This document shows, one piece after another, positions 1-33,455 of a stretch of DNA of 33,455 bases (within the stretch, counting starts at the first letter, position 1; each line of letters opens with the position of its first letter). The translations under genes were made by a program, and so were the position numbers. The DNA is taken from NCBI GenBank assembly GCA_007693535.1, contig REDK01000102.1:1-33455 (forward strand). Reading direction: 5' to 3'. Source of the DNA: Chromatiaceae bacterium. GTDB taxonomy: Bacteria > Pseudomonadota > Gammaproteobacteria > Chromatiales > Chromatiaceae. The notes below the pieces were generated by a model. That model ran no database searches and had not been told where the DNA came from. It saw nothing but the letters and a program-made list of their open reading frames with translations.

Positions 1-960
1 CGCCGCCTCGGCGGCGCGCCAGGCGGCGGCAACCGGCTGCCAGCGCGCGGCCTCGATCGCCACCGGCCAGACGCGGATGGTCCCATCGGCCCCGACCGAG
101 TACAGCACCTCCCCGCCCGGGCTAAACTCCAGTGCATAGACGTCCTTTTCATGCCCCTCCAGGCGCTTCAGTTCCTGGCCAGTGGCGGCATCCCAGAAGA
201 TGATGCTGCGATCGGCACTCGCAGAGGCGATCACTGCAGCATCCGGGCTGTAGACCGCCGCCCAGGACGGATAGCGATGTCCGGTCATCTCCCGCACCAG
301 GGTCCCGCCGGCCAACTCCCACAGACCGACCGAACCATCGACGTTGCTCAATACCACCAGGGTGCCGTCGGCGCTGAAACGGATGCTGTTGATACCGTTG
401 GTGATAACCTCGATCCGGCCGGTCTCAGCGCCACTGGCCGGATCCCACAGGGCCATGCTGGAATCGCGACTCCCAGTGACCAGGCGGTTGCCATCGGGGC
501 TGAAGGCAACCGCCTGGACGTACACCGAATGGCCGACGATGTGGTGTTGGCAGGTGCCGTCGGCGGCGTCCCAGATACACAGGCTGCCGTCCTCGCTGCC
601 GGAGGCAAGCAGGCGGCCGTCCGGGCTGAAGGCGATGCTGTAGACCAGGCCGGTATGCACGCGCCCCTGCCAGCGCCGGGTCCAGGCCTCCGGGTCTGCG
701 GCGAGGTCCCACACCTGCACGCTGGCATCATTGCCAGCCCAGGCCAACCGGCTACCATCAGGACTGAACGCGACCGAGTACAGCCGACCGACGCCGCCGT
801 CCAGTCGCCGGATGCACTGCCCGCTGGCGGTATCCCAGAGCGCCACCTGCTGATCCCAACTACCAGTGGCCAGGCGCTGACCATCCGGGCTCAGTGCCAG
901 CGTATAGATGGTATCCGTCGCCGCCATCCGGCGGACCACGTCAGCGGTCAGTTGTTGCAC
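1..960 (-). CDS. WD40 repeat beta-propeller protein (partial, C-terminus outside window)
   Basis: Seven WD40 blades can be read in tandem on the minus strand, each with the FSPDG-type turn followed by a xxWD-type end (for example VALWD, VQVWD, LCIWD, MALWD, VGLWE, IIFWD, IRVWP). That is enough for one complete seven-bladed propeller, normally a protein-interaction scaffold; no enzymatic domain is visible here. The frame is still open at base 1, so the C-terminus is missing. I chose a GTG start at 960 because a GAGG sits 8 bases upstream and blade one begins soon after. The frame stays open further upstream, and an ATG at 1125 would add 55 residues including a short hydrophobic stretch, so a membrane-anchored form is possible. 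The gene is divergent from the thioesterase gene. Its function is not predictable from the propeller alone. Confidence 0.8.
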   Translation of the reverse strand, partial: MQQLTADVVRRMAATDTIYTLALSPDGQRLATGSWDQQVALWDTASGQCIRRLDGGVGRLYSVAFSPDGSRLAWAGNDASVQVWDLAADPEAWTRRWQGRVHTGLVYSIAFSPDGRLLASGSEDGSLCIWDAADGTCQHHIVGHSVYVQAVAFSPDGNRLVTGSRDSSMALWDPASGAETGRIEVITNGINSIRFSADGTLVVLSNVDGSVGLWELAGGTLVREMTGHRYPSWAAVYSPDAAVIASASADRSIIFWDAATGQELKRLEGHEKDVYALEFSPGGEVLYSVGADGTIRVWPVAIEAARWQPVAAAWRAAEAA

Positions 961-1163
961 AACCCACACCTCATCAGACAAAACGAAGACGGCGGCCGCA
1001 GCGGCCAGCGACCAAGTATAACCGGTCGCGGCGCATGGCTCGCCGGCAGCGCATCCGTGGCCGCCGCAACGCGGTCGCACCAGCGCCATCGCCTGTGCGA
1101 CTATGCGCGCCACGCGGCCCGCCATGGCCCCAACGACCGCCTGCGCTGAACCGGCCCGCCTCC

Positions 1164-1604
1164 GTGACGACCCACGAGCAACACCTGATCCCCGGCGTAC
1201 CGCCGCCCACGGACCTCTCCGAATGGCAATTGGCATTGCGCGTGCTTGCCATGCCGGCGGACACCAATCCCTATGGCGACATCTTCGGGGGCTGGCTCCT
1301 GTCTCAGGCTGACGTGGCCGGTGCCACCGTCGCGATTGCCCGCGCTGCTGGAAGGGTCGCGACGGTGGCAGTCAAGGAGTTTCAGTTCCTGACCCCCGTG
1401 CGAGTGGGTGACCTAGTAGACCTGTACGCACGTCTGCTGCAGGTGGGTACCCGCTCTATGACCGTCGAGGTGGGGGCCTGGGCACGACGTGAGAGTCTGC
1501 CCGCGGACGGGCATCAGGTGGCAACCGGCCGGTTTGTTTATGTCGCCGTCGGCGCCGACGGACAGAGCCGGCCGCTGACAGCAAGCGACCGGGCCCTCGC
1601 CTGA
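1164..1604 (+). CDS. Acyl-CoA thioesterase, YciA-like hotdog fold
   Basis: The 146-residue product contains the signature MPADTNPYGDIFGGWLLSQ, typical of YciA-type hotdog acyl-CoA thioesterases; the Asp of GDIFGGW is the catalytic residue in that family. Such enzymes hydrolyse acyl-CoA to free acid and CoA in the cytoplasm. The length fits the family (about 130-150 residues). The GTG start at 1164 is the first in-frame start that gives a normal N-terminus; the Shine-Dalgarno sequence is weak, so the exact start is uncertain. Its stop lies 45 bases before the polyphosphate kinase gene on the same strand, so the two may be co-transcribed. The substrate range cannot be read from the sequence. 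Confidence 0.85.
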   Translation: MTTHEQHLIPGVPPPTDLSEWQLALRVLAMPADTNPYGDIFGGWLLSQADVAGATVAIARAAGRVATVAVKEFQFLTPVRVGDLVDLYARLLQVGTRSMTVEVGAWARRESLPADGHQVATGRFVYVAVGADGQSRPLTASDRALA

Positions 1605-1649
1605 GGCGCCGGGTCCGGGCAGCAGCGCACAGCAACGGGGCAGAGGTCA

Positions 1650-3203
1650 ATGTTCGAGGCAACCAAGGTCGGCCGCACGGTCAGCAAAGAGGATTTCAAA
1701 GAGCAGCGCGACGAGCTGCGCACCCAGCTACTGGAGGTGCAGCGCGCCCTGCGCGACACCAATATCACCGTGCTGGTGATTGTTTCCGGGGTCGAGGCCG
1801 CCGGTAAGGGCGAGGTGGTCAACCGCCTCAATGAATGGCTCGACACTCGCGGGGTGCAGACCTTCGCCTTCTGGGAGTTCAGCGATGAGGAACAGGAACG
1901 TCCCCGCTACTGGCGCTTCTGGCGCACCCTGCCGCCGCGCGGAGAGATCGCGATCCTTTTCGGCGGCTGGTATCTAGCCCCGATCGAGCATCGTTTCCGC
2001 GGGCTTTGCGACGATGCCGCCTTGGATGCGGAACTGGCCCGCATCGTCGATTTCGAGCGCATGCTGACCCAGGATGGCACCCTCATCGTCAAGTTCTGGT
2101 TCCACCTGTCGGAGGCCGATCAGAAGCGGCGCTTGAAGGAACTCTCTCGGGATGACCGCAGCCGCTGGAAGATGCTGCCGGAGAAGTCCAAGTTCTCCGA
2201 ACAATATCAGGCCTTCGAGTTCGTCGCCGAGCGGGTGATCCGCCAGAGCGACCGCGGCATCGCCCCCTGGTATCTGGTCGAGGCCGAGGACAAACGTTAT
2301 CGCGACCTCACCGTCGGCAAGACCCTGTTGCAGGCAATCCGGGCGCGCTTGGCCCAGGCTGTTCCGAGCGAGCCGGCGCCGACCGCCGACCCGCTGGAGC
2401 TGCCCACTACCCCCAGCGCCCAGATCACCTTGCTCGATCAGCTCGACATGACGCAGGCGCTGACCAAGGACGACTACAAGAAACAGCTCGCCGCTCTGCA
2501 GGCCGAAGTCAATGAACTGGCCTGGCGCGCCTATAAGTTCAAGCGCTCGCCGGTGCTGGTGTTCGAGGGCGTCGACGCCGGCGGCAAGGGTGGTGCCATC
2601 CGCCGCATCACCAGCGCCGTGGATGCACGCCTGTATCGCGCCATCCCCATCGCCGCCCCCACCGACGAGGAAAAGGCTCATCATTATCTTTGGCGCTTCT
2701 GGCGCCACCTTCCGCGCGCCGGCCACATGATCATCTATGACCGCTCCTGGTACGGGCGGGTCCTAGTGGAGCGGGTGGAAGGCTTTGCCAGCGACGACGA
2801 ATGGCGCCGCGCCTATGCCGAGATCAACGACTTCGAGGAACAGTTGGTGGAGAACGGCGCCATCCTGCTCAAGTTCTGGCTGCACGTCAGTGAGGACGAG
2901 CAGTTGCGGCGATTCCAGGATCGCGAACAGACCCCCTACAAGCAATATAAGATCACCGACGAGGACTGGCGCAACCGGGAAAAATGGCCCGAATACAAGG
3001 CCGCAGTGAACGAGATGGTCGCCCGCACCAGCACCCGCCATGCCCCCTGGACCCTGGTGGAGGGCGACATCAAACAGTTTGCCCGGATCAAGGTCCTGCG
3101 CACCCTATGCGAGCGCCTGCGCACGGCGCTGGCCGAGGACAAGGGCGGCGAGGCGATCGGCAGCGGTATCGCCCGCTGTGGCGATGGCCGGCCCGGCAAA
3201 TGA
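1650..3203 (+). CDS. pap: Polyphosphate:AMP phosphotransferase (two-domain PPK2 family)
   Basis: The 517-residue protein has two PPK2-type P-loop domains in tandem. The first has Walker A GVEAAGKG (residues 47-54) but ILFGGWY where the second has IIYDRSWYGR, so the acidic Walker B residue is lost. The second has GVDAGGKG (307-314) and an intact DRSWY (about 364-368). In known two-domain PPK2 (PAP) enzymes the C-terminal domain is the catalytic one, and they transfer phosphate from polyphosphate to AMP to make ADP. The degenerate first half fits that class and does not mean the gene is broken. Start ATG 1650 follows a GAGG. It is preceded by the thioesterase gene and followed by an SDR gene on the same strand. 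A role in polyphosphate-driven nucleotide recycling is inferred from the family. Confidence 0.9.
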   Translation: MFEATKVGRTVSKEDFKEQRDELRTQLLEVQRALRDTNITVLVIVSGVEAAGKGEVVNRLNEWLDTRGVQTFAFWEFSDEEQERPRYWRFWRTLPPRGEIAILFGGWYLAPIEHRFRGLCDDAALDAELARIVDFERMLTQDGTLIVKFWFHLSEADQKRRLKELSRDDRSRWKMLPEKSKFSEQYQAFEFVAERVIRQSDRGIAPWYLVEAEDKRYRDLTVGKTLLQAIRARLAQAVPSEPAPTADPLELPTTPSAQITLLDQLDMTQALTKDDYKKQLAALQAEVNELAWRAYKFKRSPVLVFEGVDAGGKGGAIRRITSAVDARLYRAIPIAAPTDEEKAHHYLWRFWRHLPRAGHMIIYDRSWYGRVLVERVEGFASDDEWRRAYAEINDFEEQLVENGAILLKFWLHVSEDEQLRRFQDREQTPYKQYKITDEDWRNREKWPEYKAAVNEMVARTSTRHAPWTLVEGDIKQFARIKVLRTLCERLRTALAEDKGGEAIGSGIARCGDGRPGK

Positions 3204-3237
3204 GCCCGGGCGTACCCCGGCACTGACCGAGCGACCG

Positions 3238-4086
3238 ATGGCCGAGCGGCATAGCATCCTGATTACTGGCTGCTCCAGCGGCATCGGCCATGCCTGCGCC
3301 CACGGCCTGCAGCGCCGTGGCTGGCAGGTGGTTGCCGCGGCCCGACAAGGCGCCGATGTGACCCGGCTGGAGCGCGAGGGCCTGACCGCGGTCCGCCTGG
3401 ATCTCGACGAACCCGACAGCATCGCCGCCGCCCTCGCCGCCACCCTGGAACACACCGGCGGGCGGCTCGATGCGCTGTTCAACAATGGCGCCTATGGCCA
3501 GCCAGGCGCCGTGGAAGACCTCAGCCGCGCTGCCCTGCGCGCGCAGTTCGAGACCAATCTGTTCGGCTGGCACGATCTCACTTGCCGGGTGATCCCGCTG
3601 ATGCGTGCCCAGGGCCACGGGCGCATCGTGCAGAACAGTTCGGTGCTCGGGCTGGTCACCCTGCCCTATCGCGGCGCCTATGTGGCCAGCAAGTTCGCGC
3701 TGGAGGGACTGACCGACACCCTGCGTGTGGAGCTGGCCGGCAGTGGCATTCAGGTGTCACTGATCGAGCCGGGGCCGATCACCAGCCGCTTTCGCGATAA
3801 TGCCCACGCGATGTACCGCCGCCACATCAATGCCGCTGCCAGCGTTCATCGCGAGACCTATCAGCGCATGGAACAGCGCCTGGCACAGCCAGGGCCGGTG
3901 CAGCCGTTCACACTGCCACCAGCGGCAGTGCTGCGCCGGCTGATCCATGCCTTGGAGAGCCCGCGCCCGCGGCCTCGTTATCCGGTCACCCTGCCCACCC
4001 ATGTGCTGGCCGCGCTGCGCCGACTGCTGAGCACCCGCGCCCTCGACCGGGTGCTGCAACGGGCCTCCCGCGGCGGCGCCGGCTGA
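3238..4086 (+). CDS. Short-chain dehydrogenase/reductase (SDR), classical type
   Basis: The 282-residue product has the classical SDR signatures: the nucleotide-binding GCSSGIG at residues 11-17, NNG at 82-84, the catalytic serine in QNSS at about 132-135, and YVASK (Tyr148, Lys152). It is therefore an NAD(P)(H)-dependent oxidoreductase acting in the cytoplasm. The substrate is unknown. The C-terminal part after residue 200 is basic and resembles the extension seen in several SDRs annotated as acting on lipids or steroids, but this is weak evidence. An in-frame ATG at 3184 would overlap the preceding gene; 3238 gives the usual short N-terminus. It converges on hisC. Confidence 0.87.
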   Translation: MAERHSILITGCSSGIGHACAHGLQRRGWQVVAAARQGADVTRLEREGLTAVRLDLDEPDSIAAALAATLEHTGGRLDALFNNGAYGQPGAVEDLSRAALRAQFETNLFGWHDLTCRVIPLMRAQGHGRIVQNSSVLGLVTLPYRGAYVASKFALEGLTDTLRVELAGSGIQVSLIEPGPITSRFRDNAHAMYRRHINAAASVHRETYQRMEQRLAQPGPVQPFTLPPAAVLRRLIHALESPRPRPRYPVTLPTHVLAALRRLLSTRALDRVLQRASRGGAG

Positions 4087-4119
4087 GGCGCGACAGCCGC
4101 GCCGAGCGGCACCCGGGGC

Positions 4120-5271
4120 TCAACCCTCGCGACCGGCACCCGCCGCCGCAACATCCCCGCCCGCTGACTCCGCCAGGGCCTTCGCCAGCGCGCCGAGCAG
4201 GGCGGCGTTCTCTTCCGGGGTGCCAACGGTGACGCGCAGGCAGTCAGCCAGTTGCGGATGGGCCCCGTGAAGGTTCTTGATCAGCACCCCCCGCGCACGC
4301 AGACCATCGAAGAGCGCATCGGCACGGCCTGGGGCGGTGCGCATCAGGATGAAATTGGCCTCGCTCGGCCAGGGCTCGACCCCGGGCAAATCCCGCAGCG
4401 CAGCCAACAGCCGTGACCGCCCATGGCGAATGCTGGTGGTCTGCGCATCGAGTAGCGCCTGCTGCCGAAGGGCGAAGATGGCGCTGGCCTGGGTCAGCAC
4501 ATTGATGTTGTAGGGCAGGCGAACCTTGTCGATTTGCTCGATCCAGGGCCGCGGACCGGCCAGATAGCCCAGACGCAACCCGGCCAGGCCCATCTTGGAG
4601 ACCGTACGCAATACCAGTAGGTTGGACCATTCGCCCAGCCGGGGCAGAAAACTGGCGTCGGTGAACGGGGCATAGGCCTCATCGATGATGACGAGCCCGG
4701 GGGCAGCAGCGATGATCTGCTCGATGGCGGCGGCGTCGAACAGATTACCGGTGGGATTGTTGGGATAGGCGATAAAGATCAGCGCCGGACGCTGGGCTTC
4801 GATGGCGGCCAGGGTCAGGTCCAGGTCCAGCGCGAAGTCCGGCGCCCGGAGCGGCACGCCAACATAGTCTAGCCCGGCAAACAGCCCGATCAGCCGGTAC
4901 ATCACGAAGCCCGGTTCTAGCGATAGCAGTCGGCGCCCAGGCACCGCGACCGCCAGCGCCAACATCTGGATCAGCTCATCGGAACCATTGCCGAGCAGCA
5001 GCCCCATCTCCGCCGGGATGCCCATGACCTCCCGCAGCGTCGCCTGCAGGGCGCGACCCTGCGGGTCGGGATAGCGGTTGAGGGCGACCTCCCGCAGCGT
5101 TTCCAGCCAGTCCGCCTGCAGCGGCGCTGGCCAGCCATAGGGATTCTCCATTGCATCGAGTTTGATCAGGCCGCTGGCGTCAGGGACATGATAGGCGCGC
5201 AGGGCGCGCAACTCGGGACGGATCAGGTCGGTCACCTGGGCGGCGGGCGGATGCGATAGCGGAGCGGACAT
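4120..5271 (-). CDS. hisC: Histidinol-phosphate aminotransferase
   Basis: The 383-residue product is a fold-type I PLP aminotransferase of the HisC subgroup. Visible landmarks are GNGSDEL (94-100), YPNNPTG (169-175), DEAY (197-200), the Schiff-base lysine in TVSKMGLAGLRLGY (Lys226), and a C-terminal RVTVGTPEEN. HisC converts imidazole-acetol phosphate and glutamate to histidinol phosphate and 2-oxoglutarate in histidine biosynthesis. No other his gene is in the window, so it is a detached copy. HisC homologues can also act on aromatic amino acids or in cobalamin synthesis (CobD), but the sequence best fits HisC. Start ATG 5271; the gene lies 228 bases downstream of the DUF2126 gene on the same strand. 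Confidence 0.9.
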   Translation of the reverse strand: MSAPLSHPPAAQVTDLIRPELRALRAYHVPDASGLIKLDAMENPYGWPAPLQADWLETLREVALNRYPDPQGRALQATLREVMGIPAEMGLLLGNGSDELIQMLALAVAVPGRRLLSLEPGFVMYRLIGLFAGLDYVGVPLRAPDFALDLDLTLAAIEAQRPALIFIAYPNNPTGNLFDAAAIEQIIAAAPGLVIIDEAYAPFTDASFLPRLGEWSNLLVLRTVSKMGLAGLRLGYLAGPRPWIEQIDKVRLPYNINVLTQASAIFALRQQALLDAQTTSIRHGRSRLLAALRDLPGVEPWPSEANFILMRTAPGRADALFDGLRARGVLIKNLHGAHPQLADCLRVTVGTPEENAALLGALAKALAESAGGDVAAAGAGREG

Positions 5272-5382
5272 GGGTTATAGGGTCCGGGGTGGAGACTCTG
5301 GCCAATTGCCAGCGGCGAGAGCCGGCAAGTCGGTGCGGCTGCAGCCACACCGGCTCCCATCACGGCAGGAGCGAGACGATCG

Positions 5383-5468
5383 CGGTGCGGCGGTTACCGC
5401 ACCGGCTTGCATCGCGGCAAACAGGGGCTAGAGCCCCGCTGGTGCCGAGCGCATCGGGCGCCCGGCAC
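5383..5468. repeat. Spacer with three consecutive inverted repeats
   Basis: The spacer between the minus-strand DUF2126 gene and hisC contains three adjacent hairpins: CGGTGCGG (5383-5390) with CCGCACCG (5397-5404), GGGGC (5424-5428) with GCCCC (5433-5437), and GGTGCC (5441-5446) with GGCACC (5463-5468). None has a T-run on either strand. They may end or protect the upstream minus-strand message, or be a REP-like cluster. Confidence 0.45.
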
Positions 5469-5499
5469 CGCTCTGGTGCCGGCATGGCACGACGGCGGA

Positions 5500-8400
5500 T
5501 CAACAGCCTGGCCGCCAGCGCAGATCCAGCGTGTACGGATGTTCGCCGGCCGGCTCCTCCGAGGGCGGATCGATAGCGCCCGGGGTATGGCCCATGAGCC
5601 GGAACCGGGCGATGCGGCGGGTCTCGGCGGCGTAGGCATTGACCGGGAAGCTGTCCTCGCTGCGCCCGCCGGGATGGGCGACATAATAGGTGCAGCCGCC
5701 CAGACTGGCCCGATTCCAGAGATCGACGATATCGAACACCAGTGGATTATGCGATGGGATCGTGGGATGCAGCCCGGAGGGCGGACTCCAGGCCTTGAAC
5801 CGGATCCCGGCGACATATTCGCCCTTGCGGCCGGTGGGATGCAGGGGCAGGCGCCGACCATTGCAGGTGACCGCGTAGCGGGCATCGGTCATTCCCTTGA
5901 CCTTGATCTGCATGCGCTCGACCGATGAGTCCACATAGCGCGCGGTGCCGACCGCGGTGACCTCCTCACCGAGGACATGCCAGGGCTCGATGGCCGCGCG
6001 CAGTTCCATCGCGATGCCATTGCCGGTGATCAGATCGCCGTAATGGGGGAAGCGGAACTCGAAGAAGGGGTCGAACCAGGCTGGATCGAAGGGATAGCCG
6101 GCGCGCTCCAAGTCGCAGAGCACATCGCTAAAGTCCTGGCGCACGAAATGCGGCAACAGGAAACGATCGTGCAATTCCGTGCCCCAGCGGATCGGTACCC
6201 GGGTATAGGGCTGCTTCCAGAAGCGCGCGACCAGCGTGCGCAGCAGCAGTATCTGCGCCAGACTCATGCGCGCATGAGGCGGCATCTCAAAGGCGCGAAA
6301 CTCCACCAATCCTTGCCGGCCGGCGGCGCTGTCCGGCGAGTAGAGCTTGTCGATGCAGAACTCGGTGCGATGGGTATTGCCAGTGACATCCACCAGCAGA
6401 TTGCGCAAGACCCGATCGACGATCCAGGGCTGGCTGACCTGTCCCTTGGGCATCTGCTGGAAGGCGATCGCTAGCTCGTAGAGGCTGTCGTCGCGGGCCT
6501 CGTCCACCCGCGGCGCTTGGCTGGTGGGGCCGATGAAAGTGCCGGAGAAGAGATAGGACAGGCTCGGATGATGCTGCCAATAGGTAATCAGGCTTTGGAT
6601 CAGGTCGGGCCGACGCAGCAGCGGGCTATCGACCGGGGTCGGCCCGCCCAGGGTGACATGATTCCCGCCGCCGGTGCCGGTATGGCGGCCGTCGAGCATG
6701 AACTTCTCGGTGCCAAGCCGCGCCAGGCGCGCCTCTTCGTAGAGGATATTGGTATCGCGCACCAGTTCGTCCCAGGAATAGGCCGGGTGCACGTTGACCT
6801 CGATCACGCCCGGGTCCGGGGTCACCGCCAGCTTTTGCAGACGATGGTCGCGCGGTGGTTCATAGCCTTCGATGATGATCCGCAGGTCAGTCTCGGTGGC
6901 GGTGGCCTCAAGACTGGCGACCAGATCCAGCCAGTGCTCCAGGTGCGTCAGCGGCGGCATGAAGCAATAGAGCCGGCCTTCGCGGGCCTCGATACACAGG
7001 GCGGTGCGCACCAGGTGAGCAGGATAATCATCGGGCAGGCTGACCTGCTCGGTCAGCGGCTGCCGGAGGTCCGGCTGTTCCGGCGCGCGCCCATAGCGCC
7101 GTGCCATCGCGTCCGGGTCAGCCCCCTGCTCCACCAGCGCCTGGCGCGGCAGGTCGCTCTCGGTGATGCGCGAGTAGCGGCGGGCGATCTCGTCATAAGG
7201 CGAGCGCAGCGGCAGCATCGGTTCGAACGGGTCGCGCTGGGGATGGGTGTCCAGCTCTGCATCCGGGACATAGGGCAGCGCATCGAGCGGCAGCCGGAAG
7301 CCCATGGGTGAATCACCGGGGATCAGGAACAGATTGCCGTCGCGCAGGGTCCATTTGCCGCTCACCCAGCCACCACCATGACCAAGTTCGCCACGCTCGG
7401 GCAATGGCGATCCGGCCCAGCGCAGTGGCAGGGCATAACCGACCACCCGGTCCAGCCCCTGGCTGAAGATGCGCGCCACGCGCGCCCGCTCCAGCGGATC
7501 CTTCAGCTTGTTGTCGAAGGGGTCCACGTTGATCGGTAGCCGTGACTCCTTCCACAAGTAATAGAACACATCCTCAAAGGCCGGCTGAGCATGCTCGGGA
7601 CGCACCCCAAGCCTGCGCGCCAGGGTCTCGATAAAGCGCTGCGCCTCGGCCGGACCGGCGCCGTATTGCTCGCGCTCGTCGCCGAAGCGATTTTCGTCCT
7701 GCCAGACCGGCGCGCCATCCTTGCGCCAGTAACAGCCCAGTGCCCAGCGCGGCAATTGTTCCCCCGGATACCATTTACCTTGGCCGATATGCAGCATGCC
7801 GCCGGGGGCAAAGCGGCGCTTGAGCCGCAGCAGCAGGTCCTCGGCCAACAGCTTTTTGGTGGGCCCGAGGGCGGCCGTGTTCCATTCTGCCCCGTCCATA
7901 TCATCAACAGAGACGAAGGTGGGCTCGCCGCCCATGGTCAGGCGCACGTCGTTGGCGGCGAGTTCCGCATCCACCGCATGCCCTAGGGATTCGATCGCGC
8001 GCCATTGCTCCTCGGTATAGGGCTTGGTGACCCGTGGGTCCTCGTGGATGCGCTTGACCCGGTTATGGAAATAGAAATTGACGTCGCACGGATCGGTGGC
8101 CCCGGTGATGGGGGCCGCCGAGACCGGATCGGGGGTGCAAGCGAGCGGTATATGGCCCTCACCGGCGAACAGGCCGGAGGTGGGATCGAGACCGATCCAA
8201 CCGGCCCCGGGCACATAGACCTCGGCCCAGGCGTGCAGATCGGTAAAATCCCGCTCCGGCCCGCTGGGGCCGTCCAGCGATTTCATATCGGCCGTTAGCT
8301 GCACCAGATAGCCGGACACGAAGCGGGCCGCCAGGCCCAGATGACGCAGGATCTGCACCAGTAGCCAGCCGGTATCGCGGCAGGAGCCACGGGCGAGCTT

Positions 8401-8919
8401 CAGGGTCTCCTCGCAGGACTGGATGCCCGGCTCCATGCGGATCACGTAGCCGATGTCCTGCTGCAGCCTCTTGTTGAGGTCGACCAGGAAGTAGACGATC
8501 TCCCGCGGGCTGCGGTCGACACCCGCCAGCCATTCCCCGAGCAGCGGGCCGTCCTCCTTCAGTTCCAGATAGGGGGCGAGTTCCTTGACCAGTTGCGGCT
8601 CATAGGTGAAGGGATAATTGTAGGCGTATTCATCGACAAAGAAATCAAAGGGGTTGATCGTGATCATCTCGGCGATCACGTCCACCTCGACGGTCAGCGC
8701 CTTGGTCTTCTCCGGGAAGACCAACCGTGCCAGGAAGTTGCCGAAGGGGTCCTGCTGCCAGTTGATGAAATGGGTCGCCGGCTCGATGCGCAGGGAATAG
8801 GAGCGGATCGGCGTGCGGCAGTGCGCCGCCGGGCGCAGCCGCACCGTGTGCGGGGCCAGGCCGACCGGGCGGTCGAAGCGGTATTCGGTCTTATGATTGA
8901 TGGCGACGAGGATGGACAT
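5500..8919 (-). CDS. Large transglutaminase-like / DUF2126 protein
   Basis: The 1139-residue product starts with a bacterial transglutaminase-like N-terminal region, followed by a transglutaminase core with a complete Cys-His-Asp triad: Cys180 in RGSCRDTGW, His229 in DLHAWAEVY and Asp245 in GLDPTSG. The remaining roughly 800 residues match the DUF2126 type, with blocks such as LTMGGEPTFVSVDD, GTGGGNHVTLGG and EFRAFEMPPHARM. This is a known fusion in proteobacteria, often encoded with other transglutaminase and alpha-E proteins and with suggested peptide-ligase or protease roles; the substrate is unknown. No such partners are in the window. Start ATG 8919. No signal peptide is visible, so it is probably cytoplasmic. 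It is divergent from the glycosyltransferase gene. Confidence 0.88.
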   Translation of the reverse strand: MSILVAINHKTEYRFDRPVGLAPHTVRLRPAAHCRTPIRSYSLRIEPATHFINWQQDPFGNFLARLVFPEKTKALTVEVDVIAEMITINPFDFFVDEYAYNYPFTYEPQLVKELAPYLELKEDGPLLGEWLAGVDRSPREIVYFLVDLNKRLQQDIGYVIRMEPGIQSCEETLKLARGSCRDTGWLLVQILRHLGLAARFVSGYLVQLTADMKSLDGPSGPERDFTDLHAWAEVYVPGAGWIGLDPTSGLFAGEGHIPLACTPDPVSAAPITGATDPCDVNFYFHNRVKRIHEDPRVTKPYTEEQWRAIESLGHAVDAELAANDVRLTMGGEPTFVSVDDMDGAEWNTAALGPTKKLLAEDLLLRLKRRFAPGGMLHIGQGKWYPGEQLPRWALGCYWRKDGAPVWQDENRFGDEREQYGAGPAEAQRFIETLARRLGVRPEHAQPAFEDVFYYLWKESRLPINVDPFDNKLKDPLERARVARIFSQGLDRVVGYALPLRWAGSPLPERGELGHGGGWVSGKWTLRDGNLFLIPGDSPMGFRLPLDALPYVPDAELDTHPQRDPFEPMLPLRSPYDEIARRYSRITESDLPRQALVEQGADPDAMARRYGRAPEQPDLRQPLTEQVSLPDDYPAHLVRTALCIEAREGRLYCFMPPLTHLEHWLDLVASLEATATETDLRIIIEGYEPPRDHRLQKLAVTPDPGVIEVNVHPAYSWDELVRDTNILYEEARLARLGTEKFMLDGRHTGTGGGNHVTLGGPTPVDSPLLRRPDLIQSLITYWQHHPSLSYLFSGTFIGPTSQAPRVDEARDDSLYELAIAFQQMPKGQVSQPWIVDRVLRNLLVDVTGNTHRTEFCIDKLYSPDSAAGRQGLVEFRAFEMPPHARMSLAQILLLRTLVARFWKQPYTRVPIRWGTELHDRFLLPHFVRQDFSDVLCDLERAGYPFDPAWFDPFFEFRFPHYGDLITGNGIAMELRAAIEPWHVLGEEVTAVGTARYVDSSVERMQIKVKGMTDARYAVTCNGRRLPLHPTGRKGEYVAGIRFKAWSPPSGLHPTIPSHNPLVFDIVDLWNRASLGGCTYYVAHPGGRSEDSFPVNAYAAETRRIARFRLMGHTPGAIDPPSEEPAGEHPYTLDLRWRPGC

Positions 8920-9143
8920 GGACGGCCGGACTCCGGGACGACGGGGACGGTTACTTTAACACCTGCGCAGCAGCAAAAAGCGGACCCGTGGAGATGCCGG
9001 TCAGATCGGCCGGCAACCGCTCCGAAACGGTGCAGATGGTCACGGACTGGCGCCCAGCGGTGGTGCCCCGTGTCATCATGCGCCACCCTGACCAGGCACC
9101 AACCCGCCTGGCGTCCGCCCCGGCCGCCGTTTGCCTTGCTCCG

Positions 9144-10301
9144 ATGTGCAGTGCCCCGCGATCAAACGCCGCCCCGATCCCGATCCTCGCCTCCTTCTCC
9201 GGTGCCGGCGGCGTCGAGCGCATGCTGGTCAATCTGATCGAGGGCCTGCTCGCCCAGGGCCGCGCGGTCGAACTGCTGCTGATCCGCGCCGAGGGGCCGC
9301 ACCTGGCCGCGGTGCCGGCCGCGGTCCACCGCGTTCCGCTGGGGGCGCGCCATGCCCTGGCAGCGGTGCCAGCCCTGGCCCGTTGGCTGCGCCGCGAACA
9401 GCCGGCCGCCCTGCTGGTGGCCAAGGACCGCGCGGGGCGCGCGGCGGTGCTGGCGCGCGCCCTGGCCGGCACCCGCACCCGCCTGCTGCTGCGCCTGGGG
9501 ACCAATCTGTCCGCGGCCATGGCCGGGCGCCCCGCCGCGGTGCGGGTGCTGCGCTATGCACCGATCCGCCTGCTCTATCCTCACCTCGACCAGGTCATCG
9601 CCGTCTCGGCTGGCGTCGCCGCCGACACCGCGCGCATCGCCGGCCTGCCGCCGACACGGATCAGCGTGATCCGCAACCCGGTGCTGACGCCGGGCCTGAC
9701 AACCCAAGCGGCCCTGCCCTGCCCCCATCCCTGGCTGGCGGCCGGGTGCGGCCAGGATGCGCCACCAGTCATCGTCGCCGCCGGGCGGTTGGAGCGCCAG
9801 AAGGACTTCCCGACTCTCCTGCGCGCCTTCGCCGGTCTTCGCCGCCAGCGACCAGCACGGCTACTGATCCTGGGCGAGGGTGGCGGGCGCGCCGGATTGG
9901 AGCAGCTGGCGGGTGCGCTCGGCTTGAGGCTCGGTCCCGCCGGCGACTTCGACCTGCCCGGCTTCCAGTCCAACCCTTACAGCTTCTTCGCCCGCGCCCA
10001 CCTATTCGTGTTGTCCTCGGCCTGGGAGGGCTCGCCCAATGCCCTCACCGAGGCCCTGGCGCTGGGGATCCCGGTCGTGGCGACCGATTGTCCCAGTGGC
10101 CCGCGGGAGCTGCTGGCCCACGGCCGCTATGGGCCGCTGGTCCCGGTGGGGGATGCGGATGCCCTCGCCGCGGCCATGGCCGCGACCCTGGCGGACCCGC
10201 TGCCGGCAACCCTGCTGCGCGCGGCGGTGCATGAGTATCAGCGCGATCTCAGTGCCGCCCGCTATCTGGCCCTGATCGATGGGCTGCCAGGGGATCGGTA
10301 A
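9144..10301 (+). CDS. Glycosyltransferase, GT4-like (GT-B fold)
   Basis: The product (385 residues from this start) has a two-domain GT-B layout. The N-terminal domain begins PIPILASFSGAGGVERM, with the glycine-rich acceptor-side loop seen in GT4 enzymes. The C-terminal domain has AAGRLERQKDF, LGEGGGR and the EGSPNALTEAL EX7E-type motif, followed by GIPVVATDCPSGPREL. GT4 enzymes are retaining transferases that use nucleotide sugars to build lipopolysaccharide, exopolysaccharide or glycolipids. Donor and acceptor cannot be read here. The frame is open back to 8988, and an ATG at 9078 is possible; 9144 is preferred because the domain starts soon after. No other polysaccharide genes are adjacent, so it appears to be a singleton. 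Confidence 0.83.
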   Translation: MCSAPRSNAAPIPILASFSGAGGVERMLVNLIEGLLAQGRAVELLLIRAEGPHLAAVPAAVHRVPLGARHALAAVPALARWLRREQPAALLVAKDRAGRAAVLARALAGTRTRLLLRLGTNLSAAMAGRPAAVRVLRYAPIRLLYPHLDQVIAVSAGVAADTARIAGLPPTRISVIRNPVLTPGLTTQAALPCPHPWLAAGCGQDAPPVIVAAGRLERQKDFPTLLRAFAGLRRQRPARLLILGEGGGRAGLEQLAGALGLRLGPAGDFDLPGFQSNPYSFFARAHLFVLSSAWEGSPNALTEALALGIPVVATDCPSGPRELLAHGRYGPLVPVGDADALAAAMAATLADPLPATLLRAAVHEYQRDLSAARYLALIDGLPGDR

Positions 10302-10374
10302 GGCATGTAGCGACAAGTGACGGCACCGACCAGTCGCTGGCTTGCCAGAGAATCCGCGCGGGCTGGCGCGCCGG

Positions 10375-11096
10375 TCATGGCTGCTGTCGGACCTGATCGG
10401 TCAGCGAGCCTGCCCGCAGCCGGCCAGCGCGCAACCGGAGGGTGCGATGGGCCAGCCGGGCCAGGAAGCCGTGATCGTGAGAGACGATCAGCATGGCCTG
10501 ATGCAGACTGGCCAGATGGGCGATGAGCCGCGCCCGGGTTATCTCGACAAGCCCGTTGGTCGGTTCGTCCAGCAGCAGCACCGTCGGCGCCATCGCCAGC
10601 ACCGTGGCGAGGGCAACCAGGCGCTTCTCGCCAGCGGAGAGGCGGTGGGTGACCCGCTCGGCAAAGTCGGCGAGGCCGAGCGCGGTCAGGGTCGCTAGGG
10701 CGCTGGCGAGCGCCTGGGCCGGCGCCTGGCCCAGGCTGAGCGGGCCGAAGGCGACATCGTCGAGCACCGTCGGGCAGAACAGTTGGTCGTCACTGTCCTG
10801 AAACAGCAGCCCGATGCGCCCACGGATGGCCTGAAATTCCGCCTCGCTACGGCACACCTCACCCAGGCAGCAAATGCTGCCGGCCTGGGGCCGCTCCAGA
10901 CCCATGATCAGTCGCAGCAGGTGCTCTTGCCAGCCCCGTTGGGACCGATCAGCGCGACCCGCTCGCCGGCCGCCAGGCGCAGGTCGAGGTCCACCAGGAC
11001 CGGTTGCGGGCCATAGCCGAAGGTGAGCCCGCCGAGTTCGACCAGCACCGATGGATCGCCGCCAGCGACGCTCGCACCCACTGTCGCCGGGGCCAT
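10375..11096 (-). pseudogene. nikO: ECF-type nickel transporter ATPase NikO/CbiO, frameshifted
   Basis: The N-terminal part reads in one frame up to the Walker A GPNGAGKST, then meets a stop shortly after. The rest (LLRLIMGLERPQ, Q-loop LLFQDSDDQ, signature LSAGEKR, Walker B VLLLDEPTNG, switch HDH) continues in another frame. Adding one base at 10920-10921 (GG to GGG on the plus strand) restores a single 240-residue CbiO-like ATPase. The ATG at 11096 overlaps the nikQ stop as TGATG. All catalytic motifs except the interrupted join are intact, so this is either a recent mutation or a sequencing error in a short G run. The protein would power nickel uptake with NikQ and NikM. Confidence 0.85.
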
Positions 11097-11884
11097 CAGT
11101 TCCCGCCCACCGGCAGGTGCTCCAGCAGCCACAGCCCCCCCAGCACCAGGCCCAGCAGGGGCAGAGCCAGGCTGTCACGCTGGCGCCAGCCGCCGGCATC
11201 CAGCAGCGGCAAGTAACCACGATAGCCGCGGCAGCGCAGCGCCTCCTGCAGCCGCCGTGCGCGCGCCAGGCTGCGCACCAGCAGCATCCCCATCAGCCAG
11301 CCCAGGCTGTTCCAGGTATGGCGATTGCTGGCGGCGACGAAGCCGCGCGCCCGCATCGCCAGCCGCAGCCGCTGATACTCGGCGCCGATCAACTGCGACT
11401 GGCGCAGGGTCAGCAGCAGCAGGGTCACCAGCTTGCGCGGCAGCCCCAGTTGCCCGAGCGCGCGCCCAAAGCGGGCCGGTTCCATGCTTGCCACCAGCGC
11501 CAACAGCATCAGCAGGACTGCGCTCGCCCGCAACCAGATCAGCAGGGCCAGGATCAGCCCCTCCTGGCTGAGCCGCAGCGGTCCGACCTGCCACAGGACT
11601 CGACCTGGCACCGAAAACGGCAGGGTCAGTAACAGCACGGACAACAGCAGCGCCAGCGGCAGCAACCGGGTGAGCAGCCGCCACGACAAACCAGCCGCCG
11701 GGAGCGCCACCAGCGCCAGCAGCCAGGCCCCCAGCAGGGCCGGCAACTGGCCGAGGGTGACTACCAGAGAGGCGAACAGCAGCGCCGCGACGATGCGCAG
11801 GCGCGCATCCAAGGTCGCCAGCCAGCCAGTGTACGCACCGCCCTGCAGGGCCTGCGGCAGCGCCAGCGAGGCAGCATGCCTCAT
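11096..11884 (-). CDS. nikQ: ECF transporter transmembrane protein NikQ/CbiQ
   Basis: The 262-residue hydrophobic protein has several transmembrane segments in its first half and a cytoplasmic helical part with two Arg-Gly motifs (AMRARGF and CRGYRG), which in T-components couple to the ATPase. These features identify the CbiQ/NikQ family. It sits in the inner membrane and would connect NikM to NikO. The ATG at 11884 overlaps the nikL stop (ATGA) and its stop overlaps the nikO start, suggesting translational coupling. The gene itself is intact. The nickel assignment, rather than cobalt, comes from the neighbouring nikR and operator, not from this protein. Confidence 0.88.
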   Translation of the reverse strand: MRHAASLALPQALQGGAYTGWLATLDARLRIVAALLFASLVVTLGQLPALLGAWLLALVALPAAGLSWRLLTRLLPLALLLSVLLLTLPFSVPGRVLWQVGPLRLSQEGLILALLIWLRASAVLLMLLALVASMEPARFGRALGQLGLPRKLVTLLLLTLRQSQLIGAEYQRLRLAMRARGFVAASNRHTWNSLGWLMGMLLVRSLARARRLQEALRCRGYRGYLPLLDAGGWRQRDSLALPLLGLVLGGLWLLEHLPVGGN

Positions 11885-12622
11885 CGCGACCGCACCTGCG
11901 CGGAAGGCCGGGCGTCGCCGGTCGCGACCTCGTCCTTAGCGGAGATGTCAGATCCCGGCGGCGACGGCGCTGGGGGCAAATCGCCGCGCGCCCGGCGCCG
12001 CTGCTGCCACCATAGACCGAGCCCGGCGAGGCCGGCGATATAGCCCAGTCCGCCGAGCACATCCCGCAGCCCGGCCTGCGCCTGCGCCAGTTCCTCGCGC
12101 AGCGGACGCACCTGACGTGCCACCGCACGTTCGATCAACGTGGCTAGCTCTGCGCTGCTGGCATCCGAGGCCGCCGCTACCACGGTCGTGGTTGGCACGA
12201 GGTCCGCAGCCGAGGCCGGGGCAGCAGGTGTTGCCGGCGCCCTGCCAGGCGCCGCTGAAACCTCCGCGCCAGTAGCCCGCGCCGCGGCGAAACTGGTCGC
12301 CGACTCGGTCGCCGCCACCCGCCATTCGGCGCGATGCCCATCCATCGGCCCCATCGGCAATGATCAGGTGATCGACCGGCGCCTGCGCTCGATAGCTGAA
12401 CTCGCCACTGGCATCCGAAGTCAGGCTGGCCAGCAGGGTACCCGCCGCATCGCGGACCTCGATGGTCACACCACGCGCCGTACGACCACCGCTGAAATAG
12501 GCCGAGCCGAGAATGGTTGCCCCCTCGGCACTTGCAAACACCAGCAGCCGGTGGGCAGCCGCCGGCGCCGCCAGCAGTACCAGGGCGAGCGCCAGCGGCA
12601 GGCGCCAGGTCCGCTCAGCCAT
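11881..12622 (-). pseudogene. nikL: Accessory nickel transporter membrane protein NikL-like, frameshifted
   Basis: The first frame gives a signal peptide (LPLALALVLLAAPAAAHR), then a beta-rich domain ending LIIADGADG. The second frame continues HRAEWRVAATES, followed by an Ala/Pro-rich linker and a C-terminal helix GLGYIAGLAGLGLWW. A tandem GATG-GATG on the minus strand (plus 12339-12346) lies exactly at the break. Removing one copy yields one 245-residue reading frame with the HRAEW motif usual in these CbiL/NikL-like proteins. The start overlaps the nikM stop and the stop overlaps the nikQ start. In intact operons this type of periplasmic, membrane-anchored protein assists NikM. The duplication would truncate it unless it is an assembly artefact. 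Confidence 0.8.
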
Positions 12623-13235
12623 GCTGGACCTGCCCGGCCAAGAGCAACGATGGTTCTACCCGATACAGGAAGGCAAGGATGACGGCACTGATCAGGGCCT
12701 CGACTGCTGCCAGCGGCACGAAGGCGACGGCGATCACCCGCGCTGCCGGCACCAGCGCGGATCCGCTCAGGGCCAGGCTGGCAGCGAGCAACAGGCCGGT
12801 CAGCAGCACCGCGAGCACACCGGCTGCTGCCCCCGCCAGGAGTGCCCGCTGCCGGGTTGGCCGCACCAGCAGCGGGCGCAGAAGCAGGGCGCAAAATAGT
12901 GCCGGCACGGCCAGATTGAGGGTGTTCACGCCGAGCGCGGTGAGTCCGCCATGACCAAAGAAGACCGCTTGCAGCAACAACGCGACGAACAGGGCCGGTA
13001 CCACGATCCAGCCCAGCAGCAGCCCCATCAATCCATTGAGTAGTAGATGCACCGTGCTCGGGCCGATCGGCACGCTGATCAGCGAGGCGACGAAGAAGGT
13101 GGCGGCAAACACTGCCGCCTGCGGGAACTGGGCCTCGTCGAGCCGCCGCAAAGCCAGCGTCAGCAGGCCTGCCGAGACGAGGGCACCGGTCACCAGCACC
13201 GGTACCGCCAGGACGCCATCGGCGATATGGGCCAT
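12615..13235 (-). CDS. nikM: ECF nickel transporter substrate-binding protein NikM/CbiM
   Basis: The 206-residue integral membrane protein begins MAHIADG, the N-terminal metal-binding signature of CbiM/NikM proteins, where the amino terminus and an early His help hold the metal ion. GPSTVHLLLNGLMGLLLGW and FFGHGGLTALGVN are further family blocks. Five or six hydrophobic segments are visible. It is the first gene of the nik operon and is transcribed away from nikR, with a NikR-like operator about 125 bases upstream. This context favours Ni2+ over Co2+. The gene is intact even though two downstream partners are frameshifted. Confidence 0.88.
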   Translation of the reverse strand: MAHIADGVLAVPVLVTGALVSAGLLTLALRRLDEAQFPQAAVFAATFFVASLISVPIGPSTVHLLLNGLMGLLLGWIVVPALFVALLLQAVFFGHGGLTALGVNTLNLAVPALFCALLLRPLLVRPTRQRALLAGAAAGVLAVLLTGLLLAASLALSGSALVPAARVIAVAFVPLAAVEALISAVILAFLYRVEPSLLLAGQVQHG

Positions 13236-13357
13236 GGCTCAGTGCCCCCGGTCCGTGGGTGTGAGCGAGCACGGCCGGGCGCAGGAACGACGACAACAAG
13301 GGTGGGCGATCACAGACATCGGCAACTCAGAGGCACGGCTGATGACAGTACGCCAGC

Positions 13358-13388
13358 GGGTATGACGGCTTCTCCCGTGATCATACCC
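13358..13388. promoter_or_regulatory. NikR-like operator between nikM and nikR
   Basis: A perfect 8-bp inverted repeat, GGGTATGA at 13358-13365 and TCATACCC at 13381-13388, is separated by 15 bases. It matches the E. coli NikR operator half-sites GTATGA/TCATAC, whose spacing there is 16. It lies in the divergent promoter region of nikM and nikR, so it probably controls both genes. Confidence 0.75.
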
Positions 13389-13407
13389 AGGACGTCGGCC
13401 AGTGCAA
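13380..13407 (-). promoter_or_regulatory. Candidate nikM promoter
   Basis: On the minus strand TTGCAC (13402-13407) and TATGAT (13380-13385) are 16 bases apart. The -10 overlaps the right half of the NikR-like operator, which would let NikR block transcription. The -35 is a poor match, so this is tentative. Confidence 0.3.
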
Positions 13408-13457
13408 GGCCGCCGCGCTAGAATGGGGCAACCGAGGCCCAGCCGATCTCAAGCCCC

Positions 13458-13931
13458 ATGCAACGCATCTCCATCACCCTGGACGACCCCCTGGTCGAGG
13501 ACTTCGAGGCCTTCCTCAAGACCCACGGCTACACCAACCGCTCCGAGGCCATGCGTGATCTGATCCGCGCCCGCCTGGAGCGGGAGGAACTCGATCGCAG
13601 CCCGGATGGCCCCTGCATCGCCAACCTGACCTATATCTACAATCATCACGAGCGGGAACTGGCCACGCGCCTGACCCGCTCGCAGCATCATCAGCATGAT
13701 CTGGCGGTGGCCACCCTGCACGTCCATCTGGACCACGACTTCTGCATGGAGACCGTGGTCCTGCGCGGCCCGGCGGCGCGGGTGCGCGCCTTTGCCGATG
13801 CCGTGATCGCCCAGCCCGGCGTGCGTCATGGCCGCCTATCCGTTATGCCGGTGCGCATCATCGCCGCCGACCATCCCCATGGCGACGCCAGCACCGGCGA
13901 GCCTCACACCCACGTTCAGCCCATCGTCTGA
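13458..13931 (+). CDS. nikR: Nickel-responsive transcriptional regulator NikR
   Basis: The 157-residue protein has an N-terminal ribbon-helix-helix DNA-binding domain (QRISITLDDPLVEDFEAFL, residues 2-20, then GYTNRSEAMRDLIR) and a C-terminal ACT-like nickel-binding domain. By alignment with E. coli NikR the square-planar nickel ligands are His77, His88, His90 and Cys96 (in QHHQHDLAVATLHVHLDHDFC the four positions are all present). NikR binds its operator when nickel is plentiful and represses uptake genes. It is divergent from nikM with a matching inverted repeat in between. The C-terminus is extended by about 20 residues with extra histidines (DHPHGD, EPHTH), which could be an additional metal site. 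Start ATG 13458. Confidence 0.95.
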   Translation: MQRISITLDDPLVEDFEAFLKTHGYTNRSEAMRDLIRARLEREELDRSPDGPCIANLTYIYNHHERELATRLTRSQHHQHDLAVATLHVHLDHDFCMETVVLRGPAARVRAFADAVIAQPGVRHGRLSVMPVRIIAADHPHGDASTGEPHTHVQPIV

Positions 13932-14031
13932 TCCGCCGCGCCAGCGCGCCGCCGCAGCGGTGCGGTTGCCCCGGAGGTTCAGGGTGATGCCCCGGGAGCG
14001 CGCGGAACACGCCGGCCGCGGCGCGGTTGCC

Positions 14032-14832
14032 TCACTTGTTCTCCCCCAAGCCGCTGGCAACCGGCGGCGCGACATCATCGACGCAACCGGTGTCCAGTTC
14101 CATATCGTCGAGGTCGTGCAACTGCTCGAAATGACGGGTCATGCCGTGCGCCTCGAGGGTGCGCGACATGGCCTCCATGCGTCGGTCCATGATGTGGATG
14201 TGGTCCAACATGTGATTGATGGCATTGGCAACCGGGTCCGGGGCATCGCGGGTAGCCCCGTAGGCATCGAAGCCGATGCGGTAGGCGGTATCGGCACGGC
14301 GGCGGGCGGTGAGATCGCTGGCCCGCTCGATCAGGCGCCCCGGCACCCCCACCACCGTTCCCCCCGGTGGCACATCCTTTAGCACCACCGCATTGGAGCC
14401 GATGCGCGCGCCATTGCCGATCATGATCGGACCAAGCACCTTGGCCCCGGCCCCGACCACCACATCGCAGCCCAGGGTCGGATGGCGTTTGCCCTTCTGC
14501 CAGGTTGTCCCACCCAAGGTCACGCCGTGATAGAGGGTGCAATCGTCGCCGACCACCGCGGTCTCGCCAATCACCACCCCCATGCCGTGATCGATGAAGA
14601 AGCGCCGGCCCAGGCGGGCACCGGGATGAATTTCGATGCCGGTGAACAGGCGCGCCAGGTTCGACAGCAGCCGCGCCGGCCACTTCAGTCCGCGCTGCCA
14701 CAGCCAGTGGGAGGCCCGGTGCACCAGCACGGCGTGCAGACCGGGATAGGTGGTCAGGATCTCGAAGGCGTTACGCGCCGCCGGATCGCGCTCGAAGACA
14801 CAGGCGATGTCCTCGCGCAGCCGTTTGAACAT
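14032..14832 (-). CDS. cysE: Serine O-acetyltransferase
   Basis: The 266-residue product has an N-terminal helical region and a left-handed parallel beta-helix with hexapeptide repeats. The landmarks are [41 protein letters not shown] and KRHPTLG, which are diagnostic of CysE; the His of the DHG motif is catalytic in the family. It acetylates serine from acetyl-CoA, the first step of cysteine synthesis. ATG 14832 is chosen because GGAGG lies 8 bases upstream; an in-frame ATG at 14859 is less likely. The C-terminal extension after the hexapeptide domain, about 70 residues, is longer than in E. coli CysE. It lies downstream of the DsrC paralogue and its terminator, so it is probably transcribed independently. 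Confidence 0.92.
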
Positions 14833-14929
14833 CGGGGCCGCCTCCGTTCTGGTTGGCATAATGGCTGCCGGTCGGCAGTGGCGCCGGCGTCACCGGCTGG
14901 GGCTGGCAGCGCGGCCGCACCCGGAGCAT

Positions 14930-14955
14930 AAAAAAGCCGGCCCATGCGGGCCGGC
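14930..14955 (-). terminator. Intrinsic terminator after the DsrC-like gene
   Basis: A perfect 8-bp stem GCCGGCCC (14936-14943) and GGGCCGGC (14948-14955) with an ATGC loop is followed, on the minus strand, by six T residues (A-run at 14930-14935 on plus). It lies 41 bases past the stop of the upstream gene. Confidence 0.9.
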
Positions 14956-14995
14956 GCGGCAGCCGACGGGCCGGGCGTGCGCCCGGCAACCGGCC

Positions 14996-15334
14996 TCAGT
15001 AGCCGCCCTTACGCATGACCTCGGGTAAACCAGCGATCTTGGTGCCCTGCTTGGTCGGGGCAAGGGGGAACAGCTTGTAGACATCCTTGCTGGTGGGCTT
15101 ACTGCCCCAGCGCTTGCCGATGTCCTTCAGCAGCGCCCGCTCCATCGGCTGATGCTGATTGTTGTTGAGGTACTCATTGCGCAGGTAATTGATGATGTCC
15201 CAGTGCTGCTCGGTCAGCTCGATACCCTCGGCCGCGGCCAGGACGCGAGCCACGTCTTCGTTCCAGTCCAGCGGGTTGACCAGGTAGCCACTGGCAGTGG
15301 TCTCGATGCTGGTGCCATTGACCTCGATGGCCAT
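14996..15334 (-). CDS. DsrC/TusE/RspA-family protein lacking cysteines
   Basis: The 112-residue protein is clearly of the DsrC fold family: MAIEVNG start, ELTEQHWDIINYLRNEY in the middle, and a C-terminal arm ending KIAGLPEVMRKGGY. DsrC proper has two C-terminal cysteines and TusE keeps one. This protein has no cysteine anywhere, so it cannot carry persulfide or form the DsrC trisulfide. Such cysteine-free paralogues have been called RspA and suggested to be regulatory. ATG 15334 follows AGAGGAG. It has its own terminator and is upstream of cysE. A role linked to sulfur metabolism is inferred from family and context. Confidence 0.88.
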   Translation of the reverse strand: MAIEVNGTSIETTASGYLVNPLDWNEDVARVLAAAEGIELTEQHWDIINYLRNEYLNNNQHQPMERALLKDIGKRWGSKPTSKDVYKLFPLAPTKQGTKIAGLPEVMRKGGY

Positions 15335-15732
15335 ACAGGTGCTCCTCTTGTTGTTCACAGCCCTGGCGCGGAGGCAGGGCACGGTCAGCTCGTGGGGATT
15401 GTCGCAAGGCAGCGATGCCGTGCGATTCAAAGCCTGTGAATATTATTGAATTCTGTGGCTTGCGTCACCTCTACCGTGCGCCCGGCAGGCCACGGGAGTG
15501 GGGCTCGGGGCCGGCAGCGGAGACGTCCGCACGGCGCGCAGACCGCGGGCCATACAGGTCGCAGGTGGAGGGCGGCGCACTGCCGGTCCCAGCGAAACCA
15601 GGGTGAGGCCCGGGCGAGGCCAGGGGGAGCGGGGCTGCCGCGATGCACCGGGGAAACCACTGCGGGCCAGCCGCCACCGACGCCAAACCGGCTCTGGGGG
15701 CCAGCAGCGCATGCCGCAATGCACGCCTCGGC
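15335..15732. other. Non-coding spacer of 398 bases
   Basis: No convincing gene is seen on either strand. Its only notable content is an A/T-richer patch at 15440-15451, unusual for this GC-rich region, which fits a promoter for the downstream minus-strand DsrC-like gene. Confidence 0.5.
15440..15468 (-). promoter_or_regulatory. Weak candidate promoter of the DsrC-like gene
   Basis: On the minus strand GTGACG (15463-15468) and TAATAT (15440-15445) are 17 bases apart, about 105 bases before the start codon. Each hexamer matches the sigma70 consensus at four positions. Confidence 0.25.
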
Positions 15733-16437
15733 TCAGTTATGTGACTTAGCGACCGCCTCGATCCCCTTGTGCGGGATGAAGATGCCGCAGCCCATCGCCC
15801 GGTGGGGGCCAAGCCCCTGGCGTTGCAGCCGCAGCGATTCCTCCGCGGTGAGATTGGCCAGCAGCAGGCTGCGGGTCGGGATCGGGCCAGCGGGCGTGTT
15901 CAGGGCCGTGGTCTTACCGCACAGGGCCTTGCGAATGCGGATACCCATGCTGGCAAGTTCGGCCGCTGCCCAGGTGAGAAACGCATCCTCGGTCTCCACC
16001 GCCGCGGGCCTGGCGGCAGCGGCGACGACATAGCGGGCAAACAGGGTCGTCTCCCGACTGAGCGGGCGTTCCTTGCCACGACCGATATGCAGCGGGCAAC
16101 CGGCAACCTCCAGATCCTGCTCTTCCAGCGCAGATTTCAGCGTAGCCAGGCGCGCCCGCGGGACCCGGATCGCTAGCCGGGTCCGCCGCGACAGCAACAG
16201 GTGCTGACCACTAGCGGCCGCCGGTCGCTCCCAGCCGTTCTGCGAGCCGGCCACATGCACAGTATGCACTGCGCATTCCGGCGTACCCTCCAACCAAGGG
16301 GCCAGCCGCAACAGGGCCTGCGACAGACCCCAGGCATGATCGACCGGCAACGACCGGCACTGCAGCGAGAACAGGACATCGACCACGTCATCCGGGATCG
16401 CGACGGCGGTCTCTTCGGGGGATTCTTGCCAGAACAT
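15733..16437 (-). CDS. Stand-alone Cas6/Cmx6-family (type I-MYXAN Cas6-like) protein
   Basis: The 234-residue protein has an N-terminal block VLFSLQCRSLPVDHAWGLS (residues 21-39), matching the conserved VPVDHGY-like start of Cmx6 proteins, and a C-terminal NLTAEESLRLQ followed by a glycine-rich loop GLGPHRAMGCGIF (208-220), as in Cas6 RAMP-fold endoribonucleases. Cas6 enzymes bind and cut CRISPR repeat hairpins. Here there is no CRISPR array and no other cas gene in 33 kb, so a CRISPR role is not supported locally. His34 is a candidate catalytic residue but this is inferred. It is the last gene of a three-gene minus-strand cluster divergent from the dsr operon. The family call is fairly firm; the function is unknown. 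Confidence 0.75.
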   Translation of the reverse strand: MFWQESPEETAVAIPDDVVDVLFSLQCRSLPVDHAWGLSQALLRLAPWLEGTPECAVHTVHVAGSQNGWERPAAASGQHLLLSRRTRLAIRVPRARLATLKSALEEQDLEVAGCPLHIGRGKERPLSRETTLFARYVVAAAARPAAVETEDAFLTWAAAELASMGIRIRKALCGKTTALNTPAGPIPTRSLLLANLTAEESLRLQRQGLGPHRAMGCGIFIPHKGIEAVAKSHN

Positions 16438-16532
16438 CAGCCAACTCGACGGTCACGGATTGGGGGGGTCTCGGGGTGGCGGGAGCAGGCAGCGGCCACG
16501 GGGCCAGCGACCGGACTGATCACCGCATCGGT

Positions 16533-17246
16533 TCAAGGCAGCCGGTCCTGCAGGGCGGCGCGATCGAACCACCAATTGTCCTGCACCAGTACATCGACCA
16601 CGTTGCGCAGGCGCACCAGGAAGCGGTCGGGTTCACGCAGTTCGAGGCGATCGAGCCAGGCGTCGAAGGCCTGCTGGTCAGCCACTCCGCTGTGACGGCG
16701 GGCGACATCCCCGAGCAGGCGCGCGGTGAAGAAGGTCAGATTCTCGCGCTGGGTCCCCTCGGCGCGCAGGTCGGCTAGGAAGAGCGCCGTCGTCGCCGCC
16801 ACCGCTGCACCGTCGGCATTATCCGGGGTCTCGTCGATCACATGCGAGAGCAATTCGATCGATAGCTCCACGTCGATCGGATAAGTGACCGCCAGCCAGA
16901 TCCCCTGACCCAAGGCACTGAGCGACTCCGGCTGCTCGGCCCGGAACAGGACATCGCAGCAGTCGGCGGCCGACTCGAAGTCTTCGACCGCGATGAAGGC
17001 ACCGAAGGCCTCGCGCCCAAGCCCCCAGGCCTCGCTCCCGCGCCCCAGCCCGGCCAAGGTCCGAGCCATCTGCAGGCGGATGGAGGCAAGCTTGACCTGA
17101 TCGGCACCAATACGCCGCAGGGTGGCGTACTGGTCCTCCAGGATCAGCAGATGGGATTCCAGCGCGGCGACCTCGCTGTTGCGCCCGACGATCGAGTCGG
17201 CAGCGGTATCGTTGAGACGGCTGGGACTGACTGAATAATGCTTCAT
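16533..17246 (-). CDS. Conserved-looking alpha-helical (TPR-like) protein of unknown function
   Basis: The 237-residue product is predicted almost wholly helical. Stretches such as LASIRLQMARTLAGLGRGSEAWGL and FESAADCCDVLF have the small-residue spacing of tetratricopeptide-like helical repeats, but no repeat is perfect. It has no signal peptide or membrane segment and looks cytoplasmic. An acidic, Trp-containing C-terminal part (VDVLVQDNWWFDRAAL) follows. I do not recognise a named family. It lies between the 63-residue gene and the Cas6-like gene on the same strand with spacers of 195 and 95 bases, which suggests a shared function. ATG 17246 has a weak ribosome binding site. Confidence 0.72.
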   Translation of the reverse strand: MKHYSVSPSRLNDTAADSIVGRNSEVAALESHLLILEDQYATLRRIGADQVKLASIRLQMARTLAGLGRGSEAWGLGREAFGAFIAVEDFESAADCCDVLFRAEQPESLSALGQGIWLAVTYPIDVELSIELLSHVIDETPDNADGAAVAATTALFLADLRAEGTQRENLTFFTARLLGDVARRHSGVADQQAFDAWLDRLELREPDRFLVRLRNVVDVLVQDNWWFDRAALQDRLP

Positions 17247-17280
17247 AGCGGGTATCCGGAACGTCGGTGTGACGGTAAGT

Positions 17281-17306
17281 CGGCGACTCAGTGACGCGGC
17301 GACTCA
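17281..17306. repeat. 10-bp direct repeat upstream of the TPR-like gene
   Basis: CGGCGACTCA occurs at 17281-17290 and again at 17297-17306, 16 bases apart, 35 bases upstream of the minus-strand start at 17246. It could be a regulator binding site or chance. Confidence 0.35.
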
Positions 17307-17441
17307 AGGGGGACAGTACAGCGGCGCGCCGCGCTCTGTTCGCGCGGACGTGCGACCGGCGGCGGTCCCCACGCAGCGGGCTGACCGCCCGGGACAACCA
17401 CGACAGCAGCAGCCAAGCCGGCGAGCAATACCGGGGACGAC

Positions 17442-17633
17442 CTAACGAATCAGGCCACTGAATGCCGCCTCAAGCCGGTCCTCCCAGTTGTCCGGGGTAT
17501 CCGGAAACGGCGGCTTCACGTCCATGCGAAAGAATCGCTCGCCCTGGCGTGCCACGTCTTGCACCGCGGCTGCCAGTTCGTCGAAGGATTCGATCTCTTT
17601 ATGGGCTACCAGGATGTCGCTCAACTTCAGCAT
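17442..17633 (-). CDS. Small 63-residue protein of unknown function
   Basis: The protein begins MLKLSDILVAHKEIESFDEL, has an amphipathic helical middle, and ends with an acidic PDTPDNWEDRLEAAFSGL segment. It has no cysteine, signal peptide or membrane segment. Normal-looking amino-acid composition, and its position as first gene of the minus-strand cluster ahead of the TPR-like and Cas6-like genes, support it as real. It is divergent from the dsr promoter region. No family is recognised. Confidence 0.65.
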   Translation of the reverse strand: MLKLSDILVAHKEIESFDELAAAVQDVARQGERFFRMDVKPPFPDTPDNWEDRLEAAFSGLIR

Positions 17634-17984
17634 TTGCTTTGACCTACTCTAGGACCGGCTGCTACGGCAATGAGGAAATGTCGCAGCATTCCTAAGTTCT
17701 TAAGATCAGGGCGCTGACGGCAACACACCCTTGAGGTGGTCCCAGCAGCCGCCCCGCCTCTCCTCTTGCCATTGTCGCCTAGGTGCAGCCGCTACCCTAC
17801 AAAAACAACTGATTGCCCGAGGTTCAGGAACCAGACGTCGAGCCTGGTTGTCCCCCTCCCCCGCGGTCGCGTCACGGTCGGCGCCTGCTGATCGACGCGC
17901 GCGGCTGACCCCATCGATGCCCCGCAAGCGCGATCGCAACCCCGTCCGTACCCACCACCACACCGACAAAAACATCAGCGATCT

Positions 17985-17994
17985 CTAATATTAG
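17985..17994. promoter_or_regulatory. Perfect palindrome CTAATATTAG upstream of the dsr promoter
   Basis: This 10-base AT-rich palindrome ends six bases before the TTGACA hexamer in an otherwise GC-rich genome. The position is typical of an activator site, but the cognate regulator is unknown. Confidence 0.4.
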
Positions 17995-18000
17995 GATACA

Positions 18001-18029
18001 TTGACAGTACTGCATCGGGGCCCTACACT
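18001..18029 (+). promoter_or_regulatory. Candidate sigma70 promoter of the dsr operon
   Basis: A perfect -35 TTGACA (18001-18006) and a -10 TACACT (18024-18029; four of six matches) are separated by the optimal 17 bases. Transcription would start near 18036, leaving a leader of about 470 bases before dsrA. It is on the correct strand with no intervening gene. Confidence 0.55.
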
Positions 18030-18350
18030 AGCCGATCGCCGGCCCTGACTGCTTACTCCAGGGCCTTGAACAACAAAGCAAAACAAAATACATCAGGCGC
18101 TTTGTCAACTATCCCATTGGGGATATTCGCGCGCCCCTCCCCCCCCGAAGGTGTAGTACCGGCGCGCAGTTCTGATGCGTATAGTCTCTGGCGACAGCGG
18201 ATGCAGCCGACTGAGTACACCGCGGGAACTGCCGGGACAACCCCCGGGACCCGAGCGTTCGGGCGGCGCGATGACAAGGGGACTAGCCCCCGGCTGGACC
18301 GGTACCGGTCAACAGTTCGGCTCACTCGGTCTAAGGCCACCCCCTAGAGT

Positions 18351-18374
18351 GATCCAGAGCGAGATCCAGAGCGG
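18351..18374. repeat. Tandem 12-bp repeat upstream of dsrA
   Basis: GATCCAGAGCGA is followed directly by GATCCAGAGCGG (18351-18362, 18363-18374), about 130 bases before dsrA and inside the presumed leader. It may be a binding site for a regulator or a leader RNA element. Confidence 0.45.
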
Positions 18375-18504
18375 TCTGGGCAGGCGGCCTGATCGGGCCG
18401 GCTGGCAGCAATCGCACGCCTCGGCATCGCAGGCAGCACAGCCGCACCGCCAGGTTAGGGTTCCACCTTTTAGATAGATTGATCTCGACGGGAGAGACAG
18501 CGAC

Positions 18505-19761
18505 ATGGCAATCGATAAGCATCAGACCCCGATGATCGACCAGCTCGAGGACGGGCCCTGGCCGAGCTTCATCTCCGGCATCAAGCGCCTGCGCGACGAA
18601 CATCCGAGCGAGCGCATCAATGCCATGACCAACGACCTGCTCGGTCAGCTCGAGCACTCCTACGAGACCCGCAAAGGCTACTGGAAGGGTGGTACCGTCT
18701 CGGTCTACGGCTACGGCGGCGGCATCATTCCGCGCTTCTCCGAGGTCGGCAAGGCCTTCCCCAAGTCGAGGGAATTCCACACCCTGCGCGTGCAACCGCC
18801 GGCCGGTAACCACTACACGACGCAAATGCTGCGGCAACTCGCCGATAGCTGGGAGAAGCACGGCTCCGGGTTGGTCACCTTCCATGGCCAGACCGGTAAC
18901 ATCATGTTTATTGGGGCCGATACCCAGGCCACCCAACATTTCTTCGACGAGATCAACGAATACGGCTTCGACCTCGGTGGTGCCGGTCCCTGCGTGCGCA
19001 CGGCCATGTCCTGCGTTGGCGCTGCTCGCTGCGAGATGTCCTGCACCAACGAGTTGAAGGCCCACCGGATGCTGGTCAACAACTTCGTCGACGATGTGCA
19101 CCGCCCGGCGCTGCCCTACAAGTTCAAGTTCAAGGTCTCCGGCTGCGCCAACGACTGTCAGAACGCCATCGAGCGTTCCGACTTCGCAGTCCTCGGCACC
19201 TGGCGCGACGACATGAAAGTGGACCAGGACGAGGTGAAGGCCTACGTCAAGAAGAAGGGTCGCCAGTACGTCATCGACAACGTCATCACTCGCTGTCCCA
19301 CCCAGGCCCTGTCGCTGAACGACGACGACACCCTCGCCGTCAATAACCGCGACTGCGTGCGCTGCATGCACTGCCTCAATGTCATGCCCAAGGCCCTGCA
19401 TCCGGGTGACGACAAGGGCGTGACCATCCTCATCGGTGGTAAGCGCACGCTGAAGATCGGCGATCTGATGGGCACCGTCATCGTGCCATTCAAGAAGCTG
19501 GATACCGAGGAAGACTACGAGGAGATGGTGGAGCTAGCCGAGACCATCATCGACTTCTGGGCCGAGAACGGCCTGGAGCACGAACGCTGCGGCGAGATGA
19601 TCGAGCGCATTGGCCTGGCCAACTTCCTCGAAGGCATCGGCATCGAACCCGACCCGAACATGCTGAACCATCCGCGCCAGTCCTCCTATGTCCGCATGGA
19701 TGACTGGGACGAGGCGGCCGAACAATGGTTCGAGCGGCAGGCCGAAAAGGCCGCGGGCTGA
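18505..19761 (+). CDS. dsrA: Dissimilatory sulfite reductase alpha subunit (reverse type)
   Basis: The 418-residue protein matches DsrA in length and motifs. The siroheme-[4Fe-4S] ligands lie in CVGAARCEMSC and GCANDCQNA. The inserted ferredoxin domain follows, with TRCPTQAL and DCVRCMHCLNVMPKAL. With DsrB it forms the cytoplasmic alpha2beta2 siroheme enzyme. In sulfur oxidisers with dsrEFH and dsrL it runs in the oxidative direction, converting the sulfur carried by DsrC to sulfite. GGGAG and GAGACAGC precede ATG 18505. It is the first gene of the operon. The spacer to dsrB is 91 bases and includes a hairpin. Confidence 0.98.
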   Translation: MAIDKHQTPMIDQLEDGPWPSFISGIKRLRDEHPSERINAMTNDLLGQLEHSYETRKGYWKGGTVSVYGYGGGIIPRFSEVGKAFPKSREFHTLRVQPPAGNHYTTQMLRQLADSWEKHGSGLVTFHGQTGNIMFIGADTQATQHFFDEINEYGFDLGGAGPCVRTAMSCVGAARCEMSCTNELKAHRMLVNNFVDDVHRPALPYKFKFKVSGCANDCQNAIERSDFAVLGTWRDDMKVDQDEVKAYVKKKGRQYVIDNVITRCPTQALSLNDDDTLAVNNRDCVRCMHCLNVMPKALHPGDDKGVTILIGGKRTLKIGDLMGTVIVPFKKLDTEEDYEEMVELAETIIDFWAENGLEHERCGEMIERIGLANFLEGIGIEPDPNMLNHPRQSSYVRMDDWDEAAEQWFERQAEKAAG

Positions 19762-19784
19762 TCCCGGCTTCAACGGCGGTCACC

Positions 19785-19807
19785 GGTGCCGGCCCGGTTC
19801 CGGCACC
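19785..19807 (+). other. Intercistronic hairpin dsrA-dsrB
   Basis: GGTGCCGG (19785-19792) pairs perfectly with CCGGCACC (19800-19807) around a 7-base loop. There is no U-tract, so RNA stabilisation or processing is likelier than termination. Confidence 0.5.
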
Positions 19808-19852
19808 CGCCACACCAGCATAGCAATCGTCTAAAGACCTGGAGGACAAGCG

Positions 19853-20926
19853 ATGGCCAAAGACATGCGCGAGCCCATCGAAACCGGCTGCCCCGATCCC
19901 TGGCAGTATATGCACCCGGTGATGCGGAAGAACTTCGGCCAGTGGAAGTACCACGAGCATCCGCGCCCCGGCGTGCTGCGTCACGTCGCCTACAGTGGCG
20001 ACGAGGTCTGGACCGTTAAGGCGGGTACCCAGCGCATTCTCGACGTCTTCACCCTGCGCAAACTATGTGACATCGGTGAGGAGTATGCCGATGGCTACGT
20101 CCATTTCACGCTGCGCTCTAATATCGAATATATGGTGACCGAGGAGTCCCGGGTCGCGCCGCTGATCAAGGTTCTGGAGGATGCCGGCTTCGTTGTCGGC
20201 GGCACCCAGAACTCGGTGACCATGATCTCCCACACCCAGGGCTGGCTGCACTGCGACATCCCCGGTACCGATGCCTCCGGCGTCGTCAAGGCGATGATGG
20301 ACGAACTCATCGACGAGTTCCGCAACGCCAACATGCCTAATCGCGTCCACATCACCACCTCCTGCTGCCAGATCAACTGCGGCGGGCAGGGCGATATCGC
20401 GATCAATGTACAGCACACCAAGCCGCCCAAGATCAATCACGACCTCGTCGCAAACGTATGCGAGCGCCCGTCGGTCGTGGCCCGCTGCCCGGTTGCGGCC
20501 ATCCGCCCGGCCCTGGTCAACGGCAAGCCGTCGCTGGAAGTCGACGAGCGCAAGTGCATCTGCTGCGGGGCCTGCTATCCGCCCTGCCCGCCCATGCAGA
20601 TCAATGATGCCGAGCACACCAAGCTCGCGATCTGGGTCGGCGGCAATCATTCTAATGCCCGCGGTAAGCCCACCTTCCAAAAGCTGGTCGCCGCCGGCAT
20701 CCCCAATAATCCGCCGCGCTGGCCCGAGGCTACCGCCATCGTCAAGCGGATCTTGAAGGCCTATAAGGAAGGCGCGCGCGACTGGGAGCGGATCAACGAG
20801 TGGATCGAGCGCATCGGCTGGCCGCGCTTCTTCGAAGAAGTCGAGCTGCCGTTTACCAAGTATCACATCGATACCTGGCGCGGCTCGCGGGCAAGCTTCA
20901 ATAGCTCTTCCTACATCCGCTTCTGA
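19853..20926 (+). CDS. dsrB: Dissimilatory sulfite reductase beta subunit (reverse type)
   Basis: The 357-residue protein matches DsrB. It has TSCCQINCGGQGDIAI for the catalytic [4Fe-4S]/siroheme site, and a ferredoxin domain with RCPVAAIRP and KCICCGACYPPCPPMQI. In this enzyme family the beta subunit contributes to the catalytically active siroheme site. The start ATG 19853 follows a strong GGAGG. It pairs with DsrA in the cytoplasm. An 82-base spacer with a large hairpin separates it from dsrE. Confidence 0.98.
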   Translation: MAKDMREPIETGCPDPWQYMHPVMRKNFGQWKYHEHPRPGVLRHVAYSGDEVWTVKAGTQRILDVFTLRKLCDIGEEYADGYVHFTLRSNIEYMVTEESRVAPLIKVLEDAGFVVGGTQNSVTMISHTQGWLHCDIPGTDASGVVKAMMDELIDEFRNANMPNRVHITTSCCQINCGGQGDIAINVQHTKPPKINHDLVANVCERPSVVARCPVAAIRPALVNGKPSLEVDERKCICCGACYPPCPPMQINDAEHTKLAIWVGGNHSNARGKPTFQKLVAAGIPNNPPRWPEATAIVKRILKAYKEGARDWERINEWIERIGWPRFFEEVELPFTKYHIDTWRGSRASFNSSSYIRF

Positions 20927-20935
20927 GCCGCCGCC

Positions 20936-20982
20936 GGCCCCGCATCAGCAGCACCAGCATAGACGGCTGCTGCCGCGGGGCC
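20936..20982 (+). other. Large intercistronic hairpin dsrB-dsrE
   Basis: GGCCCCGC (20936-20943) pairs with GCGGGGCC (20975-20982) and, inside it, CAGCAGC (20946-20952) pairs with GCTGCTG (20966-20972), separated by two unpaired bases on each side. The 15 base pairs have no following T-run. Confidence 0.6.
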
Positions 20983-21008
20983 GCCGAACACCACTGCGCG
21001 AGGTCGTC

Positions 21009-21401
21009 ATGAAGTTTGCCATCCAGGTCAATGAAGGCCCCTACCAGCATCAGGCAGCCGATTCCGCCTATCAGTTCACCCGAGCGGCTCTGGAGAAGGG
21101 TCACGAGATATTCCGTGTATTTTTCTACCACGACGGGGTCAACAATTCGACCCGGCTGACCACGCCGCCCCAGGACGACCGCCATATCGTCAATCGCTGG
21201 GCCGACTTGGCGGAGCAGTACAGTCTGGATATGGTCGTCTGCGTCGCTGCGGCGCAGCGGCGAGGCATCGTCGATGATGGCGAGGCCAGCCGGAACGGCA
21301 AGGATGCGACCAATATTCATCCCCGGTTTCGTATTTCCGGGCTCGGGCAACTGGTCGAGGCGGCCATTCAGGCCGACCGGCTGGTGGTGTTTGGCGACTG
21401 A
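21009..21401 (+). CDS. dsrE: Sulfurtransferase subunit DsrE
   Basis: The 130-residue protein has the DsrE/TusD fold and Cys78 in DMVVCVAAAQRRG, the position of the active-site cysteine known from A. vinosum DsrE. In the alpha2beta2gamma2 DsrEFH hexamer this cysteine carries persulfide sulfur and passes it to DsrC. ATG 21009 follows GCGAGGTCGTC. DsrE is followed by dsrF after 23 bases. Presence of DsrEFH marks the oxidative type of the pathway. Confidence 0.97.
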   Translation: MKFAIQVNEGPYQHQAADSAYQFTRAALEKGHEIFRVFFYHDGVNNSTRLTTPPQDDRHIVNRWADLAEQYSLDMVVCVAAAQRRGIVDDGEASRNGKDATNIHPRFRISGLGQLVEAAIQADRLVVFGD

Positions 21402-21424
21402 TCGCCACTGCAGGAGGGCAGCAG

Positions 21425-21835
21425 ATGTCTGAACCGATCAAGAAGTTCCTATACCTGAACCGTCGCGCCCCGTATGGCACCATCTATGCTTGGGAATCGC
21501 TGGAGGTGGTGCTAATCGGCGCCGCCTTTGATCAGGATGTTAGCTTGGCCTTTGTCGAAGACGGGGTCTACCAACTGACCAAGGGACAAGACACCGCCGG
21601 CATCGGCATGAAGAACTTCTCCCCGACCTACGCCGCCCTCGGCGACTATGAGGTGAAGAAGATCTTCGTCGAGCAGGAATCCATGACTGCGCGCGGACTC
21701 AGCCTCGACGACCTGCAGCATCTGACCTGGGAAGACGAAGACGAAGACTACGCCGAGAAGGACTCGATCCAGGTGGTGAGCCGCGCTGAACTGGCCGCCC
21801 TCATGGAAGACGCCGACGTTGTCTTTAGTTTCTAG
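21425..21835 (+). CDS. dsrF: DsrF, subunit of the DsrEFH sulfurtransferase
   Basis: The 136-residue protein is of the DsrE/DsrF (TusC) fold, with VSLAFVEDGVYQL typical of the subgroup. It has no cysteine, consistent with a structural role in the DsrEFH hexamer rather than direct sulfur binding. The acidic WEDEDEDYAEKD patch is noteworthy. A strong GGAGGG precedes ATG 21425. dsrH starts 25 bases after its stop, so dsrE, dsrF and dsrH form a tight unit. Confidence 0.97.
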   Translation: MSEPIKKFLYLNRRAPYGTIYAWESLEVVLIGAAFDQDVSLAFVEDGVYQLTKGQDTAGIGMKNFSPTYAALGDYEVKKIFVEQESMTARGLSLDDLQHLTWEDEDEDYAEKDSIQVVSRAELAALMEDADVVFSF

Positions 21836-21860
21836 CGTCAGGTCTGGCCGGAGCACCGCA

Positions 21861-22169
21861 ATGAGCACACTGCACACTGTCAACAAGTCGCCGTTCGAGA
21901 AGGACTCGCTCGGCACCTGCCTGGACTTCGCCGGCAGCGGCGCCAGCGTCCTGCTGATCGAGGACGCCGTCTACGGAGGGCTCGCAGGCACCCGCATCGC
22001 GCCGCGGGTGAAAGCTGCGCTGGATTCGGTCAAGATCTACGTCCTCGGGCCCGACCTCGCCGCGCGGGGTTTCGCCGAGGAGCGCCTGATCCCCGGAATC
22101 AGCGTCGTGGACTATGCTGGCTTCGTGGATCTCGCCGCAGAGCACGCCAAGGTTCAGGCCTGGTTGTAA
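21861..22169 (+). CDS. dsrH: DsrH, subunit of the DsrEFH sulfurtransferase
   Basis: The 102-residue protein matches DsrH/TusB. Cys20 (MSTLHTVNKSPFEKDSLGTC) is at the conserved position found in A. vinosum DsrH and may relay sulfur. The VLLIEDAVYGG segment is a family marker. ATG 21861 follows GGAG. It completes the DsrEFH hexamer, and dsrC starts 28 bases downstream. Confidence 0.96.
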   Translation: MSTLHTVNKSPFEKDSLGTCLDFAGSGASVLLIEDAVYGGLAGTRIAPRVKAALDSVKIYVLGPDLAARGFAEERLIPGISVVDYAGFVDLAAEHAKVQAWL

Positions 22170-22197
22170 GTTCACCATCCGACACTAGGAGACACAA

Positions 22198-22530
22198 ATG
22201 CCGATCGAAGTCAATGGCAAGTCCTTCGAAACCGACGAAGAGGGCTACCTGGCCAACATCAACGACTGGGAGCCCGGCGTGGCCTCGGTCATGGCCAAGG
22301 AAGACGACCTGGAGCTAACCGACGAACACTGGGACATCATCAACTTCCTGCGCGAGTACTACGAGGAGTATCAGATTGCTCCCGCGGTGCGCGTACTGAC
22401 CAAGGCGGTCGGCAAGAAGATGGGCAAGGACAAGGGCAACAGCAAGTATCTCTATGGGCTGTTCCCTTACGGACCGGCCAAGCAAGCCTGCCGCTACGCT
22501 GGCCTACCCAAGCCGACCGGTTGCGTCTGA
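22198..22530 (+). CDS. dsrC: Sulfur carrier protein DsrC
   Basis: The 110-residue protein has the DsrC fold (LTDEHWDIINFLREYY) and the flexible C-terminal arm with both redox cysteines, Cys98 and Cys109, in the CX10C arrangement (KQACRYAGLPKPTGCV). It accepts sulfur from DsrEFH, presents it to DsrAB, and is oxidised and reduced via DsrK. AGGAGA precedes ATG 22198. A strong hairpin follows in the long spacer to dsrM, as could fit the separate high expression of dsrC known in related organisms. Confidence 0.98.
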   Translation: MPIEVNGKSFETDEEGYLANINDWEPGVASVMAKEDDLELTDEHWDIINFLREYYEEYQIAPAVRVLTKAVGKKMGKDKGNSKYLYGLFPYGPAKQACRYAGLPKPTGCV

Positions 22531-22594
22531 GGTTCCCGATCCGGGCCGTGCCGTCAGCCCCCACCGGGGGGCAGCCGGCGGACGTCACCGGCAT

Positions 22595-22620
22595 GGCCAG
22601 CAGACGTCGCTCTGCTGGCC
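22595..22620 (+). other. Hairpin in the dsrC-dsrM spacer
   Basis: GGCCAGCAG (22595-22603) pairs perfectly with CTGCTGGCC (22612-22620) around an 8-base loop, in the 292-base spacer between dsrC and dsrM. No T-run follows. A role in partial termination or in 3'-end stabilisation of a dsrC message is plausible. Confidence 0.55.
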
Positions 22621-22822
22621 GTGCCTGGCCAGGTTCAGCCCAGGTGCCGCACCCGATCGATCATCGCTGTGTAAACCAGCGTCAGCCAGATTGGCTACCC
22701 TGAGACAGCACAGCTCGCCGCATTGTCGCGCCAGCAGGTCGATGAGCTAACCAAGAGCCTGCGCCCGCCGCTGGTCCCGGCTGCCGGGCACCTGCCGCCA
22801 GCATCATCGAGGAAGCGAAAGC

Positions 22823-23554
22823 ATGTCGTTCCTATCGGATTTCTACGCCGGCCTGTTCTACTTCGCCGCCTTCGTGCTGGTCGCCGGCCTCACCAACAAG
22901 ATCATCCAATACGCGCGCACCCCGGCACCACTCAAGATTCCCACCACCCCGGCACCGACCACACGGGCCGGTGTGGTCTTTCGGATCACCCGCGAGGTGG
23001 TCTTTTTCGAGAGCCTGTTTCGCGGCAGCAAATGGACCTGGATCTTCGGCTGGATGTTTCATTTCGGTCTCTTCCTGGTCACCCTGCGACATCTACGCTA
23101 TTTTATCGAGCCGGTCTGGCTGCCGATCGAGATGATCCAGCCCTTTGGCATCTACGGCGGCATCGCCATGGTCATCGGCTTGGCTGGCCTGTGGTCACGG
23201 AGGTTCCTAGTCGACCGCGTCCGCTACATCAGCTCGCTGTCCGATCATCTCATCCTGGCCTTGCTGGTAGCGATCGGTACCAGCGGTCTAATGATGCGCT
23301 TCGTCGTACACACCGACGTGATGCGGGTCAAGGAATTTTTCCAAGGCCTCTACGTTGGTCAAGTCAACCCGCTGCCGGCCGATCCCCTGTTGCTGCTGCA
23401 CCTGCTGTTGGTGGCTGCGCTGATGATCATCTTTCCCTTCAGTAAGCTGTTGCACATGCCTGGTCTATTCTTCAGCCCCTCACGCAACCAGGTAGACAAT
23501 CCCCGCGAGCAACGTCATGTCGCGCCTTGGGCACGGCGCCTCGAACAGAAATAG
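22823..23554 (+). CDS. dsrM: DsrM, membrane cytochrome b subunit
   Basis: The 243-residue protein has about five hydrophobic segments, with His residues in GWMFHFGLFLVTLRHLRYF, SDHLILALL and LLLHLLLVAALMIIF that suit heme b ligation as in the narG gamma-subunit-like DsrM. It is the membrane partner of DsrK in the DsrMKJOP complex, linking quinone and cytoplasmic heterodisulfide-type chemistry. ATG 22823 follows GAGGAA. After the long dsrC-dsrM spacer, it begins the MKLJOP block. Confidence 0.96.
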   Translation: MSFLSDFYAGLFYFAAFVLVAGLTNKIIQYARTPAPLKIPTTPAPTTRAGVVFRITREVVFFESLFRGSKWTWIFGWMFHFGLFLVTLRHLRYFIEPVWLPIEMIQPFGIYGGIAMVIGLAGLWSRRFLVDRVRYISSLSDHLILALLVAIGTSGLMMRFVVHTDVMRVKEFFQGLYVGQVNPLPADPLLLLHLLLVAALMIIFPFSKLLHMPGLFFSPSRNQVDNPREQRHVAPWARRLEQK

Positions 23555-23588
23555 CAGACGCAAGGCATTTCGGCAGCAGCGACAACCA

Positions 23589-23605
23589 CCGGGGCCGTAA
23601 CCCGG
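23589..23605 (+). other. Hairpin with GCCGTAA loop before dsrK
   Basis: CCGGG (23589-23593) pairs with CCCGG (23601-23605) around the loop GCCGTAA. The 13 bases GGGGCCGTAACCC occur again in a stronger hairpin before dsrR (31769-31789). Confidence 0.4.
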
Positions 23606-23627
23606 CGGCGGCATTCGAGGTTGAATC

Positions 23628-25181
23628 ATGGCGAAGGCAGATTTTCAGGTTCCCAAGCTCAAGCAGTATGCCGAGATACCGCCGGTGGCACCGGGGGCTA
23701 TGGCCCACTCGGCACCCTTCAAGTCCAAGCCCGAGTTCCAGGCCACGCTGGGTTTTCCCGGCGAACTGGCACCGGACTGGCAGCGACAGGCCCTCGACAA
23801 GATGGGCGACCTGCTCGGGCGCTATCGCTCGCTGCGGGTTTACCTGGACTCTTGCGTCAAATGCGGTTCCTGTACCGACAAATGCCACTATTACCTGGGC
23901 ACCCATGATCCGAAGAACATGCCGGTCGGCCGCCAGGACCTGATGCGCAAGGTCTATCGACGCTACTTCACGCTGGCTGGGCGGCTGTTTCCCAAATTGG
24001 TCGGCGCCGAAGACTTCACTGAAGAAGTCCTGGCCGACTGGTACAGCTACTTCCACCAATGTTCGCAGTGTCGCCGCTGCTCGGTGTTCTGCCCCTACGG
24101 CATCGACACCGCCGAGATCTCCATGGCCGCCCGCGAGATCATGGACCATATCGGCGTCGGCCAGAAGTACTGCAACGAGATCATCGGTAAGGTCTACAAG
24201 ATCGGCAACAACCTCGGGCTGCCGGGTCCAGCCTTGGCCGACACCCTGGAGGGTCTGGAAGAGGACGTCTTCGACGACACCGGCGTGGAGGTCAAGTATC
24301 CGCTGGATCAGGAAGGTGCCGAGATCCTGTTGGTCACCCCGTCAGCCGACTTCTTCGCTGAGCCACACGTCGACGGCCTGATCGGTTATGGCAAGGTCTT
24401 CCACGAGGCAGGCGTCTCCTGGACACTCAGTTCCTATGCCTCCGAGGCGGCCAACTTCGGCATGTTCATCGGCTCTTACGAGAATATGCGTCGGGTCGCT
24501 CAGCGTATCCGTGAGGCTGCAATCAAGCTCAAGGTGAAGCGCATCGTCTTTGGCGAGTGCGGGCATGCCTGGCGCGTCGCCTACAGCTTCCTCAACACCC
24601 TGGCTGGTCCATGGGATTTCCTGGATCAGCGCTATCCGATCCCGCAGCATATCTGCGAGTTCACCTACGACCTGATGCAGCAGGGCAAGCTGCGCTTCGA
24701 TAAGAGCCAGAACGACGACAAGGTGCTGACCTACCACGACTCTTGCAATGTTGCCCGCGCCTCGCGAATGGGCGACCGACCGGGCGGTCAGTTCGATATC
24801 CCACGCGCGATCATCCGGGCCACCTGCAACCACTTCTACGACATGGACGAGGAGACCATCCGTGATCGCACCTTCTGCTGCGGCGGCGGCGGCGGTCTGC
24901 TGACCGACGACCTGATGGAGTTGCGGGTCAAGGGCGCGCAGCCACGGGTGGAGGCGCTGAACAATTTGATGCAGGAGAAAGGCGTCACTCACATGGCGGC
25001 CATCTGCGCCATCTGTAAGAGCCAATTCACCAAAGTCCTGCCCTACTATGGGATGGACATGGATCAGATCGTCAGCGTCCACCAGTTGGTCAGTAACGCC
25101 ATCATCCTGACTGGCCAGGATGAAGAGGATACACCCGACGCCGGGACGACGGAGGCCGATTACGCGGACGAGGCAGCCTGA
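23628..25181 (+). CDS. dsrK: DsrK, HdrD-like iron-sulfur subunit
   Basis: The 517-residue protein has two CX2CX2CX3C [4Fe-4S] motifs (CVKCGSCTDKC at 76-86, CSQCRRCSVFC at 145-155) and C-terminal CCG-type motifs (YHDSCNVAR, FCCGGGGGLL and ICAICKSQF), as in the catalytic subunit HdrD of heterodisulfide reductase. It is the cytoplasmic, membrane-bound face of DsrMKJOP and is thought to exchange electrons with the DsrC disulfide or trisulfide. ATG 23628 follows GAGG. A 158-base spacer precedes dsrL. Confidence 0.97.
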   Translation: MAKADFQVPKLKQYAEIPPVAPGAMAHSAPFKSKPEFQATLGFPGELAPDWQRQALDKMGDLLGRYRSLRVYLDSCVKCGSCTDKCHYYLGTHDPKNMPVGRQDLMRKVYRRYFTLAGRLFPKLVGAEDFTEEVLADWYSYFHQCSQCRRCSVFCPYGIDTAEISMAAREIMDHIGVGQKYCNEIIGKVYKIGNNLGLPGPALADTLEGLEEDVFDDTGVEVKYPLDQEGAEILLVTPSADFFAEPHVDGLIGYGKVFHEAGVSWTLSSYASEAANFGMFIGSYENMRRVAQRIREAAIKLKVKRIVFGECGHAWRVAYSFLNTLAGPWDFLDQRYPIPQHICEFTYDLMQQGKLRFDKSQNDDKVLTYHDSCNVARASRMGDRPGGQFDIPRAIIRATCNHFYDMDEETIRDRTFCCGGGGGLLTDDLMELRVKGAQPRVEALNNLMQEKGVTHMAAICAICKSQFTKVLPYYGMDMDQIVSVHQLVSNAIILTGQDEEDTPDAGTTEADYADEAA

Positions 25182-25339
25182 TCCCCATCCGGCAAACCGC
25201 CTTTGCTCCCCGTTCAAACTGGCCTTACCCGGCCCGGCAAACTCATCGTGCCAGCCAGCGCCAGCCTGGGCCGCATCCCGGTCCATGCTGCAATAAGACA
25301 GATCGAAGCGTACCGCGACTCGTTACGGAGCAATACCCC

Positions 25340-27301
25340 ATGGCTACTTCCAGCAATGAAATGAGCAAGCTGTCCTGGCGCCGGTTCGAAGACGGCGACA
25401 ACGTCTGGGAAAAGCTCACGGATCAGATCTTCGTGCAGGACACCTCGCACAAATGTCCAACCTATGTGCATAAGACCCCGCCTTGTCAGGGCAGTTGCCC
25501 GTCCGGCGAAGACATCCGCGGCTGGCTGCAGATCGTGCGTGGGATGGAACAGCCGCCCCCGGGGATGGCCTGGCAGGAATACGCTTTCCGCCGCTCCACC
25601 GATGCCAACCCCTTCCCGTCGATGATGGGGCGGGTTTGCCCGGCCCCCTGCCAGGATGGTTGCAACCGTAACGAACTGGAAGATTACGTCGGCATCAACG
25701 CGGTCGAGCAGTTTATCGGCGACACCGCGGTGGCCAACGGGTATCGCTTCGAACCCGCCGCGCAGGATACCGGTAAGCGCGTGGCCATCATCGGCGGCGG
25801 CCCGGCCGGCCTGTCCGCCGCTTACCACCTTCGCCGCAAGGGCCATGCCGCGACAATCTTCGAGGCCCTGAGCGACCTCGGCGGGATGTTCCGTTTTGGC
25901 ATCCCCGGCTACCGGGTGCCGCGCGATATGCTCGGCGCCGAGATCGATCGCATCCTGGCGATGGGTCAGATCGAGGTCAAACTCAACACCCGGGTCGGCA
26001 TCGATGTGACCGTGGAGCAGTTGGAAAAAGACTACGACGCCGTCCTTTGGGCGATCGGCTGCCAGTCTGGACGTGGCTTGCCGGTGCCAGGCTGGGAGGG
26101 TACTCCCAACTGCGTCTCCGGCGTTGCCTTTCTGAAGGCCTTCAACGAAGGCCGGATGAAGGTCACCGCCGAGAAGGTCGTCTGCGTCGGCGGCGGCGAT
26201 ACCTCCATCGACGTGGTCTCGGTGGCACGCCGCCTGGGCCACATCACCAAGACCAACCGGAGCGACCTGCCGGAGACGGTGATCCGCGACGGCTATGTGG
26301 CCCACGACGCGGCAATGACCGCTGCCGCCGAGGGCGCAGAAGTCACGCTGACCTCGCTGTTCACCCGCGACAAGATGACCGCTGCCGAGCACGAGGTGGA
26401 CGATGCCCTACAGGAAGGGGTGACCATCCTCGACGGCGTCATGCCAGTGGAGGTGCTCAAGAACGAGGAGGGCCGCGCGATCGGTCTGCAGATCGCCCGC
26501 TGCGAGATGAAGGATGGCCGCCCGACGCCGATCGCAGGCACCGAGCAGGTTCTCGCAGCGGATCTCGTCGTGGCCGCGATCGGCCAGGGCGGCGATCTAA
26601 CCGGGCTGGAAGAGTTCGACAATGGCCGCGGGCTGATGAACTCCGACAAGTTCTATCAGGTGCCCGAGCGCCCCGGTCATTTTGTCGCTGGCGATATCAT
26701 CCGCCCGCATCTGCTGACCACGGCCATCGGCCAGGCCTGGATCGCGGTGGAATCCATCGACGACTATCTGCGTCAGGCCGAGCATCGCCGCCGGCCCAAG
26801 GTCGATGTGCACCATTTCGACCTGCTGGCCAAGCTCAACGAGGCGCACCTGGCCCCCGAGACCTTCAAGGTGGACGAGCGCGGCGACCTGCGCGGAACCG
26901 CCAGCGCCCGCTATGCGGTCCACAACTTCGAGGACCGCTCCGGTGCCGAGGTCATCCCCCACGACGAACTGTTCCTTGGCCACTTCAACTATCATCCGCG
27001 CAACCTGCGCAAGGAAGAGGTCCCCAGCGCCGAAGAGGTCCTGGGGCATTTCAAGGAACGCGTCATCGGGCTATCCGAGGGCGAGGCGATCGACGAAGGC
27101 AAGCGCTGCATGTCCTGCGGCATGTGCTTCGAATGCGACAACTGCGTGATCTTCTGCCCCCAGGATGCGGTCTTCCGGGTCAAGAAGGACGAGAGCACCA
27201 CTGGCCGCTACGTGGACACCGACTACGCCAAGTGCATCGGTTGTCATATCTGCGCCGATGTCTGCCCTACTGGCTACATCAAGATGGGCCTAGGTGAATA
27301 G
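25340..27301 (+). CDS. dsrL: DsrL, iron-sulfur flavoprotein NAD(P)H:acceptor oxidoreductase
   Basis: The 653-residue protein resembles the GltD-type small subunit of glutamate synthase with added iron-sulfur domains. The N-terminus has cysteine motifs PPCQGSCPSGED and RVCPAPCQDGC; the FAD fold GGGPAGLSAAYHLR is at about 150 and a second nucleotide fold GGGDTSIDVV at about 285. The C-terminus has a ferredoxin-like domain with CMSCGMCFECDNC and CIGCHICADVCPTG. DsrL works with DsrAB in the cytoplasm and takes electrons from sulfide-type oxidation to NAD(P)+ in sulfur oxidisers. ATG 25340 follows GGAG. Its position between dsrK and dsrJ is the standard one. Confidence 0.97.
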   Translation: MATSSNEMSKLSWRRFEDGDNVWEKLTDQIFVQDTSHKCPTYVHKTPPCQGSCPSGEDIRGWLQIVRGMEQPPPGMAWQEYAFRRSTDANPFPSMMGRVCPAPCQDGCNRNELEDYVGINAVEQFIGDTAVANGYRFEPAAQDTGKRVAIIGGGPAGLSAAYHLRRKGHAATIFEALSDLGGMFRFGIPGYRVPRDMLGAEIDRILAMGQIEVKLNTRVGIDVTVEQLEKDYDAVLWAIGCQSGRGLPVPGWEGTPNCVSGVAFLKAFNEGRMKVTAEKVVCVGGGDTSIDVVSVARRLGHITKTNRSDLPETVIRDGYVAHDAAMTAAAEGAEVTLTSLFTRDKMTAAEHEVDDALQEGVTILDGVMPVEVLKNEEGRAIGLQIARCEMKDGRPTPIAGTEQVLAADLVVAAIGQGGDLTGLEEFDNGRGLMNSDKFYQVPERPGHFVAGDIIRPHLLTTAIGQAWIAVESIDDYLRQAEHRRRPKVDVHHFDLLAKLNEAHLAPETFKVDERGDLRGTASARYAVHNFEDRSGAEVIPHDELFLGHFNYHPRNLRKEEVPSAEEVLGHFKERVIGLSEGEAIDEGKRCMSCGMCFECDNCVIFCPQDAVFRVKKDESTTGRYVDTDYAKCIGCHICADVCPTGYIKMGLGE

Positions 27302-27314
27302 ACCGGGTTCGGGT

Positions 27315-27338
27315 GGCCGGCCCCGTGCGGGGCCGGTC
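27315..27338 (+). other. Strong hairpin in the dsrL-dsrJ spacer
   Basis: CCGGCCCC (27317-27324) pairs with GGGGCCGG (27329-27336) around GTGC, extended by two pairs (one G-U). It begins 14 bases after the dsrL stop and lacks a T-run, so it is more likely an RNA stabiliser or processing site than a terminator. Confidence 0.55.
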
Positions 27339-27385
27339 GGCGCGGTTGTATCAGCCATCCCGGAGATTTCCCCGCAGAGACAGCC

Positions 27386-27928
27386 ATGGACATCATCATG
27401 ATCCCGCCCCACCACCGAATGGCGCGCCGGGCGCGCCCCCAGCGGATCACCTGGCTTGCCCGCGTCGCCCTGCTGATCGGCCTGCTGTTGCTCGCCGCTG
27501 CGGCGTCCGCCGAGCGGGTGGGCGGTTTCGTGCTACCTAGCTCGCAGGCCGCTACCGCAGCGACCTGTGTCGAACCAACCGAATACATGCGCCGCAATCA
27601 TTTCGAGTTGATTCGGCATCAGCGCGATGAAACCGTCTATGGCGGCATCCGCTCCACCAAACACAGTCTGGCCGGCTGCGTGACCTGTCATGTCGGACAC
27701 GACGGCGATGGCACCCCGATCCCGATTGCCGACATTGGGCAGTTCTGCAATGCCTGCCATCGTTACGCCGCGGTGCGGATGAATTGCTTCGATTGCCACG
27801 CCACCGTTCCCGTCGGCGAGGGCTGGAACCAGACGGTGACCGCGCCGTCCGCTCCCACGGCGCAACTGGCCGATACGGCGCTGCCGCCGGGTCATCCATC
27901 CCGCGGGCAGCCAGCGCCCGACCGCTGA
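27386..27928 (+). CDS. dsrJ: DsrJ, triheme c-type cytochrome
   Basis: The 180-residue protein has an N-terminal membrane-anchor or signal segment (LARVALLIGLLLLAAAASA, about 24-42) and three CXXCH heme-binding motifs (CVTCH 98-102, CNACH 121-125, CFDCH 134-138), facing the periplasm. Cys61 in TCVEPTEYMRRNH matches the conserved cysteine that gives one heme unusual His/Cys ligation in A. vinosum DsrJ. The C-terminal tail after the third heme is Pro/Ala-rich and longer than usual. ATG 27386 is preceded by GAGACAGC; an in-frame ATG a few codons later is possible. It is part of DsrMKJOP. Confidence 0.95.
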   Translation: MDIIMIPPHHRMARRARPQRITWLARVALLIGLLLLAAAASAERVGGFVLPSSQAATAATCVEPTEYMRRNHFELIRHQRDETVYGGIRSTKHSLAGCVTCHVGHDGDGTPIPIADIGQFCNACHRYAAVRMNCFDCHATVPVGEGWNQTVTAPSAPTAQLADTALPPGHPSRGQPAPDR

Positions 27929-28140
27929 TTCGACCCCGGTGATCAGATCCCGACGATCGCATCGCAAGCGATCTGCCCTGGGGCTCCGGCCAGCCACCAG
28001 GACCGCGTCCGCGGCGTTCCCGGGCCAGCCTGACGGCCTGCCAGCTAGAGCCCGCGGCTGGCTAACCTGGTGACCGGGCGATGAGACCGGGCAATCAGGC
28101 CAACCACCGCCGCCGCCATGACAACAGGGCTGAGACAGCC

Positions 28141-28983
28141 ATGAATCGAGAAGCAGAGACGACCGCGACAGACCCACATCCGGACCTGACATCCCCGCCA
28201 AGCAGCGCCCCGGCAGCAGCCGCCGTGGACCAGACCCGGCGCGCCCTGATCGGCACTGCCGCCGGTGTGACCGCCGCCGCCGTCGCGCCGGGCCTGGTGC
28301 TCTACAGCAACGCCAACGAAGCGGCCCCGCGCACCGATCCGGTGAGCGACGTGCATCGCTGGGGCATGCTGATCGACACCGACCGCTGCGCCACCGGTTG
28401 CACCGCGTGCGTGACCGCCTGCGACCGCGAGAACGGTCTCAACCTGCAAGCCAAACCGCTCGGGGACGATCAGGACAAATGGCAAAACCAGCGGGCCACC
28501 TGGATTCGCAAGGTGCGGCTGCAGGACAACCTGACCGGGCGCATGACCAACCTGCCACTGCTCTGCCAGCACTGCGAGAACCCGCCCTGTGTCGATGTCT
28601 GCCCCACCGGGGCCTCATTCAAGCGCGCCGATGGCGTCGTGATGGTCGACCGCCACACCTGCATCGGCTGTCGCTACTGCATGATGGCCTGCCCCTACAA
28701 GGCGCGCTCGTTCATCCACGAACGGGTGGAGCAGAACCTCTCGCGCGCACCGCGCGGCAAGGGCTGCGTAGAGAGCTGCAACCTCTGCGCCCACCGCCTG
28801 GACAACGGCGACATCAGCACCGCCTGCGCCGATGCCTGCGCCCATGAGGGCCATCACGCCATCGTGTTTGGCGATCTCAAGGACCCCGACGGACCATTGC
28901 GCCAGGCCTTGGCGGCTAGCCCCAACCGCCAGATTCGCGAAGATCTGCGGCTGAACACCGGCGTGCGCTACGCCGGTATATGA
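28141..28983 (+). CDS. dsrO: DsrO, periplasmic iron-sulfur protein (Tat-exported)
   Basis: The 280-residue protein has a Tat signal (QTRRALIGTAAG, Arg33-Arg34) after an unusually long N-terminal leader, and four cysteine groups for [4Fe-4S] clusters, seen as CATGCTACVTAC, CQHCENPPCVDVC, CIGCRYCMMAC and CVESCNLC with a later CADAC. It is the NrfC/HybA-like periplasmic electron carrier of DsrMKJOP, linking DsrJ to DsrP. The start ATG 28141 is preceded by GAGACAGC. The frame remains open upstream to 28081. DsrP starts 13 bases after its stop. Confidence 0.95.
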   Translation: MNREAETTATDPHPDLTSPPSSAPAAAAVDQTRRALIGTAAGVTAAAVAPGLVLYSNANEAAPRTDPVSDVHRWGMLIDTDRCATGCTACVTACDRENGLNLQAKPLGDDQDKWQNQRATWIRKVRLQDNLTGRMTNLPLLCQHCENPPCVDVCPTGASFKRADGVVMVDRHTCIGCRYCMMACPYKARSFIHERVEQNLSRAPRGKGCVESCNLCAHRLDNGDISTACADACAHEGHHAIVFGDLKDPDGPLRQALAASPNRQIREDLRLNTGVRYAGI

Positions 28984-28996
28984 CGGAGAAGTCGGC

Positions 28997-30229
28997 ATGA
29001 AACGAATCGTCTACAGGGAATGGCGGGTGGAACCGGCCCGCTACTGGGGACTCATCGCCATCCTTGGCGCCGCCATCGCCATCGCCGGGCTGGCCGCCAT
29101 CTACATGGAACATGAGGGCCACTGGCTCACCGGGATGACCAACTCGGTGGTCTGGGGTACCCCCCACGTCTTCGCGGTGTTCCTGATCCTATCCGCCTCG
29201 GGCGCGCTCAATGTCGCCTCGATCAGCTCGGTCTTCGGCAAACGGTTCTACAAACCGCTGGGAAGGCTGTCAGGCCTGCTGGCGGCCGCCCTACTGGTTG
29301 GGGGCCTGCTGGTGCTAGTGGCGGACCTGGGACGTCCTGAGCGGCTGCTGGTTGCGATGACCACCTATAACTTCACCTCGATCTTTGCCTGGAACATCTT
29401 CCTCTACAGCGGGTTCCTGGCCATCACCATCGGCTATCTCTGGACCATGGCCGATCGCAAGGGCGAGCCCTTCGTAGAGCGAGTGGGAACCGTTGCCTTC
29501 CTGTGGCGGCTGGCACTGACGACTGGTACCGGTTCGATCTTCGGCTTCCTGGTCGGGCGCTCCGCCTACGATACCGCCATCCTTGCCCCGCTGTTCGTGG
29601 TGATGTCCTTCGCCTATGGCCTGGCCATCTATATTCTTGTGCTGCTCTACAGCTTCGCTGCCGACGGCCGCCCACTGGGTCCGGCCATGCTCAAGCGGCT
29701 GAAGAATCTGCTCGGCCTGTTTGTCGCGGCCTTGCTCTATTTCACACTGGTCTATCACCTGACCAAGCTGTATGGCACCAAGAACACCGATATCGAAACC
29801 TTCATCCTAGTCAGCGGCGGAATCTATACGCTGCTGTTCTGGGGTGGTTGGGTCCTGATCGGTGGTCTGCTGCCGCTGGCGATCCTCTACCACCCGGTGC
29901 GCGGCAACCAGCGCGAGTGGATCACCGCTGCCTGCGGGCTAGTCATTGCCGGCGGCCTGGCGACCATGTACGTGATCATCATCGGCAGTCAGGCCTTTCC
30001 GCTGGAGATCTTCCCCGGCCAGACCATTATCGAGTTCGGCGCGCCAGGGGACATCGGCGGGGCGGTCGCCCCCTATATACCGAGCCTGCCGGAACTGCTG
30101 CTGGGTCTGGGCGGCGTGGCGATGGCCCTGATGATTACCGCGGTCGGCATCCGCGTCCTGCAGTTTTTGCCGGAATCCCTGGCCGATCGCGACGTGGACC
30201 CACATGCCAGTGTAGTACGTCCCGCCTAA
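28997..30229 (+). CDS. dsrP: DsrP, NrfD-like integral membrane protein
   Basis: The 410-residue, very hydrophobic protein has about ten transmembrane segments and the NrfD/PsrC family character (YWGLIAILGAAIAIAGLAAI at the start, GLLVLVADLGRP in the middle). It is the quinone-interacting membrane subunit of DsrMKJOP and pairs with DsrO. GGAG precedes ATG 28997. The following spacer to dsrN is 121 bases. Confidence 0.96.
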   Translation: MKRIVYREWRVEPARYWGLIAILGAAIAIAGLAAIYMEHEGHWLTGMTNSVVWGTPHVFAVFLILSASGALNVASISSVFGKRFYKPLGRLSGLLAAALLVGGLLVLVADLGRPERLLVAMTTYNFTSIFAWNIFLYSGFLAITIGYLWTMADRKGEPFVERVGTVAFLWRLALTTGTGSIFGFLVGRSAYDTAILAPLFVVMSFAYGLAIYILVLLYSFAADGRPLGPAMLKRLKNLLGLFVAALLYFTLVYHLTKLYGTKNTDIETFILVSGGIYTLLFWGGWVLIGGLLPLAILYHPVRGNQREWITAACGLVIAGGLATMYVIIIGSQAFPLEIFPGQTIIEFGAPGDIGGAVAPYIPSLPELLLGLGGVAMALMITAVGIRVLQFLPESLADRDVDPHASVVRPA

Positions 30230-30350
30230 CGCCTGCATCGATCCACCCCGATGAGTCCCCCGTGTTGATCGGTGCCGATCGGTCCCAGTCGGCTCCGGTC
30301 GTTAGCCGGGGCACTCGATTCCCAAAAGCCCCACGGGCAGCCTCCAGGCC

Positions 30351-31742
30351 ATGGCAGCGATCTATCTCTCGGCCGCCTCCAAGTCCTCCGGTAAGACGAC
30401 CATCAGCATCGGCCTCGCCGCCGAGTGGCGGCGGAGCGGCCAGCGGGTGCAGCCATTCAAGAAGGGTCCGGACTATATCGACCCACTCTGGCTGTCCCGG
30501 ACCACCGGGCGCGCCTGCATCAATCTCGACTATCACACGATGTCGGCGGCAGAATTGCGGGCCACCCTCGCCCGCTATGGCCGCAACGCCGATCTGCAGC
30601 TGATCGAGGGCAACGTCGGCCTCTTCGACAGCGTCGACCTGCATGGCCGACACTCCAATGCCGAACTGGCCAAGCTGCTCGGCGCACCGGTGGTCCTGAT
30701 CCTCGATGTCCAGGGCATGTCGCGCGGCGTCGCCCCCCTGCTGCTCGGCTATCGCGCCTTCGATCCGGCGCTGCCGATCGCCGGCGTCATCCTGAACAAG
30801 GTCGGCGGCGGTCGCCATGAGCAGAATCTGCGCCGCGTCATCGCTCATTACTGCGATCTGCCCATCCTCGGCGCAGTCCCGCGCACCCCCGAGATCGCCA
30901 TCACCGAGCGCCACCTCGGCCTGATCCCAAGCAACGAAGCCGCCGCGGCCGAGGCCGCGATCGAACGCATCCGCGCCTGCATCGCCGCTCATGTGGATTG
31001 CGAACGCATTGCCGCGATCGCCACGAGCGTCCCGGCCGCAGACACCGAGTCCCCCTTACCCAGCGAGACTGCCAGCGCGGCCGGCAACAGCGATCCTCGG
31101 GTGCGCATCGCCATCGCCCAGGATGACGCTTTCGGCTTCTATTACCCCGATGACATCGTGGCCCTGCAGCGATCCGGGGCTGACCTGATCCCGTTCAGCC
31201 CGGTGCATGATCATGAATTGCCGGCCGCCGATGCAGTATTCATCGGTGGCGGCTTCCCCGAATGCCGGATGCAGGAACTGGAACAGAATCGGCAGATGCG
31301 CGCCGCCATCGCCGACTTCATTGGCAGTGGGCGTCCCGCCTATGCCGAGTGCGGTGGGCTCATGTATCTGACCGAGCGCCTGCACTGGAATGACCGTAGC
31401 AGTCGCATGTGCGGCGTACTCGCAGCCGAGGTGGCCATGCACGCACGCCCCCAGGGACGCGGCTATGTGCGGTTACAAGAGACACCGGCCTTTCCCTGGC
31501 GCGCGACGCGCCCCACTACCGACACCACTGAAATCTCCGCGCACGAATTCCATCATTCTGCCATTGTCGCCGCCGACCCGGATTGGGTCTATGGCTACCG
31601 GGTATTGCGCGGCACTGGCATCGATGGGCAACATGACGGTATCGTGCATCGGAACCTGCTGGCCAGTTACGCGCATCTGCGCAATGTTGGCGGCTGCGAC
31701 TGGGCCCAGCGCTTCGTGAACCGGGTGCGCGACCTGACCTGA
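30351..31742 (+). CDS. dsrN: DsrN, siroheme amidase (CbiA-like)
   Basis: The 463-residue protein resembles cobyrinate a,c-diamide synthase (CbiA). It has an N-terminal P-loop SKSSGKTT (about 10-17), KKGPDYIDP, EGNVGLFDS, and a class I glutamine-amidotransferase-like domain with Cys334 in YAECGGLMYL and a C-terminal HEFHHS. In dsr operons DsrN amidates siroheme to form the siro-amide cofactor of DsrAB, using ATP and glutamine. ATG 30351 has a weak ribosome binding site. It is a cytoplasmic enzyme. Confidence 0.95.
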   Translation: MAAIYLSAASKSSGKTTISIGLAAEWRRSGQRVQPFKKGPDYIDPLWLSRTTGRACINLDYHTMSAAELRATLARYGRNADLQLIEGNVGLFDSVDLHGRHSNAELAKLLGAPVVLILDVQGMSRGVAPLLLGYRAFDPALPIAGVILNKVGGGRHEQNLRRVIAHYCDLPILGAVPRTPEIAITERHLGLIPSNEAAAAEAAIERIRACIAAHVDCERIAAIATSVPAADTESPLPSETASAAGNSDPRVRIAIAQDDAFGFYYPDDIVALQRSGADLIPFSPVHDHELPAADAVFIGGGFPECRMQELEQNRQMRAAIADFIGSGRPAYAECGGLMYLTERLHWNDRSSRMCGVLAAEVAMHARPQGRGYVRLQETPAFPWRATRPTTDTTEISAHEFHHSAIVAADPDWVYGYRVLRGTGIDGQHDGIVHRNLLASYAHLRNVGGCDWAQRFVNRVRDLT

Positions 31743-31768
31743 CCGGAAGTCATCCCGGCAGCAACCAG

Positions 31769-31789
31769 CCGCGGGGCCGTAACCCGCGG
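31769..31789 (+). other. Hairpin with GCCGTAA loop before dsrR
   Basis: CCGCGGG (31769-31775) pairs perfectly with CCCGCGG (31783-31789) around the loop GCCGTAA, in the 131-base spacer between dsrN and dsrR. The same loop and flanking G/C bases occur before dsrK. Confidence 0.5.
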
Positions 31790-31873
31790 TCGAAGCAGCA
31801 GGCCAGGAGAGCCACCCATCGACCCCGCGGCGGGCACCGGCCGGCGCCTGCCGCCCAGAGAACAGGATCAGCG

Positions 31874-32188
31874 ATGTTCAAACTCACCACTGCGGCGGCG
31901 GAACAGGTCCTCAAGGCAGCCCAACAGGGTGGCGCCGAAGGACTCTCTCTGCGCCTGGCAGCCACCCGCAACAGCGATGGCTCGATCGAGTATCGGATGG
32001 GCTTCGATGCCGCCGGCGAGGACGATATCCGCTTCCAGAGCGAGGGGATCGACCTAGTCATCGCCCCCGAGGACGTGCCGCTGCTCGACGCAGCGGTGAT
32101 GGACTTCGCCGAGATCGAACCCGGCAAACACCACTTCATCTTCCTCAATCCCAAGGACTCCAATTACCGGCCACCGACCGACGCCTGA
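31874..32188 (+). CDS. dsrR: DsrR, A-type scaffold-like protein without cysteines
   Basis: The 104-residue protein has the IscA/HesB-like fold pattern (FKLTTAAAEQVLKAA start) but no cysteine, so it cannot bind an iron-sulfur cluster like IscA. This matches A. vinosum DsrR, for which a post-transcriptional role in dsr gene expression has been proposed. ATG 31874 follows AGGATCAGCG. It lies between dsrN and dsrS. Confidence 0.95.
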   Translation: MFKLTTAAAEQVLKAAQQGGAEGLSLRLAATRNSDGSIEYRMGFDAAGEDDIRFQSEGIDLVIAPEDVPLLDAAVMDFAEIEPGKHHFIFLNPKDSNYRPPTDA

Positions 32189-32267
32189 GCCGTCCGCGCC
32201 GACCGCGCCGGATCGACCAGCGGCCCCGCGCCGGGCGCCACCGACCAGCCTACCTCTGCTCGCACCC

Positions 32268-33422
32268 TTGGAACTCTCCAGCGAAGACAGCTTTCGCCTC
32301 AATGTCCTGCTGGCCAACCGCCCGCAGGCGATTCGCATCGACGAGTCGCGCCTCATCGTATACGCCCTGGCCGAGCAGGGCGAGGCCAAGGTGCGGCTCA
32401 ATCCCACCGGACGACCGGAGCAGTATCTGCGCGCGGTGCGGGAGCTGATCTCCGGCCACGTCCTCGGCTCGCCCGGCGGCTATCCGGTCTATCTGCGCCG
32501 CTGGACGCGCATGGGCCAGATGCGCGATCAGAGCCTGGAACAGCTCCTGCTGCTCGGTGAGCCCGAGGCCGTGGTCGCCGCTGCTGGGGCCCCCGGCCTC
32601 ACCGAGACCCTCGCCCGACGTGCCTGGTGGGCCATGGAAGACGCCGAGAATGCCCGCCGCATGCTGCGCAACCCCAACATCATCGCCAGCACCATGGGGC
32701 CGATCCTGGCTGGCTATCTGGTCGAATACCTGCCGTTCGAGACCGAGTCCGAGCGCATCATCGAATCGGTCCGCCTGGTCCTGCAGCCCGGTCTGCTGGC
32801 GGTCGAGACACGCCTGGCACTCTGGCAGAAGGCTGCCCGCAAGCCCGCCTACCTGGTCGGCTTCCTGCACGCCCTGCCCCACGACCTGCCGCAGCCACTG
32901 CCAGCGCGGGATGACCTCCAGCAGCGCCAGCAGCCACTCGGCGCCCTCCTCCAGGCGGCCGACAACCCGCCTGCGCGGCTGCTGCTGCAGAGCGCCAGCG
33001 CGGCGGGTCAGACCTTCCTCGCCACCCTGGCGACAGTGCTGGCCAAGCCGCCCAACCAGGAGATCATCACCGCCCTGTTCGAGGTCCTGCGCGCCTACTT
33101 CGCCGAGTTGCGCCCCCACGGTGATCCCGACCTCCCCATCGCCGCTCTGCAGGCCGACAGCCGCGCCTTCATCGACCCTGACCGGGCCGACCCGGCGGTG
33201 CGGGCCTGCCTCGCGGCCAGCCCCACGGCTGCCGATGAACTGGCCGCAATGCGCCTGCTGTCCGGGGTTGGGTATGGACTGCTGCGCCCGCTGCTCCCCG
33301 ATCCAACCACCGCCGGCACCCTGATGCGCCGCCGCCTCGGCCCGGCCACCAACCCCCTCCTCGACGCCGTCGCCTGCCTGCGCGGCGAACCGCAACCGCA
33401 ACCTGCCCGCGGATCGCGCTGA
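32268..33422 (+). CDS. dsrS: DsrS, cytoplasmic protein of unknown function
   Basis: The 384-residue protein matches DsrS by position and by its start (LSSEDSFRLNVLLANRPQAIR). It is helix-rich, without signal peptide or metal motif. Its function is unknown. The likely start is TTG at 32268; no in-frame ATG is found near the N-terminus and no Shine-Dalgarno sequence is visible, while the frame is open back into dsrR, so translation coupling to dsrR is possible. It ends the operon 33 bases before the window edge, where no terminator is seen. Confidence 0.9.
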   Translation: MELSSEDSFRLNVLLANRPQAIRIDESRLIVYALAEQGEAKVRLNPTGRPEQYLRAVRELISGHVLGSPGGYPVYLRRWTRMGQMRDQSLEQLLLLGEPEAVVAAAGAPGLTETLARRAWWAMEDAENARRMLRNPNIIASTMGPILAGYLVEYLPFETESERIIESVRLVLQPGLLAVETRLALWQKAARKPAYLVGFLHALPHDLPQPLPARDDLQQRQQPLGALLQAADNPPARLLLQSASAAGQTFLATLATVLAKPPNQEIITALFEVLRAYFAELRPHGDPDLPIAALQADSRAFIDPDRADPAVRACLAASPTAADELAAMRLLSGVGYGLLRPLLPDPTTAGTLMRRRLGPATNPLLDAVACLRGEPQPQPARGSR

Positions 33423-33455
33423 GTGCAGCGTGGCCCGCTGCCGGCACCGCACGCC

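Follow-up and report, generated by a model that had tools for sequence, protein, structure and literature searches.

Cas6 is the enzyme that cuts CRISPR transcripts; members of its family consist of two ferredoxin-like (RRM) domains and cleave RNA at hairpins in a metal-independent manner, and a histidine near the N-terminus has a catalytic role. Why, then, does a gene for a Cas6-family protein stand beside the dsr operon of a Chromatiaceae bacterium, with no cas gene as neighbour, in a window (the whole stretch of DNA analysed here, 33,455 nucleotides) that holds no CRISPR array? The sequence-only reading of this DNA had left two answers, recruitment of Cas6 for cellular RNA processing or service to a distant CRISPR locus. 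Our comparisons strongly favour recruitment, because the gene follows dsr and not CRISPR, because the cluster in which it lies is conserved and because about half of the carriers show no cas1 match. We therefore consider it rather probable, judging from the sequences compared, that a Cas6-family RNA endonuclease has left CRISPR and now belongs permanently, as an accessory, to the oxidative Dsr pathway, that is the reverse dissimilatory sulfite reductase pathway, in Gammaproteobacteria.

The dsr-linked protein is a Cas6-family member with features of its own

The gene (15733..16437, minus strand) encodes a protein of 234 amino acids that matches PF09559 with 212.5 bits (E 7e-63, cut-off 26.7) and narrowly passes TIGR02807 (cmx6), at 103.9 bits against a cut-off of 98.85; eight Cas6 models of PADLOC match it as well, five of them with E below 1e-18. 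These matches bear out its earlier identification as a Cas6 with a PVDH motif and a C-terminal glycine-rich loop. His34 of the PVDH motif is retained in all 85 aligned dsr-linked rows (79 distinct genes), in all six CRISPR-linked rows with a residue at that column and in the Gloeobacter row, and the loop glycines G208, G210, G216 and G218 are present in at least 83 of the 85 dsr-linked rows. The alignment consists of the 85 dsr-linked rows (the family set, the best 30 of 91 matches in the class sample described below, 17 chosen loci and three further carriers, with truncated sequences dropped), seven CRISPR-linked rows and the lone Gloeobacter row.

By sequence the protein belongs to the same family as Cas6/Cmx6 of type I-MYXAN (PF09559, TIGR02807; for example on plasmids of Synechocystis PCC 6714 and Nostoc CENA543), with which it shares the histidine of the DH motif, R91, R135, Q205 and the glycine-rich loop. 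F220 is likewise common to the dsr-linked and the cas-operon proteins, and of the loop glycines G216 is replaced by Met in one CRISPR-linked row. The protein is about 26% identical to them, and W69, R71 and P72 belong to an insert (W69-P72) that 82 of the 85 dsr-linked rows have and all other rows lack. Only the dsr lineage has E150 and G174 in the alignment; H58 and R85 are almost confined to it, one and two CRISPR-linked rows, respectively, being alike. The groups also differ in their surroundings: the I-MYXAN proteins are encoded alongside cas3, cmx8 or cas8, cas7 and cas5 in cas operons, whereas the dsr-linked Cas6 has no cas neighbour. Eight of 14 records of relatives were fetched, six weak or partial matches being left out; all seven cyanobacterial plasmid relatives among them adjoin cas genes, and the eighth, from Gloeobacter, does not. 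A sequence search with a limit of E 1 identified as sole solved relatives a type I-B Cas6, 8fcj_B, and five further entries. 8fcj_B, which we take to be the Cas6 of a CRISPR-transposon, matches over residues 11-223 (E 4.5e-7) and differs from the dsr-linked protein in being named as part of a CRISPR system and in having, in the alignment, an Asn opposite His34.

The dsr-linked Cas6 rows group apart from their CRISPR-linked relatives, from which a long branch separates all of them in a quick maximum-likelihood tree (SH-aLRT 98; unrooted). The direction from CRISPR to dsr is assumed. Protein P0001 found no match in the phage collection.

Cas6 lies in a conserved four-gene cluster

Four genes follow one another on the minus strand from 17633 to 14996, namely p3, p2, cas6 and a gene for a DsrC-like protein, and their reading direction leads away from dsr, the operon divergent to them. 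The three-gene cluster described at the outset is thus present, but it was incomplete, since the DsrC-family gene also belongs to it. The first gene, p3 (17442..17633, minus strand), encodes a conserved partner of 63 amino acids with the C-terminal motif KPPFPDTPxxWEDRLEAAF and 14 invariant columns among 21 sequences, the second, p2 (16533..17246, minus strand), a conserved partner of 237 amino acids. Neither belongs to a known family: searches of Pfam, NCBIfam and PADLOC left both p2 and p3 without a match at E up to 1, in agreement with the initial impression that the partners resemble nothing recognised. The likeness of one partner to TPR proteins did not hold up, since among 24 members of the p2 family only one each touches two TPR models, with E values of 0.32 and 0.77. 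Other scattered matches of p2, to SlyX, Cse2 and others, reach E 0.005 at best in one or two of the 24 members each and are not believed.

The fourth gene (14996..15334, minus strand) encodes a protein of 112 amino acids that belongs to the DsrC/TusE/RspA family (TIGR03342, 104 bits). Its C-terminal arm ends in RKGGY where DsrC has its two cysteines, and by the lack of both it is not DsrC proper. We take it to be 'RspA-like'; a literature search on RspA found nothing relevant. The canonical dsrC lies inside the dsr operon (22198..22530, plus strand; TIGR03342, 169 bits). None of 27 DsrC-like proteins encoded next to cas6 (over 95 amino acids, within 1 kb; shorter or misassigned picks dropped) has a cysteine in its last 20 residues, whereas all 50 complete canonical DsrC proteins have two in their last 14.

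In 37 stretches (36 fetched around Cas6 matches, and the window) the neighbourhood was measurable for p3-p2 in 31, for p2-cas6 in 32, for cas6 and the DsrC-like gene in 29 and for dsrA-p3 in 30, and the order p3-p2-cas6-DsrC-like is kept among the relatives, so that the cluster passed the conservation check proposed for it. In 13 of 20 loci compared, the flank of the cluster that faces dsr carries a gene for a TauD-like oxygenase, and more conserved genes follow beyond the DsrC-like gene. The recurring neighbours of cas6 are dsr, p2, p3, the DsrC-like gene and the TauD-like gene. At 20 loci where p2 is separate from cas6 its neighbours are variable and give no clue to its function.

Cas6, p2 and p3 are under purifying selection, with dN/dS values of 0.07-0.18, 0.03-0.10 and 0-0.08, respectively, in six pairs of relatives of the source genome, the window sequence itself standing outside the pairs. 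The same is true of the DsrC-like gene in five usable pairs; the pair L041/L042 was left out because its copies are not equivalent, that of L042 being the canonical dsrC.

Presence and position of cas6 follow dsrA

The first gene of the divergent dsr operon is dsrA (18505..19761, plus strand), whose product contains NIR_SIR domains and matches TIGR02064 with 656 bits. The Cas6 gene occurs in 37 of 55 genomes, these being the source genome and its relatives. Allochromatium warmingii, A. palmeri and A. humboldtianum have it too. In the window's family it is a single gene in 32 of 34 genomes; it is absent from G008 and G019 and comes in two pieces in G020. In a class sample of 274 genomes, evenly drawn from Gammaproteobacteria and scored for Cas6 by PF09559, Cas6 was found in 91 genomes and dsrA over the cut-off in 87, while seven more have dsrA in pieces (at least 200 bits in six of them, 114 bits in G270). 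With pieces counted, both genes are present in 87 genomes, only Cas6 in four, only dsrA in seven and neither in 176 (Fisher p 1.9e-57), so that dsrA accompanies Cas6 in 87 of 91 carriers and Cas6 accompanies dsrA in 87 of 94 genomes. The corresponding counts are 87, 4, 6 and 177 without G270, and 82, 9, 5 and 178 for full-length dsrA only. This near-strict co-occurrence, which had been suggested as a check, is matched by the arrangement of the genes: cas6 and dsrA lie within 10 kb of each other on one contig in 65 carriers, and in all 65 the two are divergent, 662-4511 bp apart. The other carriers among the 91 comprise one with the pair 41 kb apart, 21 with the genes on different contigs and the four without dsrA. 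By its presence and its linkage with dsr within the class, Cas6 behaves like an accessory of the oxidative Dsr pathway. Its partner p2 occurs in 71 of the 274 genomes, all 71 of which have the Cas6 gene.

Most of the exceptions are contig ends. The dsrA contig stops before the usual place of cas6 in five genomes with dsrA only (G103, G112, G143, G156 and G239; in G112 by coordinates only), a pattern seen by coordinates in G270 too, and the contig stops on the dsr side in three of the four genomes with Cas6 only (G100, G126 and G160, the fourth being G218). A real gap is found in G243, where dsrA and more than 10 kb upstream of it are present and the genome holds no Cas6; G120, of the same genus, has Cas6 on a contig different from that of dsrA. 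Six genomes (G115, G188, G179, G228, G088 and G250) contributed second dsrA loci (L246-L251), at which no Cas6, p3 or oxygenase was seen, L249 being cut upstream; in each of these genomes the cluster is at the other dsrA.

In a phylum sample of 299 genomes, which partly overlaps the class sample, four genomes have a PF09559 match and 52 have dsrA (E up to 1e-50). Within the window's class the carriers of Cas6 and those of dsrA are the same four, namely the source genome and three new ones (L233-L235), which lie outside the main gamma set and which we take for beta lineages; in these three cas6 is directly divergent from dsrA. The 48 dsrA genomes of other classes gave no PF09559 match; the Dsr pathway as such can therefore do without Cas6. 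Five of their dsrA loci, which we take to be from Alphaproteobacteria, were fetched. Four of these have the oxygenase and p3 in divergent orientation to dsrA, and a protein of 71-74 amino acids and, by eye, a siroheme-synthase-like protein are encoded where Cas6 would be; the 71-74-amino-acid gene of L243 and L244 fell together with Cas6 in an automatic clustering but encodes another protein. The fifth locus, L242, has neither p3 nor oxygenase in the 1.1 kb available. By this comparison p3 and the oxygenase appear to have accompanied dsr for longer, Cas6 having apparently joined them in the window's class.

The gene stands apart from CRISPR systems

The window yielded no CRISPR array in a search for exact repeats at short spacing, which recognised the arrays of L187 and L188; this upholds the earlier statement that the 33 kb contain none. 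A repeat near cas6 in L199 was rejected as an array, since it sits within a coding frame. With neither cas3, cmx8 or cas8, cas7 and cas5 nor an array beside cas6, the locus does not qualify as a type I-MYXAN system. In the class sample Cas1 (PF01867) is slightly commoner in Cas6 carriers (43/91) than in non-carriers (62/183; p 0.035). For the other 48 carriers PF01867 gives no match, and about half of the 91 therefore show no adaptation gene: the presence of Cas6 does not depend on cas1. In the window's family 8 of 32 carriers are without a Cas1 match.

The source genome itself has Cas1 on three contigs, in types other than I-MYXAN. One contig combines an array with a Cas1 of type I-C, a second carries an I-G locus that includes an array and a Cas5-Cas6 fusion of its own, and a third has a III-B (Cmr) locus, in the fetched 10 kb of which no Cas6 was seen; type I-C uses Cas5. 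An array elsewhere in this genome with repeats cut by the protein had been named as evidence against recruitment. This test was run in part: CRISPR loci do exist on three other contigs, yet the distribution of the gene follows dsr. The dsr-linked Cas6 may occasionally help the III-B locus, but such help cannot account for the dsr-linked distribution. Cas7 of the DevR family (PF01905), a partner in I-MYXAN operons, was found in none of 20 carriers, which adds little as 19 of them had been picked for lack of Cas1. The Cas10 model PF22335 matches 34 of the 48 carriers without Cas1, 15 of them above the cut-off; an E. coli control exceeds the cut-off too, and the matches probably arise through GGDEF domains.

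An intergenic palindrome and candidate RNA targets

Between the divergent operons lies a palindrome, TATCCC-N4-GGGATA (18110..18125). Exact sites number 27 in 24 of the 55 genomes, against none for a reversed-pattern control, and each of the eight genomes of the window's genus has exactly one. By coordinates 20 of the 27 sites are at the dsr locus and seven elsewhere or unclear (G010, G013 twice, G015, G023, G030 and G043); these seven are about what chance would give, at 0.13 per genome of that size and composition. In a first set of 29 loci with enough upstream DNA, 19 sites are exact and 26 within one change. We had read the palindrome as an RNA hairpin and dropped this reading, as the substitution pattern favours a DNA operator: on the dsrA strand the first set shows four wobbles, seven mismatches and no compensatory pair, and the changes disrupt pairing on either strand. 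Because the changes in this set are uncompensated, the palindrome is probably a DNA operator. Eleven further loci, two of which repeat the first set, have two exact sites and five within one change, with three wobbles, four mismatches and one compensatory pair. No site was found in the three further carriers L233-L235 or in the five other-class loci.

Strong intercistronic hairpins occur between dsrC and dsrM and between dsrA and dsrB in many loci. They were discarded as a Cas6-specific target, since they are also present in other-class loci without Cas6 and missing in several carriers. No hairpin that is both conserved and confined to Cas6 carriers came to light, and Rfam gave no match in the window from 13000 to 33455 at E up to 1.

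Discussion

Since cas6 is found with dsr genes in nearly every sampled case, its job is probably in energy metabolism and not in immunity. But could the protein still serve CRISPR? A Cas6 acting in trans on arrays elsewhere, for instance those of type III systems without a cas6 of their own, would make its position beside dsr an old accident. The III-B locus of the source genome and its I-C and I-G contigs, together with the slight excess of cas1 among carriers, fit this explanation, and most type III loci apparently rely on Cas6 in trans according to a review (PMC12669027). It is nevertheless very unlikely in our judgement, as the gene is present about one to one with dsrA and not with CRISPR, as more than half of its carriers show no Cas1 and as the dsr-linked group has invariant residues and a branch of its own. 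Only slightly better placed, and still quite improbable, is a function in sulfur relay to tRNA, in which Cas6 and the DsrC/TusE-like protein without cysteines would target tRNA thiolation or, while sulfur is being oxidized, tRNA itself. The usual next gene after cas6 is indeed of the TusE/DsrC family and, in PMC3397948, TusE, a relative of DsrC, is described to interact with the tRNA enzyme MnmA and DsrEFH to resemble TusBCD. The neighbour of cas6, however, lacks the sulfur-transfer cysteines.

Alternatively, the protein may have become a non-cutting regulator that acts as a switch of translation or stability by binding to a single hairpin, which might lie in the dsr leader or in that of its own gene. 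The insert with W69, R71 and P72 as well as E150 and G174 suggest a new surface for RNA or protein, but the presumed general-base histidine and most loop glycines are kept, which would be unexpected if cutting had been lost, and we regard such a regulator as unlikely. It is most doubtful of all that the conserved palindrome is itself the substrate of Cas6, as a hairpin in the dsrA leader. Its 6-bp stem, its variable loop of 4 nt and its single exact copy per genome at the dsr locus in the genus would suit such a role, yet the mismatches of the first set go without a compensatory pair, as expected for DNA, and the carriers L233-L235 lack the site.

We thus return to Cas6 as an accessory of the Dsr pathway. 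As the presumed catalytic histidine and the glycine-rich loop are kept, RNA cutting is most likely retained, and Cas6 would still bind and probably cut a specific RNA hairpin. As the gene follows dsr, this RNA should serve sulfur oxidation. On these two grounds we propose that Cas6 is probably a post-transcriptional factor which determines how much of the sulfur-oxidation RNAs is present or how they are processed. Its most likely substrates would be the RNAs of the two divergent operons, dsr and cas6, even though they gave no conserved hairpin specific to carriers, and the DsrC-like protein without cysteines, p2 and p3 could, as its partners, sense the state of sulfur or guide the enzyme. In its furthest form, that a whole class of sulfur oxidizers depends on a domesticated CRISPR ribonuclease which processes cellular RNA for reverse dissimilatory sulfite reduction, with the cysteine-less DsrC paralogue as sulfur sensor, the proposal is tentative and somewhat doubtful.

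If the proposal is correct, a CRISPR enzyme has been turned into a housekeeping factor of core energy metabolism. A single Cas6 that tracks an energy operon across many families and ignores CRISPR would be a clear takeover of a Cas protein for cell physiology, and Cas6 becomes a candidate regulator of how purple and other sulfur bacteria oxidize their stored sulfur. A Cas6 match in such genomes should, by way of caution, not be counted as CRISPR. A repurposed CRISPR module is known from Streptomyces, where, according to PMC8730458, cas5-cas6-cas7-cas8 accompany a STAND NTPase and an array and adaptation genes are absent. The dsr-linked case resembles it in that cas genes are retained without array or adaptation genes; it differs in that the Streptomyces module comprises several subunits of the effector and is predicted to act in defence, whereas here Cas6 stands alone at a metabolic operon. 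A full-text search of the literature, judged by titles, by the opening of abstracts and by passages of PMC5944118, PMC10952691, PMC7540712, PMC5728499, PMC8730458, PMC12669027, PMC3397948, PMC11636981, PMC8232776, PMC11406059 and PMC3368242, found no description of a dsr-linked or CRISPR-free Cas6.

Two reports describe binding of Allochromatium vinosum DsrC to DNA upstream of dsr and a DsrC-like gene, THSYN_22565, which by its tag lies a few genes past the dsr cluster (both PMC5944118), and an additional promoter of dsrC in A. vinosum (PMC3368242). In the window a candidate dsrA promoter lies further upstream than the palindrome, and its TAATATT box also precedes the DsrC-like gene in the window's genus.

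Gene clusters divergent from dsr

A TauD-like oxygenase gene (group C7; L202:5874-6767, in coordinates of that fetched locus, and its relatives) adjoins dsrA in 13 of the 20 loci whose neighbourhoods were compared; unlike these, the window contains no such gene between dsrA and p3, which encodes the 63-residue protein of the Cas6 cluster. At dsr loci of another class, which we take to be Alphaproteobacteria, the cluster divergent from the dsr operon (L241, L243, L244 and L245) comprises the oxygenase, p3 and an unknown protein of 71-74 amino acids (L243:6339-6563, L244:6481-6696), with the addition in L243-L245 of a siroheme-synthase-like gene, and lacks Cas6. Several genomes carry a second dsrA, mostly together with dsrB, and these second loci (L246-L251) have neither the Cas6 cluster nor dsrEFH matches nearby.

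A further lone Cas6/Cmx6 gene is found on a plasmid of Gloeobacter morelensis (L230:5974-6765). The surrounding 12.6-kb stretch contains no annotated cas genes; near the Cas6/Cmx6 gene it holds hypothetical genes, a cupin and a member of the phosphoadenosine-phosphosulfate reductase family. The window's own genome carries CRISPR loci of the I-C, I-G and III-B types on other contigs (L187, L188, L189).

Palindrome and stem-loops of the dsr operon

Upstream of dsrA lies the palindrome TATCCC-N4-GGGATA (18110-18125), which is kept across much of the family and, within the genus, occurs once per genome; it presumably has a regulator of its own. Many dsr operons have strong stem-loops of varying sequence 3' of dsrA and of dsrC; in the window these lie at 19762-19852 and 22531-22822, respectively. 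Elsewhere in the window, the minus strand encodes a protein of 1139 amino acids (5500-8919) that contains transglutaminase and DUF2126 amidoligase domains.
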